Part shown: positions 1 through 59,735 of the stretch, in pieces
Layout of the letters: every line of letters starts with the position of its first letter
Position numbering within the stretch: the first letter of the stretch is position 1
Source of the DNA: a virus
DNA: 59,735 nt
Virus record (IMG/VR): IMGVR_UViG_3300024999_000115
Span: 1-59,735 of that record
Strand: one strand, 5' to 3'
Made by a program: the position numbers and the translations under genes
Notes under the pieces: generated by a model
Told to the model about the DNA's origin: nothing
Database searches by the model: none
The model's input: the letters and a program-made list of their open reading frames with translations, nothing else

Positions 1-132
1 CAAGCGGGGCCACGGTTAAAGTATCTGCCGGGTTTACGCTGTTTGAACCTACTGCCATTATTTTACCCTCGCCAATACGATATGAGTTTATCGCAGGGAA
101 AACAGAAAACTCCCCGGACTGCGAAAACTGAA
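1..132. repeat. Terminal overlap, left copy
   Basis: Bases 1-126 match 59605-59730 exactly. The two copies then differ by one A in a short A run (four A here, three at the far end) and match again to the end. A gene reads in frame across the joined ends, so this is best explained as the overlap of a circular or circularly permuted genome, with a one-base homopolymer error at the contig end. Confidence 0.9.
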
Positions 133-1687
133 TCCGGTTTTCTGAATTGTATTTTGCTGATATAATCGGCTGATTTACTGCTGTTGTTTCATCCGCAGTT
201 GAATAGTTGATGTAAATATTGTAATTCGATGATGATTTTACGTCTGTGCCAGAAACAACAAAAGTAACGTTGTCGAACCCTGCTCCATAAATATTAAAGG
301 CACACGCCATATTGTGCAATTCGTTTCTGCTGGTTTTATACAGGCTTATGGCTCCGTCTGCCGCCGCCGAACCTCCGACCATTGTAGCCCTTCCGTCAGG
401 ATAGCTTAAAATACCTCTTGATAGCGTTACTGCTCCGGGAAACCCCAATGCTTTGTCAATTGCATAAGCAATTCCACTTAGTTTTCCATCTTCCGTTTCG
501 ATTCTAAACCCTACATCCGAAGCTACGCTTTCAGTAGCCAGCGACCTTATATGTCCTGCTGATAAAACTGTCGTTGGCTTGTTTATTATTATTCTCCCGT
601 TATTCGAAGTGAGTTGTCCGTAAATGCTGTGATACGAGAAATTGTCAACAGGCATAATTTCACCTGCCGCCACTGTCTGAATGTCTATTTTCGAATACGT
701 GATAGAGGTAAATGTTATATCAATGTCCATCTGGTCAATTGTGAGCAGGATTTTTTCTGTACTTCCTGTTGACGTTGGCTTTTGTATTGATTTTATAAGG
801 TAAAAAGGCTCCTGTGATTTTATTGTCAGTTGACCAATTATCGTTTCAGTTGTTACTAATTCGGCAATATTGGTTTCTGCTGTATAATCAATTGTCAGAA
901 TGTTTTCATAATATGGCGTTGAAGCATAGATGTTTATTGCGCTGATTTCCTGTGCAAACAAGCTGTCGTCTGCATAAGCTAAATCCATGTTTACCAAAGT
1001 ATGAATATTCTGAATAATAGTCCCTTTTGTTATTGTTCCCTCTCCCCTGTTCAGTCCATACAATCCGAATGCGTAAATCGGGGAATGCAATACGATTTCG
1101 CCGCTTTTCAAAACTGCCGCAAACCTGATTAGAATTACCCCACACTGAGAAAAAACGCTTACGGGAAGCAAATCGGGGTCATTATTAAGGGCCGGCGCGA
1201 CCATTTCTATGTCTGCCTGAAAAGGATAAAAAGGAATCAGCGTTTTCCATAAGTACATATACTTTACCTGGTAGCTTGCCGAACTTTCATCAAACTGAAC
1301 CTTAAAATAATACTGTTCTGCCTCGCTGCTTCCGTCTCCCATGAAATAAAGAAGTCCGTTCAGAATGGTAAAACTCATTCCGGCTGTTTTTGTCAAAAGC
1401 AGTAAGCTGGGCGTAACCGATTCATAAACCCCATTAACAAGTTTGCCAAACCAGTACAATACATTTGAAGCATTGAACCCCAATACGTTTATCTGGTTTT
1501 CATCCGAAACTTTATGAAGAATGATATTTGAATAAACATTTGTCGGTATTGTGCTATTTAACCTTTCCGGGATAGGGCGAAAATCACCATCGCGCCACTG
1601 CATATTAATGCTCTCTCTCAGAAATCCATCCTGAACTTCATAATCATTCTCCTTAATATTTATCCCCAAAGGTTTAACGCTGTACAT
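1..1687 (-). CDS. Tail nozzle/tubular-B-like protein, N-terminal 562 codons (continues at 59604)
   Basis: The ATG at 1687-1685 opens a frame that stays open to base 1 and continues in the same frame at 59604 down to the stop at 58658. The whole protein is about 877 residues. The N-terminus (MYSVKPLGINIKENDYE, then a segment with INMQWRDGDFRPIPERL) resembles the opening of podovirus tail nozzle/tubular-B-like and crAss-like muzzle or stabilisation proteins: a short lead, a 'gene-specific values' strand and a long repetitive beta-rich body. I infer a nozzle role from this and from the position directly after the portal gene (one-base gap). It has no signal peptide or membrane segment. It could instead be another beta-propeller tail protein. 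Confidence 0.6.
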   Translation of the reverse strand, partial: MYSVKPLGINIKENDYEVQDGFLRESINMQWRDGDFRPIPERLNSTIPTNVYSNIILHKVSDENQINVLGFNASNVLYWFGKLVNGVYESVTPSLLLLTKTAGMSFTILNGLLYFMGDGSSEAEQYYFKVQFDESSASYQVKYMYLWKTLIPFYPFQADIEMVAPALNNDPDLLPVSVFSQCGVILIRFAAVLKSGEIVLHSPIYAFGLYGLNRGEGTITKGTIIQNIHTLVNMDLAYADDSLFAQEISAINIYASTPYYENILTIDYTAETNIAELVTTETIIGQLTIKSQEPFYLIKSIQKPTSTGSTEKILLTIDQMDIDITFTSITYSKIDIQTVAAGEIMPVDNFSYHSIYGQLTSNNGRIIINKPTTVLSAGHIRSLATESVASDVGFRIETEDGKLSGIAYAIDKALGFPGAVTLSRGILSYPDGRATMVGGSAAADGAISLYKTSRNELHNMACAFNIYGAGFDNVTFVVSGTDVKSSSNYNIYINYSTADETTAVNQPIISAKYNSENRIQFSQSGEFSVFPAINSYRIGEGKIMAVGSNSVNPADTLTVAPL

Positions 1688-1688
1688 A

Positions 1689-3707
1689 TTACATCATTTG
1701 CGGTTGTTGTACTTGCTGTTGTGGCATCACTCCCCCGTTCTGTGCTATCATTTGCTGTTGTTGCATGGCCATTTTCTTTTCGTATTCATCCATCTTTTGC
1801 TTTACCTGAATCATCAATGGGTCTGTTGATACTTCCATAAATACCTTGTATGGTAACAGGTCGGCCATTACTTGCTCCAATAATCTTTTCTCAGATTCCA
1901 TCCTGTAAGCCGGAGAATTGGTTCCGTTTCCTTGCTGTATTGTAAATTCGTATTCGTCAAGTTCTGCCGGGTCAATTTCTTCACCGGTAATCCTTTGAAA
2001 ATCCTCTTTTGTGTACCCTTCAAGAATAAACTGTAATAACAATTCATCCCTTTTCCCCTGCAAAGAGAAATATCTTTCAATTATATCCCTGATATTTAAC
2101 CCCGCGTTCTGACTTTCAAGTGCGTACCCGCTGGCTGTTTTGTTTCCAGATTGTTTTCCCTGTGCTGCCGCGTAGTTCCCTGAAATTTCATCCATCAAAC
2201 CAGAATACAGTTGTATTAAGTTTTGAATACCATTGCTGACATTGGCGGAATTGGCGTAAAACTGTCTTGGGATAATATCTTCCATTCCATCCCGAACTTT
2301 GTAAATTACTGCACCGTCAGCACGTTTTAATTCCTGTAAGTATTGTTTGTGTGTGTGTGTGTCCGGTACTGCTGTATCAGGAACCAGCCAAACGCCTTTA
2401 CTTGCATTTTCATTTACCTGGTCAGCGTTCTGGATTTGTTTATCAAGTCCTTTCTGAGCGTTGATTACTTCCTCTACGATTCCCCACATTTCGCCGTTAA
2501 TGTCCGGTGGGGCAAAAACATAAGGAGACAATCCGCTTTTATACGGACTTTCCCGAACATCAAGAACCATTCCCCACGGTGTCATGTAAATCACGAAAAA
2601 CCGGCTTACAAATTCAGCATAAAACCTGATTCTGTATTCTTCTTCGGCTACTTCTCCGCCTGAATTTTCTTCCCGAACCCGGTTTATTTCTTCTACCTCT
2701 TTTTTAATCTTTTCTGGATTCATCCATTTGTGAACCTTTCGAACAGGCTCATTATATGCCAATGGGTCTTCGGTAATTGCTTCGTAAGAACTTATCAACG
2801 TCCACACTTCAAGGTATCTGTATGATGAATTTCCTACGCCCTGGGTATGAAAACTCCGGTTACGGCTTTCGCTGCCATCGAATGACTGTGAACTGTACGA
2901 ACTTTTAGAGGCCGGACTACCTGAATGCACTTCGTAAGCCCTTTTGATTTGCATTCCTCTTTCGTAATCACCGTTGGCGAAATTCATTATAATGTCATTC
3001 AACGTTACATCGTGAATTTCAAGTGATGTATGGAAATTATCAAGGTCGTAATCTGTTACTCCGGGATTTATGGTGAATTTATCTGTTGAAACAATTCTGA
3101 ACCTTGCATCGGTTTTGGTCATACCGTTTTTGCTTCCCCAAAAGACTTTAAAAACAGGTCTGCCCGAAATGAACATTTCTTTGGCGTTCATGGCATCCTT
3201 ATCTTTGGATTTCTCCTTGTTTTTAATCCTGTCGATACAACTGGTTAAGATTGTTGCAAGTTCTGTACCCCTGTCCTCTTTGCTGTCACATTTTACTATG
3301 TTTCCAGTGTCCATTTCCCTGAACTGCCCGGTTAAACTCCTGACCAACTTTGAAACCACATTGTAAGTCAGTGGCTCAATATTTCTCCTTCTGAGATATT
3401 CCCAATTGGTCATGTATCGCTTTGCATCCGGATCGTAAACCATTTCATTAAAATGGCGGCCACGGACGAACTCGATATTTCTTTGTCGTCTTGCCCGGAA
3501 ATTATCTTCAGCCGAATATTGCAATTGAAGTTGATTAATAAGTCCCTGTGGCGTTGTTCCCATCTGGTCAAAAACATACCATTCAAGATATTGCTTATAA
3601 TCATCCTGTTTTATTGCCACCGGTGCAAACGAACTCATCTGCCCCATGCGCTTGTTGCGCCTAATGGCCTCTTTAATGCCTTCTTTCGACTGAATCCAAT
3701 TGTTCAT
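1689..3707 (-). CDS. Portal protein
   Basis: 672 residues, predicted to form the ring through which DNA enters and leaves the head. The sequence has typical portal traits: an alpha-rich body, a segment near residue 120 with tandem arginines (YLRRRNIEPLTYNVVSKLVR), a long helical C-terminal third, and a glutamine/methionine-rich tail (MAMQQQQMIAQ). The region SGNYAAAQGKQSGNKTASGYA followed by a helix resembles the portal clip/stem region of Bacteroidota podovirus and crAss-like portals. Its neighbours are the nozzle-like gene (one base downstream) and three small head-tail genes upstream on the same strand. The assignment rests on overall character and synteny, not on a catalytic motif. Confidence 0.75.
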   Translation of the reverse strand: MNNWIQSKEGIKEAIRRNKRMGQMSSFAPVAIKQDDYKQYLEWYVFDQMGTTPQGLINQLQLQYSAEDNFRARRQRNIEFVRGRHFNEMVYDPDAKRYMTNWEYLRRRNIEPLTYNVVSKLVRSLTGQFREMDTGNIVKCDSKEDRGTELATILTSCIDRIKNKEKSKDKDAMNAKEMFISGRPVFKVFWGSKNGMTKTDARFRIVSTDKFTINPGVTDYDLDNFHTSLEIHDVTLNDIIMNFANGDYERGMQIKRAYEVHSGSPASKSSYSSQSFDGSESRNRSFHTQGVGNSSYRYLEVWTLISSYEAITEDPLAYNEPVRKVHKWMNPEKIKKEVEEINRVREENSGGEVAEEEYRIRFYAEFVSRFFVIYMTPWGMVLDVRESPYKSGLSPYVFAPPDINGEMWGIVEEVINAQKGLDKQIQNADQVNENASKGVWLVPDTAVPDTHTHKQYLQELKRADGAVIYKVRDGMEDIIPRQFYANSANVSNGIQNLIQLYSGLMDEISGNYAAAQGKQSGNKTASGYALESQNAGLNIRDIIERYFSLQGKRDELLLQFILEGYTKEDFQRITGEEIDPAELDEYEFTIQQGNGTNSPAYRMESEKRLLEQVMADLLPYKVFMEVSTDPLMIQVKQKMDEYEKKMAMQQQQMIAQNGGVMPQQQVQQPQMM

Positions 3708-3713
3708 ATTGTT

Positions 3714-4325
3714 TTATCTTAATAAGCTGGTATCACTCTTTGCCCAAAACGCTACTTGCTGTCTGTTGTGTTCGTATGATTTAGTGTAGTCAACATACTT
3801 TTTATCGTACCCTATTGCCCTGTATAATTCCTTCAAAACGTAATCTTCCAGAGCATCTTGCAGATATTTTTTGACGTTTTCGGCGTTTTTAGGGTCGATT
3901 CGGTCGTCAAAATATGTCATTGATGTATAGTTTAGAACAAAATCCTCTGGTCTGCTGTCCATGTACTGCCACCGGTAAATAATCTTTCCATTTCCATCTG
4001 TGTCAAACTCAAATCGGGGTGCTGTTCCGGCTGTTGCTGCCACATCTGGAATCCATCTTTGTAATGGCTGAAATACAGGTAATATTTCTCTTGCCCCGTC
4101 TTCAAGTAACTCTTTTGTAAGCCTGTCGCCCTCTGGATGAAGTTCAGAAAAGAATTTTTGAGCGTTGGAGTGTTTACTGAAATATGGGTCGGCCAATACT
4201 GATAGCGCACTTTTTTTGGTAACTTTCTTGTAAACGTCAGTCATTACAATCTCAGTTTCAATAATTGGAACTCCATCAGGGTAAAGATGGTCAAGACCTG
4301 TATCTTCAATTATAAGATTAGCCAT
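3714..4325 (-). CDS. Head-tail region protein, paralogue 1 of 3
   Basis: 203 residues. It shares a signature with the next two genes: a predicted helix, then a 'xPxF...EGDRLTxEx..A.REILxxF' block (here ELHPEGDRLTKELLEDGAREI at about residues 61-81) and an aromatic-rich strand. It is acidic and soluble, with no signal peptide. It lies between the portal gene and the other two paralogues, so an adaptor or head-completion role is plausible but not shown. Confidence 0.6.
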   Translation of the reverse strand: MANLIIEDTGLDHLYPDGVPIIETEIVMTDVYKKVTKKSALSVLADPYFSKHSNAQKFFSELHPEGDRLTKELLEDGAREILPVFQPLQRWIPDVAATAGTAPRFEFDTDGNGKIIYRWQYMDSRPEDFVLNYTSMTYFDDRIDPKNAENVKKYLQDALEDYVLKELYRAIGYDKKYVDYTKSYEHNRQQVAFWAKSDTSLLR

Positions 4326-4336
4326 TCTCTAAAAGT

Positions 4337-5134
4337 TTAATCGTGTAAGCGGTACAAATCCCCGGAAAGTTCATCAATCAACGAAAGTGCTTTTGCCAAT
4401 AATTCTGCTTCTTTTTTCTGGTTCCCGTCGGTACGGTAAAGCGAAACAAGAACATAGTAAATAATGGCATCTTTGGTATTGTTGGTCAATCGGTTAATAA
4501 TTGCATTTGTCTGATTGGTACTCAGTGGAACTTCATTCTCTGAAAACCGGTAAGTGATATAACCATCAGAAGTTGATACACTGTTTGCTCTTAGTTTGGT
4601 TACAACCAAACTAACACTTCCAGAAGTCATTGATGTCGATATTGAATCAAACGCAACCCCCGCGATTCGTGCTTCAAATATGATTTTGTTCTCAGAAGAT
4701 GTAATCACAACACCTGCCGCAAGATAATCTGCTGCATGGCTGGTTACGAAAGCTGCGGTTACATCTGCCAAAACTGAATCATAGGCAACACTAACGCTTT
4801 TGTAAAGTCCTGCGCCACTAATCGAAAAACTACCTTCGCCTCCGATGATTTCTACTTGCTCTTGTTGTTTTACCGAAACGCCCATGCTGCCATACTCAAA
4901 GGCGGTTCCGGCTACATCGCCCTGCCGGGATAAATAAGCCTTCAGAACTTCTTTGGCGGCTTCTTTCACAAAGTCGTTGGTAATTCTGTCACCTTCGCCC
5001 TGAAGCTGTGAATATTGCTTTTCCTCGGTTGATTTACCCGCATAAAACGGGTCTGTTTCGGTTGCTACTGCTGACCTTCGCGCTACTTCGCGGAAAACTG
5101 TTTTTAACGGTATTGTAATTGTTATATCTCCCAT
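4337..5134 (-). CDS. Head-tail region protein, paralogue 2 of 3, with inserted beta domain
   Basis: 265 residues from the chosen start MGDITITI at 5134; an upstream ATG at 5230 would overlap the preceding gene. The shared core is QLQGEGDRITNDFVKEAAKE, then LKAYLSRQGDVAGTAFEYGS. About 110 residues of beta-rich, Ser/Thr/Val-rich sequence then interrupt the core before it resumes at TYRFSENEVPLS and ends in LYRLHD. The insert (around VTAAFVTSHAADYLAAGVVI) has the look of a domain found in Bacteroidota phage virion proteins. It probably decorates an adaptor-like core; that is inference. Confidence 0.6.
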   Translation of the reverse strand: MGDITITIPLKTVFREVARRSAVATETDPFYAGKSTEEKQYSQLQGEGDRITNDFVKEAAKEVLKAYLSRQGDVAGTAFEYGSMGVSVKQQEQVEIIGGEGSFSISGAGLYKSVSVAYDSVLADVTAAFVTSHAADYLAAGVVITSSENKIIFEARIAGVAFDSISTSMTSGSVSLVVTKLRANSVSTSDGYITYRFSENEVPLSTNQTNAIINRLTNNTKDAIIYYVLVSLYRTDGNQKKEAELLAKALSLIDELSGDLYRLHD

Positions 5135-5147
5135 GACTTTTGTTTTT

Positions 5148-5612
5148 TTAGTCGTGTAATTTGTAAAGATGATTGTCAATATTCTGAGTAAGTTTCTGAT
5201 ACCTTTCAGCAACAAATTTTGCTTGTTCATCGTTCTTTTTAATTTTTAACCATAAGTAAGTCACATAAGTAAAAAGAGCATTTTTAACATCTTCCGTCAA
5301 GGAATCTTTTATTGCTGCCGCCTGTGGTAATGGAGGTTCTTCTTCGTTAAACCGGTATTTAGCATTGGTGGCTGTTTTTTCAAACGGTACACCAGTTAAA
5401 TTTCCCTGCCGGGATAAAAACACTTTTAATACTTCCCTTGAAGCCTCGTCAAAGAAGTTCGAAAAGGCATCTTCCTGATCCGGCCCTAATTCGTTATTTG
5501 AAATCAAGGGTGTTCCAGCTTCACTGGCTAATGCCGAAGCGATATAAGAAGTAGTAAGCCACGCTTTGTAGCTTACTAAACTTATCGTAATATCAACTGT
5601 TACATCTGCCAT
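5148..5612 (-). CDS. Head-tail region protein, paralogue 3 of 3
   Basis: 154 residues from ATG 5612, which lies 4 bases after the upstream stop; a longer in-frame start at 5660 would overlap that gene. It shares ASREVLKVFLSRQGNLTGVPFE and the terminal LYKLHD with paralogue 2 but lacks its beta insert, so it looks like the minimal form of the family. Function is inferred only from position. Confidence 0.6.
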   Translation of the reverse strand: MADVTVDITISLVSYKAWLTTSYIASALASEAGTPLISNNELGPDQEDAFSNFFDEASREVLKVFLSRQGNLTGVPFEKTATNAKYRFNEEEPPLPQAAAIKDSLTEDVKNALFTYVTYLWLKIKKNDEQAKFVAERYQKLTQNIDNHLYKLHD

Positions 5613-5616
5613 GCAA

Positions 5617-6306
5617 TTATGCTCCAGGATAAACGTTGATGTAATACGGAACTCCTTCAATCAATATTTTTATTTTTTTGGCAGCACCGGCAGTCTCTGC
5701 GTTATCACTCACGTAGTTTAACGCAGGCCCACCAGCCGTATTTAAATGTATCAAGGCGTTTGCCTGTCCCGAAGCATACATAACTTGATCCAATTCAGCA
5801 GCACCGTTATTAGTCATATATAAAAGTTCGTGTTCTCCTGTAACGGCATTGGCCTGATGCGAATCTAACCATGCTGAACAAACGTGAGAAGCGGTAATTA
5901 CGCCACCTGCTTCAACTATACCATATAAAGCAGCAAGAAATCCGGCTCCGGCAACAGCCCCGTCATTGCGAACCTGACCATATACGCCATTTAAAGTTCC
6001 TCCTGTTACAGTTTTTTCGGCATCAACAACCGCAACACCCTGAACACCTCTTAATGATGCTGTTCCTGATGCAACAACGTGTGCCTCGTGGTCAAGACTT
6101 GATACAAGCCCCGAAGTGTTTCCTACGTTATGACGAATCTGAACAGCATAACTATTCGTGCCACCACCGGTAGGACGATAATCAAACTTTGTATAACCTG
6201 TTAATTTGTTATACCCTGTTTTTAATGCGTTTCCAATAGAAACAACTGCCCCATTGAACAGTTCTGTGATTTTGTTGGTTACCCAAGTTCTTGTAGCTAC
6301 TTCCAT
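5617..6306 (-). CDS. Virion protein, glycine/alanine-rich, possible head or tail fibre
   Basis: 229 residues. A helical N-terminus (ATRTWVTNKITELFNGAV) leads into a low-complexity Gly/Ala/Ser/Val beta region. The C-terminus is KKIKILIEGVPYYINVYPGA, an ending seen in Bacteroidota phage fibre or head-decoration proteins. It sits inside the structural operon. No enzymatic motif is visible. Confidence 0.5.
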   Translation of the reverse strand: MEVATRTWVTNKITELFNGAVVSIGNALKTGYNKLTGYTKFDYRPTGGGTNSYAVQIRHNVGNTSGLVSSLDHEAHVVASGTASLRGVQGVAVVDAEKTVTGGTLNGVYGQVRNDGAVAGAGFLAALYGIVEAGGVITASHVCSAWLDSHQANAVTGEHELLYMTNNGAAELDQVMYASGQANALIHLNTAGGPALNYVSDNAETAGAAKKIKILIEGVPYYINVYPGA

Positions 6307-6330
6307 GACATTTATTTTTAAAGTGAATAA

Positions 6331-7005
6331 TTATTTATGCTGCTCAATTATATTTTCAGTTTCCTTCTCTCTTATTGCCGATTCATCAATGCGCCCTTTA
6401 ATGGTGTTTAATTCCATTGCCAAAGCCTTTGTAATGTGGTCGAACAATTCATCCGGCCAAGTAACGCTAACATCGTCCGGAACGTTATCAAATGATACAT
6501 ACTGGAAGTTTTCAACGGTTTGAACATCGTCGCCGTGTACTGAAAAACATTCAATCCGGGAGGCTGAACCTGTCGAAGTATTGGAAATAGCCACTACCGG
6601 GTTTTGTTTTCCTGCCCTTGTAAATGGATTGTTTTGTTTTGCGTATTCAGGACCATCGATTAAGATGTATTCTGTAACAGGTTTGGCCCAAACGGTTAGT
6701 CTTAATGCTATCAGTTCCCAAAAATCTGTTGGTGCTGTAAACGATACTTTCTTTTTAGTATAAGTGGTTTGTACTTCTCCGTCTGCAAGCGTATCTTCTT
6801 CTAAAGCTGCCGGTGCTGATACGGCTAAATAGCTTTTCAATGAGTATGGCAACTCTTTAACCAGGTTCCGGGCAACAGTAGGAAGCAAGTCCAAGGCCAT
6901 AACACTCAATGACATTTCTGTTGTAGCTGCCTGAGCAAATGACGGTAGTTGTTCGTCAAGTAAGGTCAAAGCCCTCATTACTATTTGTGTTGCTGTTTTT
7001 GCCAT
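6331..7005 (-). CDS. Tail tube-like (tubular A-like) protein
   Basis: 224 residues. It begins MAKTATQIVMRALTLLDEQ, followed by helices with LLPTVARNLVKELPYS and a central TAPTDFWELIALRLTVWA. It ends in a long helix (LFDHITKALAMELNTIKGR and on to HK). Short-tailed phages encode a similarly sized helical tube/gatekeeper protein near the portal and nozzle genes, which is the basis for this call. Another head-completion protein remains possible. Confidence 0.45.
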   Translation of the reverse strand: MAKTATQIVMRALTLLDEQLPSFAQAATTEMSLSVMALDLLPTVARNLVKELPYSLKSYLAVSAPAALEEDTLADGEVQTTYTKKKVSFTAPTDFWELIALRLTVWAKPVTEYILIDGPEYAKQNNPFTRAGKQNPVVAISNTSTGSASRIECFSVHGDDVQTVENFQYVSFDNVPDDVSVTWPDELFDHITKALAMELNTIKGRIDESAIREKETENIIEQHK

Positions 7006-7049
7006 AATTTTATTTCATTTTATTTCCCTCAAAAAGTTCCATTGTTGAA

Positions 7050-8612
7050 CTAAAACTCAATCGGCTTAAATAGCTTCAGCAACTTAAAGTAACTAACGCT
7101 TGTATTAAGTTTTTTGATTTTAATTTTATGGTTCTGATTTTTCAGTCCAATGATTTTCACGCTTGTTCCTGTGCTAAATGTATCCCGCCAATTCGATTTC
7201 ACATAGAACTCATACTCATCATCGACTATCCAATTTGAATAGGTTACTGAGTTAAATGAGTTACCCCTGCCATTGTATCCAGCAGGAAGTCTAAAATCTC
7301 CTATTGTTTCAGTCGTACCAACTGTGAACGTTCCAAGTGAAGTGCCTGCCGGATTAAACAATTCACATACAACAGTGTCAGGACTTTCACCTCCATCTGT
7401 TACGGTTTTTACTTTTATTTTATACTGCCCTGAAATTAAAGTTCCGTCAGGTAATATATTATTCAAAACTTCAACGTGCATAATAGGTCTTGTGGTTCGC
7501 CATAAATCAGCATTTGCGGCATAAGTAATAGACCTTACTTCTGTTGCGTATTGCAGCGGCTTTCCGTAATAGTCGTATGCTGACGGTGCTACATAAGCAT
7601 TTCCACCATCATCTGAAATCTCGATTGAATGAGTTGCACCGTTGTATGTATAGAATAATTCGAATCCAATCCCATCAAAATCAATTATCATCTCCTCGTT
7701 CAATGTAGAACAATAGATATACTGGTTATAGCTTTCACCAAGCCAGTTTGCGCGATTTAAAAAACTAACTTCCTTACAAGAACCTAAATGCGATTCCCAG
7801 ACAAAGTCTCTCACCAAGTGAATAGATTTTTCCAATTTGCTTAACACGTTTGGTTTGTTAAGCCTTTCAATAAACGTTGAATCTTGAAAATGTTTTAAAA
7901 CAACCGCATTAACTATATTATATCCAGCTTCTGTCATGTGTGGTGCATCCGTGTAAACCGAAGCAGGATTTCCCCCGTCAATTACCCACTGTATTAACGC
8001 CTGATTAAAGTCAAGTAATTCAGCGTTGTATTTGTAAGCTAATCCCCTGTAAAAATTCATCACCTTGTACTGTTCCATATCTGCTACCTGCGACCATGTA
8101 TAAGGTGTTCCAGAATTGTATATTGTTGTTAAATCTGAACTTCCCCAAGTGGTGATACACAAATCAGCAGTTGTTCTTTCCCTAATAAGCTGCATTGTTT
8201 GTTCAATTCGTTTAAGGCTTACATCGCCTGTTCCTGCACCTTCATTTTCTGCAAATACAATCAAATCAGGGTTTGGAAACAATAATATGTCGTCTATGAA
8301 TGGAACCATGTTTTCAATTCCATAACCGCCGTACCAATGAATTTCTATATTTTCTGCTGGGATTCCGTAGTTATTAATCAAAATGTTTTTAAGGTAATTG
8401 CTCCATGTATAGGCGTATAAATCTGACGTGATGCTATCGCCCAAAATAACTATCAATGGTGCTGTTGCTGCAAATTCGCTATTGCGGTAATCAATCGCTT
8501 TTTTAATGAAGTTCTGAATATTTGCACCATACCCTATTTTATTTATTTCCAGTTTTGCAGTGAGTGAATTTTTGTCTGCAAGCGGCATATTTGAAAATTT
8601 AATTAAAGCCAT
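7050..8612 (-). CDS. SGNH/GDSL hydrolase tail protein
   Basis: 520 residues. The N-terminal half has SGNH-family blocks: VILGDSIT with candidate nucleophile Ser60, a glycine-rich segment GGYG near 95-98, Asn123 in ENEG, and the C-terminal dyad DAPH (Asp222, His225) followed by MTEAGYN. This family includes carbohydrate and lipid esterases. In a tail operon it would plausibly deacylate host surface polysaccharide during adsorption. Residues 260-520 are a beta-rich C-terminal region without a motif I can name. It is followed directly by a lectin-like protein gene. Confidence 0.75.
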   Translation of the reverse strand: MALIKFSNMPLADKNSLTAKLEINKIGYGANIQNFIKKAIDYRNSEFAATAPLIVILGDSITSDLYAYTWSNYLKNILINNYGIPAENIEIHWYGGYGIENMVPFIDDILLFPNPDLIVFAENEGAGTGDVSLKRIEQTMQLIRERTTADLCITTWGSSDLTTIYNSGTPYTWSQVADMEQYKVMNFYRGLAYKYNAELLDFNQALIQWVIDGGNPASVYTDAPHMTEAGYNIVNAVVLKHFQDSTFIERLNKPNVLSKLEKSIHLVRDFVWESHLGSCKEVSFLNRANWLGESYNQYIYCSTLNEEMIIDFDGIGFELFYTYNGATHSIEISDDGGNAYVAPSAYDYYGKPLQYATEVRSITYAANADLWRTTRPIMHVEVLNNILPDGTLISGQYKIKVKTVTDGGESPDTVVCELFNPAGTSLGTFTVGTTETIGDFRLPAGYNGRGNSFNSVTYSNWIVDDEYEFYVKSNWRDTFSTGTSVKIIGLKNQNHKIKIKKLNTSVSYFKLLKLFKPIEF

Positions 8613-8613
8613 A

Positions 8614-9765
8614 TCAATATGTTTCTGTTATATAGTTATAAATTCCTGTCTCATCTGTATATAAATCACTTTCAGATTCACTATGTATTCCATATTCATT
8701 TATAATCTCAGTTGCTTCTAAAAAAAAAAACCTCAGCGACATTCCAGTTAACGGGCTGCCTATTGTGGCACTGCCTATTTGGGAAACCGCCAGACTATTA
8801 TAGTTTAGCACTGCATAATGACTGTTTGTAGATACATCCAATGAAGCAAAAAATGTCCTTGTAGTTAACCCAGCTTCATCGCCATTTGTTTTCTTGTACC
8901 CTGCTGGAAGAAACGTTAATCCGCTTGCATTATCTGCCAAATTGGTTGCAGCCCAATTAGTAGTACCAGCTTTTTTCATTTTGCCACCTGCGACTGTTAT
9001 CCCGCCGAGTGCAGTAATACAAGTAATCCAATTCGCCTGTGTTGGCACGTAATATTCAATTACATTACCAAGTGCCTTATATTTGTCAATGTCCTTTTGT
9101 AATAATGCAACAGCATACCAGTTGTATAGCAGCCCATAAGTTGCTTCAAACCCTGCATTAGCAGAATAACTATTGCACATTGCAGCGGCTTTAAGACCTT
9201 CGTAAATCTTTTCATCTTCTGTGCCAAATGCCGAATTATAGGCATTTGTGTATAATGTGGTAGCATTTGCCCAAGTTGCAGCATTTACATTTTTCTGAAT
9301 TGTATTACCCATTAGTGTCACGTTTGATGCGTAATTTTTAACAGCAATTACCTGTTCACCAACCGTTACCCTTTGAATTGTTGTTTCAGTTTGATTTTCA
9401 GTATAGGTAATTTTCAGTGAGTTGTCAACTTTTATTCTGAAATTATAAGTTAAATAACCCGTTAATCCTGTAACTGTGAAAGTAACCGTTCCTGTTGCTG
9501 AAATTTCGCCCTCTGTTGCGTTGACTGTCGACCCGTATGAAGTTGTAAGACCATACTCCAAAACCGGAGTTGCTTTGCCATACGGATTAACGGTTGCAGT
9601 AACAGTAAATCCATCGTTAAGAACTCCAGAAACAACCACATTGGTAATTTTTGGATAGTTCAACAATGACCCATTGAACCCCTTTGCCGGGCGCAAAAAT
9701 CCCTTTCCAATTAAAAATCCTTTCGGATATTGAATAAAACCTTTATTTCCTCCGAAGCCTTTCAT
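8614..9765 (-). CDS. Lectin-like tail protein (Fn3-like plus Fib_succ-type domain)
   Basis: 383 residues. The first 30 residues carry five KGF triplets spaced by short linkers, an odd repetitive N-terminus. Next is an Ig/Fn3-like region (GVLNDGFTVTATVNPYG and on to YNFRIKVDNS). The C-terminal half has Fibrobacter-succinogenes-type paralogous domain signatures in normal order: YGLLYNWYAV, GGKMKKAGTTNWAAT, LTFLPAGYK and a final MSLRFFFLEA. Such C-type-lectin-like domains are often surface-binding. It shares YGLLYNWYA with the gene at 55726-56448. Probably a receptor-binding or fibre-tip protein. Confidence 0.65.
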   Translation of the reverse strand: MKGFGGNKGFIQYPKGFLIGKGFLRPAKGFNGSLLNYPKITNVVVSGVLNDGFTVTATVNPYGKATPVLEYGLTTSYGSTVNATEGEISATGTVTFTVTGLTGYLTYNFRIKVDNSLKITYTENQTETTIQRVTVGEQVIAVKNYASNVTLMGNTIQKNVNAATWANATTLYTNAYNSAFGTEDEKIYEGLKAAAMCNSYSANAGFEATYGLLYNWYAVALLQKDIDKYKALGNVIEYYVPTQANWITCITALGGITVAGGKMKKAGTTNWAATNLADNASGLTFLPAGYKKTNGDEAGLTTRTFFASLDVSTNSHYAVLNYNSLAVSQIGSATIGSPLTGMSLRFFFLEATEIINEYGIHSESESDLYTDETGIYNYITETY

Positions 9766-10052
9766 TACGAAATATCTCCGATTAACTCAACTGTTACATT
9801 AACTAATTCAATGGCCGTTACCGTCCCTGTTATTGCAATAAAATCAGGAAGCAAAACAAATCCATAGGCTCCCGCTGCGGTTATTGCAGCTTCTTCGGTT
9901 ATAAGCACCATGTCTGTTAAAGCAGTAGGTCTTGACTGGCTTCCGTAAACTGCTACATTTACAGTGGCTCCTTTTAAAATAAGACCTGCGTTACCACCTG
10001 TGTTTCCCTGATAATTAACCCTTTTTGTTCTGTATAATTTATTTGCTTCCAT
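9765..10052 (-). CDS. Small virion protein, unknown
   Basis: 95 residues from ATG 10052 (MEANKLYRTKRVNYQG). The longer start at 10079 would lie inside a terminator-like hairpin and is rejected. It is beta-rich, with no signal peptide or membrane segment. Its stop overlaps the next start as TAATG. Possibly a decoration or small fibre protein. Confidence 0.55.
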   Translation of the reverse strand: MEANKLYRTKRVNYQGNTGGNAGLILKGATVNVAVYGSQSRPTALTDMVLITEEAAITAAGAYGFVLLPDFIAITGTVTAIELVNVTVELIGDIS

Positions 10053-10059
10053 AATTTTC

Positions 10060-10085
10060 AAAAAAGGCGGGAATCCCACCCGCCC
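10060..10085 (-). terminator. Terminator-like hairpin in the late leftward operon
   Basis: GGCGGG (10066-10071) pairs with CCCGCC (10079-10084), and on the minus strand the stem is followed by TTTTTT. It lies after the gene at 10095-10886, so it would attenuate leftward transcription inside the structural operon. Confidence 0.65.
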
Positions 10086-10094
10086 TTTATATTT

Positions 10095-10886
10095 TTATTC
10101 GTTCAATTTTCCTTTTATCCAGGCAACATCGTTCTTTTTCATTACAGGAACGTTTTTGCCGAATTTTTTAAAGTACAGTTCGTGAATGCTTTCAGGTTTT
10201 CCTTCTGGTACTTCCTGTGCTTTCGGTGCTTCAGTCGCTTCAACTTTTGCAGGTTCAGCGAGTTTGCTCTGAATGTACTTTTCAGCATCAAATTCAGGAT
10301 TGCTCATGCCATCGAGAAAAGCTAAATCGTCATAAACAACTTCAGGAACTTTTTCGCCGTAATCTTCTTCGTATTTCTGCCTTGCGGCTTGTTTCAGTTC
10401 AGCAATCGATTGTCCTACATTTACAATCTGGTGAGGAATCGGGGCCGGTGGCGAGATTTGAGTTTTCGCACCCGATAATGCCTGAATATGCAAAGCGTAT
10501 TCCATTTCAAGCGTTTCAATCGGTTTGCTCACATCGAATTTTAAGCCTGATGCACCGAACAGATTTGCCAACGTAGCCTTTTTAATATCATCCGGGCTGA
10601 GTTTCAGCGATGCTTCTTTCAGTTTTCCTTCCGGGTCACCCTGTAACGTAAAATCTTTTCCGTAGGCACTGTCGGCCAGCAAAGCATGATACAACACCTC
10701 GTCTTTTGTCGTGAATTGCGCGGCAACAGTACGGGCGTTTGTGTTTCTTTCCATTTCGTTTACAAGATGTTCGGTAGTAAACTGACACAACCGGTCGGTT
10801 ACTTTTCCGTTTTGTCCTTTTACGAACACCCTGACACCTCTGCGGTAAGTACGTTTGTTTGTTAAGACGAATACTTTTAGTTCCAT
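10095..10886 (-). CDS. Structural-operon protein, unknown
   Basis: 263 residues. A basic N-terminus (LTNKRTYRRGVRVFVKGQNG) is followed by an acidic/helical middle, a proline- and glutamate-rich linker (about 213-238) and a C-terminal helix-extension-helix motif (IHELYFKKFGKNVPVMKKND). The ending resembles small DNA- or protein-binding folds. It lies directly downstream of the capsid gene, between two terminator-like hairpins. I do not recognise the family. Confidence 0.55.
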   Translation of the reverse strand: MELKVFVLTNKRTYRRGVRVFVKGQNGKVTDRLCQFTTEHLVNEMERNTNARTVAAQFTTKDEVLYHALLADSAYGKDFTLQGDPEGKLKEASLKLSPDDIKKATLANLFGASGLKFDVSKPIETLEMEYALHIQALSGAKTQISPPAPIPHQIVNVGQSIAELKQAARQKYEEDYGEKVPEVVYDDLAFLDGMSNPEFDAEKYIQSKLAEPAKVEATEAPKAQEVPEGKPESIHELYFKKFGKNVPVMKKNDVAWIKGKLNE

Positions 10887-10924
10887 TTTGATAATTTATT
10901 AATTAATACTCAAGAGAATTTTTT

Positions 10925-10960
10925 AAAGAAAAAGGGCAGACAGAAGCCCGTCTGCCCTTA
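10925..10960 (-). terminator. Terminator after the major capsid gene
   Basis: Perfect 10-bp inverted repeat: AAGGGCAGAC (10932-10941) and GTCTGCCCTT (10950-10959). On the minus strand the stem runs into TTTTTC. It sits 20 bases past the capsid stop, where an attenuator would give high capsid expression relative to downstream genes. Confidence 0.85.
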
Positions 10961-10981
10961 ACCTACCTACTTCGTATTCAT

Positions 10982-12484
10982 CTACGATTTAACAACAAAC
11001 ACGAAATGGGTATCATTATTTCGGCAAACCAAACCGCAGGTTTCCATCATATCAATGGATTGTGCATCTGATTCACGAAGTTTCAAAAGGTCGGTAGTAG
11101 TTTCTTTGAAGGGCTGGAATACGAATTTGTCAATAAACTGCATATCCAGTAAGAAGCCACGGTCAATGTATTCTGTCTGATCCATAAGCGGAGCATACAT
11201 CACGTTAATAGTTCCAAAGAAGCTGTAAAGAACGGTAAATGACAGACCGTAAACAGTGTCATAATCTTTCTGTACAAACCTTGTGGCATCATTCATAACA
11301 CCTTTATTCAGCGAACTGATAAGGTTTGAACCTGCAAACAAGTATCTGGTATCACTTCCGTTATTACCTACCCTCATTTGTCTGGTAAAGTCAACAATAT
11401 TGGTTTCAGTGATAGTTGTGTCGCCTCCACCTGTGCCGTACTCAATGTTCTGGTCTAAGTAGTAGGTTAAACCACCAGTAGTCATTACTGTTTCTGTTCC
11501 ACCGCCGATAACGTTGGCTGTAAATTTCGAGCGATTACCAAACATAAAAGCAAATTCCTGTCCGTAACGGAAATCCTGTAAGGCAAGATTTGTTACCATC
11601 GAGAAGCTGTAGTTTGTAAACAGGTTGGTAAGCATCAGCCAGTTTGAGTAAACTACTGAAGTGATAAACTTCTGAGCGTAATTATAATCACTGGTGGGAC
11701 TTTGCATAACGGCAGTGTTCTTCACACCTAATTCCGGGAAAGCTGGCCCCATCCTTGTAATTCTGGTTTGGTCTGCAATAGCGGGGATATTTTCACCACC
11801 AGTTGCACCGCCGGTTGAACGTACTGTTAATGTGCTTGTGGCTACTGTTACTTCCTCAACGAACAATACTAAATCGTCACCATTTCCGTATGATGCACCC
11901 TGAACTTTCAATAAGCTGTGATGTGTCCACATTGCGATATTGGCAACAACCAATGAACCGCGAACAGCAACAGGAGCAACAAAATTTGCATTTACTTTAT
12001 CCTGGAAAGGAATTACAGCGATTTCGCCCCAATTCAGTTTGTAGTTTTTAATTTCGGCATCCCCAAACTGTTTGTAATTCTTCATGTTATCCTGATTTAC
12101 AGCGTATTTGGTGTTAAACCGTGATTCGCCTTTATCAGTTTTAATGAGAATATCGTCACCTGAACCGTTTGCCATCTGTGCCTTTGCTAATCCGCGTACA
12201 CCGTCCAATACTTTTTGTGTTAAGAATGTACTAATCGGGAAATTCGCCGGACTAACTAAAACGAGTATTTCCAGCCAAGCAGGGGCAACCATTTCAGAAG
12301 CGTTTGCTTCCATTGTTCCGAGTGTGCTTATGTCCTGAAAAATATCAGCAGCAGCAGCAGTACCCTGAGCAGGGTCAAGAGGGGCATTTACGCCAAAAGG
12401 AGATAAGCTGTTAGATACAGCTTGCGGAGTTGTGGCAAGTATTGAGAATACTACCATCAATAAAAGTCGAACAAGTGTTTTCAT
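10982..12484 (-). CDS. Major capsid protein
   Basis: 500 residues, the size and position of a HK97-fold capsid protein: downstream of a scaffold-like gene and upstream of a strong terminator. The body (from about residue 60) has features I associate with Bacteroidota podovirus capsids, such as EMVAPAWLEILV, a Gly/Thr-rich loop near TVRSTGGATGGENIP, and a C-terminal QPFKETTTDLLKLRESDAQS. The first 24 residues (MKTLVRLLLMVVFSILATTP) look like a Sec signal peptide, which is strange for a cytoplasmically assembled shell. A start at a later ATG is possible. Confidence 0.7.
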   Translation of the reverse strand: MKTLVRLLLMVVFSILATTPQAVSNSLSPFGVNAPLDPAQGTAAAADIFQDISTLGTMEANASEMVAPAWLEILVLVSPANFPISTFLTQKVLDGVRGLAKAQMANGSGDDILIKTDKGESRFNTKYAVNQDNMKNYKQFGDAEIKNYKLNWGEIAVIPFQDKVNANFVAPVAVRGSLVVANIAMWTHHSLLKVQGASYGNGDDLVLFVEEVTVATSTLTVRSTGGATGGENIPAIADQTRITRMGPAFPELGVKNTAVMQSPTSDYNYAQKFITSVVYSNWLMLTNLFTNYSFSMVTNLALQDFRYGQEFAFMFGNRSKFTANVIGGGTETVMTTGGLTYYLDQNIEYGTGGGDTTITETNIVDFTRQMRVGNNGSDTRYLFAGSNLISSLNKGVMNDATRFVQKDYDTVYGLSFTVLYSFFGTINVMYAPLMDQTEYIDRGFLLDMQFIDKFVFQPFKETTTDLLKLRESDAQSIDMMETCGLVCRNNDTHFVFVVKS

Positions 12485-12521
12485 AATTATTAATTTGTGT
12501 TTTTAATTTTTACTTTTTTTT

Positions 12522-13397
12522 TTACATCCCTGGTCTGCGTTTGCGTTTGCCGATTTCTGTAACATCGACACCGCCTTGCATCGCGGCCATGTTTTCCATC
12601 ATATTACGTGGTTGTGATTTTTGAACGGGAGCCGGGTTCATAGCTGCATCAATAGAGGCTTTGTCGGGCAACACTTCCTTTTTCGGGTTTTCAGGCAATT
12701 GTTTTTTCAAACCTGCAATGTCGTTGTCGTAATTGTTCATTTTGTCAACTTCTGCAAATTCTTTTTCGCTGATAAACCCGTCACCGAAGATTTTCATAAG
12801 CATCACTGTTTTCCCCCAAAGTGCCGATTTTGCTTCATCCGTCAGGCTGTTTTTCTGACAGTATGATTCAAATTCTGCTTTGGTTTTGTCGAATTTTGCG
12901 AACAATTCTTCTTCGGCCATTCCGTCCTCTTTTTCTTTGTCGAGTTTGCCTTTAACTGAATTTTGCACATCGGAGTAATTTTCATTATCTGCCAGTGCTT
13001 CAAGTTCATCCATAGGGACGTTCCGGGCAACTGCAACAAGGAATGAAGGTGTTTGTCCTTCTTCGCTCTGAAATACCATATCATCAAGAACCGATTTGAA
13101 TAGCGGATCTTCGAAATGGTTTTTAAGCGTAGCCATTTTCTCAATAAGGAACCGAACGATACCCAATAATTCGGGAGGAATGCTCTTAATTTCTCCACTG
13201 CCGCCTGTAACGGATTGAATTTCCTGCAAAATTTCAATAACATCCGAAATGTCATTTTCATCCACTGGTTCCGGTTGTTCTACTGATTCAGGCTTATCTG
13301 TTTCTGGTGCTGTTTCAGCAGGTTCAACCGGGGCGGTCTTACCTGATTCGGGTTTTTTAACTTGCTCCTGTGCTGTTTTATCCTTCTTGTCAACCAT
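12522..13397 (-). CDS. Scaffold-like protein
   Basis: 291 residues, strongly acidic. The N-terminal 50 residues are Pro/Glu/Lys-rich and disordered-looking. A helical middle follows (IPPELLGIVRFLIEKMATLK; LFAKFDKTKAEFESYCQKN), then a basic tail (GKRKRRPGM). This composition and the place immediately upstream of the capsid gene suit a capsid scaffold; no protease motif is seen. First gene of the leftward late operon. Confidence 0.6.
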   Translation of the reverse strand: MVDKKDKTAQEQVKKPESGKTAPVEPAETAPETDKPESVEQPEPVDENDISDVIEILQEIQSVTGGSGEIKSIPPELLGIVRFLIEKMATLKNHFEDPLFKSVLDDMVFQSEEGQTPSFLVAVARNVPMDELEALADNENYSDVQNSVKGKLDKEKEDGMAEEELFAKFDKTKAEFESYCQKNSLTDEAKSALWGKTVMLMKIFGDGFISEKEFAEVDKMNNYDNDIAGLKKQLPENPKKEVLPDKASIDAAMNPAPVQKSQPRNMMENMAAMQGGVDVTEIGKRKRRPGM

Positions 13398-13566
13398 GAT
13401 AATACGTTTTTGAGTTTTTTTTTAAACGTCAGGAAGCAAAGTAATAATACAATTTATTTACCGAGTACATATTTATTCAAGTAGATGTCCCTAATAGGGA
13501 TTCCTATTTGCTATTTCTATATGCTGATTTATCGGGTGATTTTACATTTGTACAAAAAGTCATACA
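13398..13566. promoter_or_regulatory. Divergent late promoter region
   Basis: 169 bp between the two divergent late operons. Rightward: TACATTTG (13543-13550) fits the Bacteroidota -7 consensus TAnnTTTG, 16 bases before the ATG at 13567. Its surroundings (TACATTTGTACAA) recur exactly in front of the HTH gene at 30256. A perfect 13-bp palindrome TCCCTAATAGGGA (13488-13500) lies centrally and is a candidate operator or activator site. Leftward: a weak match TTACTTTG is read on the minus strand near 13432-13439. Confidence 0.5.
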
Positions 13567-14322
13567 ATGAAAATACTTAGAATCTTAGTTTCGGCTTTCA
13601 TTAATGCTTACAAGCCAAGCGCAGACCCCAACTTATTTGGTTCAAAAAAATTGGATAAAGTTGCAGGATTAGCCAGAGCCAGAGCCAACGAAACACAGGC
13701 TGACATTGATAAACTTGAATCGGAAAATCCTTTTGAGAGCGCAGGAGCAAAGGCAGCAATGGCAAAAGCAAGCCAGACTGCAAAACAAATGGAAGCCCGA
13801 TTACTCAATACAATGGGAGGAAACGCAAGCCCAGAGGCATTAATAGCAGCACAGGGAAACCTTAATCAAAGCATTGGTGGTGCAGCCGGAGAAATTGCAG
13901 CCGGAGCAGAACAGAACAAAACCAGAGAAACCATGATGCTTCGCGGTCTGAAAGAACAGCAAATGGGAGAGTACGGACAGCAGAAAAACGCTGCTAATAA
14001 TGCAAAAATGCAGGGTTGGCAAACGGTTTTTCAGGGTATTGATTCTTTGGGTAAAATAGTAAAAGGAGGCGGCGAGGCAGCAGGCGAATTAACAAAAGCG
14101 GTGGCAGCAGGCGGCAGCGACAGGCGCATTAAGGAAAACATCAAATTTATTGGTGAATTACAAGGACAGAGAATCTATAAATTCAATTTCATAGGCGACC
14201 CGGTAGTTTACCTCGGAGTTATCGCCCAGGAAGTAGAAGTCAACAATCCAGAAATGGTAATTGAAGATAACGGAATCAAAAAAGTACACTACGATTTATT
14301 GTTTTCGGAAATTAACGAGTAA
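13567..14322 (+). CDS. Virion protein with S74-like C-terminus (ejection-type)
   Basis: 251 residues. The Ala/Gly/Gln-rich helical N-terminal 180 residues resemble podovirus ejection proteins. The C-terminal 70 residues (SDRRIKENIKFIGELQGQ, then YKFNFIGDPVVYLGVIAQEV) match the peptidase S74 / intramolecular chaperone family, which normally drives trimerisation of fibres and is then cut off. The pattern in short-tailed phages of an Ala-rich internal protein ending in this domain is familiar. First gene of the rightward late operon. Confidence 0.65.
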   Translation: MKILRILVSAFINAYKPSADPNLFGSKKLDKVAGLARARANETQADIDKLESENPFESAGAKAAMAKASQTAKQMEARLLNTMGGNASPEALIAAQGNLNQSIGGAAGEIAAGAEQNKTRETMMLRGLKEQQMGEYGQQKNAANNAKMQGWQTVFQGIDSLGKIVKGGGEAAGELTKAVAAGGSDRRIKENIKFIGELQGQRIYKFNFIGDPVVYLGVIAQEVEVNNPEMVIEDNGIKKVHYDLLFSEINE

Positions 14323-14327
14323 CGATT

Positions 14328-15587
14328 ATGGTTAAGAAAGACAATAAAGATTTAGAACTGGAGGAAGTTTTATCCAGAGGTAAAAATCAAAAGAAAACAG
14401 TCAAGCCGTCACTTTCTGCCTACAAAGAACCGGAGTTAATGCCTGTGCGCGAAAAAGAAGTGCTTTCACGTAAAGAACAAAAGGCAAAAGAATTACTCAA
14501 AAACGATGCAAAAAGACACGGAGTAAAACTTGATATTGGCGACAATCCAACATACAACTACGGAAAAACAATAAATCCGGCAACACCAAAAGAAAAACAG
14601 CCAGATAATATTGCACAATCAGCAAGAAACCTGCAATCTGACGACCCGGCGATTGCCGCCAAAGGATTTGTTGATTTAAAAGGAAAAGCCCCGCAACAGG
14701 AAGTCCCTAAACTGGATTCAGCGCAGTTAATGAAGGATGCAAAATTGCAACGTAAATTACGATGGTCAGATGCGCTTGTAGCATTTGGAACAGGATTGCA
14801 GGGGGGTACTTATGACCATCAAAATTCACGTTCAGCACAAATCCAGCGCAAACGCGACGAACAATTTCAGGAGTACAAAAATATTGCCGATAACAACAAA
14901 AAGGTAAAAGAGGTTTGGGATGCTAAAAACAGGGATGAATTGATTAATTTTCTTGAGACACAGAAAAAGAATCGGGAACTTACTGAAAGAGAAGAAACAA
15001 AACTTGCAGAAGCACGATTTTACAAAGAGCGTGATTTTGCATTAAAAGCAGCAACCGAGGCCGAAAAGATTAAAAGTGGCTATTACAATAAACGTACATC
15101 GGCCCAAAAAGCAAACCCGAAAGCAAATCTGCCATTTGAGAGCGAAGCCATTATTAACGAAATGAACGAGATTAGCGGAGGAGGAGCCGGTGTGCCATCA
15201 CGAAATCAGAAAAGATTGGAAGAATTAATCGCCAGGAATCCTGACGGATATAAAACTATGCTTGAGGTGGCCGGAAATTCTTCAAAACTCCGTAAACAGT
15301 TAACTGAAAAGAAAAAACTGTACAACGATGCAATCAAAGAAGGTAATTCAGTAACCGCACCGCAGTTACAAGCCGATATTGATGAACTTACTGCGCAGCT
15401 TGAAGAATACCAAAACAACATCAAATCAATTCTCAACGGGAAAGCCCCGGCAGCAAAACAGGACGCAAAACCACAAGCCGGAGATAAATATCCAGGTGCG
15501 CCATTAAAATTAGGCGAAAAACTACCTGAACAATCCAAAACACAGGCCCCTGAAACACAAAAGAAGTTAGACGATTTTTTTAATTAA
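14328..15587 (+). CDS. Coiled-coil internal virion-like protein
   Basis: 419 residues, charged and helical (Lys/Glu/Gln-rich, with long heptad-like stretches around 180-250 and 300-370). There is no signal peptide. The gene starts 5 bases after the preceding stop and precedes the giant polyvalent gene. Size, composition and position suggest an ejected internal protein; no enzymatic motif is visible. Confidence 0.5.
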   Translation: MVKKDNKDLELEEVLSRGKNQKKTVKPSLSAYKEPELMPVREKEVLSRKEQKAKELLKNDAKRHGVKLDIGDNPTYNYGKTINPATPKEKQPDNIAQSARNLQSDDPAIAAKGFVDLKGKAPQQEVPKLDSAQLMKDAKLQRKLRWSDALVAFGTGLQGGTYDHQNSRSAQIQRKRDEQFQEYKNIADNNKKVKEVWDAKNRDELINFLETQKKNRELTEREETKLAEARFYKERDFALKAATEAEKIKSGYYNKRTSAQKANPKANLPFESEAIINEMNEISGGGAGVPSRNQKRLEELIARNPDGYKTMLEVAGNSSKLRKQLTEKKKLYNDAIKEGNSVTAPQLQADIDELTAQLEEYQNNIKSILNGKAPAAKQDAKPQAGDKYPGAPLKLGEKLPEQSKTQAPETQKKLDDFFN

Positions 15588-15629
15588 TACGTTCACAAGT
15601 CCTTATTAAAAGGCATAACACATATTCTA

Positions 15630-18600
15630 ATGGAAGAATTAACCGGAATAAAAGGCTTTCTTCAGAAAGCAGTCGAAAAAGAAGGTAAGACTTATGACGA
15701 CAACAAGGCAAATGAGTTATTAAAAGCGTACAATAACGATTACGACAAGTTAATTAGTGATATTGCTGTAAGGTCTGGATTTACCCCGGAAGAAGTCGAA
15801 CCATTCAAAAAACGCGCTTACGAAACGTTTAATATACAGCCCTATCAACCGGACACACCTGAACAAGCAGTCGATTACGGCCCGTTTGATAAAGCTACGG
15901 TTGAAAAATACCCACAAGCAAAACAAAACTTCGAGCGCTGGCAGAAAGAGAATACCCCGCCGAAAGCGTTAGTCTCAACCCCGGAACAGGAGTTTTTAGC
16001 CCCTGAAGCCAAAAAACCGGTTGAACAAACTTTCACTCAACCATATCTCAGTTTTGAGAAAGACAAACACCCATACGATTTACCAACAAAATCACTTCCC
16101 AAAAGTCAATTTGATGTTGACTACATGAATAGTCGGGATGATATTCAAAAAGGACTGACAAAAGAACAGCAAGCCAAAGTAATTTCAGAAAACATACCTA
16201 CTCAAACAAGAGTAGAGGAACCGGAAGATGTTGATTTTGCAAAATCAATGCTTACACAGATTGATGATTTAATCAAAGCTGTGAAAATACCAGAATCTTC
16301 ACCTCTCGATGTTTACGAAAAGAATTATGGTGTTTATGCCGGAGGTGTTGACTTAGGCGATAACCAAAGAAATATTGCATCAACAACAAAAGCAACCTTA
16401 GAAAAGGCAAAAGACTATTATGAAGCAGTAGCTAACGGTGATGCAAATGCAGCAAGCAAGTTTTGGGGCGGTTTAAAAACTATTGACCTTGAAAATACCT
16501 TAACATTAGGCATTAAGGGAATGGCCAATAATGTCGATATTTATCAGGCAGCAAAGAACTATACAGCAGGTAAAGCAACGCCAGAAGAAGAAAATTTGCT
16601 TATTGCAAAATCAATGCTTGATGAAATTCAAAGCATTGCACAAAAAGACCGCGCAATTTCAGTCGGAACAGGATTAGGAGAAATGGCTCCCTGGTTGGCT
16701 CAGTTTGCTGTTACAGGTGGATTAGGCACAGGAGTAGCAAAAGCAACAACAAGCGTTCTCGGTAAATCACTTGCATCAAAGGTAGCAGGTAGGTTGGTTG
16801 GTTCAGCAGCACAAACAGCCGCACAAGTTCCGATGATGGTTCAGGGAACAGCAGAAAGAATGACGGACAGATATGTAGTAGGAGAAGATGGTCAACTGGT
16901 TCAGGCATCCGAAGGTGAAGGATTCGGAGAAGCATTGTTGCGTACTTATGCAAATAACTACCTTGAAAACGTATCTGAAAGGTTAGTCGGGGATGCAGCA
17001 GACAAACTTGCACGAAAAGGGGTTGGATTATTCCTGAAATCAAAAACATTCGGGAAAACACCAGTTGCAGACCTTGTAAACTGGACACGGAAAAACCCGT
17101 ATATGAAACTCACAAACCGGACTTTGGGATTAAATACACCACTTTCTGAAAATATTGAGGAAGCATTTACCGGATTAACACAGCCATTTGTTACAGAAGA
17201 TAACTGGAAAGGCGTTAAGGAAGGAGTGGGCGAATATTTCACCGGAGAGAACCTTTACCGTACATTCCTCACTACCGCAGCAATGGGCGCAACAATGGGA
17301 GGCGCACAATTCCCGTTTCAGGTTTATAATGTTTCTCAGAGCGAACAGGGCCGGAAACTTGTTGAGGAAGGATTTGACGAAAAGGCACACGGATTGTTTT
17401 ACGGTGCGGCCACAGCCGAAACAGTTGAGGAACGTGAAAAATACTTTACTGATTTAGTAAAACTGACAGGATTGAATAAAAAAGAAATGAATCCTGTTAT
17501 GCACTACTATCAAACTGTACTTTCACAGATTGAAAACGGTATCGACCCGCGCAGACAACCGGAGATAATTCAGCCGGAAGTTTCACCGGAAACAGTTGTT
17601 GACCCTAAAATACGGGAAGAAAACAAGGTAAAGACTGAACGCCAGATACAAATTGACCAGAAAATAAAAGAAGTTCAGGACGATGAAGGAAATGTAACCA
17701 CAGTCGAAGTTGACGGCCAAAAATGGTACGTTAAGAACTCGCAGGACTTAGGTAAACCGGGATGGGTAATATTCATTAAAAACGGAACTGAAACCAAAGC
17801 TGTAAAAGCGGACAAACTCACTAACTGGACCAAACAAACCCCGGAAGAAGTAAAAACCGATATTGCAAATGAAGATGCTTTCCTTGAAGCCGAAAAACAA
17901 CGACATGAAGCCGAAATAGCAAAAGCAGCAAATAAAGGCATAGTTGTAGGCGCAGAGGTTGAAAACGAATTTGGAACCGGAGTAGTAACCGATATAAGTA
18001 AAGAGGGTGTAATTACAGCACAGGATGAAGAAGGTAAAATTTCCACATCTACCCTCGATGAAACCGCACCTGTAATTGAAAAACCCGAAACCGAACCCGG
18101 AGCAGTAAACATTGACGAACTTTCATCAGAAGATGCTTTCCTCGAATTAAGCAAAACCGACCCAAAAAAGGCTGAACTTGTACTTCGTGACGACATTGAT
18201 GAAGCAAAAGCCACAATTGCTGAACTCAATAAATCCAAAAAAGGAAAAGGCAGGGAAGAAAGAGCAACTATCCTTGAATCCATCTCTAAAATTCAAACCG
18301 AAATTGACTATCTGGAAAACAAATACTTTAACAATGAAAAATCAACTACGACAACTGGAAAGACTAAACAGGCAGGAGGAAGTACAACCTCACAGGGAGA
18401 AAATCAAGCACAAACCAAAACAGAAGTTGCAAAAGAACAGGTTTTAACGCCGGAAGTTCCCGAAATTGTAAACAATTATAAAAATAATCCTGAAAAGTTA
18501 ACCGAAAATTTAGGAGCGCCGTCTGTAAATCAACAGATTATAAATTCAGAAAATGACGAAAGTTTACAAAAATTGTCAACTTCTGTAAACGAAAACGAAA

Positions 18601-21600
18601 AAAGTTTACCAAAACTCAGTGAACAATCAGCCGAAAAAATATTCGACAGATTATTAAAAGACGAAGCCGGAACAGACGATTACGGCATTCATGGGTTAAT
18701 ATTTGATTGGAACGGTTCAAGATATGACGAAGAAAATGACGAAATAGTTTTTGATGAAACAAGGTCTGGAACCGGAACAGAAACATCGAGCAAAAAAGAG
18801 TTTATTGATTACATCATAAGCGGACAGGCTGAAAAAGAAATACCGTCAGCAAAAGATTACATCAAACAGCTTAAAGCAATTATTACCGAAGATACTCCGG
18901 CCCCTGTTACCACTCCTGAACTAACAGAGGAACAGAAACCAGAAGTCGCAAAATCAATAAACCCCAATCAACCCGCCATAGACAAACTGAAAGCCGAAAT
19001 TACCGGATTACAGGGCGACATTAAGCGAAAAGAAAAAGAAATCAACGACAGAAACGGATTATTTGGTGATGTGGCCAGTACCCCAACTGATTTATTCGGA
19101 CAGCAAGGGTTTGATACAGCCAACGCCAAAAAAGTTATCGAAGGTTACAAAGCCGAAATTTCACGTAAACAGTCAGAGATTGACAAGTTAACTGCCGCAG
19201 GAGAAACAGCAGCGAAAGAAGTTCAGGGACAAAAAGAATTGGTGATACCGGAAACGCCCGACCAACTTCCTGACACCGGGGAAAAGGTAGAACCAGAATT
19301 GTATTCCATAAAACTTATGAGCAAAAACAATAAGCAAACTGGAATCTATCTGTATTCAACAATCATTAAAATTGGAGATAAATATCATTTTGGAGAATCG
19401 GTAAAAACAAGTAATCCAATAACAAAATCAGACGTAAACGTAAATGATTTAAAAATAGGCAGAGAAATTTCAGAGGAATTTTACGAAGCCAATGGAATAA
19501 AAAAAGTTGAAAAACCTGTTAGTGAAGATAAGAAAGAGGAAACACCGGGCGAAGTTCAATCACCAGAGAAAGTAGAGGAACAGCAGATTGAAAACCCCGT
19601 TGAAGAAATAACCACAGAAAATGAACTTGAAGTTATTGATAAAATCGAATCAGAACAAACAGTCGAAACCGAACAGGAAGAAGATGTTTTGGATGATAAC
19701 GAAAGTGGTGAAACACTTGAAAAACTACAAGACTTCGGTGAAAAGATAGGTGCAGCAAGGAAAGACTTAGCCCAACGCGGTTACAAAATGACACCAAACA
19801 GCATTCCGGGATGGGCCAGAAAATTCAATATCGGTCAGTTTCACGGTGAAAATACGTGGACTATTACCGTACCACAAGGAACGTATTTTAAAACATTAGG
19901 AAAAGGATTTAAAACCAAAGAAGAAGCCCATGAAGCACTTCCGTTGATTGCAGTTTCGTTGAATCACCGTGTTTACATGAACAAAGACGGGAAATGGTCA
20001 ATTTTCAGGAAATGGAGCAGCGGTAAACAATGGGAAATCAAAGGCGGTTTTGAAACAAGGGATGATGCAATGAAGTACATGGCTGAAAATGCCGTTGATA
20101 TTATCACTAAGCGTTCACCGGTAATTGAAAGACCTCACCTTGACAGAATCAAAAGGAACAGGAAAGATTGGAGAGGTGGTAAAAACGTAACACCGGAACA
20201 ATTCCTTGAAAAATTCGGTTTCCGTGGTGGAGAATTTGGAAACTGGCTTGCTTCAGACGAAAGACAATCGGTTTTAAATATGGCTTATGATGCTTTTATG
20301 GATATGTCTGAAATATTAGGCATTTCGCCAAGAGCATTAAGTATGAAAGGAGAGTTATCAATCGGTTTTGGTAGCCGTGGACACGGATTACAAGGAGCAG
20401 CAGCACACTACGAAAAGGAAAGAGCAGTAATTAACCTTACCAGAATAAACGGGGCCGGAAGTTTGGCGCACGAATGGTTTCACGCGCTTGATAATTATTT
20501 GGCAAAACTTGATGGTAAATCTTCATCGACACGACAAGAAGATGGTACGTTCAAGCAAGAGGAAAGGAAATTTGCTTATTTCAGTCACGGAGAAAGCACG
20601 TACCCGAAAACTAAAGTGAGAAATGAATTGCTTGCAGTGTTCAAAGAAATAATGAACGAAATCAATACAAGGGAAGTCGTGAAGGATTATGACATTCCGA
20701 GAATTGAAAAGCAAATTCAGTCTGCAAAAGAAGATTTTGATGGAAGAATTGCAGAAATCAGGGATAAAGGTTACAGGGCAATAACCAGAACAAGAGATTA
20801 CGGACAAAAGAAAAAACCTGCAACACCTGAACAATTAAAGAAATTCGACGAATTAGTTGAAAAAATCAGGAACGGAGAAATCGGTGAGGATAAATGGCAT
20901 CCATCGGCAAAATCGAGAATGAAAGGCAAATGGATGTACGATACCGAAAAAGAAATATCAGACCTTGTTACTCAAATTACAGGAGCAGCACCAAATTTAG
21001 GATATGGAGGAAATGACAATACCGGATTCCTTTATAGCGCAATCAACCGGATTAAGCGTTCTGAACTTGAATTAAGCAAAGCCAAAGCCGAAGGACAGTA
21101 TCAGACAAGGATAAAATCATTATTCAAGTCAGAATCGGAATCAATTGATGTATCGAGGTCTGGTTCATATTGGGCCAGCCCTCACGAAATGGCAGCGAGA
21201 GCATTTGAAGCATTTTTGGAAGATGAAACACTCAGGACAGGAGAAAGCCAATATCTTGTTTACGGGGCCAGAAACATTTTCTATGCTATGATGGGAGTTA
21301 AGCCATATCCAGAAGGACAGGAAAGAGTAAATATCGACAATGCTTTCAGAAAATTGTTTGACACCATTCAGGAAAAAGAAGAAGATGGAAAGGCTGTTTT
21401 GTTCAGATTGGCCGAAGAAGAAAAAGACAATTCTGAAACAAAATCACAAAACATTCGTTTAAGCGAGTATGAAAAATATGAAAATAACATATCCGAAGCA
21501 TCTGAAACCAAACCATACAACAATAGACTTAACAGAAGAAGTGCAGTACAACAAGAAGTTGGCAATTGGGACGAAACAAGACGAAAAGAGTTCCCAAGAT

Positions 21601-24600
21601 ATGAATCAAAGGTAAAACAACTATTAAGTAAATACTTCAATGATAAACAATATCTGACGGCAGAAGAAGTTGACGATATTGCTTTTATTTATTGGGAATT
21701 TTCGTCATTGTCATATCAAGGAAGCGAATCATTTAGAGAGTACGACGTAACCGCTATGAGGTCGGTTATAAATCAATTTAATAAATTCAATAAAAATTAT
21801 CCTGATTTATCATTAACACACAATGATTTAAAAAAGAATGGATATTATCCAATCAATTCAGATCCCCGTTTCCGCATTCTCGGAGAAACCGGAGCAGCAA
21901 ATCTTGACAAAGCAGAAAGAGAAGAAAGACTAAAAAATGCTAATATTGAAGGTAAAAACTCTGATATGAAACCTGACCCAAGAGGCGGTGTTTATAATTC
22001 ACCTGAATATAGGCTTGCAAATAAAGTTCAATCAATACTTTCAGAAAGAGGTATTAATAAGAATTTTACGATAAGCGAAACCGATTTTGGTAATTCAATG
22101 TACTTCACTGTTTACGGTGAAAACACGAATGAGCCAAAATCAAAAATCAGAATTTCAGACCACAGTGTTTCAAATAAAGACAGAATATTTGGAGAACAAC
22201 ACGAATCTTCAAATTCAGACCCAAATAGAATTGCTGACGATATTGAACTATCAATGCACCCTGAACGATACGATAAAATAAAAACGGGAGTTAGGTATTA
22301 TTCAAAATGGAACAATCAATGGATAACAGAACCTGTTGAGAACGGTTACGCATGGGTTAAATCGAGAGATACACAAGCTACCGAATCAATGTTAAATGGG
22401 TTAAATCCTGAAACTGCAAGAGTTGTAAGCAAAACATTTTTAAGGGAAAGTAAATCAGGAAATAAAATTTATGATGCTGTAATTGAAAGACGTACAGAAG
22501 TAGGAGAAGAACCTATTTACAAATATGAAAGAAAAGCAGAATACGCTACTACACCCAAAGCAGAAGAAGCCACTACCCGATTGGATAATTTGGCTATTGC
22601 TCGTGAAATGGAAACTGATGGCAAAGATGAAAAGTCGATTAAACTCGCTACAGGATGGGAACGCGGAGCCAAAGACAACAAATGGAAATACGAAGTACCT
22701 GATATTGAATTAAATTTTACCTTTGATGAAGCTGTTAAAAACTTACTTAATGAAACATTAACACTATCAGATGTCGTAAACGATACTGAATTATTCAAAG
22801 CATATCCTGAATTAAAGAATACTAAAATTCAATTCTATGAGCGCAAAGCATTTGGAAGCACAGGGGGGACTGCCAATAGTGCTGAAAACACTATCAGAAT
22901 TGTACTTGAAACAAGGGAGCGAGAGATACCTGAATTGGGAGGTGGAAGAAGATATATTGCGATATTCCCTTATGATGACGCTTCTCTCAAATCGGTATTA
23001 TCGCACGAAATACAACATCTCATTCAAGGATTTGAAGGATTTGCAAGAGGAGGAAATAGAGAAACTGTACTTGATTCCATTATCAAAGATAGGATTCGTG
23101 AACTTCAAAAGGCTTTGGAAGTGGAAAACCTTACCCAAGAGCAAAAAGAAGATGTTGAAAAAAAGGTATATCGACAGTATCCAGAGCGATATAGAGCGTA
23201 TCAACAAATATCAGGTGAAGTCGAAGCAAGAAACGTTCAAAGAAGAATTGCACTTACACCAGAACAGCGCAGAGAAAGTCTGTTAGCCGAAACTCAGGAC
23301 GTTGCTACCAAAGACCAGATATTCCTTAGTGATGGATTAAACGCAAGTCTGGAAGCAGAACTAGAAGTCAAAACAGACCCAAAACTCGACATTTCCGACA
23401 AAGCACAACCCGATGTTAAAGACAGGAAGAACGCTTTAAATTCTTTGGAAGCCCTTGTTAAGCAATTTGGAGTACCAATATCAGTAATTCATTCCTCAGA
23501 GATTGGAGATGAAATAGGACTGGCTGCAAAACGCAAGAAAGGCACACCAGTTGCATTTTATTACAACGGTACAGCTTATATCATTTCTGACAAGGTTACT
23601 TCTGTATCTGACGTAAAACAGTCTTATTTGCACGAAGCAATACTTCACAAAGGATTGGATTTACTTTTCGAAGCTGGTCCGGTTACGGTCTTAGGAAAGG
23701 CATATAATACCAAAAATGAACTACTCGATGAAGTTTACAACCGATTGTCACCTGAATTGATAAGCGAAATTGCCAAAGAATACGTTGAAGATTACAAAGC
23801 AGGTCAGGAATTTACACCAAAACAGCAACGAGAAATAGCTGAAGAAGCATTGGCAAAACTGAACGAACTTGAAATTGTCCCATCCAGATTAGAGGTTTTC
23901 ATGGATTCACTTTGGAAATTCATCAAAAAACTGGTCGGATTTTCAAGTAAACAGTTTACCCGGACTGAATTACACAAAATGTTGGCAGACCACCGGAAAC
24001 AGGTTCAGAAGATTGCAAGAGGTGGAATAAGCGTTTCATCAGATAAGAAATTGAATGGTGCGCTTGATTTCTTTGCTGACCCTAATTTCCGCTTCCGTTC
24101 ACGCAACCCCGAAACTAACAGGTTTCTGGATGAATGGGAAGCCAAAAAGAAACTGAAAGCTGAAAAGAAAGTACAAACTCCACCTGTAACACCACCAAAA
24201 CCACCTGTTAAAAAGGATGCAACACCGGAGCCGGAACAGAAAGGCGGTAAAATAGTCGATAAAACAATTGTCACAAAACGTACTTATGAAGGCGACTTCG
24301 GGGATGCAATTGACCGTGAGTTGGAAAAAAAAGGACTTACCAGGGAAACACAGAACCAAAAAGAAGCCGAACAGATAGGACTTACCATTATTGAAATGGA
24401 AGGACTGGAAGGTGCATTGAACAGAGTGCGCTCAGGAGAGATTGGCGGCGCACCTGCCGGGGCAATCTGGCATGAAAAGCTTAAAGACATCGATAGCAAG
24501 ATGAATGCTGAAACAAACCCTGAAATGTATGACCTTTTAGCCAAAGAATACGCCGACATTACTGAGGAAATGGGTAATGTAGCGACATTGGCCGGTCAAT

Positions 24601-27554
24601 TCAGCGCATTTTTCAATTACATATACCAAACTTCTGATTTGGGATTCAATGCCGAAAAACTCATTCGTGACTATAAATTAATCAATAACGGTGAAATTAC
24701 GCCTGAATTAGAGGAAAAGTTTAAGAAACTTGCAAATGATTTTAAAGAAGTTCAGGAAAAACTGGCAGCCGAACAACTGAAGGTTAAAGAACTGGAAGAA
24801 CAGGCCGCCGTTGATGCTATTCGAAACTCAATTGAACGTCAGAACAGAAAGAAAGCAAAGGCTTCAGACAAAATCAGGGAAAAAACTGATAAGCTGGTTG
24901 CATTAATTGATTTAGGTAAACTCAACCGGCCCGGAATATTCTCAGCGGCTACTCCCGGTTCACTTGCTTGGGATTTGGGCCTTGAAACAGTAAAAACAGC
25001 GGTAAAAGCTACCGGAAGGACTATTGAAGCAATTGCGAAAGGTTGGGAGGCAATCAAATCAACCGATTGGTATAAAGAATTGGATGCACCAAAACAAAGA
25101 CAGGCCCGAAATGCTTATTTTGACTTCTTCACATCGCAGGATGACAAAAAAGACAAGAAAGAAAAGGAAATACCTACTTATCAATTAACCAAAAACGGGC
25201 TTAAAATTCCTCACGCTGTTATCCGCGACTTAGTAGAGCAAGGAATGGGAAATATTGACGACTTGACACAGGCCGTTTATGACATTATTGTTGAAGATTT
25301 CCCCGAAATAACCATGAGAGAGGTCAGGGATGCTATCACTGGTTATGGTTCAACAATGCAACAGAATCAGGAAGAAATTGAGAAGGAAATTCGCAAGATG
25401 AAATTTTTTGGACGGGTTCTTTCAGGTCTTGAAGATGTGGCCGAAGGTGAACGACCAAAGAAATCAGGGTTACAACGCGACAAACCAGACCCCGACCAAA
25501 GAGCAGCAAATAAACAATTAAGAGAAGCAATGAAACTTCTCCCTGTTGATGAACAGCGCAGGTTGGACCAGCAGAAAACACAACTTGACACGGCAAAACA
25601 GCGATTAATCAATCAGATCGAAGATTTGCAACGCGAAATTGACAAAGGCGAACTTACGCCAAAGAATGCCCGGACAATGCAGGAAGATGATGAACTTCGC
25701 CAACTCAGGGCCGCCAGAGATGCAAAAAAGGCTGAACACGCAGCATTATTTAATGATGAGGAATTTCTTAATAAGAAACGGATAGAACTTTCAAAAAAAG
25801 CAGTAAACAGGCGTATTGCTGAACTTGAAAAACGTATTGCCGATGGTGATTTTGCACCGAAAAAGCGAAAAGAGGTAATTGCTGACACCGAACTTATCCG
25901 GTTACGTGCAGAGAAACTTCGCATTCAGGAAGAATACAAAAAGGAAATGTTCAAAGCCAAACTCAGAAACCGGACACAGGCCGAAAAGGTTAAAGATGGT
26001 ATTTGGGATGCTTGGGGAATTACCAGGGCTTTACGTGCAACCGGTGAATTTTCATTTGTTGGCATTCAGGGATTGATTAATACAATTGCTCACCCGATTC
26101 AGGCTAAACAGGCTTTTAAAAACTCAATGAGATTCTTAACAAGCCAACGCAAAGCAGATGAATGGATGAACACCTTGAAATCACAGGACTATTATCAGAT
26201 GCTAAAAGAATCAAAACTTGCAATCACAGAACCAAACGCTGAACTTACTGCAAGGGAAGAACTCTTTTACTCAGGATGGACTGATATGATTTGGAATAAT
26301 GTTGGGAAGGTTTTAGGAAAAGATGCCGATTCGTGGATGGATTACAACCCACTCAGGGCCATTGAACGCGCAGCCGTTGGTTATCTCGATACTCAAAGGG
26401 TATTAAGATACATGGACGGTGTTGAAATGCTTAAAGAGAAAGGAATTGAGTTTACTCAGGCTAACAAACAGGCTTATGTTGAGATGGCCGACGTTATCAA
26501 TACATTCACCGGCAGGGGTTCAATCGGCAGATTAGACCCTGAACTTTTGACTAAAATATTCTTTTCACCCCGGAACTGGGCTTCTGTGATTAAAACAGCC
26601 ACACCATACGCATTTTATCACTTTGGAAAGAAAAGAGCAGGAGCCGAAGCATGGAAACCGTCTGTTGCTCAGAAAATGGCACTTGCTGACTTCTCTAAGT
26701 TTGTTGCACTCACAGCAAGTCTTGTTGCACTGGCCGCAATTGCTTTGAATGGTGACGATGATGATGAAAATAAGGTAGAACTTGACCCGAGAAGTACAGA
26801 TTTCGGCAAAATAAAGATTGGTGACACGAGAATTGACCCGTGGGGCGGCAGGATTCAGCAAATTGTTCTGATTTCACGCCTGTTAAGTGGTGACGTTAAA
26901 AACTCTTACGGTGAAGTAACTCCGATTGGAACTCCTTATAAGTCGCCAACCGGTGCAGAATTATTGCTTCAGATGGCAACAAATAAGCTGGCCCCGTCTG
27001 CTTCGATACTTTACAAGCACTTATCAGCCAAAGTTGATGCTGATGGTAATAAAGTTGACACATTTGGAGAGCCTTATTCGCTTCCGGGAACGCTCAAAGA
27101 GAATTTGTACCCTATCTATTGGGAAACTCTCTCGGAACTTGCCAAAGACGATATTACGGTGCTTGACGGGGTTCTCGCGGTATACGCTTTCTTTGGTGGA
27201 GGTGTGAATGTTTACGACCAGACACCGGAGAAAATGACTGACAGGAAACTGAAAGAGCAAACGCTTATCAAAACTCAGTTCAATGAGAAGATTTCAACCG
27301 GTTACAAGCTGACAAAAGAGGAAGAAGCGAAATACAATACAGCAATTGTTTCATCCAGATTAAAACAGCAATATGTAGTCTTGAAAACTCGCGCTACCCG
27401 TTACGAAAAAGAAGGAAACGAGAAAGCAGCGGAAAGATTGCGCCAACTGGTTGAAGAATCCAAACTCAAACTGAATGAAGCCGATAATGACTACAACACA
27501 ATGCAAAAAGAAAGTGACAGGCTGAAACAAATCATTAAACCGGATGAAGATTAA
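15630..27554 (+). CDS. Giant polyvalent ejection-type protein (3,974 aa)
   Basis: One unbroken frame of 3,974 residues. Domains read in order: a hydrophobic/Gly-rich segment near 350-430; disordered Glu/Lys/Thr-rich linkers (about 680-1370); an LPD1-like domain (FGFRGGEFGNWLASDERQ, GAGSLAHEWFHALDNYL) with zincin motif HEWFH at 1614-1618; an LPD23-like region with HEIQH at 2459-2463 followed by GFEGFARGGNRE; a third related motif HEAILH at 2668-2673; a long coiled-coil region (about 2790-3460); and an LPD38-like C-terminus with a membrane-like helix near 3690-3707. Polyvalent proteins of phages and conjugative elements are thought to enter the host with the DNA and blunt its defences. The operon position before TerL fits a packaged protein. 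No RNA-polymerase DxDxD motif was found. Confidence 0.8.
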   Translation: MEELTGIKGFLQKAVEKEGKTYDDNKANELLKAYNNDYDKLISDIAVRSGFTPEEVEPFKKRAYETFNIQPYQPDTPEQAVDYGPFDKATVEKYPQAKQNFERWQKENTPPKALVSTPEQEFLAPEAKKPVEQTFTQPYLSFEKDKHPYDLPTKSLPKSQFDVDYMNSRDDIQKGLTKEQQAKVISENIPTQTRVEEPEDVDFAKSMLTQIDDLIKAVKIPESSPLDVYEKNYGVYAGGVDLGDNQRNIASTTKATLEKAKDYYEAVANGDANAASKFWGGLKTIDLENTLTLGIKGMANNVDIYQAAKNYTAGKATPEEENLLIAKSMLDEIQSIAQKDRAISVGTGLGEMAPWLAQFAVTGGLGTGVAKATTSVLGKSLASKVAGRLVGSAAQTAAQVPMMVQGTAERMTDRYVVGEDGQLVQASEGEGFGEALLRTYANNYLENVSERLVGDAADKLARKGVGLFLKSKTFGKTPVADLVNWTRKNPYMKLTNRTLGLNTPLSENIEEAFTGLTQPFVTEDNWKGVKEGVGEYFTGENLYRTFLTTAAMGATMGGAQFPFQVYNVSQSEQGRKLVEEGFDEKAHGLFYGAATAETVEEREKYFTDLVKLTGLNKKEMNPVMHYYQTVLSQIENGIDPRRQPEIIQPEVSPETVVDPKIREENKVKTERQIQIDQKIKEVQDDEGNVTTVEVDGQKWYVKNSQDLGKPGWVIFIKNGTETKAVKADKLTNWTKQTPEEVKTDIANEDAFLEAEKQRHEAEIAKAANKGIVVGAEVENEFGTGVVTDISKEGVITAQDEEGKISTSTLDETAPVIEKPETEPGAVNIDELSSEDAFLELSKTDPKKAELVLRDDIDEAKATIAELNKSKKGKGREERATILESISKIQTEIDYLENKYFNNEKSTTTTGKTKQAGGSTTSQGENQAQTKTEVAKEQVLTPEVPEIVNNYKNNPEKLTENLGAPSVNQQIINSENDESLQKLSTSVNENEKSLPKLSEQSAEKIFDRLLKDEAGTDDYGIHGLIFDWNGSRYDEENDEIVFDETRSGTGTETSSKKEFIDYIISGQAEKEIPSAKDYIKQLKAIITEDTPAPVTTPELTEEQKPEVAKSINPNQPAIDKLKAEITGLQGDIKRKEKEINDRNGLFGDVASTPTDLFGQQGFDTANAKKVIEGYKAEISRKQSEIDKLTAAGETAAKEVQGQKELVIPETPDQLPDTGEKVEPELYSIKLMSKNNKQTGIYLYSTIIKIGDKYHFGESVKTSNPITKSDVNVNDLKIGREISEEFYEANGIKKVEKPVSEDKKEETPGEVQSPEKVEEQQIENPVEEITTENELEVIDKIESEQTVETEQEEDVLDDNESGETLEKLQDFGEKIGAARKDLAQRGYKMTPNSIPGWARKFNIGQFHGENTWTITVPQGTYFKTLGKGFKTKEEAHEALPLIAVSLNHRVYMNKDGKWSIFRKWSSGKQWEIKGGFETRDDAMKYMAENAVDIITKRSPVIERPHLDRIKRNRKDWRGGKNVTPEQFLEKFGFRGGEFGNWLASDERQSVLNMAYDAFMDMSEILGISPRALSMKGELSIGFGSRGHGLQGAAAHYEKERAVINLTRINGAGSLAHEWFHALDNYLAKLDGKSSSTRQEDGTFKQEERKFAYFSHGESTYPKTKVRNELLAVFKEIMNEINTREVVKDYDIPRIEKQIQSAKEDFDGRIAEIRDKGYRAITRTRDYGQKKKPATPEQLKKFDELVEKIRNGEIGEDKWHPSAKSRMKGKWMYDTEKEISDLVTQITGAAPNLGYGGNDNTGFLYSAINRIKRSELELSKAKAEGQYQTRIKSLFKSESESIDVSRSGSYWASPHEMAARAFEAFLEDETLRTGESQYLVYGARNIFYAMMGVKPYPEGQERVNIDNAFRKLFDTIQEKEEDGKAVLFRLAEEEKDNSETKSQNIRLSEYEKYENNISEASETKPYNNRLNRRSAVQQEVGNWDETRRKEFPRYESKVKQLLSKYFNDKQYLTAEEVDDIAFIYWEFSSLSYQGSESFREYDVTAMRSVINQFNKFNKNYPDLSLTHNDLKKNGYYPINSDPRFRILGETGAANLDKAEREERLKNANIEGKNSDMKPDPRGGVYNSPEYRLANKVQSILSERGINKNFTISETDFGNSMYFTVYGENTNEPKSKIRISDHSVSNKDRIFGEQHESSNSDPNRIADDIELSMHPERYDKIKTGVRYYSKWNNQWITEPVENGYAWVKSRDTQATESMLNGLNPETARVVSKTFLRESKSGNKIYDAVIERRTEVGEEPIYKYERKAEYATTPKAEEATTRLDNLAIAREMETDGKDEKSIKLATGWERGAKDNKWKYEVPDIELNFTFDEAVKNLLNETLTLSDVVNDTELFKAYPELKNTKIQFYERKAFGSTGGTANSAENTIRIVLETREREIPELGGGRRYIAIFPYDDASLKSVLSHEIQHLIQGFEGFARGGNRETVLDSIIKDRIRELQKALEVENLTQEQKEDVEKKVYRQYPERYRAYQQISGEVEARNVQRRIALTPEQRRESLLAETQDVATKDQIFLSDGLNASLEAELEVKTDPKLDISDKAQPDVKDRKNALNSLEALVKQFGVPISVIHSSEIGDEIGLAAKRKKGTPVAFYYNGTAYIISDKVTSVSDVKQSYLHEAILHKGLDLLFEAGPVTVLGKAYNTKNELLDEVYNRLSPELISEIAKEYVEDYKAGQEFTPKQQREIAEEALAKLNELEIVPSRLEVFMDSLWKFIKKLVGFSSKQFTRTELHKMLADHRKQVQKIARGGISVSSDKKLNGALDFFADPNFRFRSRNPETNRFLDEWEAKKKLKAEKKVQTPPVTPPKPPVKKDATPEPEQKGGKIVDKTIVTKRTYEGDFGDAIDRELEKKGLTRETQNQKEAEQIGLTIIEMEGLEGALNRVRSGEIGGAPAGAIWHEKLKDIDSKMNAETNPEMYDLLAKEYADITEEMGNVATLAGQFSAFFNYIYQTSDLGFNAEKLIRDYKLINNGEITPELEEKFKKLANDFKEVQEKLAAEQLKVKELEEQAAVDAIRNSIERQNRKKAKASDKIREKTDKLVALIDLGKLNRPGIFSAATPGSLAWDLGLETVKTAVKATGRTIEAIAKGWEAIKSTDWYKELDAPKQRQARNAYFDFFTSQDDKKDKKEKEIPTYQLTKNGLKIPHAVIRDLVEQGMGNIDDLTQAVYDIIVEDFPEITMREVRDAITGYGSTMQQNQEEIEKEIRKMKFFGRVLSGLEDVAEGERPKKSGLQRDKPDPDQRAANKQLREAMKLLPVDEQRRLDQQKTQLDTAKQRLINQIEDLQREIDKGELTPKNARTMQEDDELRQLRAARDAKKAEHAALFNDEEFLNKKRIELSKKAVNRRIAELEKRIADGDFAPKKRKEVIADTELIRLRAEKLRIQEEYKKEMFKAKLRNRTQAEKVKDGIWDAWGITRALRATGEFSFVGIQGLINTIAHPIQAKQAFKNSMRFLTSQRKADEWMNTLKSQDYYQMLKESKLAITEPNAELTAREELFYSGWTDMIWNNVGKVLGKDADSWMDYNPLRAIERAAVGYLDTQRVLRYMDGVEMLKEKGIEFTQANKQAYVEMADVINTFTGRGSIGRLDPELLTKIFFSPRNWASVIKTATPYAFYHFGKKRAGAEAWKPSVAQKMALADFSKFVALTASLVALAAIALNGDDDDENKVELDPRSTDFGKIKIGDTRIDPWGGRIQQIVLISRLLSGDVKNSYGEVTPIGTPYKSPTGAELLLQMATNKLAPSASILYKHLSAKVDADGNKVDTFGEPYSLPGTLKENLYPIYWETLSELAKDDITVLDGVLAVYAFFGGGVNVYDQTPEKMTDRKLKEQTLIKTQFNEKISTGYKLTKEEEAKYNTAIVSSRLKQQYVVLKTRATRYEKEGNEKAAERLRQLVEESKLKLNEADNDYNTMQKESDRLKQIIKPDED

Positions 27555-27556
27555 GC

Positions 27557-29773
27557 ATGGAACTCGACAAAAAGGCTTTAGACCGTCTTGCAGCGGAAAA
27601 GGGTAAAAAGTGCATCGATTCTTTTTACTTCTTTTTCCGAACTTTCTGGCCAGAAATGTCCGGGGACAAGTTTATTGATGCACCTCACATAAAATATATC
27701 TGTGATACTATTCAGTTTCACGCGATGAGGGTAATTCGCCGTGAATTGTGCATGGAAACACTGATAATTAACGTGCCGCCGGGTTCCAGTAAGTCAACCA
27801 TTGCAACAATCGCATTCCCTATGTGGGTTTGGCTTCATTCTCCGAACTTAACAAGTACAAACGTTTCCTATTCTGCCCGATTGTCTGAACGCCACGCAAA
27901 GAAAGCAAGGGCAATTACAGCAAGTGAAAAGTGGCATATCCTGTTTGACAACATTTTCATCGTTAAATTCGGCAAGCCGCTTGAAATTACTACCGAGAAC
28001 CAGAACAGCATTGAAAACAACTTTAAGGGTGAACGATTCAACACATCAGTTGATGGTACAATAACAGGGATGCACGCTGATTTCATCATAAAAGACGATA
28101 TGCAGGACCCGAAACAGGCCAAATCTGACACAATGCGCGACCACGCGAATGAATGGGACGAAGAAACATTGACCCATCGACATAAAGATGCTTCCTGCTT
28201 CCTTGATATTATCATTGCCCAAAGGTTACACGAAAACGATTTAACCGGTTACACGCTCAACAAACCGATTTCAACCACTCTTGTCAGTTTACCGGCAGAA
28301 ATTACCGAGGCTTCAACTGCTATCCCAAAATCAGCGTTAGAATTGTACACAAACGGGGTACTTGACCCGAACAGACGGCCAAAGGTTGTACTTGAAAACC
28401 TGAAAGCTGCTTCCGGGGCCGCTACTTACACCTGCCAATACTTACAAGTACCATTCAATCTGGAAGAACAAGCCATCAGGCCGTCAATGTTTGAGATTGT
28501 ACCAGAAAGACACGATATAACCTTTGATTTATGGATTGACGGAGCCTACACCGAGAAAACAGACAACGACCCATCGGGAATAATGGTTGCAGGATTCAAA
28601 GACAATACGTTATTCGTGAAACAAGTGTACAATGTCTGGAAAACACTACCTGATTTGCTCAAATTCATCGTACAATTAGGCGAGAATGGAGTATTTGACC
28701 CACAACAAGGCAGGATATTCATTGAACCAAAGGCTTCAGGATATTCGCTGGCCCAATACATCGAAAGTGATACCAATTACAATTTCGTGCTGATTGGCCA
28801 GAACACCAGCAAGGATGAAAAGAATATCGTACAGCAGGGAAAGACTGCCCGGCACAACATTATCCAACCAAAGGCAGAAAGTGGCAGAATTAAGCTATTT
28901 AAGGGCAATTGGAATGATGATTACCTCACTCAGCTTTGCGGATTCCCACGCGCAGCACATGACGAACAAGTTGATAACACCGGTTATGCCGTTCATCACT
29001 ATTTTATGAATCAAAATACATTTATTGCTCAATACACCCTCAATCGATTGGAGAAATCAGTAACCGATTCTGTTCCGGTTGAAATCACTTCTCAGATTGA
29101 CAAATTCACAATCTCAGCAGATTACAGGGAAACACCAAAAGGCGACACCCAATTGTTCGACTATCCGACCAAATTGCTGAAATATCGCTATGTCGTTAGC
29201 CTGGTTCTCACCTCGGAAGGCGAACGGGCCGGAAAGACGGTTATTGTGGCTCTGGATAGAACAAACAACTCTGTGCCGGCAATGTTCTTGTCTGAATCTA
29301 TCGACCCGAAAAAGGCCGGAATTAAGGCGCTGGAACTGGCAGCGATATTTGACAATGCTAAATTGATTATTGGGGTTAAAAGAGAAGTTTCGACCACTCA
29401 AAACGAAGAAAACGACCTTTCACATATCGCAATCGCTGAAATACGCAAAACCAGGTACGATAACATCTTTTCCCGGCTGGTCCAGAACAACATCAAAAAG
29501 GTCAGGGAAAAAGAATACGGGTTTGAAATCAACCGAAGCAGCACAAGAGAGGTGTTTTACCACCTGAAAGATTCAGTTGAATCAAACAAGGTTAGTTCTG
29601 TACCTTTGGAAGTGTTCTCTGAAATGAAACTACTGGAACGCAAGAAAGAAACCGGGGAAATCGGTTCACATGAAGGTTATCAGGCTAATGCTGTTTTGGC
29701 TTATGCTGTTGCTTTGAAAGTGAGTGACGAAATGTATGATAAGGTGACTGTTAAAAGAAATGAGAATTGGTGA
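27557..29773 (+). CDS. terL: Terminase large subunit
   Basis: 738 residues: the ATP-driven packaging motor and nuclease. Walker A is NVPPGSSKST (72-81). Walker B is FIIKDD (176-181), with a coupling motif near IIAQRLHENDL. The RNase H-like nuclease has candidate acidic residues Asp328 (WIDGA), Glu390 (FIEPK) and Asp469/Asp473 (HDEQVDN). Beyond about residue 490 there is a further 250-residue segment with strand/helix order like a second nuclease fold (FTISADY; GYQANAVLAYAVAL). The start is 3 bases after the giant gene's stop. TerS lies about 0.85 kb away on the opposite strand. Confidence 0.9.
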   Translation: MELDKKALDRLAAEKGKKCIDSFYFFFRTFWPEMSGDKFIDAPHIKYICDTIQFHAMRVIRRELCMETLIINVPPGSSKSTIATIAFPMWVWLHSPNLTSTNVSYSARLSERHAKKARAITASEKWHILFDNIFIVKFGKPLEITTENQNSIENNFKGERFNTSVDGTITGMHADFIIKDDMQDPKQAKSDTMRDHANEWDEETLTHRHKDASCFLDIIIAQRLHENDLTGYTLNKPISTTLVSLPAEITEASTAIPKSALELYTNGVLDPNRRPKVVLENLKAASGAATYTCQYLQVPFNLEEQAIRPSMFEIVPERHDITFDLWIDGAYTEKTDNDPSGIMVAGFKDNTLFVKQVYNVWKTLPDLLKFIVQLGENGVFDPQQGRIFIEPKASGYSLAQYIESDTNYNFVLIGQNTSKDEKNIVQQGKTARHNIIQPKAESGRIKLFKGNWNDDYLTQLCGFPRAAHDEQVDNTGYAVHHYFMNQNTFIAQYTLNRLEKSVTDSVPVEITSQIDKFTISADYRETPKGDTQLFDYPTKLLKYRYVVSLVLTSEGERAGKTVIVALDRTNNSVPAMFLSESIDPKKAGIKALELAAIFDNAKLIIGVKREVSTTQNEENDLSHIAIAEIRKTRYDNIFSRLVQNNIKKVREKEYGFEINRSSTREVFYHLKDSVESNKVSSVPLEVFSEMKLLERKKETGEIGSHEGYQANAVLAYAVALKVSDEMYDKVTVKRNENW

Positions 29774-29820
29774 TTATTCTTCGTACCAATAAGCTATTAA
29801 AAATATCATATCAATTCGTT

Positions 29821-30060
29821 TTAACATTCATCTTCAGTTGCTTCCCTAAAATTCCAAATATGATAAAGTCCAATGATTTTACCTGTTCTAAAATCATGTA
29901 AAATACAATGTTCTGTATTATTGGGTATTTCTCCTAAAAAAACAAACAATTCCCCTTTAGGAAATGTGTTCTTGAAGTATTGTTCGTAATCTTCTTTGGA
30001 GCAAGAATTTTCATCAAATACAACCAAAGCGTTTTGTCTTATTTTTTTTCTACGTCCCAT
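29821..30060 (-). CDS. Small conserved-type protein, unknown
   Basis: 79 residues, mixed alpha/beta, with a basic start (MGRRKKIRQNALVVFDEN) and a compact soluble body ending IIGLYHIWNFREATEDEC. Last gene of the early leftward region; converges on terL. No recognised domain. Confidence 0.5.
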   Translation of the reverse strand: MGRRKKIRQNALVVFDENSCSKEDYEQYFKNTFPKGELFVFLGEIPNNTEHCILHDFRTGKIIGLYHIWNFREATEDEC

Positions 30061-30064
30061 GTTT

Positions 30065-30256
30065 CTACTTTTTTATTAGTCTTATTTCATATCCTAAATA
30101 CTCAGCATACTTAACAAGTACATCGTAGGGCATTTTTCGCCTTCCAGATTCATACCTGCTTAATGTAGTGGAATTGATTCCGAGGGTTCCGGTTAAATCA
30201 TCCTGACTAACCTTTTTTTCTTTCCTGATTTGTATTAAACTGCTTAATATATCCAT
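30065..30256 (-). CDS. XRE-family HTH regulator
   Basis: 63 residues from ATG 30256 (MDILSSLIQIRKEKKVSQDD); the longer start at 30328 would run into the neighbouring gene and is not preferred. The whole protein is one Xre/HTH_3 domain: RKEKKVSQDDLTGTLGINSTTLSRYESGRRKMP. A promoter-like TACATTTG lies about 30-37 bases upstream. It may regulate its own unit or the late promoter, which carries the same 13-bp box. Confidence 0.75.
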   Translation of the reverse strand: MDILSSLIQIRKEKKVSQDDLTGTLGINSTTLSRYESGRRKMPYDVLVKYAEYLGYEIRLIKK

Positions 30257-30285
30257 TAGTACATTATTTACCCGCGTTTCTTGTA

Positions 30286-30293
30286 CAAATGTA
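30286..30293 (-). promoter_or_regulatory. -7-type box upstream of the HTH gene
   Basis: On the minus strand TACATTTG (TAnnTTTG consensus) in the context TACATTTGTACAA, identical to 13 bases at the rightward late promoter (13543-13555). No clear -33 TTTG was seen at 19-21 bases. Confidence 0.4.
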
Positions 30294-30314
30294 TAATTAT
30301 TATTCAGAATATAA

Positions 30315-30503
30315 CTATGAACTGTCAATAATTAACTCAATCAGCCTCCCATTCACATAAATCCTGCTCCTGATTTTGCCCTCATCCTTCAATCGGTTCA
30401 GTTCATCCCGGCCAGCTTCGCCAAACCGGTTTAAAAGTTCAACCAGCGTAAAATAAGGGAACTTTGTACGGGAATATTTCTCCGTGAGATATTGTTCAAC
30501 CAT
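30315..30503 (-). CDS. Small winged-helix-like protein
   Basis: 62 residues: MVEQYLTEKYSRTKFPYFTL, then LLNRFGEAGRDELNRLKDEGKIRSRIYVNGRLIEL. The helix-helix-hairpin pattern resembles a small winged helix. It is preceded immediately by three AGGTGYA repeats. Function unknown; DNA binding is an inference. Confidence 0.5.
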   Translation of the reverse strand: MVEQYLTEKYSRTKFPYFTLVELLNRFGEAGRDELNRLKDEGKIRSRIYVNGRLIELIIDSS

Positions 30504-30538
30504 TTTACACCTGTTTTGTACCTATTTTATGCACCTAT
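30504..30538 (-). repeat. Three AGGTGYAAA-type direct repeats
   Basis: On the minus strand AGGTGCATAAA (from 30536), AGGTACAAA (30523-30515) and AGGTGTAAA (30512-30504), spaced 11-13 bases. The same element occurs five times around the candidate attP (52784-52805, 52986-53017), so they may be binding sites for one shared protein. Confidence 0.45.
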
Positions 30539-30617
30539 CCGGTTTTTAATATCTCTCATAAACGTTGATTTTACTGCTATTTCAGCGGTTTTTAATGTAG
30601 TCCTGTAAGGATTAATG

Positions 30618-31160
30618 TTAATCAATGCTCTCTAAAATGTCCTTGATGTGAGACAGGGATTCAGTGTCAAACTTGTGGTTGTGGTTCTCGATGTAAGCAC
30701 CCATTCTCCTGAGTTGTTTATCAATCACGCCTAACTTGTCAACCAACTTTACTTTCTTTAGAACTCCTATTTGCCCTCTGTCCTCACCTCTGCCGCCCCA
30801 AATTTCTTCAACCTGATAATCCTGTATGCAAGCTGCTTCCTGATCTGTCATTTCGTGAATCTGTTTCATCGTACCATCTTCATTGAAGATAGTTTTTAGG
30901 TTGAAATTTAGCAGTTCAGCGAGTTTTTCAAGAACATGAATAAGTGTAACTTCTGCTTTTTTTGACGCAACTTCCTGTATTTCAGTAATCCTTTGTAATA
31001 CATTAGTATTTGTCATTAATTTACATGATTCCACCCATACCGATTCATCTTTCCATTTTTGTGACTTTGGATAAGCAATTCTGTAAGCATCAGACTGAGT
31101 TTTACCTGAAGCAACTGAATTTGCAAATATGGTTTGCTGCGGTGTTAATTCTGTTTTCAT
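30618..31160 (-). CDS. terS: Terminase small subunit
   Basis: 180 residues. The N-terminal DNA-binding region LTPQQTIFANSVASGKTQSDAYRIAYP is the classic Terminase_2-type opening, followed by EITEIQEVASKK-like helices and a beta-hairpin region around IQDYQVEEIWGGRGEDRGQI that would face the terminase ring. It recognises phage DNA for packaging. It sits in the early leftward region rather than beside terL, on the opposite strand. Confidence 0.8.
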   Translation of the reverse strand: MKTELTPQQTIFANSVASGKTQSDAYRIAYPKSQKWKDESVWVESCKLMTNTNVLQRITEIQEVASKKAEVTLIHVLEKLAELLNFNLKTIFNEDGTMKQIHEMTDQEAACIQDYQVEEIWGGRGEDRGQIGVLKKVKLVDKLGVIDKQLRRMGAYIENHNHKFDTESLSHIKDILESID

Positions 31161-31166
31161 TTTCGC

Positions 31167-31343
31167 TTATTTTTCGATTAAACTACAATCCTTTGCATAC
31201 ACGGGCCAGTTGATACCCTCCAGTATAATTACATACTCAAGTGTAATCGGTTCCCGGTATATTTCTTAAACTACCTGAACTTGCAGGTTTCCGTCAAGTA
31301 TTTCGTCTCCAATGGCGAGTTTTGCGGCTTTTACGTCAATCAT
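31167..31343 (-). pseudogene. 59-codon frame interrupted by one TAA
   Basis: Reading from ATG 31343, 25 codons (MIDVKAAKLAIGDEILDGNL and five more) end in a TAA at codon 26. The same frame then continues with a sensible sequence (EIYREPITLEYVIILEGINW, ending AKDCSLIEK) to a second TAA, 6 bases before the terS ATG. The two parts look like one small beta-rich protein. It could be a recent nonsense mutation, a sequencing error, or two separate peptides. Confidence 0.4.
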
Positions 31344-31716
31344 TTTCGGTTGTTTTGATTGTTAATTCTTCGCCGGTGAGCGCAAAATACAGGTTTTGCA
31401 ATTGGTGAACGTATTCAATATTAAAAATATTCCACACCAAAATCATTCCTATTGCAAATTCAATCTGCCATTTTTCTTCGGTAATCATACCAACTTGAAA
31501 TTGACATCTTTCAGTTGATTTTGTAGCAAATCCACTGACTATTTCAAACCCAAATTTCACCAGCCATTCTTCGGTAAGCGGAATAGGTTTGTATTCAGAA
31601 ATTTCTCTGTGTGCTATTTCTGATTGATACAAGTTTAGTATGTCACACGGTTTGCATTCGTGTCGCAATTCTCCAAACATGATTAAGTTTTTAAGGCGAA
31701 GTTCATTTGCTTTCAT
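31336..31716 (-). CDS. Conserved Bacteroidota phage-type protein
   Basis: 126 residues: MKANELRLKNLIMFGE, PIPLTEEWLVKFGFEIV and EYVHQLQNLYFALTGEELTI. I recognise this as a family of hypothetical proteins common in Bacteroidota phages and prophages, with no known function. One Cys-x-x-Cys is present (HECKPCDI). Confidence 0.65.
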   Translation of the reverse strand: MKANELRLKNLIMFGELRHECKPCDILNLYQSEIAHREISEYKPIPLTEEWLVKFGFEIVSGFATKSTERCQFQVGMITEEKWQIEFAIGMILVWNIFNIEYVHQLQNLYFALTGEELTIKTTEND

Positions 31717-31816
31717 AATTCCATTCTGTTAAAAATTCAATCAACGGTATCACATCGCATTTTACAAATGCTATTATCAGGAGCCAAAGTGCTGTTATCT
31801 GCAAAAATGCTTCCAT
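31703..31816 (-). CDS. Small membrane protein (37 aa)
   Basis: Reads MEAFLQITALWLLIIAFVKC, then DVIPLIEFLTEWNYESK. One predicted membrane helix (residues 6-19). Its ATG overlaps the upstream stop as TAATG, a sign of translational coupling, and it overlaps the next gene by 14 bases. Confidence 0.5.
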   Translation of the reverse strand: MEAFLQITALWLLIIAFVKCDVIPLIEFLTEWNYESK

Positions 31817-32013
31817 TATTTTTTAAGTTTTAAGATTGACTCCTTATCTACCCATACTTTAGCCATACCCGACCATTCAGCTTTTGCACTTTCAGCAGCA
31901 GCTTCAATAGCTTCATTCCATGCCTCTTTTTGAATTTGTTCAATCATATCCAAATCTCCATCAGGCGATTTATTGACCAAAAAAGCATTATACCATTCTT
32001 CGGGTGCTTTCAT
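31816..32013 (-). CDS. Small acidic helical protein (MKxPEEW family)
   Basis: 65 residues from ATG 32013 (MKAPEEWYNAFLVNK), chosen because that ATG overlaps the preceding stop as ATGA and because the gene at 43318-43476 begins with the same MKxPEEW pattern. It contains IQKEAWNEAIEAAAESAKAEW, an amphipathic helix. Unknown function. Confidence 0.6.
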   Translation of the reverse strand: MKAPEEWYNAFLVNKSPDGDLDMIEQIQKEAWNEAIEAAAESAKAEWSGMAKVWVDKESILKLKK

Positions 32014-32096
32014 TTCATACTCTTTTTGGTCCCCGAAATACTCCATGCAAGCGCAAGCACGATAACAACTATCAATGTATAAAACAGTACTTCCAT
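32010..32096 (-). CDS. Tiny membrane protein (28 aa)
   Basis: MEVLFYTLIVVIVLALAWSI then SGTKKSMK: one membrane helix followed by a short basic tail. The stop overlaps the next start (ATGA), and the gene begins one base after the stop of the upstream gene. The tight packing supports it being real. Confidence 0.5.
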   Translation of the reverse strand: MEVLFYTLIVVIVLALAWSISGTKKSMK

Positions 32097-32097
32097 T

Positions 32098-32409
32098 TCA
32101 GTTTACCCCCAAGTTTGTTTTTATTGCCAAAATTCCCCCGAAAAACTCTTTTTCGTGCTCCGGGTTCTGAGATAAGTAACTTCCTATTGTGGCGAAGATG
32201 AAGCGGCGAAACTCCTCATTTGCCTGAATGTGGTGCTGAATTGTGTTTGCAAGTAGTCTGGCATCGCCGTGAATAGAAAAGGCCGCGTTTTGATGCTCAT
32301 TGTCGCCGTGGACGTACATTGTTGCATCGGTTGTGCTTCCAGTTGGTGAGAGTATTCCCATCAGTTCATTAATCCGGGCGTTGATGTTTCTTTTTTCTTC
32401 AGCGTTCAT
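32098..32409 (-). CDS. Small soluble protein, unknown
   Basis: 103 residues. It is helical with HGD-containing loops (MYVHGDNEHQNAAFSIHGDA), followed by ANTIQHHIQANEEFRRFIFA. This pattern is familiar from hypothetical proteins of Bacteroidota phages. No catalytic motif assigned. Confidence 0.55.
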   Translation of the reverse strand: MNAEEKRNINARINELMGILSPTGSTTDATMYVHGDNEHQNAAFSIHGDARLLANTIQHHIQANEEFRRFIFATIGSYLSQNPEHEKEFFGGILAIKTNLGVN

Positions 32410-32422
32410 TTTAATTGCATTT

Positions 32423-32743
32423 TTAACAAGTTACATTCTTCCTCAAAATATAGTTGATGATTAACCGGCTTTCCCTTTCACAAACCGAGAATGTTGTTGA
32501 AAATATCTCAACTTTCGTCTGGTGTTCGGTATGCAAGTTTTCAACCAGGTGTATCATGTTATCGTCAATTACTTGCCTGTAATGCCTCCTCACAATGTTT
32601 CCGGCCTGTTTCCCTGATAGAAAACAATGCTTTCCGGCTTCTTCATACATTGAGTTGGTGTCTAAGTCCTTGCCGCTTCTGAGTTGTTTCTGAAATTCGC
32701 GGATAACCTTTCGCTCTCGAATCAATGTAGTTCTTCGCTTCAT
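32423..32743 (-). CDS. Small basic protein, unknown
   Basis: 106 residues, helical and basic (MKRRTTLIRERKVIREFQKQ), with a central SGKQAGNIVRRHYRQVI. Possibly nucleic-acid binding. Start overlaps the preceding stop by 4 bases. Confidence 0.5.
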   Translation of the reverse strand: MKRRTTLIRERKVIREFQKQLRSGKDLDTNSMYEEAGKHCFLSGKQAGNIVRRHYRQVIDDNMIHLVENLHTEHQTKVEIFSTTFSVCERESRLIINYILRKNVTC

Positions 32744-33225
32744 TTAATCTCAACTTCTTTTCGTGCCATCATTTCATTAGCGTATTTATTTGCATTTTTC
32801 TCATACCTTTTTTCAATTTCTGCCATCAGGAGGGCGGCCCCGATGTACGATACAAGGAAAGCCGCCCAATGCAACAAAATCAAAAGTGGTAAAGTAGAGA
32901 ATGCAAATCGTTGAAGTAGTATGTTCCTTTTATGTTTGTGCTGCAAATGATAAAGTTCATGGTAGAATATATACAGCAGTAACTTTGGTTTCTTGAATAG
33001 ATTTTCATTTAAGTAGATTGTCTTAAACCAAGCAAAGCCGAAATGATTGGTATTTTTCTGAAACGTTCTGATTGTAACGTGGTATTTCGTCCTTAGCAGC
33101 GAAATTAACTTGTTGTCGTTGTTGTGAATCATGCCGATTCTCTGGAAGTCAGACCATACCTGTGAATACAAGTAGTAAACCAAATGAATAATTGAAAGTG
33201 ATATGACTAATTCTAATTTTGACAT
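32740..33225 (-). CDS. Membrane-bound zinc metallopeptidase-like protein
   Basis: 161 residues from ATG 33225, which lies inside the last codons of the upstream gene after an A/G-rich stretch; the start at 33303 would overlap far more. It has an N-terminal membrane helix (VISLSIIHLVYYLY), zinc motif HELYH (89-93) in YIFYHELYHLQHKHKR, two adjacent hydrophobic segments (105-136), and a third-ligand candidate ENxAN-like Glu142 (YEKNANKYAN). This arrangement matches M48/M56-type integral membrane peptidases in miniature. It follows a two-helix membrane protein gene with which it may act. Confidence 0.65.
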   Translation of the reverse strand: MSKLELVISLSIIHLVYYLYSQVWSDFQRIGMIHNNDNKLISLLRTKYHVTIRTFQKNTNHFGFAWFKTIYLNENLFKKPKLLLYIFYHELYHLQHKHKRNILLQRFAFSTLPLLILLHWAAFLVSYIGAALLMAEIEKRYEKNANKYANEMMARKEVEIK

Positions 33226-33902
33226 AGCTTTTCTTTTTCGATTGCTCCAGTTGCTATTTTCATTCTCCGGTTGTAATCTTCCTGATACTCTTTCTTCCGG
33301 CATCTGTCAATTTCCCTTCTCAGGTCGAATTTTGCCATGTTTTCATCGGTGAGTTCAAGAATGTCGCGGACTTCATCATCGAGAACATGAATGTTTTTGT
33401 GTGCGTAAATAAGAGCATTGACAAGTATTGCCTGATTGATACCATCTTTAACCTGTTGAGGAAGTATTCTGACTTTGTACTTGTACTGCCGTTTTTCCTG
33501 CTTTGTCAATTCGATTCCTGATTGTACCTTCTGGCTTAATTTAAGCCATGTTTCGTTGCGGATTGACTTCCGGGGTAAATACACCCACTTAACTATTTTG
33601 TCTTTGTGTATGTGGCCAAAATGAGTGCTGTCGCCTAAATAAAGCATCAACCTGCCCTGTTGAACGTCTTTGATGTACAGCCAGAACATTTTGTAATTCT
33701 TTACCGCGAATATTCCGATGAACCAAACGAGAAGTAAGGCGATTGGAAGCGGCGTGTACCAGACTGGAAGATTAATTTCTGTAAAGAATGACAACAGTAC
33801 ACTTGCGGTTGCATAGACGAACATTGCGATTCCTCCAATAATGAAATACAAGTACAGGAATCGGGCCTTTGTTATGCTGCGATTTTTGATTTTCTTTCTC
33901 AT
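33213..33902 (-). CDS. Two-helix membrane protein with cytoplasmic C-terminal domain
   Basis: 229 residues from ATG 33902 (MRKKIKNRSITKARFLYLYF), 4 bases after the upstream stop. Two N-terminal membrane helices (about 16-39 and 51-69) are followed by a 160-residue basic soluble region (QGRLMLYLGDSTHFGHIHKD; VRDILELTDENMAKFDLRRE). Overlaps the metallopeptidase start. Unknown function. Confidence 0.55.
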   Translation of the reverse strand: MRKKIKNRSITKARFLYLYFIIGGIAMFVYATASVLLSFFTEINLPVWYTPLPIALLLVWFIGIFAVKNYKMFWLYIKDVQQGRLMLYLGDSTHFGHIHKDKIVKWVYLPRKSIRNETWLKLSQKVQSGIELTKQEKRQYKYKVRILPQQVKDGINQAILVNALIYAHKNIHVLDDEVRDILELTDENMAKFDLRREIDRCRKKEYQEDYNRRMKIATGAIEKEKLCQN

Positions 33903-33906
33903 GTCT

Positions 33907-34224
33907 TTATGCTTTGTTCGCCCAATCCACAAGATACTTCGCCATTACCCGTAATTTCAAACCAATTGCCCACTTGCTGATGATTGGCTTAATTTCATCC
34001 TTTTTAATGAAGTCTGACTTCTGGCAAACAGCATAAATCTGTAATTGCCAATTCCGGCCCCGGTTGTCTTTCAATCCTCCTGCCGGAAGTCGATAACCCC
34101 GGAAGTCGTCTGTAACTTCACCTGTGTTGTGAATGTAGGTTGATATTGCTTTGATTGCAGGATTTAACTTTCGTTCTGCTTCCCTGGCATAAAGTCTTGT
34201 TGTTGAAATCGTTTTTGTTGCCAT
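33907..34224 (-). CDS. Small basic protein, unknown
   Basis: 105 residues: MATKTISTTRLYAREAERKL, then WQLQIYAVCQKSDFIKKDEI. Soluble alpha/beta. First gene of a small unit that includes the membrane protein and metallopeptidase. Two copies of AATCTATGTA (34251-34260, 34273-34282) lie in front of it and may be control sites. Confidence 0.5.
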   Translation of the reverse strand: MATKTISTTRLYAREAERKLNPAIKAISTYIHNTGEVTDDFRGYRLPAGGLKDNRGRNWQLQIYAVCQKSDFIKKDEIKPIISKWAIGLKLRVMAKYLVDWANKA

Positions 34225-34540
34225 TATCTTTTATAAAATTGATAATAGCAAATCTATGTAAAAAACAAATACAATCTATGTACTTTGTGAAGCAATTATT
34301 AACAATAGATAGGAAATGTCATACTCTTATCCCGCTTGCCGGTGATTTAATCCGGCTTATTAGCGAATCGTGGGAGTAAGTATATTTTACGTAAGTTATT
34401 TTTTATTTTGGCTAAATACAAGTTTATAGAATAATTTCAATGCTATTATATCAAAGTTTTACCTTTTATTGCCGTCATAAGTTAATAGTTTTATAATTAA
34501 ATAATTACAGCGGCTTAATACATATAACCGTTAAGGGCAA
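34225..34540. other. AT-rich intergenic region
   Basis: 316 bp without a convincing gene. It holds the promoter-like TAGATTTG (minus, 34256-34249), the repeated AATCTATGTA, a small hairpin GCCGG/CCGGC near 34336-34355, and the degenerate left edge of the hairpin-separated small-gene array. Confidence 0.5.
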
Positions 34541-34843
34541 TTATAGATGACGCTCCCAAAAATGAAGCCTACGCACCCAAAATGCAGAACACGAATCACC
34601 ATTAGTAAATTCTACATTTTCGCCTTTGATAATGTATTTTTCAAACTGCATCGGTTCTAATCCGTCCTTAATAGCTGTATCAATCATTATTTTGGCTTTC
34701 CAATTGTATTTTAGCCACTCCCCACGCTTGAATTTGTTATGGTTTTCAAACATCCCATTGTTGATTTGGAACTGAATAACTGCCCTTAACAACGCATAAA
34801 AAATATGCCTTTCGTGTGGGAAAATTGAAGTTTTGTTTTTCAT
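34541..34843 (-). CDS. Cassette-like small protein, unknown
   Basis: 100 residues from ATG 34843 (MKNKTSIFPHERHIFYALLR). The longer start at 34915 would run through the hairpin spacer. It is basic and aromatic-rich (RGEWLKYNWKAKIMIDTAIK). First member of the array of small genes separated by inverted-repeat spacers. Confidence 0.5.
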   Translation of the reverse strand: MKNKTSIFPHERHIFYALLRAVIQFQINNGMFENHNKFKRGEWLKYNWKAKIMIDTAIKDGLEPMQFEKYIIKGENVEFTNGDSCSAFWVRRLHFWERHL

Positions 34844-34863
34844 ATCTAATTCTATTTTAAGTT

Positions 34864-34920
34864 GATAATGTTGTATTTCAAATACGGCACATTTCTTATG
34901 CGCAGCCGTTACCAACGAGC
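34864..34920 (-). repeat. attC-like spacer, degenerate
   Basis: On the coding strand GGTAAC is followed by GGCTGCGCAT and the partial complement ATGTGCC. It begins like the better-preserved spacers but has no clear second GTTA box. Included only as a weak member of the set. Confidence 0.25.
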
Positions 34921-34926
34921 ACTACT

Positions 34927-35331
34927 TTAGTACTTCTTACCGTGCTTATGTGGTCTTAGAGCGTTGTATCTCATTTTGGCTTTTATATGCTTCTCTAAGT
35001 TTACGCCCTTGAATGCTGCTAAGTCCATTACTCGAATCATAATATCTGCAAGTTCATCCTCAAAAGTGTCTTTAACCCTATTTTCAAATTGCTCTTTGAA
35101 AAAATTGTCATCATTAAAAGTATGTCCGTAATTCGGGTCTGCCATACCATCAATAAACCATTTCTGTTCTTCAACGCAATTAGAATAGTATTTGTCTTTT
35201 CTATCGCATTCAAGAGCTTCGCTTACTTCACTATGTACAAGCGCAAGCATTTCACCAATGTTTTTTTCAGAATCATAAAAGCCTTTAGCTTTGTTGTTCT
35301 CGTGTATCTGTTTTGAAAGTTCGTTTATCAT
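34927..35331 (-). CDS. MazG-like nucleotide pyrophosphohydrolase
   Basis: 134 residues. It has all-alpha NTP-PPase signatures: EVSEALECDRKDKYY (acidic E-x-x-E region near 35-42) and FEDELADIMIRVMDLAAFKG (E-x-x-D near 93-98), then a C-terminal KAKMRYNALRPHKHGKKY. The family hydrolyses nucleoside triphosphates to monophosphates and could adjust the host nucleotide or alarmone pool. Flanked by attC-like spacers. Confidence 0.7.
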   Translation of the reverse strand: MINELSKQIHENNKAKGFYDSEKNIGEMLALVHSEVSEALECDRKDKYYSNCVEEQKWFIDGMADPNYGHTFNDDNFFKEQFENRVKDTFEDELADIMIRVMDLAAFKGVNLEKHIKAKMRYNALRPHKHGKKY

Positions 35332-35375
35332 TATTTCTATTTATTAAAGTTTCTACTAAATTGCCCGTGCCAGTT

Positions 35376-35506
35376 GGTAACACGGGCTAAAACCGCATTA
35401 AAACGACGGTTTAGCCCCATCGTTACCGTGCATTTAAAACCTCAGAAAGTGTTTAAGATTCTGAAGTTTTTGCATCGGTTTTAAACGTCCGCTTCGCCAC
35501 GGTAAC
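35376..35506 (-). repeat. Two overlapping attC-like hairpins
   Basis: Right-to-left on the coding strand. First, CACGGTAAC (its plus copy at 35498-35506) pairs with GTTACCGTG (35422-35430), with inner arms CATTTAAAACC and GGTTTTAAACG. Second, GGTAAC (35376-35381) pairs with GTTACC (35422-35427), with inner arms GGGCTAAAACCG and CGGTTTAGCCC. The box-arm-loop-arm-box order is that of integron recombination sites, with core GTTACC instead of the canonical GTTRRRY. Confidence 0.45.
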
Positions 35507-35584
35507 ATGGTACATAGCGCATTTTGTCGGAGCATTTAATGAACGTCAGAGCTTAATAAGTAAAAACAAAAAAAGCCCTCCCGC

Positions 35585-35755
35585 TTACAACTTTATCAAG
35601 TTGTTAATGAAATCGCATAGCGGTTGTTCCCATTTCTTAGGCAGCTTTTGAACACCTGTAACAGCTTTAATTAAAGTCGAATCAGGCATTCCAAGTTGCT
35701 TTTCTATTCCACGAATGGAAAGAAAATCTTTGTTTTTGCGTAACCAGTCAATCAT
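35585..35755 (-). CDS. Small HTH-like protein (56 aa)
   Basis: Starts MIDWLRKNKDFLSIRGIEKQ, followed by LGMPDSTLIKAVTGVQKLP. The helix-turn-helix pattern suggests a small DNA-binding protein. Its ATG overlaps the upstream stop (ATGA), so it is coupled to the gene at 35752. Confidence 0.55.
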   Translation of the reverse strand: MIDWLRKNKDFLSIRGIEKQLGMPDSTLIKAVTGVQKLPKKWEQPLCDFINNLIKL

Positions 35756-35946
35756 AACAAATTTTCATCTATTCTTCTAAACACATTAATTGCCTGCTCT
35801 TTTGTGATAAAATCAAAAGAATGACAATTGCCTTTTTTTGGTTTTTTCCATTCTTTTGATGAATACAGATATACTCCCCCAATTTCATTAAATACAACGA
35901 TTGATGAATCTTTTAAAACTGCTGTTTTATCGTCAATAAATGTCAT
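35752..35946 (-). CDS. Small protein, unknown
   Basis: 64 residues: MTFIDDKTAVLKDSSIVVFN, then beta-rich YLYSSKEWKKPKKGNCHSF and a short helix. Overlaps both neighbours by 4 bases, so three genes form one translationally coupled cassette. Confidence 0.5.
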   Translation of the reverse strand: MTFIDDKTAVLKDSSIVVFNEIGGVYLYSSKEWKKPKKGNCHSFDFITKEQAINVFRRIDENLL

Positions 35947-36134
35947 TGTTCTGTTAAATTAAGTTTTGATAAAGCAGTGAATTTCTTAATAAAGTTATTT
36001 CTTGTTGCATCTATTGAATTACCATTATGCGCGCCTGTTTCATTAATTGAATCGCTAACTAATTTAGTAAATGATTCTGTCCCTTTTTCTCGAAGGAATT
36101 TTGATAGTTGTTCTTTTAGTTCTATTGCTTTCAT
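35943..36134 (-). CDS. Small helical protein, unknown
   Basis: 63 residues: MKAIELKEQLSKFLREKGTE, with a basic second helix (ATRNNFIKKFTALSKLN). Overlaps neighbours by 4 bases at both ends. No domain recognised. Confidence 0.5.
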   Translation of the reverse strand: MKAIELKEQLSKFLREKGTESFTKLVSDSINETGAHNGNSIDATRNNFIKKFTALSKLNLTEQ

Positions 36135-36301
36135 AATTCAGTTTTTATTATTTCGTTAAAGCTAATCTTAACTTCTTTCCCGTAACATTTCTGAACGTGT
36201 GATTTTGCTGCTCTTTCGCTTACTGCGTAAGTCACAATAGTTCTTTCTTTTTCTGAACCTTCAATTTTGTAACTCAACCAAAAATGATACTGTGTTTTCA
36301 T
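36131..36301 (-). CDS. Small protein, unknown, cassette leader
   Basis: 56 residues from ATG 36301 (MKTQYHFWLSYKIEGSEKER); the ATG at 36349 would start inside the promoter and is rejected. Contains AVSERAAKSHVQKCYGKEVK, a helix-strand pattern. First gene of the four-gene coupled unit running to 35585. Confidence 0.55.
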   Translation of the reverse strand: MKTQYHFWLSYKIEGSEKERTIVTYAVSERAAKSHVQKCYGKEVKISFNEIIKTEL

Positions 36302-36318
36302 TGTTTTAAATTTATATC

Positions 36319-36350
36319 CAAATTTACGTATAATAAATAATATATCCAAA
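36319..36350 (-). promoter_or_regulatory. Bacteroidota-type promoter
   Basis: Minus strand: -33 TTTG (36350-36347), 20-base spacer, -7 TAAATTTG (36326-36319). Both boxes match the Bacteroidota consensus, and the start codon at 36301 is 18 bases further on. It would let the four-gene unit be expressed on its own. Confidence 0.7.
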
Positions 36351-36458
36351 TATTAAGATAAAATAATTTAAACCCCTCCCTCTTTTTTTTGTTTTTAGTC
36401 AGTGCAACTAATCGAAGTCAGCATTAAACGCGCCATGTACCCGGTCGTTAACAAGCAT

Positions 36459-36815
36459 TTAAGAAAGGAACTCAACACTATCAACTTTTAACGAGAAACA
36501 TTTGTCGGTTTGCTCATAAACATAGCCGATAAATTGACAAGCTCCTGATTTTCCGTTGCGTGGTTTATATGCTTGGCACATTTTGCCGCAACCACCTTCT
36601 GATTTTTCGCCAACCTCGTTAAAATGTTTGCAGAAAAAATAACCGCTATCAGTTTCACGTTTTGCCAAAAATATGTCCATTTCTTCAATATGGTTTTCAA
36701 TCATGTATTGCAAATGATTTTCAATAGTGTAACAAGTATCATCATCTTGACGAAAATAAAAACACTTGTTAACACTATGTTTATGCAATTGGGGGTTTTG
36801 TGCTAATTCGTTCAT
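36459..36815 (-). CDS. Cys-rich small protein, unknown
   Basis: 118 residues with eight or so cysteines (NKCFYFRQDDDTCYTIENH; YFFCKHFNEV; GGCGKMCQAY; GACQFIGYV), suggesting a metal- or disulphide-stabilised fold. No signal peptide. Single-gene cassette between hairpin spacers. Confidence 0.5.
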   Translation of the reverse strand: MNELAQNPQLHKHSVNKCFYFRQDDDTCYTIENHLQYMIENHIEEMDIFLAKRETDSGYFFCKHFNEVGEKSEGGCGKMCQAYKPRNGKSGACQFIGYVYEQTDKCFSLKVDSVEFLS

Positions 36816-36849
36816 AATCTATATTTATTAAGTTTTTACTATTTTGATG

Positions 36850-36897
36850 GTGCAGTTGTTTCTAATCCCCAACTGCACAAACATTTACCGTTATGTG
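36850..36897 (-). repeat. attC-like spacer hairpin
   Basis: GTGCAGTTG (36850-36858) and CAACTGCAC (36870-36878) form a perfect 9-bp stem. The box GTTATGTG (36890-36897) lies 11 bases beyond, read on the coding strand as CACATAAC just after the next gene's stop. Only one outer box is clear. Confidence 0.35.
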
Positions 36898-36902
36898 TAA
36901 TG

Positions 36903-37211
36903 TTAAGAACGCCACACGACAGCCGCCAAACTTGGGCTTGATTGTTCGACAAATAATTTAAATGCGTCATATTTTACCGTTCCTTCTGTTTTAAAAGGTT
37001 CGGTTTCGTTTACAAGGCGAATAAATGAATGTGATTTAATTTCTATTTCCTTAAAAATAGCCACTAATGCAGTATCTGATTTTGCACTTCGCATTTTTGC
37101 GATTTGTTCAACTTCTAAAACCATTTGTCGAAAAGCATTTACTAAACGCCATTCAATTACTTTATCTTGGTTTTCATTTAAAAACTGATTAAAATACTCT
37201 TTTGCTTTCAT
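36903..37211 (-). CDS. Small helical protein, unknown
   Basis: 102 residues: MKAKEYFNQFLNENQDKVIE, then RQMVLEVEQIAKMRSAKSD and IFKEIEIKSHSFIRLVNE. A helical bundle pattern seen in hypothetical proteins of Bacteroidota mobile regions. Single-gene cassette. Confidence 0.5.
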   Translation of the reverse strand: MKAKEYFNQFLNENQDKVIEWRLVNAFRQMVLEVEQIAKMRSAKSDTALVAIFKEIEIKSHSFIRLVNETEPFKTEGTVKYDAFKLFVEQSSPSLAAVVWRS

Positions 37212-37248
37212 ATTATTGATTATTAATTTGTTGAAAATAAAACACTAC

Positions 37249-37323
37249 ACATAACACAGCTCTAATCGCAATACTACAACGCACAAATCAACGCTTCGTA
37301 CTGCGTTTAGTGCTGTCGTTCAT
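37249..37323 (-). repeat. attC-like spacer hairpin
   Basis: ACATAACACAGC (37249-37260) faces GCTGTCGTTCAT (37312-37323); inner CGCAATAC faces GTACTGCG. Outer AAC/GTT boxes are each one or two bases from the inner arms. About 75 bp long, within the size range of integron attC sites. Confidence 0.4.
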
Positions 37324-37324
37324 G

Positions 37325-37498
37325 CTAAAAATACTCAACAGCATCGGGATTAAAATCAACCATTATTTTTTCATCAGTATATATTTCTTCAAATACATCT
37401 TTCATATCAGGGTCATTTTCATTATAGCACATTGCAATACTTCCGATTAACTGTTTCAAATCATCCATTTCTCTTTGAATTTCATCGCAATCAATCAT
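37325..37498 (-). CDS. Small acidic protein (57 aa)
   Basis: MIDCDEIQREMDDLKQLIGS, then IAMCYNENDPDMKDVFEEIY and TDEKIMVDFNPDAVEYF. Strongly acidic. Starts 6 bases after the stop of the 37-aa gene upstream, forming a two-gene cassette. Unknown. Confidence 0.5.
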   Translation of the reverse strand: MIDCDEIQREMDDLKQLIGSIAMCYNENDPDMKDVFEEIYTDEKIMVDFNPDAVEYF

Positions 37499-37504
37499 TA
37501 ATGT

Positions 37505-37618
37505 TCATTTTTCGGAATACTCTTTTTCATATTCCTTAATAGCATTGTTTAACTTGTTTGCTAATCTATCGTAAGCATAGCAAGTCTTTTTCCGTAGGCT
37601 ATTAAAATTTACTTCCAT
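37505..37618 (-). CDS. Tiny basic protein (37 aa)
   Basis: MEVNFNSLRKKTCYAYDRLA, then NKLNNAIKEYEKEYSEK. Helical, and opposite in charge to its acidic downstream partner, so the two could be an interacting pair. That is speculation from charge and adjacency. Confidence 0.45.
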   Translation of the reverse strand: MEVNFNSLRKKTCYAYDRLANKLNNAIKEYEKEYSEK

Positions 37619-37672
37619 TTTGATTATATTTTTAGTTTAACAATCTGATTAATAAAGCACGAAACCATAACA

Positions 37673-37747
37673 TTTGCTATATGTAACACGGCTCGAAAGT
37701 CCGTACTACTTTGAAAATGTCTGCTATGCCGTGCTACACATAGCAAA
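37673..37747 (-). repeat. attC-like spacer hairpin, long arms
   Basis: TTTGCTATATGTAACACGGC (37673-37692) is complementary to 37728-37747 with two mismatches. On the coding strand it is followed by GTTATGG. The 20-bp stem with two mismatched positions resembles the folded bottom strand of an attC site with extrahelical bases. Confidence 0.45.
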
Positions 37748-37767
37748 GTACCGGTAAGCAATAAAAA

Positions 37768-38049
37768 TTACTTAGCTATTGGTTTATAATTGTGAAATTC
37801 CGCTATGTTCGGATATTTCAGTTGTAATCGTTCTAATGTTGAATTGTAAGCGGGTATAGCTTTCTTCTTTAAAAACTCCTCGTTACAAGGCACTAATTTA
37901 GTTCTTGTGCTTAATTCCGATAAGTAGTGTAAATCATTCCACATTCTAAGGAGTTTTTCAACGTGGCTATTTCTGTAAACCCGCTTACTTGCTCCGTAGT
38001 ATTGTTTTAGTCCTTTTGTTTTAAATTCGTGAATGGATATTCGTTCCAT
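37768..38049 (-). CDS. Small basic protein, unknown
   Basis: 93 residues: MERISIHEFKTKGLKQYYGA, then SHVEKLLRMWNDLHYLSELS. Helical and basic. Single-gene cassette between the two best hairpin spacers. Confidence 0.5.
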   Translation of the reverse strand: MERISIHEFKTKGLKQYYGASKRVYRNSHVEKLLRMWNDLHYLSELSTRTKLVPCNEEFLKKKAIPAYNSTLERLQLKYPNIAEFHNYKPIAK

Positions 38050-38069
38050 AAGTCGTAATTTTTACAGCT

Positions 38070-38167
38070 TATAACAGCACCTAACAAAAATGGCTGCTAC
38101 AAGCATTTGTTTTTAATTTAGAAGTTCTTACAAGCAACCACTTCTGTTAGTTGCAAAACGTTATAAA
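38070..38167 (-). repeat. attC-like spacer, best preserved
   Basis: Plus strand: TTATAAC (38070-38076), 1 base, GCACCTAACA (38078-38087), loop with inner stem AGAAGT/ACTTCT, TGTTAGTTGC (38146-38155), 5 bases, GTTATAA (38161-38167). Outer boxes are perfectly complementary and inner arms match at 9 of 10 positions, with unequal 1- and 5-base spacers. This is the R-L-loop-L-R layout of integron attC sites. Confidence 0.55.
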
Positions 38168-38178
38168 ACAGTTTGCGA

Positions 38179-38415
38179 TTAAGGCAGACTGTCATAACAT
38201 TCTTTACATAAATTATCGGATTGCAGTTCTTTTTCTTCATTGCACATTTCGCAAACCGATTTTACAACAGCAGGTTTAATGCAGTTGCTCTGCTCGTCGG
38301 TAGTTTCTTTGCCCTCGCACTGTTTTATCAAAATATACATCCCAATCCTCGATTTTGGTATATACCCTTTATCGAAACTTTCATTATTCCATTCAATAAA
38401 ATCACGTAATATCAT
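38179..38415 (-). CDS. Small zinc-ribbon protein
   Basis: 78 residues. The C-terminal CEMCNEEKELQSDNLCKECY carries two Cys-x-x-Cys knuckles, a rubredoxin/zinc-ribbon pattern. The N-terminus (MILRDFIEWNNESFDKGYIP) is soluble. Last gene of the array on its right side. Possibly nucleic-acid or protein binding. Confidence 0.6.
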   Translation of the reverse strand: MILRDFIEWNNESFDKGYIPKSRIGMYILIKQCEGKETTDEQSNCIKPAVVKSVCEMCNEEKELQSDNLCKECYDSLP

Positions 38416-38464
38416 TTATAATTCCATCGCACTGTATTTATAATTTTTACTTCAAACACACGAA

Positions 38465-38707
38465 TTACCTCCCTTCGTGTCCCCACTGGCGATGATTCCA
38501 GGTAGAGTTGTTTTTTACTGGTTTATTTTTCAAAACGGGGTATTCTCCCTGCCGATTGGTCGTGGCGAATGGCAAGGCACTCTTTGTGGTACTGCACGAA
38601 CTCAGCGCAAACGCCAGTGAAATCATTGATATCACCACTGAAATAAAAGTGATTTTCTCATTTCTCTTAATCTGTGCCGGTCTGCGGCCTTGTGTTAAAT
38701 TTTCCAT
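38465..38707 (-). CDS. Small lipoprotein
   Basis: 80 residues. A charged N-terminus (MENLTQGRRPAQIKRNEK) precedes a hydrophobic stretch ending in the lipobox ALSSC (Cys38), then a 42-residue Asn/Gly/Lys-rich tail. The long cytoplasmic lead is unusual for a signal. Possible surface role such as exclusion of other phages; this is inference. Confidence 0.55.
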   Translation of the reverse strand: MENLTQGRRPAQIKRNEKITFISVVISMISLAFALSSCSTTKSALPFATTNRQGEYPVLKNKPVKNNSTWNHRQWGHEGR

Positions 38708-38769
38708 AATTGTTTTTTTCTATAAATATAGAAAATATTTACAAAGTAAATTTATTGAGTGTACTTTTT

Positions 38770-39309
38770 TTAAGCTGTGATTTGCTTTTGTTCTTCTGAT
38801 GGTAATTTAGCCAGTTCCGTTCCTCTGGTTTGGCGATACTCCCTTGCAGCTATACAAATCATCATTCCATCGAAACGCCCGTATAATGGCCCGTAAATGC
38901 CTCTCCTGAGTTTACTAAAGAAAAGAGTTAGTTCAGCTATGTTAAGCATGAATATCTCTTTGTAAAGTTCTCTGGCGATCTCCTGAATCAGTTTTTTGTC
39001 AACTTCAATCCTCACGTACATCGAAAGAGAAAGCAACCATGCTGATATTAAATCTTCTGCGGTTCCCGGAGTGTATGCCTGATTTATTTCTGACAACTTT
39101 ACAACGCCGGCCCGTAGTGCTTTTATTTCCGTATTGTGTTCCAGATACCGATTCGCACAGAAATCATGGTTCAAGATCTTCAAAAGCTGTTCCGGATCTT
39201 TGATTTTGCTCAACAAAGTTTCTGCTCTTTTCGGCAATTTCTGCGGCAAGTTCGGCTGCTGCCTGACGGTTGGAAGCAAGTTTGTCGTGATGGTTGATAG
39301 TTTTTGCAT
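38770..39309 (-). CDS. Replication-region protein, possible helicase-loader-like
   Basis: 179 residues. The conserved-looking C-terminal part ELTLFFSKLRRGIYGPLYGR followed by FDGMMICIAAREY recalls the DUF6633-type proteins of Bacteroidota, which lie next to replication initiators. The first 50 residues overlap the initiator's 3' end by 146 bases, and both frames look real there, so the true start could be further in. Role inferred from position. Confidence 0.5.
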   Translation of the reverse strand: MQKLSTITTNLLPTVRQQPNLPQKLPKRAETLLSKIKDPEQLLKILNHDFCANRYLEHNTEIKALRAGVVKLSEINQAYTPGTAEDLISAWLLSLSMYVRIEVDKKLIQEIARELYKEIFMLNIAELTLFFSKLRRGIYGPLYGRFDGMMICIAAREYRQTRGTELAKLPSEEQKQITA

Positions 39310-40012
39310 TGATGTCTGATTTGATTATTTCGTCATTCCAACTTTTGTTGTTCAGGTATGTATCTGGATTTTTTCTATACTTTTTGTCTGGTTGTGATTC
39401 TTTGTATTTCGGGATGTGTGCAAATATCTCCGCCTGTTCTCTTGCTGATATTTTAAAAAACTTTGCCTTAATCTTTTCCTTGTCACCTACTTTTTTGTCG
39501 TATTCGTTCCAGAAATATTCAAAAGTTGCATTTTGTTGTAATTCAAAATCATCAAAATATTCATTTTCACTTTCACTTTCATATTCAGATTTTGCTTTAC
39601 TTTTTGCTTTAGCAAATTTTTTGTTTTTAGATTGAGTTTTTTTACCTCCGTTACTTCCTGATAAAGAGCGTTTTTCGCTTATATTATTATCTTTTACCAT
39701 TCGCTTCTGATAAAGAAAATCACCATCAATCAATAATACTTTTTCGTCTAAAAGTTCTGTTATTGCATTTTTAATTTCACGCAAATCGAATGGCAAAAGT
39801 TTAGCAAACTTCAAAGCAAAATTCAAGCAAATGTTTTCGTTTTGCTTGTCTTTTTGCTTTAGCAAAATTCCTCCGTACGTTTCTGATTTGTGGAAAATGC
39901 ACATGATTTTAATGTATATTCCCTGAGTTGATGCAGTACACATATTTAACTTTTCGTCAGTTAAATAATCCTGTACATATAGCGGTAAATATGGTTGATC
40001 TCTTAGTGCCAT
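39164..40012 (-). CDS. Phage replication initiator / replisome organiser
   Basis: 282 residues. The N-terminal winged-helix region MALRDQPYLPLYVQDYLTDE, then STQGIYIKIMCIFHKSE, is the familiar opening of phage replisome organisers. A Lys/Ser/Glu-rich linker (about 125-150) leads to a C-terminal module FEYFWNEYDKKVGDKEKIKA...KYRKNPDTYLNNKSW typical of DnaT/primosome-type proteins. It would bind the origin and load the host helicase. Next to NinG and the DnaA-like gene. Confidence 0.75.
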   Translation of the reverse strand: MALRDQPYLPLYVQDYLTDEKLNMCTASTQGIYIKIMCIFHKSETYGGILLKQKDKQNENICLNFALKFAKLLPFDLREIKNAITELLDEKVLLIDGDFLYQKRMVKDNNISEKRSLSGSNGGKKTQSKNKKFAKAKSKAKSEYESESENEYFDDFELQQNATFEYFWNEYDKKVGDKEKIKAKFFKISAREQAEIFAHIPKYKESQPDKKYRKNPDTYLNNKSWNDEIIKSDINAKTINHHDKLASNRQAAAELAAEIAEKSRNFVEQNQRSGTAFEDLEP

Positions 40013-40055
40013 GATATTTGTAAGTTTTTAATTACTGGAACATTAATAGGATTTA

Positions 40056-40766
40056 TTAACAAACTGAAGCACGTTTCCACGGATTTTCAATGCCGCGTTC
40101 TTTAAGAAGTTCGCGTACTTTCCCCCTGTACTTTTTAGCTATTTCAGAGTAGAATATCCGGTTATCTTCTCCTTCTTTCTGTGCTAATTGTTTAAGTTCG
40201 TTTACTTTTTCTGCTCCGATTTCCCGGATTAGTTTCATTTCGAATTTTTCAGGCTCACCGCTTCTTCGGTAGTTGCATTTATTGCACTGTGGCCTTGCGT
40301 TATTTTCGTGGAATCGGGTTGTTTTAAACCCCCTGCGCTGCCAGTGTCCACATTCAGCCTCTTTAATTGGCTTAATATTACCACAAGTATAACAAGTACA
40401 AACCTGTCCGGCTGTTGTTTCAAAAGAATGGAATAACCGAATGTATCTTGAAAAATACTGGTCGGCTCTCTGCATTGCCTGAGATTTTGTTCCGAGAACT
40501 ATTCTAACCTGCTTATCGTGCGTAATGGGAATTTTAATGTGCTTTTCCCGTTTCTCTTTTTTAGCGTAAAATCCGGCGTTTTTAAGCACTTTTTTGTTTT
40601 CCGCTATCTTGTGTGCTGAATCTTGTTTTCGTTGAAAGTCGGCAAGGTTCTGGCAGCGTGGGCAGCGTTTTGGCTTTATTGTCGAATTAGGAACCCACCG
40701 GAAGTCATTTTTGCAGTCCAAGCAGGTTATTTTTATTCCCTCAATGATTGGCGGCTTCGTTGTCAT
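40056..40766 (-). CDS. ninG: NinG-like recombination protein
   Basis: 236 residues from ATG 40766 (MTTKPPIIEGIKITCLDCKN); an upstream ATG at 40799 gives more overlap. An N-terminal Cys4 zinc motif (CLDCKNDF...RCPRCQNL) is followed by the NinG/Rap signature CYTCGNIKPIKEAECGHWQR and FHENNARPQCNKCNYRRSG. In lambda, Rap is a Holliday-junction-region endonuclease promoting recombination. Family match is strong by eye. Confidence 0.85.
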   Translation of the reverse strand: MTTKPPIIEGIKITCLDCKNDFRWVPNSTIKPKRCPRCQNLADFQRKQDSAHKIAENKKVLKNAGFYAKKEKREKHIKIPITHDKQVRIVLGTKSQAMQRADQYFSRYIRLFHSFETTAGQVCTCYTCGNIKPIKEAECGHWQRRGFKTTRFHENNARPQCNKCNYRRSGEPEKFEMKLIREIGAEKVNELKQLAQKEGEDNRIFYSEIAKKYRGKVRELLKERGIENPWKRASVC

Positions 40767-40923
40767 GTTCGGTTTCTTTTTGTTTTTCTCTTTCGACAAC
40801 TATTCTGGTAGCTTCGTGTAAAATACCAATCATTTCTATTTTTCTGAATCCGTCAGAAACAATATCGTATTTCATTCTGTTTTCGCCAGTTTCTTCGGTG
40901 ACTGTAAGCGTAAATATTCTCAT
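40741..40923 (-). CDS. Small protein, unknown
   Basis: 60 residues: MRIFTLTVTEETGENRMKYD, then MIGILHEATRIVVEREKQKE. Strand-strand-helix arrangement. Overlaps the upstream gene by 4 bases (ATGA) and ninG by 26. Confidence 0.5.
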   Translation of the reverse strand: MRIFTLTVTEETGENRMKYDIVSDGFRKIEMIGILHEATRIVVEREKQKETEHDNEAANH

Positions 40924-41162
40924 AACACTTCCTCTTTTTCCATTTCTTTCAGCCGATTTTGCTTTTTGAGTTCGATTAAAATATCACTAATAGTTGCCCT
41001 TTCGTTTTCTTCAAAGTTGATATACTCACCTCCGAATTTTAAGAAGTGCCAAAAGCGTTTAATTACAAATGAATTGTGAGCAATAAACAAAATGGCAAAT
41101 ATTAAAGGCGATACAATCAGCCTCATTCCAAAACTTTGTTTGTTGAATTTTGTGTTTTTCAT
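40920..41162 (-). CDS. Small membrane protein
   Basis: 80 residues with one membrane helix (LIVSPLIFAILFIAHNSFVI, residues 15-34) and an acidic/basic helical tail. Unknown role; lies in the replication region. Confidence 0.5.
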   Translation of the reverse strand: MKNTKFNKQSFGMRLIVSPLIFAILFIAHNSFVIKRFWHFLKFGGEYINFEENERATISDILIELKKQNRLKEMEKEEVL

Positions 41163-41168
41163 AGCTGT

Positions 41169-41453
41169 TTATTTTAATTCGATTGGTCGCCAATGAGTAA
41201 CCTGTTGGTGTGATATACCAACAAAATCACACCTAAAAATTCCTTTTGTAAAAAATGCTGTTGACGGTTTTTTGGGATTTGTTGACCTTACTAAAACTAT
41301 TCCACCATCTTCCGGCAATTCTTCTTCAACCGGAATCCACCGTTGTGCAAATTCAACACCTGCCTTAAAATCTGTTTTTGTTATATGATTTGAAAGCCTT
41401 GTTTTTTTGTTTTTTTCAGCATATTCTATTGCAGCTTCTTCAATTGTTTTCAT
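41169..41453 (-). CDS. DUF551-domain protein
   Basis: 94 residues. RWIPVEEELPEDGGIVLVRS and the ending QVTHWRPIELK are the hallmark of DUF551 (common in phages, no known function). An N-terminal amphipathic helix (EEAAIEYAEKNKKTR) precedes it. Confidence 0.8.
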   Translation of the reverse strand: MKTIEEAAIEYAEKNKKTRLSNHITKTDFKAGVEFAQRWIPVEEELPEDGGIVLVRSTNPKKPSTAFFTKGIFRCDFVGISHQQVTHWRPIELK

Positions 41454-41734
41454 AACATCACTTTATTAATAAATTTCTTCCAAAACGTCGGATAATCTCT
41501 TTCAGACAACTCAGTAAATTCAAACTTTTTCAGCTTGCAGTAGTTTTTTGCAACCTCAAATCCCAAAGTGCATTGCACAATGAATACTTGCCTGATGCAA
41601 AGCGGTAGATTAGTTGGTTTATTTTTCGGGAGAATAAATGTTTTGTCGTTATCCCATCTTTCAAAACCTTCTCCATCGGAGTTGGTAAGGCGAAATCCTT
41701 GCTTTTTCATTTGAGATTTTTTAGTAGTTCCCAT
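41450..41734 (-). CDS. Small protein, unknown
   Basis: 94 residues, basic: GFRLTNSDGEGFERWDNDKT, then VFIVQCTLGFEVAKNYCKLK. Alpha/beta. Overlaps the DUF551 gene by 4 bases and the DnaA-like gene by 14. Confidence 0.5.
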   Translation of the reverse strand: MGTTKKSQMKKQGFRLTNSDGEGFERWDNDKTFILPKNKPTNLPLCIRQVFIVQCTLGFEVAKNYCKLKKFEFTELSERDYPTFWKKFINKVML

Positions 41735-42188
41735 AAACAGGGAAAGTTATTCCCTTAAATAAATCTCCGTACTTTTCTTTAAAATCCCTGTCGGTTTCCA
41801 TCAGGTTTTTAACTGTTTTTACCGAATGTATCGTCGTGGAGTGATCCTTCGAAAAATATCCGGCTGCATAAGTCAACGACCTTTTGTTTTTCAACAATAA
41901 AAGGCTCATTGTAATCTGCCTGATTAAGACATATTCTCGTTTCCGGCACGTATTGTATTTGATTACGTCTTTTGGTTTGTGTCCTGAAATATCACAAACA
42001 TTAGTAAACAAGGCGTAGTCACTTTTTTTAGTGTCGTTTCTGTTGCTTAGAAGTTTCTTTTTAATTCGTCGTTCTCTCAGGGCAATTATAACCCAATATC
42101 GAAGTTTTAGTAAATTAACTGTTTCACCATTTTTGTTGCTTGTTTTTTGTTCAATGCACCCTGGGGCTGCGTATGGATTTACGTTCAT
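41721..42188 (-). CDS. DnaA domain IV-like DNA-binding protein
   Basis: 155 residues. The C-terminal part TCRKREYVLIRQITMSLLLL, AGYFSKDHSTTIHSVKTVKN is the DnaA-box-binding fold (basic loop plus HTH; SKDHSTTIHS corresponds to the DHTTVLHA signature). There is no AAA+ domain, so it binds DNA but cannot act as a full initiator. It probably recognises origin-like sites. Confidence 0.75.
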   Translation of the reverse strand: MNVNPYAAPGCIEQKTSNKNGETVNLLKLRYWVIIALRERRIKKKLLSNRNDTKKSDYALFTNVCDISGHKPKDVIKYNTCRKREYVLIRQITMSLLLLKNKRSLTYAAGYFSKDHSTTIHSVKTVKNLMETDRDFKEKYGDLFKGITFPVYGNY

Positions 42189-42192
42189 AGTT

Positions 42193-42375
42193 TTAAAATA
42201 AAGTTGGATGATTAAATTCTGGTTTTTTCTCTTGTTTGTTCGGGGTTAATTCCTCGTCAATTTCTCTTTCGAGTGCTTTTGATTTTCTCAAAGCGTCGTG
42301 ATCTCTTGTTTTGAAATATTCTTTTTGGGCGGTTCTCATTTCGAGAACCTTTGCCCTGAATTGTTCTTCTGTCAT
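42193..42375 (-). CDS. Small helical protein, unknown
   Basis: 60 residues: MTEEQFRAKVLEMRTAQKEY, FKTRDHDALRKSKALEREID. A charged helical hairpin ending HPTLF. The form is common next to replication genes in Bacteroidota phages. Overlaps the next gene by 4 bases. Confidence 0.6.
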   Translation of the reverse strand: MTEEQFRAKVLEMRTAQKEYFKTRDHDALRKSKALEREIDEELTPNKQEKKPEFNHPTLF

Positions 42376-42683
42376 AACTCAATGATTTTGATTTTGAAAC
42401 TTTCTGCAATTGCTCTTTCAATTGCCACCCCGTCACTGTCCGGTTCGTTTGAGAAGAACCAAACACAATCACTTGAAGCAAGAAGTGGAATATCCAGCTT
42501 CATGTAGTCAATCCAGTTGGCTTTCCATCCGAGCGCGGTAACACCTTCGACAAGCGGGTTTATAACATCATATCCGGCGTTTTTTGCCTGACTTTCGGCT
42601 ACCATGAATTGATAAGTGACTTCTGATTGTACTTTACCGGAAACAGGGGCAGACAAGTACACTTTTAATTTTCTTCTGCTCAT
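42372..42683 (-). CDS. DUF4406 / deoxyribosyltransferase-like protein
   Basis: 103 residues. KVYLSAPVSGKVQSE at the N-terminus, GYDVINPLVEGV in the middle and LASSDCVWFFSNEPDSDGVA with IERAIAESF match the DUF4406 group related to nucleoside 2-deoxyribosyltransferases. It could take part in nucleotide or base-modification metabolism. Confidence 0.75.
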   Translation of the reverse strand: MSRRKLKVYLSAPVSGKVQSEVTYQFMVAESQAKNAGYDVINPLVEGVTALGWKANWIDYMKLDIPLLASSDCVWFFSNEPDSDGVAIERAIAESFKIKIIEL

Positions 42684-42685
42684 GA

Positions 42686-43273
42686 TTAGGAAATGAAATG
42701 ATTAAACAACATTGTTTCCCGGTTTAATTCCAGTTTTTCAGGAACTCCATCAACCATAACTGGCATTATTATGCCGTATGATTTAATTTCAGGGTCATTT
42801 GCTAAAACGGTAATTGCTTTACATGGGTCGATTATCGATAAAACTACCTGGCGTTTATTGAAAGGAAGCGCCATAGAAAGTTTCAATAGTGGTTCAGGAT
42901 TTAATCCTACTAAAGATTGTTTTTGAATTTTATCGTGATTAGGTATAACTGCTTTCCAGTTGGGATATTTCCAAGTTTCGTCAGTTGAAAAATTTACCGA
43001 GAAGAACTCAGCCGGACAATCAAACCCCTTTTCGGTAGGTGTTACCTCTTTGTTCCAGATTTTTAAAAATGCTGTTCTGTGAAGCAATTTACCTTTCAAT
43101 GATTTTAAAACTTCTTTTTCCTCGTCTGAAGCACCCAGGTCGTTGATATTGATAACTGCCAAAATGTGCGCATCACTGGCAATAATAAAATCTCCATCAA
43201 AAAGGATGTGTTTCATTACTATCCTTAAATCATCAAGCGCACAACAGTTGTGAATTTTTAAGTTGAATTTCAT
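42686..43273 (-). CDS. Sliding-clamp-like protein, short
   Basis: 195 residues. HILFDGDFIIASDAHILAVI, KYPNWKAVIP and a closing IIMPVMVD strand resemble features of DNA polymerase III beta (ASDGHRLA, YPDYRRVIP and the C-terminal MPM-like strand). It is about half the length of a bacterial beta clamp, as if only two of three folds remain. It would tether proteins to DNA or act as a clamp decoy. Family call is by eye. Confidence 0.55.
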   Translation of the reverse strand: MKFNLKIHNCCALDDLRIVMKHILFDGDFIIASDAHILAVININDLGASDEEKEVLKSLKGKLLHRTAFLKIWNKEVTPTEKGFDCPAEFFSVNFSTDETWKYPNWKAVIPNHDKIQKQSLVGLNPEPLLKLSMALPFNKRQVVLSIIDPCKAITVLANDPEIKSYGIIMPVMVDGVPEKLELNRETMLFNHFIS

Positions 43274-43317
43274 GTTGTTAAGTTTTTAAATGTAGTTTTG
43301 GCTTTGATGAAGCCTGA

Positions 43318-43476
43318 TTAATTTTGAATTTTCGTTTTTGTTTGCGTAGTAGAAAGCTGCTGGATTGCCTTTATTGATTCAGAAATAGCTTCGTCCTGAA
43401 CTTGCTTTACTAAATCTTCGAGGTACATTATTTTGTTTTGATAAAATAATACACACCATTCTTCAGGTGATTTCAT
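43318..43476 (-). CDS. Small helical protein (52 aa, MKxPEEW family)
   Basis: MKSPEEWCVLFYQNKIMYLE, then DLVKQVQDEAISESIKAIQQ. It begins like the gene at 31816-32013 (MKAPEEW), so the two appear to be distant copies. The ATG lies two bases after the preceding stop. Confidence 0.55.
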   Translation of the reverse strand: MKSPEEWCVLFYQNKIMYLEDLVKQVQDEAISESIKAIQQLSTTQTKTKIQN

Positions 43477-43478
43477 GG

Positions 43479-45575
43479 TTACTTTTTGTAAAATGCCTGA
43501 AACCTAATGACATCTGGATATTCAGGAGATTTCAGCAATCCATCCCCTTTACCTTGTAGTGCTTCTGCTCCACTTTCGTCGATTACTACTTTTGAATCTA
43601 CTTCTTTTGGAACCCTGAAACACAACTGAACAGGGAAGTTTACTTTCGCATCCCCGGTAATTACCTTTGTAGAGGCCCGTTGTGTGGCGGCAATAATTCT
43701 GAACCCCGATGAACGGCCTTTCTGAAGCAATATCTTCAAGTTTTCTTCCAGGCTTTTATCAACAGAAGTTACCTCACGTTTTGTTTTGGCAAGTCCGTTT
43801 TTATAGGCTCCAACTATTACATTCTGGTAGTTTTTCAGTTCGTTTCCACTTCTTGCCTGAGAAGTGGCATCGGCAAATTCATCGAAGATTACAAGCGTTT
43901 TTCGTGTCTGTCCCGATTTTGCCAGCTTGTTCATTTCCTCCACCAGCAAAGCCATTTCAAATTCAATTTCTTCAATGTCGTTGAATACCGAAATATTACC
44001 GTGTTTGGAATATCCTGAAAATTCAAACTTCGGGTCGAAAATCACAATATTTTCAACTCCGGCTAATATTGCGTATTCGATTGTAGAAATAATTGAAACA
44101 GATTTCCCGGAACCAGTGGCCCCACAAATAAGCATATGAGGTGTTGATTGATTGTTTAAATCCCAAACAACCGGACGCTGGAAGTTATCAAGCCCCAAAG
44201 GAATACGAAGCCCTGAAAGATATTTTTCATCCCAAAACAAATCAGCATCCCTTTTTCGTGCGCTTTCGACCGCCAAATATGATTTTCCTTCATAAACAAA
44301 AAGGTCTTTCATTATCCTGATACTTGAAACATCGAGCGCGTTCGCAATATCAAGTTTGTGCCTATGAAGTGTTGCCAGCGGGATTCCGGCTGTTACTTCA
44401 ATTAAAAACGTGGTACTTGAATAACCATTGAAAATATGCTGTACCTTAACGTTAATTCCAAATGTTCTTAAAACGTGTTCGATTTTTTCCTCATTGTTCA
44501 TGTCTTTATTGCTTAGGTCGTATTGGATAAATTCCGATGCGTGTTTTCTAAATTTCTTAATTACCGATGGGCTAATTGCTGATAACGATGAATCTTTTAC
44601 CTTACGAAGCCGGTTTTTAATCAGTTCTTTTTTGTTTTCAGGAACGTTGATAAAATCATCAACTTCGGCAATCATGGTTTGCGCCCAAAACTCATGTATT
44701 TCTGCTGTGTCCGTTAGGTTGTCACTTTCGTTAATCAGGTAGATGTAATCCGGGTTACTTACTGCTTCAATAACCCTTTTCGTGGGTTCATAAAGCATGG
44801 CTTCATATAACCTTCTGACATCTTCGTTTAGTTCGATTTTAGAACAAGAAAGCTGTGGTGTTTTGTCCCTGTTTTGTGAAAACTTGTTTTCGATAAACCA
44901 GACTTCATCGACTTTTTCTCCGGTTGCTGTTTCGTAGCCCAAAACATAAGTTATTGCCTGTTTTCCAGATGAAAACGCAAGTTCTTTTTCATCTGTAAAT
45001 GACCGTTTTGATTTATGATCGACGATCACGAGTTTGCCTTCACTGGTTCTCCCAATTAAGTCAATTCTCATGTGAAAAGGAAGCGGAATATCAACGCCGT
45101 TTACATTAAGCCATTCATCGAGATAAAGTTCAATCGAAACTATTTCGACAATATCCGAAGTGTAAACAGAAATTTCAGATAGAAAATTCAACAATAACAT
45201 CGAAGTTGTTTTGCAAGCAACACTTATTGATTCTTCAACCGTGGGCGTTGTTTTCTGTAACTTCCACGTATTTGCCGGAACTTCCTCTATAACCTGGAAT
45301 GCTCTTGTTTCAAGTGCTGCAATATCAAGCGTAATGCCATCTTTAAGGCATTCAAAATACAACTGAAGTGCCGCGTGATATGCCTGTCCCGCGATTGTGG
45401 TGGCCGACATTTTCCCCGGCATACAATAAACGTATCTCATTTCAAATTCCTTCTCGTTGCGGCAAAAGGACATTATTTTTGAGTACGAAAGGCTGTCAAT
45501 GATGTAATTACTGAGTAATTCTTCAATCTGGTCGCGGCCTTGATCCCTGAATTTATGGTAAGGTTTCTGGTACAT
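43479..45575 (-). CDS. RecB-like nuclease fused to an FtsK-like DNA motor
   Basis: 698 residues. The N-terminal half is a PD-(D/E)XK nuclease of the RecB/Cas4 type: GQAYH (Gly63, His67), Glu149, Asp172 in RIDLIG, DHK (186-188) and Gln206 in KQAITYVLGY. The C-terminal half is an FtsK/SpoIIIE-type translocase: an alpha/beta lead near 364-440, Walker A GATGSGKS (485-492), Walker B LVIFDEFAD (561-569), and the late motif FRIIAATQRAS. It could degrade or resect DNA ends while tracking along them. The neighbouring gene encodes an annealing-type protein, so a recombination or replication role is likely. Confidence 0.8.
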   Translation of the reverse strand: MYQKPYHKFRDQGRDQIEELLSNYIIDSLSYSKIMSFCRNEKEFEMRYVYCMPGKMSATTIAGQAYHAALQLYFECLKDGITLDIAALETRAFQVIEEVPANTWKLQKTTPTVEESISVACKTTSMLLLNFLSEISVYTSDIVEIVSIELYLDEWLNVNGVDIPLPFHMRIDLIGRTSEGKLVIVDHKSKRSFTDEKELAFSSGKQAITYVLGYETATGEKVDEVWFIENKFSQNRDKTPQLSCSKIELNEDVRRLYEAMLYEPTKRVIEAVSNPDYIYLINESDNLTDTAEIHEFWAQTMIAEVDDFINVPENKKELIKNRLRKVKDSSLSAISPSVIKKFRKHASEFIQYDLSNKDMNNEEKIEHVLRTFGINVKVQHIFNGYSSTTFLIEVTAGIPLATLHRHKLDIANALDVSSIRIMKDLFVYEGKSYLAVESARKRDADLFWDEKYLSGLRIPLGLDNFQRPVVWDLNNQSTPHMLICGATGSGKSVSIISTIEYAILAGVENIVIFDPKFEFSGYSKHGNISVFNDIEEIEFEMALLVEEMNKLAKSGQTRKTLVIFDEFADATSQARSGNELKNYQNVIVGAYKNGLAKTKREVTSVDKSLEENLKILLQKGRSSGFRIIAATQRASTKVITGDAKVNFPVQLCFRVPKEVDSKVVIDESGAEALQGKGDGLLKSPEYPDVIRFQAFYKK

Positions 45576-45576
45576 A

Positions 45577-46566
45577 TTACATAAGTGTTGGAGATTGATT
45601 ATTGCCTCTTAAATTCTCTTTCTTTTGTTCTGTTTCAGATACTTTAACCGAAGAAACTCCGGCAATTATCAGGTCAAATCCTTTTTCCTTTGCCAGCGAA
45701 AACAGCTTTTTCCCTTCAACGGCCTGTGGAATGATTCCCTGGTCGTTAATAAAGAATCCCCTTGCTTCATCTTCAGTTCTGAATTTAAGAGGCTGAAATT
45801 GTTGTTCTGGTTTTTGTTCTCCTTTTTTAACATTCTTTCTGAACGCCGTTTCAATATCGGTGTCGCCGTCTTTAATTGCGGTTCCTATTCCGATTAAAAC
45901 CACTAAATCATCAGAAGTAAGGTGATCAATCGATGCTTTTCCTACTGCTCCGATTATTTCGGCCTCAGTCAATGAATAGGTGTCTTTTAGACCGTCAATT
46001 ACCTGTTTCCTTCTTGCAAGAAGTTTTGTTTTGTCGGAAACATCTCCGGTTATCTTTGCCTTTGCTTCGCCGTAAACCTTGTCAACAATAGCTTTTGGAA
46101 TTACAGAAAGAACAGCGTTACGAAGTGCAATTGAATTACCGGCATTCCCTGTTACGGTAATCATATCGTCATTCATCCTGCCGTTTTTTGTCATAATCGA
46201 CCTTTTCACTTCTACTTTAATTGCAAGGTTGTTTTCAAGGTCAAAACAAACCGCCTGACTTGTTATCTGTCTTGCATCAATACCAACTACTTTTGCTTCA
46301 ATTCTGAGGTTCCCCCAATTCTGAGCAAGTATTTTAGCAAGGTGAACCGATGGTCCAGTTATTGCTTTTCCGGCTCTCGGAACGGCATAAGTACAAGTTG
46401 CTGCCGTTTCTTTATCCATTGTCACTATTGCAATTGAATTGTCAATCGCTCTTTTAATATTCCTCGGATATGCTTTGGCTGTGCTGATTTGAATGTCAAT
46501 TGCAGCCCTGTCTTGTTGGTAAATTACTTCTGCACCAACTTCTTCAATTTTTACTAAATCTTCCAT
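45577..46566 (-). CDS. Phage recombination (annealing-type) protein
   Basis: 329 residues. The central block YAVPRAGKAITGPSVHLAKI, NWGNLRIEAKVVGIDARQIT and MITVTGNAGNSIALRNAVLS resembles a widespread phage family that sits beside exonuclease genes in a RecT/Bet-like role. No Walker motif. It ends one base before the nuclease-FtsK gene, as expected for an exonuclease/annealing pair. Exact family name not certain. Confidence 0.6.
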   Translation of the reverse strand: MEDLVKIEEVGAEVIYQQDRAAIDIQISTAKAYPRNIKRAIDNSIAIVTMDKETAATCTYAVPRAGKAITGPSVHLAKILAQNWGNLRIEAKVVGIDARQITSQAVCFDLENNLAIKVEVKRSIMTKNGRMNDDMITVTGNAGNSIALRNAVLSVIPKAIVDKVYGEAKAKITGDVSDKTKLLARRKQVIDGLKDTYSLTEAEIIGAVGKASIDHLTSDDLVVLIGIGTAIKDGDTDIETAFRKNVKKGEQKPEQQFQPLKFRTEDEARGFFINDQGIIPQAVEGKKLFSLAKEKGFDLIIAGVSSVKVSETEQKKENLRGNNQSPTLM

Positions 46567-46597
46567 GATTTTTTTTATTTGTTGTTAAGTATTAGAA

Positions 46598-46795
46598 TTA
46601 TAAATTGTATTCTGATGTGTATTCTCCACAATCAAGGCAGATGTATAATTCTGCCAGCGTATTACTGTCTATGTAGTCAAACATTATATCGGTGCTTCCA
46701 CAATGCTGACATTTGGATTGTTCGGCATTGCTAACGTGGTTAGAATAGCTATCTGACGGGTCTGCTGATGTTGAATAAATCATATCATCGGTCAT
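46598..46795 (-). CDS. Small zinc-ribbon protein
   Basis: 65 residues with CQHCGS and CLDCGE knuckles, 17 residues between them. An acidic, Ser-rich N-terminus precedes them. Overlaps the HTH gene upstream by 4 bases. Possible regulator or adaptor. Confidence 0.6.
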   Translation of the reverse strand: MTDDMIYSTSADPSDSYSNHVSNAEQSKCQHCGSTDIMFDYIDSNTLAELYICLDCGEYTSEYNL

Positions 46796-47016
46796 TTCAT
46801 GTGTTTAAATACCGTCAACCGGCTTATTTTACCACTCCCGTTTACCTCAATCAATCCCTGTTCAATCCGCTTATTCAGCGTTGGTCGAGAAATACTAAGC
46901 CTTTTTGCTGCTTCTGATTTCGACATTTCGGCAGGGGTATCTACAAGAATCTCAAATGACTTCCTGATTTCATCCCTGATAATTGAAGCAAACTGTTCAA
47001 TTTCCTGTGGTTTCAT
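46792..47016 (-). CDS. HTH protein (excisionase/helix-turn-helix 17 type)
   Basis: 74 residues. The motif SKSEAAKRLSISRPTLNKRI followed by GLIEVNGSGKISR is a MerR-like/DNA-binding excisionase fold. It could direct excision together with the integrase, or act as a transcription factor. Confidence 0.65.
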   Translation of the reverse strand: MKPQEIEQFASIIRDEIRKSFEILVDTPAEMSKSEAAKRLSISRPTLNKRIEQGLIEVNGSGKISRLTVFKHMK

Positions 47017-47135
47017 AACATCAAAATTGAATAGACAATTATTGTCCCGATTAAAACCACAAATCCAATCATCGAGTTAAATAGACTGTCCTCGTTCTGC
47101 TGTGGGCGTTTGCCCTGCGATAAATTAGTTGTCAT
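47013..47135 (-). CDS. Small membrane protein (40 aa)
   Basis: MTTNLSQGKRPQQNEDSLFN, then SMIGFVVLIGTIIVYSILML. One C-terminal membrane helix. Its stop overlaps the HTH start as ATGA, and its start overlaps the methyltransferase end by 11 bases, so it fits the operon spacing. Confidence 0.5.
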   Translation of the reverse strand: MTTNLSQGKRPQQNEDSLFNSMIGFVVLIGTIIVYSILML

Positions 47136-48057
47136 AAGTATTTTGTTTAAAATGTTCGATTGATTTGAAAATTTGATATACTACCTGTGGAACTATTGCG
47201 TTTCCAAAGGCTTTTATGCTTTCGTTTCTCCACTTAGGAAAGGTAATTCCGTCCAATCGGTTGGAAAACCCATCATTTCCGCTACAAATTGGGGATTGAG
47301 TTGGGAATTGCTCGAAGTTTGAACCCCTATAAAGTTCGCTAATTGCCCTTGATGCGCTCTTTCTCCTGTTGCAATCTTGTCTTTCATTTTCTGAATATCG
47401 TTCGTCCCCTTGTAGTCTCTTGTTGCAGGTGTCGGTAACAGCTTCACTAAGCGAGCCAATCCCACACTCCCGTCCGTTCCGTTCTGGTTTATTTTCCGTG
47501 GCAATCCGGCAGTCTGTTTGAATGTGTCGTTCTTCCCTATTATCGCTCCGGTTGTTGCATCGCTTGTTACCGGAGTAGGCCACAAACCAAACTCGTTCTC
47601 GTCTGTGAGGGGCGTTGACGCTGCAAGCTGGAAGTAAAAACGGGATTGTTTCGTAGCCTTCAGCTTCCATTTCAGCTTGCACTTCGTCGAATACCAGTCC
47701 ATCGTTCCAATTAATAATGCCGGAAACGTTTTCGCCAACAATCCAGGTCGGTTGAATCTCTCGAATTGCTCTAAGCATTTCCGGCCAGAGGTGGCGTTCA
47801 TCCTCTTTGCCAAGTCGTTTTCCGGCTTGTGAGTATGGCTGACATGGAAATCCTCCCGTAAGGATGTCAATGTTTCCTCTGTGAATAGTGAAGTCTGTTT
47901 GTGTAATATCTCCATAACTTATAGCATTTGGCCAATAATAATTCAGTACTTTTTGCCCGAATGGGTTCCACTCACAATGAAAAATATTATTCCACCCCAT
48001 CCACTCGGCTGCTAAGTCAAATCCTCCAATACCGGAGAATAAACTACCATGATTCAT
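47125..48057 (-). CDS. DNA cytosine-5 methyltransferase
   Basis: 310 residues with the C5-methyltransferase motifs in order: I GSLFSGIGGFDL, IV GGFPCQPYS (catalytic Cys72), VI ENVSG, VIII RRERVW, X KAFGNAIVPQVVYQIF. It probably marks phage DNA against restriction. No cognate restriction enzyme is visible. The stretch between VIII and X (about residues 160-270) is Asn/Arg/Ser-rich and is read in a second frame by another open frame, so its composition is unusual. Confidence 0.9.
   Translation of the reverse strand: MNHGSLFSGIGGFDLAAEWMGWNNIFHCEWNPFGQKVLNYYWPNAISYGDITQTDFTIHRGNIDILTGGFPCQPYSQAGKRLGKEDERHLWPEMLRAIREIQPTWIVGENVSGIINWNDGLVFDEVQAEMEAEGYETIPFLLPACSVNAPHRRERVWFVAYSGNKRCNNRSDNREERHIQTDCRIATENKPERNGRECGIGSLSEAVTDTCNKRLQGDERYSENERQDCNRRKSASRAISELYRGSNFEQFPTQSPICSGNDGFSNRLDGITFPKWRNESIKAFGNAIVPQVVYQIFKSIEHFKQNTYDN
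47214..47915 (-). CDS. Overlapping +1 frame inside the methyltransferase gene (233 aa)
   Basis: ATG 47915, stop 47214, wholly within the methyltransferase gene, same strand, +1 frame. It reads like a natural protein: MEILHKQTSLFTEETLTSLR at the start, LWPTPVTSDATTG, LLPTPATRDYKGTND and LNPQFVAEMMGFPTDWTELP near the end. The last pattern is known from phage methylase-associated proteins. I recall the same second frame being annotated with methyltransferases of this type in Bacteroidota. Dual coding is likely; function unknown. Confidence 0.6.
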   Translation of the reverse strand: MEILHKQTSLFTEETLTSLREDFHVSHTHKPENDLAKRMNATSGRKCLEQFERFNRPGLLAKTFPALLIGTMDWYSTKCKLKWKLKATKQSRFYFQLAASTPLTDENEFGLWPTPVTSDATTGAIIGKNDTFKQTAGLPRKINQNGTDGSVGLARLVKLLPTPATRDYKGTNDIQKMKDKIATGERAHQGQLANFIGVQTSSNSQLNPQFVAEMMGFPTDWTELPFLSGETKA

Positions 48058-48082
48058 ATCTTAATTTTTGTGTGTTTGCTTT

Positions 48083-48141
48083 GAAAAAAGGGCGGGTATA
48101 ATGCAATGAATGTGCGCACTAAGTTTGTGGAATCCCGCCCT
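48083..48141 (-). terminator. Terminator after the RNA gene block
   Basis: AGGGCGGG (48089-48096) pairs with CCCGCCCT (48134-48141). On the minus strand the stem is followed by TTTTTTC. The 37-base loop contains GTGCGCAC. It ends the tRNA/tmRNA unit just before the methyltransferase ATG (48057). Confidence 0.75.
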
Positions 48142-48186
48142 GAACCAAAAAATAAACCTGAACCTAAACCCAATATAGATTGAAAG

Positions 48187-48204
48187 ACCAGTTCAATAAC
48201 TGGT
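48187..48204 (-). other. Hairpin after the tRNA-like element
   Basis: ACCAGTT (48187-48193), loop CAAT, AACTGGT (48198-48204): a perfect 7-bp stem 8 bases beyond the tRNA-like 3' end. Possibly a processing signal or weak terminator. Confidence 0.5.
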
Positions 48205-48211
48205 AATTCGT

Positions 48212-48292
48212 GAAGCGGGTAGGATTTGAACCTACGCACGTAAAACCATTTTATTGGATGAACTACCAATTGTCCATTATATAAACCGCTTC
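48212..48292 (-). tRNA. tRNA-like element, anticodon not resolvable
   Basis: Acceptor GAAGCGG (48292-48286) pairs fully with CCGCTTC (48218-48212), discriminator A. The T arm GTAGG-TTCAAAT-CCTAC is perfect. The 50-base middle does not fold normally: GGAC-AATTGGTA-GTTC looks like a D arm but leaves no U33-bearing 7-base anticodon loop, while ATTGG-TAGTTCAT-CCAAT gives an 8-base loop and no D arm. CCA is not encoded. It may be a divergent tRNA, a tRNA mimic or a decayed gene. Confidence 0.5.
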
Positions 48293-48299
48293 AGTTTGC

Positions 48300-48426
48300 C
48301 CCGTATCGTGGGGCCGACGGCTTACGCTGCAAGTCTTACCTGCGGTGTAAACATTGAAATTGATTTGCCTTTTATGGCTGAACTTCTCCGCTACCCTACC
48401 TCTGCCTGTCAAAACCAAACACCCCC
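48300..48426 (-). ncRNA. ssrA: tmRNA coding piece (5' half, with tag)
   Basis: Mature 5' end GGGGGTG (48426-48420), then TTTGGTTTTGACAGG, the tmRNA 5' signature (GGGGxUG...GGnUUcGACAG). A resume codon GGC (48369-48367) opens a 15-codon tag GKSISMFTPQVRLAA ending in TAA (48324-48322); -LAA is the usual proteolysis-tag ending. A hairpin GGCCCC-ACGATAC-GGGGC follows the stop. The 5' heptamer pairs with the acceptor CACCTCC located upstream on the same strand, not downstream, so the gene is apparently permuted. The exact 3' limit of this piece is unknown. Confidence 0.75.
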
Positions 48427-48734
48427 GAATTATAAACCTTGCACACTAACCACCGTGGGTTACATAGTTGATTCAGTAGGTTTATAAACAACCGTACTAA
48501 CGCGACGGGTTAGCGACAACCGGCGATTGTTTCTTTAAAAGCAACACTCTCCTTTGTTCCTATTGCACACCCCGCCCCGAAATGCTGTTTCCGTCCCCTG
48601 TCAGTGGGTATCTCTATTAATCTGTCCTGACTGTCAAGCGTTCGCCGTTCCGCTTTGCTACTTCGGTCGTTTTTTAAGTGAACAAAAATTGCAATATCAA
48701 CAAGTGTTGCTTTCCCTTCCTTCCTTTGTGGATG

Positions 48735-48830
48735 TGGAGGTGGCGGGGATCGAACCCGCGTCCAAACAGTTTCAAATAGTTTCAACGAAATTCGTGGTAT
48801 GAAAGCAGTCCCCAGCCGTCATACCGTTTT
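48735..48830 (-). ncRNA. ssrA: tmRNA acceptor piece (3' half)
   Basis: Reads CTGTTTGGAC, T arm GCGGG-TTCGATC-CCCGC (48759-48743), then CACCTCC and discriminator A (48742-48735). The GGAC-T-arm layout is the tmRNA 3' end. CACCTCC pairs with GGGGGTG at 48426-48420 over seven positions, one G.U. CCA is not encoded. A 7-bp hairpin GGTATGA/TCATACC (48796-48825) lies near its 5' side. 308 bases (48734-48427) separate the two pieces and would be the intervening segment; I see no gene there. Confidence 0.75.
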
Positions 48831-48935
48831 TCTGTTCCCCGTCTGTGTTCTTCACAATCGTTATGAATCCTTTTCACTTCGATTGCCGCAACTGCCTTTA
48901 TGTATTTAATTGTACAATGCGCGAGAAACTCTTGA

Positions 48936-48981
48936 ACCCGGTGCAAGATTCGGACTTGCGATACTTCTGTTATTACCGGGC
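48936..48981 (-). ncRNA. Mini tRNA-like hairpin (acceptor plus T arm)
   Basis: GCCCGGT (48981-48975), 15 bases, perfect T arm GCAAG-TCCGAAT-CTTGC (48959-48943), ACCGGGT (48942-48936). The 7-bp outer stem contains one G.U pair. There is no room for D and anticodon arms. The T loop has C in place of the second T. It could be a tRNA-mimicking processing signal, an acceptor mini-helix, or a decayed tRNA. Confidence 0.4.
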
Positions 48982-48997
48982 TAACCAATCAATTCAA

Positions 48998-49660
48998 TCA
49001 AGCGATGGAATACCTCATGTGATACAATCTTCTCATCTCGTTAATTAATTCATCGAATGTCTTGATGTAACCCATGTCACAGGCAAATGCAAGTTTCTTT
49101 TGTACTTCAACCAATTGTTTCAACTGGTCTTGTGACGCTTTGTTTCTTATGCCGGATTCGTGATTGTTAAACACAATCCAGTTTAAGCCTTTTGCTAATT
49201 GAGGATAATTTATGTCCCTGAATCTTTGAACCGCAGAGGTAAGCCCGTTGTAATTGTCGCCGGCTTCGTGTCGGTATTCAATTAACTGGTCGGCAACAAA
49301 TTTAATAACCTGTAATTCAAACCTCGGATTTAACCACATTGCAAACTTGATAAACAGGTAAGGATGATACCAAACTACATCTGCTGTTTTTCCGTTTTTT
49401 GTGTTACGACCTTTGATTATTGTAACTGCCTGAATTTCACCATTGGGAGAAAAATCCCTTTGGCTTTCTATTTCGGATTGCAGTTCATCAATAAATTCCT
49501 GTGTTTGTGATAGCTTTGCAAAATCCTTAATACGTTTTTCTGATTTATTGGCCGAGTTCCATGCTTCCATTAAAGCAGTTGCATTGAACATACCGTCTTG
49601 TGTCCTCTGAATAACATCAAAGCGGCCCATTTTGCGAATCATGTTCACATTAGTTTTCAT
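48998..49660 (-). CDS. KilA-N domain protein
   Basis: 220 residues. The KilA-N domain: TQDGMFNATALMEAWNSANK, IKDFAKLSQTQEFIDELQSE, TADVVWYHPYLFIKFAMWLN, FELQVIKFVADQLIEYRHEA. It is a DNA-binding module of phage antirepressors and regulators. The C-terminal third (GLNWIVFNNHESGIRNKAS) is the extension often fused to it. Lies just left of the early promoter, opposite the repressor gene, so a lytic-switch role is likely. Confidence 0.8.
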   Translation of the reverse strand: MKTNVNMIRKMGRFDVIQRTQDGMFNATALMEAWNSANKSEKRIKDFAKLSQTQEFIDELQSEIESQRDFSPNGEIQAVTIIKGRNTKNGKTADVVWYHPYLFIKFAMWLNPRFELQVIKFVADQLIEYRHEAGDNYNGLTSAVQRFRDINYPQLAKGLNWIVFNNHESGIRNKASQDQLKQLVEVQKKLAFACDMGYIKTFDELINEMRRLYHMRYSIA

Positions 49661-49672
49661 TCTGTATTTGCT

Positions 49673-49864
49673 TTAAGCGGTTCTAATAACTTCAAGGGTT
49701 GAATTTTCTTTGTTTTTTTTCTGTGTAAATCGAGACTTTGAAATGGTCTGTAACCTCTGGATAGTGGCGTTTACAGTCGTGTACTGCGTTAAAGAGAAGA
49801 TTGCTTTTTCAAAAACCGGAAGGCTTTTTAATGTAGGCGCAACGCCTATTTGATTTTTTTTCAT
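49673..49864 (-). CDS. Small DNA-binding-like protein
   Basis: 63 residues: LKSLPVFEKAIFSLTQYTTV, NATIQRLQTISKSRFTQKKN. It fits a small family common in Bacteroidota phages (a conserved Phe/Leu lead, then NS/NA-x-R helix and basic Thr-rich tail). First gene of the leftward early transcript. Confidence 0.6.
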   Translation of the reverse strand: MKKNQIGVAPTLKSLPVFEKAIFSLTQYTTVNATIQRLQTISKSRFTQKKNKENSTLEVIRTA

Positions 49865-49936
49865 ACTTTTGTTTGTTTGTTTGCTTTATATTTCGTAAAC
49901 TTTGTTCTGATAATTGATGTACAATGAATGTTTATA

Positions 49937-49974
49937 TGCTTTACAAATTTAAAGCAATGTTTTAAATTTGCAAA
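49937..49974. promoter_or_regulatory. Early promoter and operator region
   Basis: Minus strand: -33 TTTG (49974-49971), 19-base spacer, -7 TAAATTTG (49951-49944), a full Bacteroidota promoter for the leftward early genes. A 20-bp inverted repeat TGCTTTA-6-TAAAGCA (49937-49956) overlaps its -7 box; AAAGCA recurs at 49981. Plus strand: -7 TAAATTTG (49963-49970) for the repressor gene, with only TTTA at -33. The overlap suggests repressor binding controls both directions. Confidence 0.7.
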
Positions 49975-50007
49975 TTTTTTAAAGCATTTTTTTAAAATAT
50001 TTTTTAA

Positions 50008-50406
50008 ATGTCTGTAAAAGAGAGAATTATGGCTTTTGTAAAATCCCAAAGAATATCAAATTCGGAGTTTTGCCGGACTATTGGGGTGTCAAACGCCTTT
50101 ATTAGTTCAATGCGGGTGTCGCTTCAGCCAGACAAAATAGAAAGCATTGCCTTAAATTACCCCCAATTAAATGTCGATTGGCTCTTGACCGGAGAAGGCC
50201 AAATGTTAAAATCAGAATCAACCAATCCAACAATAAACGTAATGGAAAACCAAACCTTAGTTGAAGAACTTCGGGACAGAATTACAAGTCTCGAAAAACA
50301 ATTGAATGAGAAACAGCAGTTTTGCGAGTTTCTTATGAAGCAGATTAACGAATTGCAGTTGTTAACTACCAGCAACCATGAAATCAAAAAGAAAGAAGCT
50401 GTGTGA
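50008..50406 (+). CDS. CI-like HTH repressor
   Basis: 132 residues. The N-terminal HTH MAFVKSQRISNSEFCRTIGV with SNAFISSMR, then NYPQLNVDWLLTGEGQML, is the usual end of the HTH domain in Bacteroidota phage repressors. A leucine-rich helix (LVEELRDRITSLEKQLNEKQ) would dimerise it. No LexA/S24 protease domain, so induction would need another route. Faces the early leftward operon across the operator region. Confidence 0.8.
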   Translation: MSVKERIMAFVKSQRISNSEFCRTIGVSNAFISSMRVSLQPDKIESIALNYPQLNVDWLLTGEGQMLKSESTNPTINVMENQTLVEELRDRITSLEKQLNEKQQFCEFLMKQINELQLLTTSNHEIKKKEAV

Positions 50407-50470
50407 GAGTTGTACGCATGAGTTTATCGTCCGGCAAAATTGGCGATACCGGATAAAAGTGAGTTCCTAA
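50378..50470 (+). CDS. Tiny Cys-pair protein (30 aa), overlapping the repressor end
   Basis: Starts inside the last codons of the repressor gene: MKSKRKKLCESCTHEFIVRQ, then NWRYRIKVSS. Basic, with one Cys-x-x-Cys. The 29-base overlap suggests coupling, but short frames arise by chance, so this is uncertain. Confidence 0.3.
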   Translation: MKSKRKKLCESCTHEFIVRQNWRYRIKVSS

Positions 50471-50501
50471 ATAAAATTCCTGCTTTGATATTGTAAATAA
50501 A

Positions 50502-50969
50502 ATGAATATAAAAATGAAAAACAAGATATTTATCACAGTAATATTTATGGTGTTGTTATCATATAAATCAACGTGCCAGACATATGATTTTATACAACAT
50601 CAATCAACGCAATATCCATCAGGCGGTAAATATGAAATTGTTTCGAGTAGCATAACAAGGGCCAATACATTTAAAATCAATAAATACACAGGAGAGGTAT
50701 TTCAATTTGTTGTTTTTGATGTAGAGAAAAACGAATGTGGCTGGCAGTCTATGTATATTGGAAAACACCCACAGAGCATCACTGAGTTAAATTCATACAA
50801 CGCGCCGGTGTATCAGTTGTTTTTATCAGGAAGAACAAACAAGGATATTTTTTTATTAGATACAAAAACCGGGTTTACATGGAATTTAGTAGAAGATACA
50901 GCGAGCCTTGAAAATTGGTTTTTGCCATTAGTGACAGCAGAATTTTATAGTGAAGAAAAAGATAATTAA
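50502..50969 (+). CDS. Secreted protein in the lysogeny module
   Basis: 155 residues. Signal peptide MKNKIFITVIFMVLLSYKST (second Met at residue 5), cleavage near CQ-TYDF, then a beta-rich domain (TGEVFQFVVFDVEKNECGWQ; TGFTWNLVEDTASLENWFLP). Placed between the repressor and the divergent HTH pair on the strand expressed in lysogeny. It may be a lysogenic-conversion or superinfection-exclusion factor; family unknown. Confidence 0.65.
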   Translation: MNIKMKNKIFITVIFMVLLSYKSTCQTYDFIQHQSTQYPSGGKYEIVSSSITRANTFKINKYTGEVFQFVVFDVEKNECGWQSMYIGKHPQSITELNSYNAPVYQLFLSGRTNKDIFLLDTKTGFTWNLVEDTASLENWFLPLVTAEFYSEEKDN

Positions 50970-51184
50970 AGAATGGGGAAAAGTTCATTGGCTTTAATGC
51001 CCACAACTTGAGCAATAATTTCCCGCGTTGGCTTCTTTGGGTTCCTGGTTCCGTTCATCCAGTTCCAAACGCCAGAGTGGGAATAGCCGGTTTTTGCTTC
51101 GAGTTCTTTTCTCAGGTTCAATCGGGTGCGATAGTCAAGCGACTGACGGTAATTTTTGAAAACAGACATATCGACGTTGTTCAT
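50966..51184 (-). CDS. HTH regulator, Cro-like
   Basis: 72 residues from ATG 51184 (MNNVDMSVFKNYRQSL); a longer start at 51250 would be hydrophobic and overlap the divergent gene. The HTH is LEAKTGYSHSGVWNWMNGTR followed by PTREIIAQVVGI. Divergent from the gene at 51238 with a 53-base shared control region; its end overlaps the secreted protein's stop by 4 bases. Confidence 0.7.
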   Translation of the reverse strand: MNNVDMSVFKNYRQSLDYRTRLNLRKELEAKTGYSHSGVWNWMNGTRNPKKPTREIIAQVVGIKANELFPIL

Positions 51185-51237
51185 ATTTTTTTGGCTTAAA
51201 AGTACATAAATAAAGATTACAAAGTAAATAAATAAAG
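51185..51237. promoter_or_regulatory. Shared control region of two divergent HTH genes
   Basis: 53 bases. Minus strand: CTTTATTTATTTAC and CTTTATTTATGTAC, a near-exact 14-base direct repeat 23-24 bases apart, are candidate operators. A near -7 box TTACTTTG lies between. TTTACTTTGTAA-like sequence recurs upstream of the lipoprotein gene (near 38746-38757). Confidence 0.45.
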
Positions 51238-51597
51238 ATGGAAACGACAAAGAATGAACGAGTAAAAAGAGTGATTGAGTTTAAGAATATCACACAGGTA
51301 GAACTTGCTAACGTACTTGGGATAAAAAAACAACTGGTTCAAAACTGGATAAGCAACTCTCAGCCGGTTCCCGACAAGTATATTTTACTCCTCATAGAGA
51401 AATATACCGACATAGATGCCCGTTGGCTGGCTACCGGGGCCGGAAGTATCGACGGTAGTATTGCATCCACCCAGGAGCAAATAAACCGCATTAAGAAGCC
51501 TCTGTTGGATATTATCGAAATGAAAGACCTAATAATAGCCGATAAAGAAAGAATGTTAGTAATGAAGGACGATATTATAAAGCTGATGAAAAAATGA
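51238..51597 (+). CDS. HTH regulator
   Basis: 119 residues. The HTH is FKNITQVELANVLGIKKQLV followed by NWISNSQPVPDKYI and IDARWLATGAGS, the same fold order as the repressor at 50008. A C-terminal coiled segment (KPLLDIIEMKDLIIADKERM). Stop overlaps the integrase start (ATGA). Confidence 0.75.
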   Translation: METTKNERVKRVIEFKNITQVELANVLGIKKQLVQNWISNSQPVPDKYILLLIEKYTDIDARWLATGAGSIDGSIASTQEQINRIKKPLLDIIEMKDLIIADKERMLVMKDDIIKLMKK

Positions 51598-52781
51598 AGT
51601 TCGAATTATTTGATTCAAGCAAACTTTCCCCTGTTGTTGGCATAATCAGAATGAGCAGAAAGAACCACAAGATTTTCCTGAAGTATTACTGTGGTTTCTC
51701 CGTCCGGCCCGACCAGTGGAACGAAAAGACTGAACGGGTGCGCGAAGTTTACGGCATACCTTTTAAAGACTACAACAATATAATAGATAAAATAGAAGCT
51801 GCGGTAAAACTTGAATTTAAAAACCGGGATTACTTTTCGATCACATCCGATTCACTCAGGCAGTTAATTGATGCAGCATTAAAAAGAAAAGTATCGTCCG
51901 GGGCCGGAAACAATACGGGTTTCATGGACTACCTGCAAAATTATATTGATACCTCTGGCGTTAAATCAGCAAAATCATTTAAAACCACAAAGGGCAAACT
52001 TCCGGCAAACATATCCTGGTATGACTTCGATTATTCGTGGTATCTGAAATTTGTTGATAAAATGGAAGCAAAAGGTCATGCTAAAAACTACATCGGGCGG
52101 CAAATAAACAACATCAAAATCATTTTAACCCGCGCATTTAAAGAAGGAAAACACCAAAACACCGAATATCTGAAATTCGCTGTACTCCGTGAAGATGTTT
52201 ATAATATCTACCTGTCGGAAGCTGAACTGATAAAAATGTACAATCTTCCTCTGGATGGATACAACGCCCATGTCCGCGATTTATTCATGCTTGGAGCATG
52301 GACGGGAATGAGAGTAAGCAATTACCTCAATATTGATTCTGATTTGAATGTTGACCTTGAAAAGAACATTATCACCGCCATTGTAAACAAAAACGGGCCA
52401 CGGGTACGGATTCCTATTCACTGGATTATTCGGGAGATTATCGAAAAGAACGGCGGCAAACTTCCAAAATCCATCAGCGAACAGAAATTGAACAAACAGA
52501 TTAAGGTTGTCGGGCGGCTGGCTGGTATTACCGAGAAAGTAATAACCGTTAAAACCATCGGCGGGAAGCGAACCGAAATAGTGAAAGACAAGTGCGATAT
52601 GATTTCTTCACACACCTGCCGCCGGAGCCTTGCTACTAACCTTTATTTAAAAGATGTTCCGCTGAAGTATATAATGAGTATCACAGGTCACAAAACGGAA
52701 GCACAAGCCCTGAAATACATCAAATCCGGCCTTGACGAAATTTACGATAAAGTTGCTGAGTTGGATTTCTGGAAGAAGTAA
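51594..52781 (+). CDS. int: Tyrosine recombinase, phage integrase
   Basis: 395 residues of the Bacteroidota integrase type: N-terminal arm-binding domain, SAM-like core-binding domain (about 105-200), catalytic domain from 205. Catalytic residues: Arg240 (WTGMRVSNYL), His340 and Arg343 (SSHTCRRS), His366 (TGHKT), nucleophile Tyr375 (ALKYIK). It integrates the phage at an att site. Translated together with the upstream HTH gene. The attP candidate lies 123-142 bases downstream. Confidence 0.92.
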   Translation: MKFELFDSSKLSPVVGIIRMSRKNHKIFLKYYCGFSVRPDQWNEKTERVREVYGIPFKDYNNIIDKIEAAVKLEFKNRDYFSITSDSLRQLIDAALKRKVSSGAGNNTGFMDYLQNYIDTSGVKSAKSFKTTKGKLPANISWYDFDYSWYLKFVDKMEAKGHAKNYIGRQINNIKIILTRAFKEGKHQNTEYLKFAVLREDVYNIYLSEAELIKMYNLPLDGYNAHVRDLFMLGAWTGMRVSNYLNIDSDLNVDLEKNIITAIVNKNGPRVRIPIHWIIREIIEKNGGKLPKSISEQKLNKQIKVVGRLAGITEKVITVKTIGGKRTEIVKDKCDMISSHTCRRSLATNLYLKDVPLKYIMSITGHKTEAQALKYIKSGLDEIYDKVAELDFWKK

Positions 52782-52783
52782 AT

Positions 52784-52805
52784 AGGTGCAAAATTTAGGT
52801 GCAAA
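52784..52805 (+). repeat. Direct repeats next to attP, left
   Basis: AGGTGCAAA at 52784-52792 and 52797-52805. Together with three related copies at 52986-53017 they flank the attP candidate, the position of integrase arm-type sites. Confidence 0.5.
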
Positions 52806-52903
52806 TCACCTTTACAAAACTTCGCATCGAATTGTAAAGAAATCAGCTACACGCCGCACCGCGTTTACAAAACACCGTAAATTGTTGTAAACAGAAAAAT
52901 ACT

Positions 52904-52923
52904 GCGGTACTCCCGGTAGGGTC
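52904..52923 (+). other. Candidate attP core (tRNA 3' end-like)
   Basis: GCGGTACTCCCGGTAGGGTC. Reverse complement GACCCTACCGGGAGTACCGC looks like the T-stem/acceptor 3' end of a bacterial tRNA. Phage integrases commonly use tRNA 3' ends, and this lies directly past int and between repeat clusters. Which tRNA it matches is not determinable here. Confidence 0.55.
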
Positions 52924-52941
52924 AATAAATGTAAATAGTTA

Positions 52942-52974
52942 AACGTCTGTAAATCAAAACTTACAGGCGTTTTT
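52942..52974 (+). terminator. Terminator of the lysogeny/integrase transcript
   Basis: AACGTCTGTAA (52942-52952) pairs with TTACAGGCGTT (52961-52971), one G.U pair, followed by TTTTTC. About 160 bases after the integrase stop. Confidence 0.8.
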
Positions 52975-52985
52975 CATTTTTAAAA

Positions 52986-53017
52986 AGGTGTTAAAAATAG
53001 GTGTAAAGCGGTGTAAA
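52986..53017 (+). repeat. Direct repeats next to attP, right
   Basis: AGGTGTTAA (52986-52994), AGGTGTAAA (52999-53007), CGGTGTAAA (53009-53017). Same family as 52784-52805 and 30504-30538. Confidence 0.5.
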
Positions 53018-53040
53018 AAAGGGGCTGCCTGTGCAACCCC
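53015..53040 (-). terminator. Terminator of the late leftward operon
   Basis: GGGGCTGC (53021-53028), loop CTGT, GCAACCCC (53033-53040). On the minus strand the 8-bp stem is followed by TTTTTT (53020-53015). It closes the operon after the spanin gene, 59 bases past its stop. Confidence 0.85.
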
Positions 53041-53098
53041 TCGTATTAACCTAAACCTAAACTTATGAAACAAAACTGGAGCAGAAGCCCCTGAGTGT

Positions 53099-53635
53099 TT
53101 ATTTTGATATTAAACTCTTTATCCAACCACCTTTAAACTTGTAAACAATGAATCCGGCCCCGGCAAGTACAACCAGAATGAAAAACCACAAGGTAAATTT
53201 GTAAAACTTCGGGACGTACTTCTCTGGCGGCAAAACAACTGTATTATCAGTAGTGGTATTTGTCACGGCCCTTTCAAGGTAAATAGTATCGTGAATAGGA
53301 ACCTGAACAATATTATTGACATATCCCGCCCTTAAATCCAAAACAGAACTATCGACCTTTGCGCTGGCCCAAATATTACCAAAAGTCTTTCGGGTGTAAT
53401 CCATGAAACACTTGTTGTCCTTAATGTACACATTTTTTGTAAGGTAAACCGTGTCATTGGGTAGCTTAACTTCAATTATCCGGTCTTTGTAAATTGTAGT
53501 ATCTCGATACTCAATTTTTACTACCGATTCAGTTACGCAAACTTTGGCGAATTTGTTACAGTTACGTTCAATTCGTTCTACTGTCAGGCATGATGTCAAT
53601 GATAACACCATGACCGCTAAAATTATCTTTCTCAT
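53099..53635 (-). CDS. One-piece spanin (u-spanin-like)
   Basis: 178 residues. Lipobox LTSC (Cys16) after MRKIILAVMVLSL, so the N-terminus would sit in the outer membrane. The C-terminus has a membrane helix (about 147-165) and a short basic tail, so it anchors in the inner membrane. This two-ended layout is that of unimolecular spanins, which fuse the two membranes at lysis. Between them lies a beta/threonine-rich periplasmic region. Last gene of the lysis group. Confidence 0.7.
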   Translation of the reverse strand: MRKIILAVMVLSLTSCLTVERIERNCNKFAKVCVTESVVKIEYRDTTIYKDRIIEVKLPNDTVYLTKNVYIKDNKCFMDYTRKTFGNIWASAKVDSSVLDLRAGYVNNIVQVPIHDTIYLERAVTNTTTDNTVVLPPEKYVPKFYKFTLWFFILVVLAGAGFIVYKFKGGWIKSLISK

Positions 53636-53847
53636 TTCTTTGGTATTTGTGATGAAACCCTGCTCAAATCAAACATATATCCAAGCATTACTGTTCCAAA
53701 AAAAGCAATGCCGCCCGTTAAATCAACCTGAGTAAAGAAATCGACTGCTGATGCAATCAACCATGCTGCAATCAGCGCTAAATTCACCTTGCTCCTGAAC
53801 ACATTTTTAACCCACGGTGTTATCGGGTTTGCTACTTTGATTTTCAT
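53632..53847 (-). CDS. Small membrane protein, possible holin
   Basis: 71 residues with two membrane segments (NLALIAAWLIASAVDFF and LTGGIAFFGTVMLGYMF), a basic lead and tail. Small two-helix proteins near endolysin and spanin are usually holins. Overlaps the next gene start by 4 bases. Confidence 0.55.
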   Translation of the reverse strand: MKIKVANPITPWVKNVFRSKVNLALIAAWLIASAVDFFTQVDLTGGIAFFGTVMLGYMFDLSRVSSQIPKK

Positions 53848-54076
53848 TTTTTTCCTGTTTTATTTCCTGTGATTTTTGTGCGAATAAGAAAGCCATTGCC
53901 GAACCTGCAATAGTTACAAAGAGCGTTCCTGCTGCTATTGCTGCCTGAACTATGTCGTCTTTTCCGAGATACAACACAACGCAATTTTCAACCAGCGCAA
54001 ACAGGATAATTATAAACCCGATCAGCCTGGATGATGAATTATTGCCCGATATAGACTGGAAAAATCCGTTTTTCAT
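53807..54076 (-). CDS. Small membrane protein, possible holin
   Basis: 89 residues: two membrane helices (LIGFIIILFALVENCVVLYL; AAIAAGTLFVTIAGSAMAFL) and a charged tail. Overlaps its downstream neighbour by 41 bases. Two holin-like genes in series may be a holin/antiholin pair. Confidence 0.55.
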   Translation of the reverse strand: MKNGFFQSISGNNSSSRLIGFIIILFALVENCVVLYLGKDDIVQAAIAAGTLFVTIAGSAMAFLFAQKSQEIKQEKNENQSSKPDNTVG

Positions 54077-54489
54077 ACTAACCTCCTATATCCTAATAAA
54101 TTTTCTTTACTGTAAGCTGAAATTTTAACTGTATCGCTCTGGTTTCCTCCCAGAACATTAATAAACCCATCCAGTTCGTTAATGTAAAAAGCAACATGCC
54201 CCTGCCATGCCGAATTACCACGTTTAAAAACCGCCACATCCCCTAATTGCGGTTCAGTTACTTCGGTTCCTACTTTCAGCCAACTACGGGCATCAGCTTT
54301 GTTGCTTCGTGGCAATCCGGCTTTCAGCGCAACCCAATTGGCAAAAATGCTACACCACGGAGTTTCATCATCATTCACCCACTTGAAGCCAGATTCGTTG
54401 GCATAATCAACAATCGTGCGGTTGTTTGCTTTGCCTGATATTTCCTTTGTTCCGTACTGGCTCAGTGCTATTTCTATCAGTGTTTTCAT
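54073..54489 (-). CDS. Endolysin, TIGR02594 / NlpC-P60-like
   Basis: 138 residues from ATG 54489 (MKTLIEIALSQYGTKEISGK), which overlaps the upstream stop as ATGA; the longer start at 54561 gives an implausible hydrophobic lead. Catalytic Cys46 in TPWCSIFANWVALKAGL, His98 in GHVAFYI, and LGGNQS then LLGYRR at the end match the TIGR02594 cysteine-peptidase-like family. It would cut peptidoglycan. No signal peptide, so it depends on a holin. Confidence 0.85.
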   Translation of the reverse strand: MKTLIEIALSQYGTKEISGKANNRTIVDYANESGFKWVNDDETPWCSIFANWVALKAGLPRSNKADARSWLKVGTEVTEPQLGDVAVFKRGNSAWQGHVAFYINELDGFINVLGGNQSDTVKISAYSKENLLGYRRLV

Positions 54490-54959
54490 AGCTTGAAAAT
54501 TAGTTGTAAAATCAAAAGCAAACCGGCCCCAACAGAAGAAGCAACAAGCCACTGCTGCCATGCAAATTTCCTTACTGCTTGTTTTTTTGTTTCTACATCT
54601 TCCAGTGTTTTTATCCTCGTACTGTACGGGCAGTTGGTTTCATGGTTTAAATCAGCGATTTTAAGGTCTGAAACTTGTTTTTCGAGGTCTGTTACCCGTC
54701 CATTTGTTTTTTCGGTCGTCAACAACAGCACTTCAGTTTCAAGTTTATTAACCCGTCCGTTTGTTAATTTTGCCTGGTCTTTTGTTTCAGTGGCTATGCT
54801 TTCAACCCTCGCAACATTAGCATTAAGAACATTAAGTCTGCCAATTATCTCAGAAATATGCCCCGATAATACGTCGGTAAGCATCTGTCGTACTTCTTCT
54901 CTGTCTTCAGTCTTCATTCTGAATACTCTTTTTGATTCAACAATCTTTTTATCTTCCAT
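54486..54959 (-). CDS. Coiled-coil protein with C-terminal membrane helix (XhlA/holin-like)
   Basis: 157 residues. A long coiled coil (about 15-125) containing a near repeat LTNGRVNKLETEV / KTNGRVTDLEKQV, then a C-terminal membrane helix (WLVASSVGAGLLLILQLIF). The layout resembles XhlA-type lysis accessory proteins. Overlaps the endolysin start. Confidence 0.55.
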   Translation of the reverse strand: MEDKKIVESKRVFRMKTEDREEVRQMLTDVLSGHISEIIGRLNVLNANVARVESIATETKDQAKLTNGRVNKLETEVLLLTTEKTNGRVTDLEKQVSDLKIADLNHETNCPYSTRIKTLEDVETKKQAVRKFAWQQWLVASSVGAGLLLILQLIFKL

Positions 54960-55029
54960 TTTTCTTTTTTCATTGCGGGAAATTTAATTAGGTTGTAAAA
55001 TTGATTCTATTTCCTTCAATTACATTTCG

Positions 55030-55704
55030 TCAAAGACTTATCGTATCCCCCTCAAACACCGGCAACTCCACAACCCCGCCAATCGGCACTGTATCGGTTG
55101 CAATTTGCAGGTAGTAGTATTTTCCCTGTTCCGCCTCGATGGGTGCAAAATTACCGTTGTAACTCGCTGTGTAATCCCACGGAGCAGTCACATAAACAAA
55201 GTCATTCGCGCCCCTGCCCGTCCACAAAATAGCATCAAGCCCCGCTGCTGTGATGTCAATCGGTACTTCAGCATCCTTTACGATTAATGCCGGGGTATTT
55301 TCCAACTCAAACCTGATAACATCAGTTTGTTCTGTTACCTGAATTACCGTGTCTTTTATGCTCCAAACGAAATACGAAAAAGCATTACCGCCCTGTTTCC
55401 ATCCTCCACCGGTAACAGTGCACGTATATTCGCCAAAAGGTAAGTGCATTGGCTCAGTGCCGTGTTTGAAAAACTGAAACGAATTTGAAGCAAAAGTGGT
55501 GTATGTAACCCCCGTTTGCCCCGTTAATTCTACTGTAACCTCGTAAGGCCAGTAGTAATGCCGCCAGTCGTTTATGTCGAAACTCTTTAAGTTGCCCGAA
55601 TTAACGGTGAGGTAATTTGTACTGAACACAACCTGTTTTTCTGTTGGTTCCTGAGTGCATCCAAAAAGGATGGCTGCGATTGCGATGATGATTAATTTTT
55701 TCAT
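55030..55704 (-). CDS. Lipoprotein, unknown
   Basis: 224 residues. Signal MKKLIIIAIAAILFGC with lipobox Cys16, then a beta-rich domain (VEVTLTGQTG-like strands; TSNSFQFFKHGTEPMHLPFG). In the late operon between fibre and lysis genes, so perhaps a virion-associated or surface-exclusion lipoprotein. Confidence 0.6.
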   Translation of the reverse strand: MKKLIIIAIAAILFGCTQEPTEKQVVFSTNYLTVNSGNLKSFDINDWRHYYWPYEVTVELTGQTGVTYTTFASNSFQFFKHGTEPMHLPFGEYTCTVTGGGWKQGGNAFSYFVWSIKDTVIQVTEQTDVIRFELENTPALIVKDAEVPIDITAAGLDAILWTGRGANDFVYVTAPWDYTASYNGNFAPIEAEQGKYYYLQIATDTVPIGGVVELPVFEGDTISL

Positions 55705-55725
55705 GTTCCTTGTTTTTATTGTTCA

Positions 55726-56448
55726 TTAAGTTGGAAAACTAAATCCGGGACCTACATTCGAAAGCGTATTGTTGTAAGCGCAACAGCCTGCCGTGGTAAG
55801 TGCTGCCCATTCTGCGTTTGTAAAATAATTGGCAGGGTCGGCTCCGTACCACGGAATGATTGAGCCATCTCGGAAGCGGGTTTCACAAAGGTTATCGGCA
55901 AGCCATTCTTGTGTGCCAATGCAAATAGTACGGTAAACCTTTCCGTCATTTCCGGTATAAGTTCCTGATTGTCCGTTAGAAAGAGGAGTAGAATCTTTTA
56001 ATAAGCGAATCGGATGACCTTCTTTTTCATAAGAATGGCTATTAACATTAAAGTCATTATTAGCAGAAGTTAATCTTCCAGAATAGTAAGCAATCGAAGC
56101 GGCATCTGTTTGAGTGGCCAAATAACTATCAGTATTTATACTTGAAAAATTATAAACACTATAAGCTCTTTTACCAGAACCTCTTACATTTAATTTAGCT
56201 GAATTAGTAGAGCCTGGGTCAGCATCCCAATATGTAGTTCCAATTTCTTTAACTTTAGCACCTGAACCAGTTACACCACCCAAATAAGTAACCAGTGTAT
56301 TCATCTCCGTTAGTGTTGGGACATGCCAGCCGCTATTGGAAATTTCTCTTACATCTTTAATTGCATACCAATTGTACAGCAACCCATACTCAGGGTAATA
56401 AATTGCGGGTGGTGCTGATGCTGCCGCTATGTAAATATGATTTCCCAT
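55726..56448 (-). CDS. Lectin-like fibre protein with permuted Fib_succ domain
   Basis: 240 residues. The first part (YGLLYNWYAIKDVREISNSG, GWHVPTLTEMNTLVTYLGG, KEIGTTYWDAD) is normally the C-terminal half of a Fibrobacter-type paralogous domain. The second part (GNDGKVYRTICIGTQEWLAD, NLCETRFRDGSIIPW, ALTTAGCCAYNN) is normally its N-terminal half. The domain therefore looks circularly permuted. Probably receptor binding. Begins with a short alanine-rich lead and shares YGLLYNWYA with the gene at 8614-9765. Confidence 0.65.
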   Translation of the reverse strand: MGNHIYIAAASAPPAIYYPEYGLLYNWYAIKDVREISNSGWHVPTLTEMNTLVTYLGGVTGSGAKVKEIGTTYWDADPGSTNSAKLNVRGSGKRAYSVYNFSSINTDSYLATQTDAASIAYYSGRLTSANNDFNVNSHSYEKEGHPIRLLKDSTPLSNGQSGTYTGNDGKVYRTICIGTQEWLADNLCETRFRDGSIIPWYGADPANYFTNAEWAALTTAGCCAYNNTLSNVGPGFSFPT

Positions 56449-58661
56449 TACGTTTTGTGATAATTTAGTTGAATCTCAATCATCGTAGGAGTTCCGGTGT
56501 ATCCGGTACTGGTAACAAAGGTTACTCTATCGCCAGCGGCAGTCGTATTTGCCCCTGTGGCATTGGTTTCGGCCTGCGTTGTGCCAACTGACAAACTGCT
56601 CAATCCGGTTACAGCTGTACTGCCTATTTTTACAGCGCACCCTGTTAATGTACCGTTGTCGGTTTTATACACAAGCGAATCAATGGTCAACCCTTCGCGG
56701 CATTTTGGTATCAGCGGATATTCCTGAGCGGTTCCGGGTGTGATGTCTTTTGCCGTGAGGCTCTGGAATGGAAGGTCGGCTGTTGCAGGTATTGTCGGCT
56801 TATCCGTTAAGCTGTTGTAGCTGCCACTATAAGCCACTGCTGCCAATCCCGTAACGGCAATTTTTAATTTATTTTCATCAGCACCGGTTCCTTCCGATAT
56901 TGCAATATTAGCCCCGGGCACCACCTTTGCGCTCAAATAACCGGCAGTCGGGTCAGCAGCATCAAACTTTACCTTTTCGTCGGTCACTGCCGGATTAACC
57001 ACCAGATGAATCTCTTTCTTTGTACTATCCAACGGATCAACACTTGTTTCAACATCAATTCCTTCCCCGGTAATTTCTACTGTATCGCCGTTGTCAATGG
57101 TAAATGCCGTTTGCAAAATCGCAGCGGTGTTTTCTGTTGGTGGCGCACCTGCTGTCATTACTCCGGGAACCAGTTCGAGGTAATCAATATTATCGGTTGC
57201 GGTGTCAATATAATACCAGACAGACGAAATATTTTTATAAATACGATAACCTGTTGCGTTGGCATCTTCTATCCATGTAATAAGTGCATCGGTGGTATCA
57301 GTTAAAATATCGAAAGCCGAATTGTAAGCTGGCGTTGTTTCTCCTTGTGCATTTAACGCGGTTACAGCCAAAGTATCAATAGGCACAGTGTAATCAACCG
57401 ACCCACTGCCGTTAACTGCAATATTCAACCCAACCGGCGTTCCAACGTAGCCCATAATCTGTTCAGGACTGTGTAAATTCCAGTTGTAGCCAATTGGTAT
57501 ATTCGCGCTCATCGCTGGTAACCCGTTATTTCTCTCAATGGTTAAAATACGGGTTACAGTATCGAATGAAACACCGGTTGAATAGCTATCTTCAGACACT
57601 GGTAAATCAATCCCTTTCTGCAGGCGCACATTGTCTATTTTTATGCTGGGATAAGTCGCCCCGCTCATGTTATTCCAACGCAACACAAAGCCATTAAAAA
57701 GAGCGTTTCGTACTGCAAAATCAGATATAACAAAAACAACCGTTTGCCAGTTGGTATTAAACCGGTTGTAGGTAGCATACACCAAACTACTGCGGGGCTT
57801 TCCGTCTTTTTCAAAATATGCCTCAATAAAGTTTCCGAATGAGTTGCTATTTGGCAATTGTATGTCCATTATAAGCGTTGACCAATCGGTATCAGTATAA
57901 TCTACATCGTCGGTAAAAACAATTCTATCTCCATTTGAAAGTTCGCCAATAGCCGCACAAATACTTCCCGTACTTGGCGCAACTGTACTGTCAAAATCGG
58001 CTGTGGTTCCTTCAATAGATGGTGTCCATTCTGCCCCTGTGTGTTCGTTATAAATTACAACCTCGTTTACGTTAGGAATAGTTGTTGCTGCTGCCGGAAT
58101 AGTTACAGAAGTTAATTCTACTTGTGTAAGCGGGTCAATTGATGGCTTTAGTAGTACGCCGGGCGTACTTTCCAATACACCATATGAGCCGGTGTTATCC
58201 ATGTAAAACACAACCACTTTATCTAACGTGGCGTGTGCTGTAAGAGTGATACTGTCGGCTTCAGCTTCGTAAAATTTACCATTGATTACCCGGCCCCCTT
58301 TGCTAATATCAAAAATTAGCCCGGTTCGTAGAGTTACAATTCCGCCGTAAGGCGTTAATATCTTCGGGGTTATAATGGTGCGACCGGTCACTAAATCGGT
58401 TTCAGCTTCAAAATAATCGGTACTAAGGTATCCCGGCGTGTTTGCGATTTCAAATTCAGGAGTAACAAAACCAACTTTTTCGTCGCTCAAGTCTGGTTTG
58501 CCGATTATATATGTCGGAGAGTTAATATTTGTTTCATTCCAGTCGCTTTGACTTCTCCCCGGCCAAAGTGTTTCCACAAGATCAATAATCGCAATAGGAG
58601 ATATTCCCTTAAAATACTTTAGAAGAATCTTGATTAAATGGTCTTGTCTTTCGTATTTCAT
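56448..58661 (-). CDS. Tail fibre protein
   Basis: 737 residues, beta-rich with Thr/Gly/Val repeats. It contains the fibre-typical YSGSYNSLTDKPTIPA near residue 600 and a C-terminal trimer-like domain. A short helical N-terminus (MKYERQDHLIKILLKYFKGI) may attach it to the tail. Overlaps the nozzle-like gene by 4 bases upstream and abuts the lectin-like gene downstream. Confidence 0.65.
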   Translation of the reverse strand: MKYERQDHLIKILLKYFKGISPIAIIDLVETLWPGRSQSDWNETNINSPTYIIGKPDLSDEKVGFVTPEFEIANTPGYLSTDYFEAETDLVTGRTIITPKILTPYGGIVTLRTGLIFDISKGGRVINGKFYEAEADSITLTAHATLDKVVVFYMDNTGSYGVLESTPGVLLKPSIDPLTQVELTSVTIPAAATTIPNVNEVVIYNEHTGAEWTPSIEGTTADFDSTVAPSTGSICAAIGELSNGDRIVFTDDVDYTDTDWSTLIMDIQLPNSNSFGNFIEAYFEKDGKPRSSLVYATYNRFNTNWQTVVFVISDFAVRNALFNGFVLRWNNMSGATYPSIKIDNVRLQKGIDLPVSEDSYSTGVSFDTVTRILTIERNNGLPAMSANIPIGYNWNLHSPEQIMGYVGTPVGLNIAVNGSGSVDYTVPIDTLAVTALNAQGETTPAYNSAFDILTDTTDALITWIEDANATGYRIYKNISSVWYYIDTATDNIDYLELVPGVMTAGAPPTENTAAILQTAFTIDNGDTVEITGEGIDVETSVDPLDSTKKEIHLVVNPAVTDEKVKFDAADPTAGYLSAKVVPGANIAISEGTGADENKLKIAVTGLAAVAYSGSYNSLTDKPTIPATADLPFQSLTAKDITPGTAQEYPLIPKCREGLTIDSLVYKTDNGTLTGCAVKIGSTAVTGLSSLSVGTTQAETNATGANTTAAGDRVTFVTSTGYTGTPTMIEIQLNYHKT

Positions 58662-59735
58662 CGCAGTTGTTTTTTATCGACCAAATACGCTTCAATATCA
58701 AATCGGCTGATATTGCTGTTAGGCAATGCCAGTCCTCCCTGTAAAATGGTTACAAACTTGTATTTCCCTTTTTGGCTTCCTATTGGAATATCCTGCCGCA
58801 CGTTATCAGGAAAATTTGCATCGCTAATGTCAGAAATTGCCATAAGAGGAATGTTCACCTTGTTTTTGTTGGCATCCTGTTTCCCCCAAAGGCCAAAGGT
58901 GAAATACCCGGTTTTCGTTGTTGTATTGTTTCTAAAATACTCGCACCTCGATATAATCTTTCCGATTTTCTTATAGCTATCGGGGTTTTGCATTTTTAAC
59001 GGTCTTGTCAGGATATGGAAGAATACTTCCGTCGTTAAATCCTCAGAACTAAGTACAGCAAGGTAGCCAACGCCCGGTTTTTGAACCAAATACCGACTGT
59101 AAACACTGTTCCCAGATAAGGTAATTGAACTAAACAACTCAATTCTTTCCGAAAATACGAAAGTACTCATCCCCCAAAGCCTTGTTTTAAGGCCGTATAT
59201 CAGCGAATAGGTTTTATTCGGGTTACTGCACCAAATTGTTTCCCTTCGTGAATCGTAAGCCAATAAAGCACCCTTCAGGTAATCTACAATATCATCCAGA
59301 CTATAAGGGTTTCCTGTTCCTCCGAAATACCTTGTTGTAATTGTGTTGTAATTAGGTAAAATCGTATCGTTTGCAGGGAAACTTCCGTTTCCATTATCGG
59401 GGAAATATGGGTCAGTCAACGATACCGGTTCTCCGCCATTAAAAGCCATTAATCCCTTGTCACTGATAAATAACAACTGGTCGTCAATCTGCAAAGTTTC
59501 CTTTGAGATATATGGAATACTCGCTACTTTAGTAATCGAAGCAACAAGGTTGTTTCCCGATGGGTCGAGGTTTATCGTGTAAATTCCGTCAGAAGTTCCG
59601 ACAACAAGCGGGGCCACGGTTAAAGTATCTGCCGGGTTTACGCTGTTTGAACCTACTGCCATTATTTTACCCTCGCCAATACGATATGAGTTTATCGCAG
59701 GGAAAACAGAAAACTCCCCGGACTGCGAAACTGAA
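58658..59735 (-). CDS. Tail nozzle-like protein, C-terminal part plus contig-end overlap
   Basis: Continuation of the gene at 1-1687: the frame at base 1 continues at 59604 and runs to the stop at 58658, total about 877 residues. Bases 59605-59735 repeat 1-132; a one-base deletion at the far end breaks the frame there, so a start at 59662 (MAVGSNSVNPADTL) is only the first in-frame Met. The C-terminal half is beta-rich (DGIYTINLDPSGNNLVASI; SRRETIWCSNPNKTYSLIYG), compatible with a beta-propeller. Confidence 0.75.
   Translation of the reverse strand, partial: SVSQSGEFSVFPAINSYRIGEGKIMAVGSNSVNPADTLTVAPLVVGTSDGIYTINLDPSGNNLVASITKVASIPYISKETLQIDDQLLFISDKGLMAFNGGEPVSLTDPYFPDNGNGSFPANDTILPNYNTITTRYFGGTGNPYSLDDIVDYLKGALLAYDSRRETIWCSNPNKTYSLIYGLKTRLWGMSTFVFSERIELFSSITLSGNSVYSRYLVQKPGVGYLAVLSSEDLTTEVFFHILTRPLKMQNPDSYKKIGKIISRCEYFRNNTTTKTGYFTFGLWGKQDANKNKVNIPLMAISDISDANFPDNVRQDIPIGSQKGKYKFVTILQGGLALPNSNISRFDIEAYLVDKKQLR
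59605..59735. repeat. Terminal overlap, right copy
   Basis: Matches 1-132 except for one missing A near the end. If the ends are merged, the genome is about 59,604 bp. Confidence 0.9.

Follow-up and report, generated by a model that had tools for sequence, protein, structure and literature searches.

Two-piece tmRNAs have been described from alpha- and betaproteobacteria, cyanobacteria, and some mitochondria. The bacterial forms typically retain pseudoknots 1 and 2 (PK1 and PK2), and in plastid tmRNAs pseudoknots are few or lacking (PMC3985003); in Escherichia coli, tagging requires PK1 or a hairpin substituted for it (PMC3968760). Phages carry such genes as well. ARAGORN called 53 of 133 unique phage tmRNAs two-piece, and permuted tmRNAs occur in Melnitz, whose ssrA was reported as alpha-related, and in other marine phages (PMC9004378). 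A reduced phage tmRNA is known from DS6A, which has a tRNA-like-domain-only (TLD-only) molecule without a tag frame (PMC4131195). We analyzed a permuted tmRNA gene on the minus strand (48790-48298) of IMG/VR record IMGVR_UViG_3300024999_000115, a viral sequence of 59,735 nucleotides (the window), in which an acceptor piece is followed by a spacer and a coding piece. From sequence comparison, it is highly probable that the locus is a working two-piece tmRNA gene. It belongs to a phage lineage that lacks PK1 and in which a Bacteroidota one-piece tmRNA was probably permuted independently. Like the DS6A molecule it is reduced, but it has a conserved tag. Its novelty would lie in the Bacteroidota-phage lineage and the reduced anatomy, two-piece tmRNAs in phages, including proteobacterial ones, being already known. 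No report of the reduced lineage was found in the literature searched, although the tmRNA database's phylum breakdown, which lay outside that search, may list some members.

In a whole-window scan, the Rfam permuted tmRNA model (RF04321) matched the locus at 54.8 bits (E 5.8e-8), compared to a gathering score of 47 bits, and was the sole Rfam match above threshold anywhere in the window. The one-piece model RF00023 reached only 27 bits versus 47, and over the acceptor half alone rather than the full length; a one-piece reading was therefore rejected. An earlier interpretation made from the letters alone (the sequence-only reading) had proposed this covariance search, which found the permuted model above threshold and no one-piece tmRNA. 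The elements on which that reading was built (a T arm, CACCTCC-A, GGGGGTG, and a tag) were all located on the minus strand. The single G.U in its heptamer pairing is G3.U70 of the acceptor helix, and the gap that it placed between the acceptor strands exists but measures 309 rather than 308 nt. The P2 helix, which it had left unsolved, was found in two parts, proximal and distal. ARAGORN made no call on the window copy, probably because of the 309-nt spacer, and the folding z score of the whole locus (-0.35) was uninformative. The features, all on the minus strand, are as follows.

48322-48787 (minus): match to RF04321 (tmRNA_permuted) covering both pieces and the spacer; 54.8 bits, GA 47
48787-48790 (minus): distal P2 strand of the acceptor piece, UUUC, pairing with 48386-48383; from covariation and slide/shuffle controls
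48763-48769 (minus): proximal P2 strand of the acceptor piece, CUGUUUG, pairing 7/7 with CAGGCAG at 48408-48402
48743-48759 (minus): T arm, GCGGG-UUCGAUC-CCCGC; from the model match, sequence, and covariation set
48735-48742 (minus): acceptor 3' strand CACCUCC (48742-48736) and discriminator A (48735); CCA not encoded
48427-48735 (minus): stretch between the acceptor strands, 309 nt with the discriminator as first base; the longest of 33 members
48516-48530 (minus): spacer hairpin ACAAU-CGCCG-GUUGU; from the GCC-loop hairpin search
48492-48513 (minus): H-type pseudoknot-like spacer motif, CUAAC-CCGU-CGC-GUUAG-U-ACGG, 22 nt; from motif scans
48420-48426 (minus): acceptor 5' strand GGGGGUG, start of the coding piece; from RF04321 and covariation
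48409-48419 (minus): D-loop region UUUGGUUUUGA; from RF04321 and family comparison
48402-48408 (minus): proximal P2 strand of the coding piece, CAGGCAG; from the pairing test
48383-48386 (minus): distal P2 strand of the coding piece, GAAG; from covariation and slide/shuffle controls
48322-48369 (minus): tag frame GKSISMFTPQVRLAA-stop (GGC...TAA), with GGC as resume codon; from family comparison
48298-48314 (minus): hairpin GCCCC-ACGAUAC-GGGGC after the stop codon, the likely 3' end of the coding piece; from sequence

A RecT-like gene near the tmRNA (45577-46566; the RecT reading is our own, and PHROGs gives unknown function) pointed to phage L004, in which the protein is 85% identical. L004 has a permuted tmRNA according to both RF04321 (56 bits) and ARAGORN (tag GNEYQMKAAA), with a spacer unlike that of the window in both sequence and length. 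When IMG/VR and genome contigs were scanned with DNA patterns, about 50 distinct members with the same layout were found, 33 of which are non-redundant and were used in the pairing and tag tests. Most relatives were picked up by patterns that held some coding-piece positions fixed, which builds conservation into those positions. All members examined in context belong to phages or prophages, and one from a Spirochaetaceae MAG (L047) also has phage-type neighbors. Isolated phages were covered by a composite of 14 coding pieces, compared with 50,697 phage records without any match. With the window as the query, matches were mainly to T-arm-sized stretches of other tmRNAs. The direct pattern search retrieved 1 of 396 Bacteroidota genomes. 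Two Bacteroidota genome matches exceeded the RF04321 cutoff (G001 and G236), both in phage-like regions. No bacterial chromosome with this form as its own tmRNA was seen; negatives from the RF04321 search of the genome set are weak, as that search gave the window just 28.9 bits on the wrong span. Separately, several one-piece phage tmRNAs have unusually long tags of 24-33 residues (L013, L020, L021, L025, L026, and L034).

Pairing between the pieces was assessed across the 33 non-redundant members. In every one of them acceptor pair 5 is formed, as G-C (n = 19), A-U (n = 6), C-G (n = 5), or U-A (n = 3). The alanine-identity pair G3.U70 is retained in 32/33 members and the discriminator A in 31/33. 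For proximal P2, 169 of 231 cells were paired, compared to a shuffle mean of 132 (maximum 153) and to 82-104 in slid registers; these shuffles ignore relatedness, and the automatic anchor was misplaced in three members, which lowers the observed value. Distal P2 (UUUC/GAAG in the window, GUUC/GAAC in many members) had 89 of 104 cells paired versus a maximum of 84 in 5,000 shuffles, which likewise ignore relatedness. The distal register was picked after inspection of the sequences, an objection that the slid controls meet: both halves of P2 scored above all 5,000 shuffles and every slid register. Covariation of the heptamers and P2 strands among relatives, on which the sequence-only reading had agreed to stand or fall, is thus present. 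Taken together, the RF04321 match, the ARAGORN-called relative L004, and the covariation bear out the permuted two-piece architecture that it proposed. At the level of sequence comparison, the architecture, the pairing, the tag frame, and the spread among phages are established.

The tag frame, also predicted beforehand, lies at 48369-48322 and begins at the GGC resume codon. Tags range from 8 to 23 residues among members, with 15 the commonest length, and end in AA, VA, AV, or YA in all 33. Over the last five codons, mismatch by codon position was 0.37, 0.42, and 0.67. The window and L124 tags share their last ten residues (MFTPQVRLAA), and over these codons the DNA differs at four sites, all silent third positions. 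The conserved ends, the third-position variation, and the silent differences from L124 make it very likely that selection acts on the tag as a reading frame. A GC-rich hairpin lies 3' of the stop codon in many members, and a T run often comes after it.

Compared to other members of RF04321, the locus is alike in gene order, acceptor and T stems, G3.U70, inter-piece P2, and tag frame. It differs from the proteobacterial phage members of that model, which score 111-119 bits rather than 54.8. In the family, the distance from the first G (G1) to the resume codon is 57-71 nt, whereas it is 87-90 nt in the permuted copies carried by Stenotrophomonas and Alcaligenes phages; in Bacteroidota one-piece tmRNAs, the resume codon falls at about 82-98 (ARAGORN coding coordinates), which leaves room for PK1. 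Only 13-23 nt separate the distal P2 strand from the resume codon in family members, and PK1 does not fit in that interval. We did not count this absence against membership among two-piece tmRNAs, because the tmRNAs of plastids make do with few pseudoknots or none. It does weigh against a working tag-adding molecule, in view of the requirement for PK1 or a substitute hairpin in E. coli.

The assignment to a Bacteroidota phage made in the sequence-only reading also held. The best annotated terminase matches were to Croceibacter, Chryseobacterium, and Cellulophaga phages, and family members occur in a Prolixibacteraceae MAG and in a prophage of G236, a Bacteroidota genome. In the MAG, the member is on a phage-like contig, with a one-piece tmRNA elsewhere in the genome; in G236, it adjoins phage replication genes, with a one-piece tmRNA on another contig. 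That reading needs one correction, in that a permuted tmRNA on a phage is not new in itself: beyond Melnitz and its alpha-related ssrA, the beta model RF01850 recognizes the Stenotrophomonas and Alcaligenes phage copies (L149 and L150) at 92-94 bits. The Bacteroidota hosts seen for the window's family, in contrast, have one-piece tmRNA. In the window, the D-loop region TTTGGTTTTGA comes directly after GGGGGTG (48426-48420). The D loop TTTTGACAG is common to the phage family and the one-piece tmRNAs of both host genomes, and other sampled Bacteroidota one-piece genes have mostly TTCGAC forms. Bacteroidota one-piece tmRNA (e.g., L075 and L111), although not permuted, thus resembles the window form in this D loop and in its short tag and is its probable ancestor.

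Acquisition of a known alpha, beta, or cyanobacterial two-piece lineage by a Bacteroidota phage would account for the identical permuted order, and RF04321 was built from those lineages. We nevertheless consider such a transfer quite unlikely. None of the three lineage models (RF01849, RF01850, and RF01851) matched the window at E values up to 5, the ground on which we rejected this candidate, while beta-type phage copies are readily matched by RF01850. The D loop, which recurs in the one-piece tmRNAs of two Bacteroidota hosts, and the position of the resume codon also argue against it. Because the D loop resembles that of these hosts and no lineage model matches, we infer as the simplest reading that the gene probably originated when a Bacteroidota one-piece tmRNA was permuted separately.

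The spacer of the window exceeds those of the other members (17-261 nt) and contains two conserved elements. GCC-loop hairpins occur in 23/36 spacers versus 6 in shuffles, and in about 16/36 (e.g., L004, L015, L024, L029, and L051) a covarying one lies directly 3' of the acceptor end. The pseudoknot-like motif was found in 11/36 members; it is otherwise absent from 849 kb of sequence and occurs 0 times in reversed controls. Its second stem covaries (CCGU/ACGG, CGGU/ACCG, CAGU/ACUG, and CGGC/GCCG). Among 2.9 million viral contigs it occurs in 20, each with permuted-tmRNA surroundings. Carriers besides the window are L012, L014, L015, L017, L024, L035, L037, L041, L063, L069, and L117-L129. The long spacer and the lack of an ARAGORN call could indicate that the window copy is decaying and no longer processed, the rest of the family being functional. 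This is improbable, given that every acceptor, T, proximal P2, and distal P2 pair of the window copy is intact, that its tag shows the silent-site pattern, and that the conserved hairpin and pseudoknot motif are still in the spacer. A long spacer is also not without precedent, one published permuted tmRNA gene reaching 1152 bp for this reason (PMC11915505). As a separate observation, the spacer of L044 (3723-4244, minus strand) contains a tRNA-Met (cat).

Integrases often use ssrA 3' ends, and the window has an integrase gene roughly 3 kb away (51594-52781). The acceptor piece might thus be a host ssrA 3' end copied as attP during integration, with a decayed or unrelated fragment as the coding piece. 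The covariation of the pieces, the intact tag, and an order that is constant in dozens of phages despite varied spacers make this highly improbable, as does G236, in which the permuted gene sits in a phage replication cluster and the host ssrA on a separate contig. The attP reading was rejected on the covariation and the shared architecture.

Seven relatives (L118, L120, L121, L127, L128, L133, and L144) are elbow variants in which GGC[AG]GNN replaces the UUCRANN T loop. All seven have AG in place of GG in the D loop, and the other listed members are essentially canonical. Five of them were retrieved through the spacer motif, independently of the D or T loop, and most have an intact tag. ARAGORN also missed the elbow variants submitted to it; together with its miss of the window copy, this suggests that such genes are probably undercounted. 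On balance, we favor the view that these genes represent a further independent two-piece origin confined to phages of Bacteroidota and neighbors, with a tRNA-like domain, P2, and a tag but no PK1, and with a conserved spacer pseudoknot motif. In one group the tRNA elbow would have been rebuilt through joint change of the D loop (AG replacing GG) and the T loop (GGC[AG]G), which lie on different pieces.

Sigma-70 promoter and terminator scans of the window performed no better than shuffles. A Bacteroidota-type TAnnTTTG motif is present just upstream of the acceptor piece in ten relatives (L014, L015, L024, L029, L044, L049, L051, L052, L054, and L073) and absent from that position in the window. 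In the window, a hairpin, GGTATGA/TCATACC, lies just ahead of the acceptor piece (48825-48796, minus strand), and L035 has a counterpart with a compensatory change (GGCATGA/TCATGCC) in an equivalent place. The tRNA-like gene directly 3' of the tmRNA (48292-48211, minus strand) is odd: it has a 7-bp acceptor and a good T arm, but its anticodon arm is aberrant, and RF00005 gives it a subthreshold 26.7 bits. Mini tRNA-like elements that combine a 7-bp acceptor with a T arm and lack the anticodon arm, most of them lacking the D arm as well, were seen in the window (48981-48935, minus strand), L004 (6002-6043), L012 (195-252), and L040 (854-902). At least three lie upstream of the permuted tmRNA; the count is 4 in about 30 loci, and shuffled sets of 12 loci yielded about 0.4 each.

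If the locus functions as a two-piece tmRNA, a single precursor would contain the acceptor piece, spacer, and coding piece in that order. Host tRNA-processing enzymes would cut out the spacer: RNase P would act at GGGGGTG, and the acceptor end would be trimmed by RNase Z or exonucleases and completed by the CCA enzyme of the host. The acceptor stem and the P2 helix would keep the pieces together. Host AlaRS could then charge the molecule with alanine through G3.U70 and A73. Entry into stalled ribosomes would involve host SmpB, no SmpB gene having been found in the window; translation would then switch to GGC, and a 15-residue tag ending in RLAA would be added, directing the product to proteases of the host. 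That the RNA is processed, charged, and used with SmpB, that it tags proteins and rescues ribosomes in vivo, and that the phage benefits are all presumed from these features, and the proteolysis tagging or host control suggested in the sequence-only reading may be among its roles. Alternatively, the molecule may compete with host trans-translation, binding SmpB or entering ribosomes but tagging poorly or with an altered tag, and so dampen host tmRNA. The missing PK1 and the one-piece tmRNA already owned by both host genomes examined are consistent with such a competitor, and TLD-only molecules, such as that of mycobacteriophage DS6A, inhibit tmRNA (PMC4131195, PMC11915505). A pure decoy, however, would have no need of a tag frame under coding constraint with protease-type ends, and we regard competition as rather unlikely.

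A phage-borne two-piece lineage in a phylum whose cellular tmRNA is one-piece would add one origin of gene permutation. It would also provide a natural minimal tmRNA with which to test trans-translation without PK1, and it would open a direct way to ask why phages encode ribosome-rescue RNAs of their own whose tags differ from that of the host.
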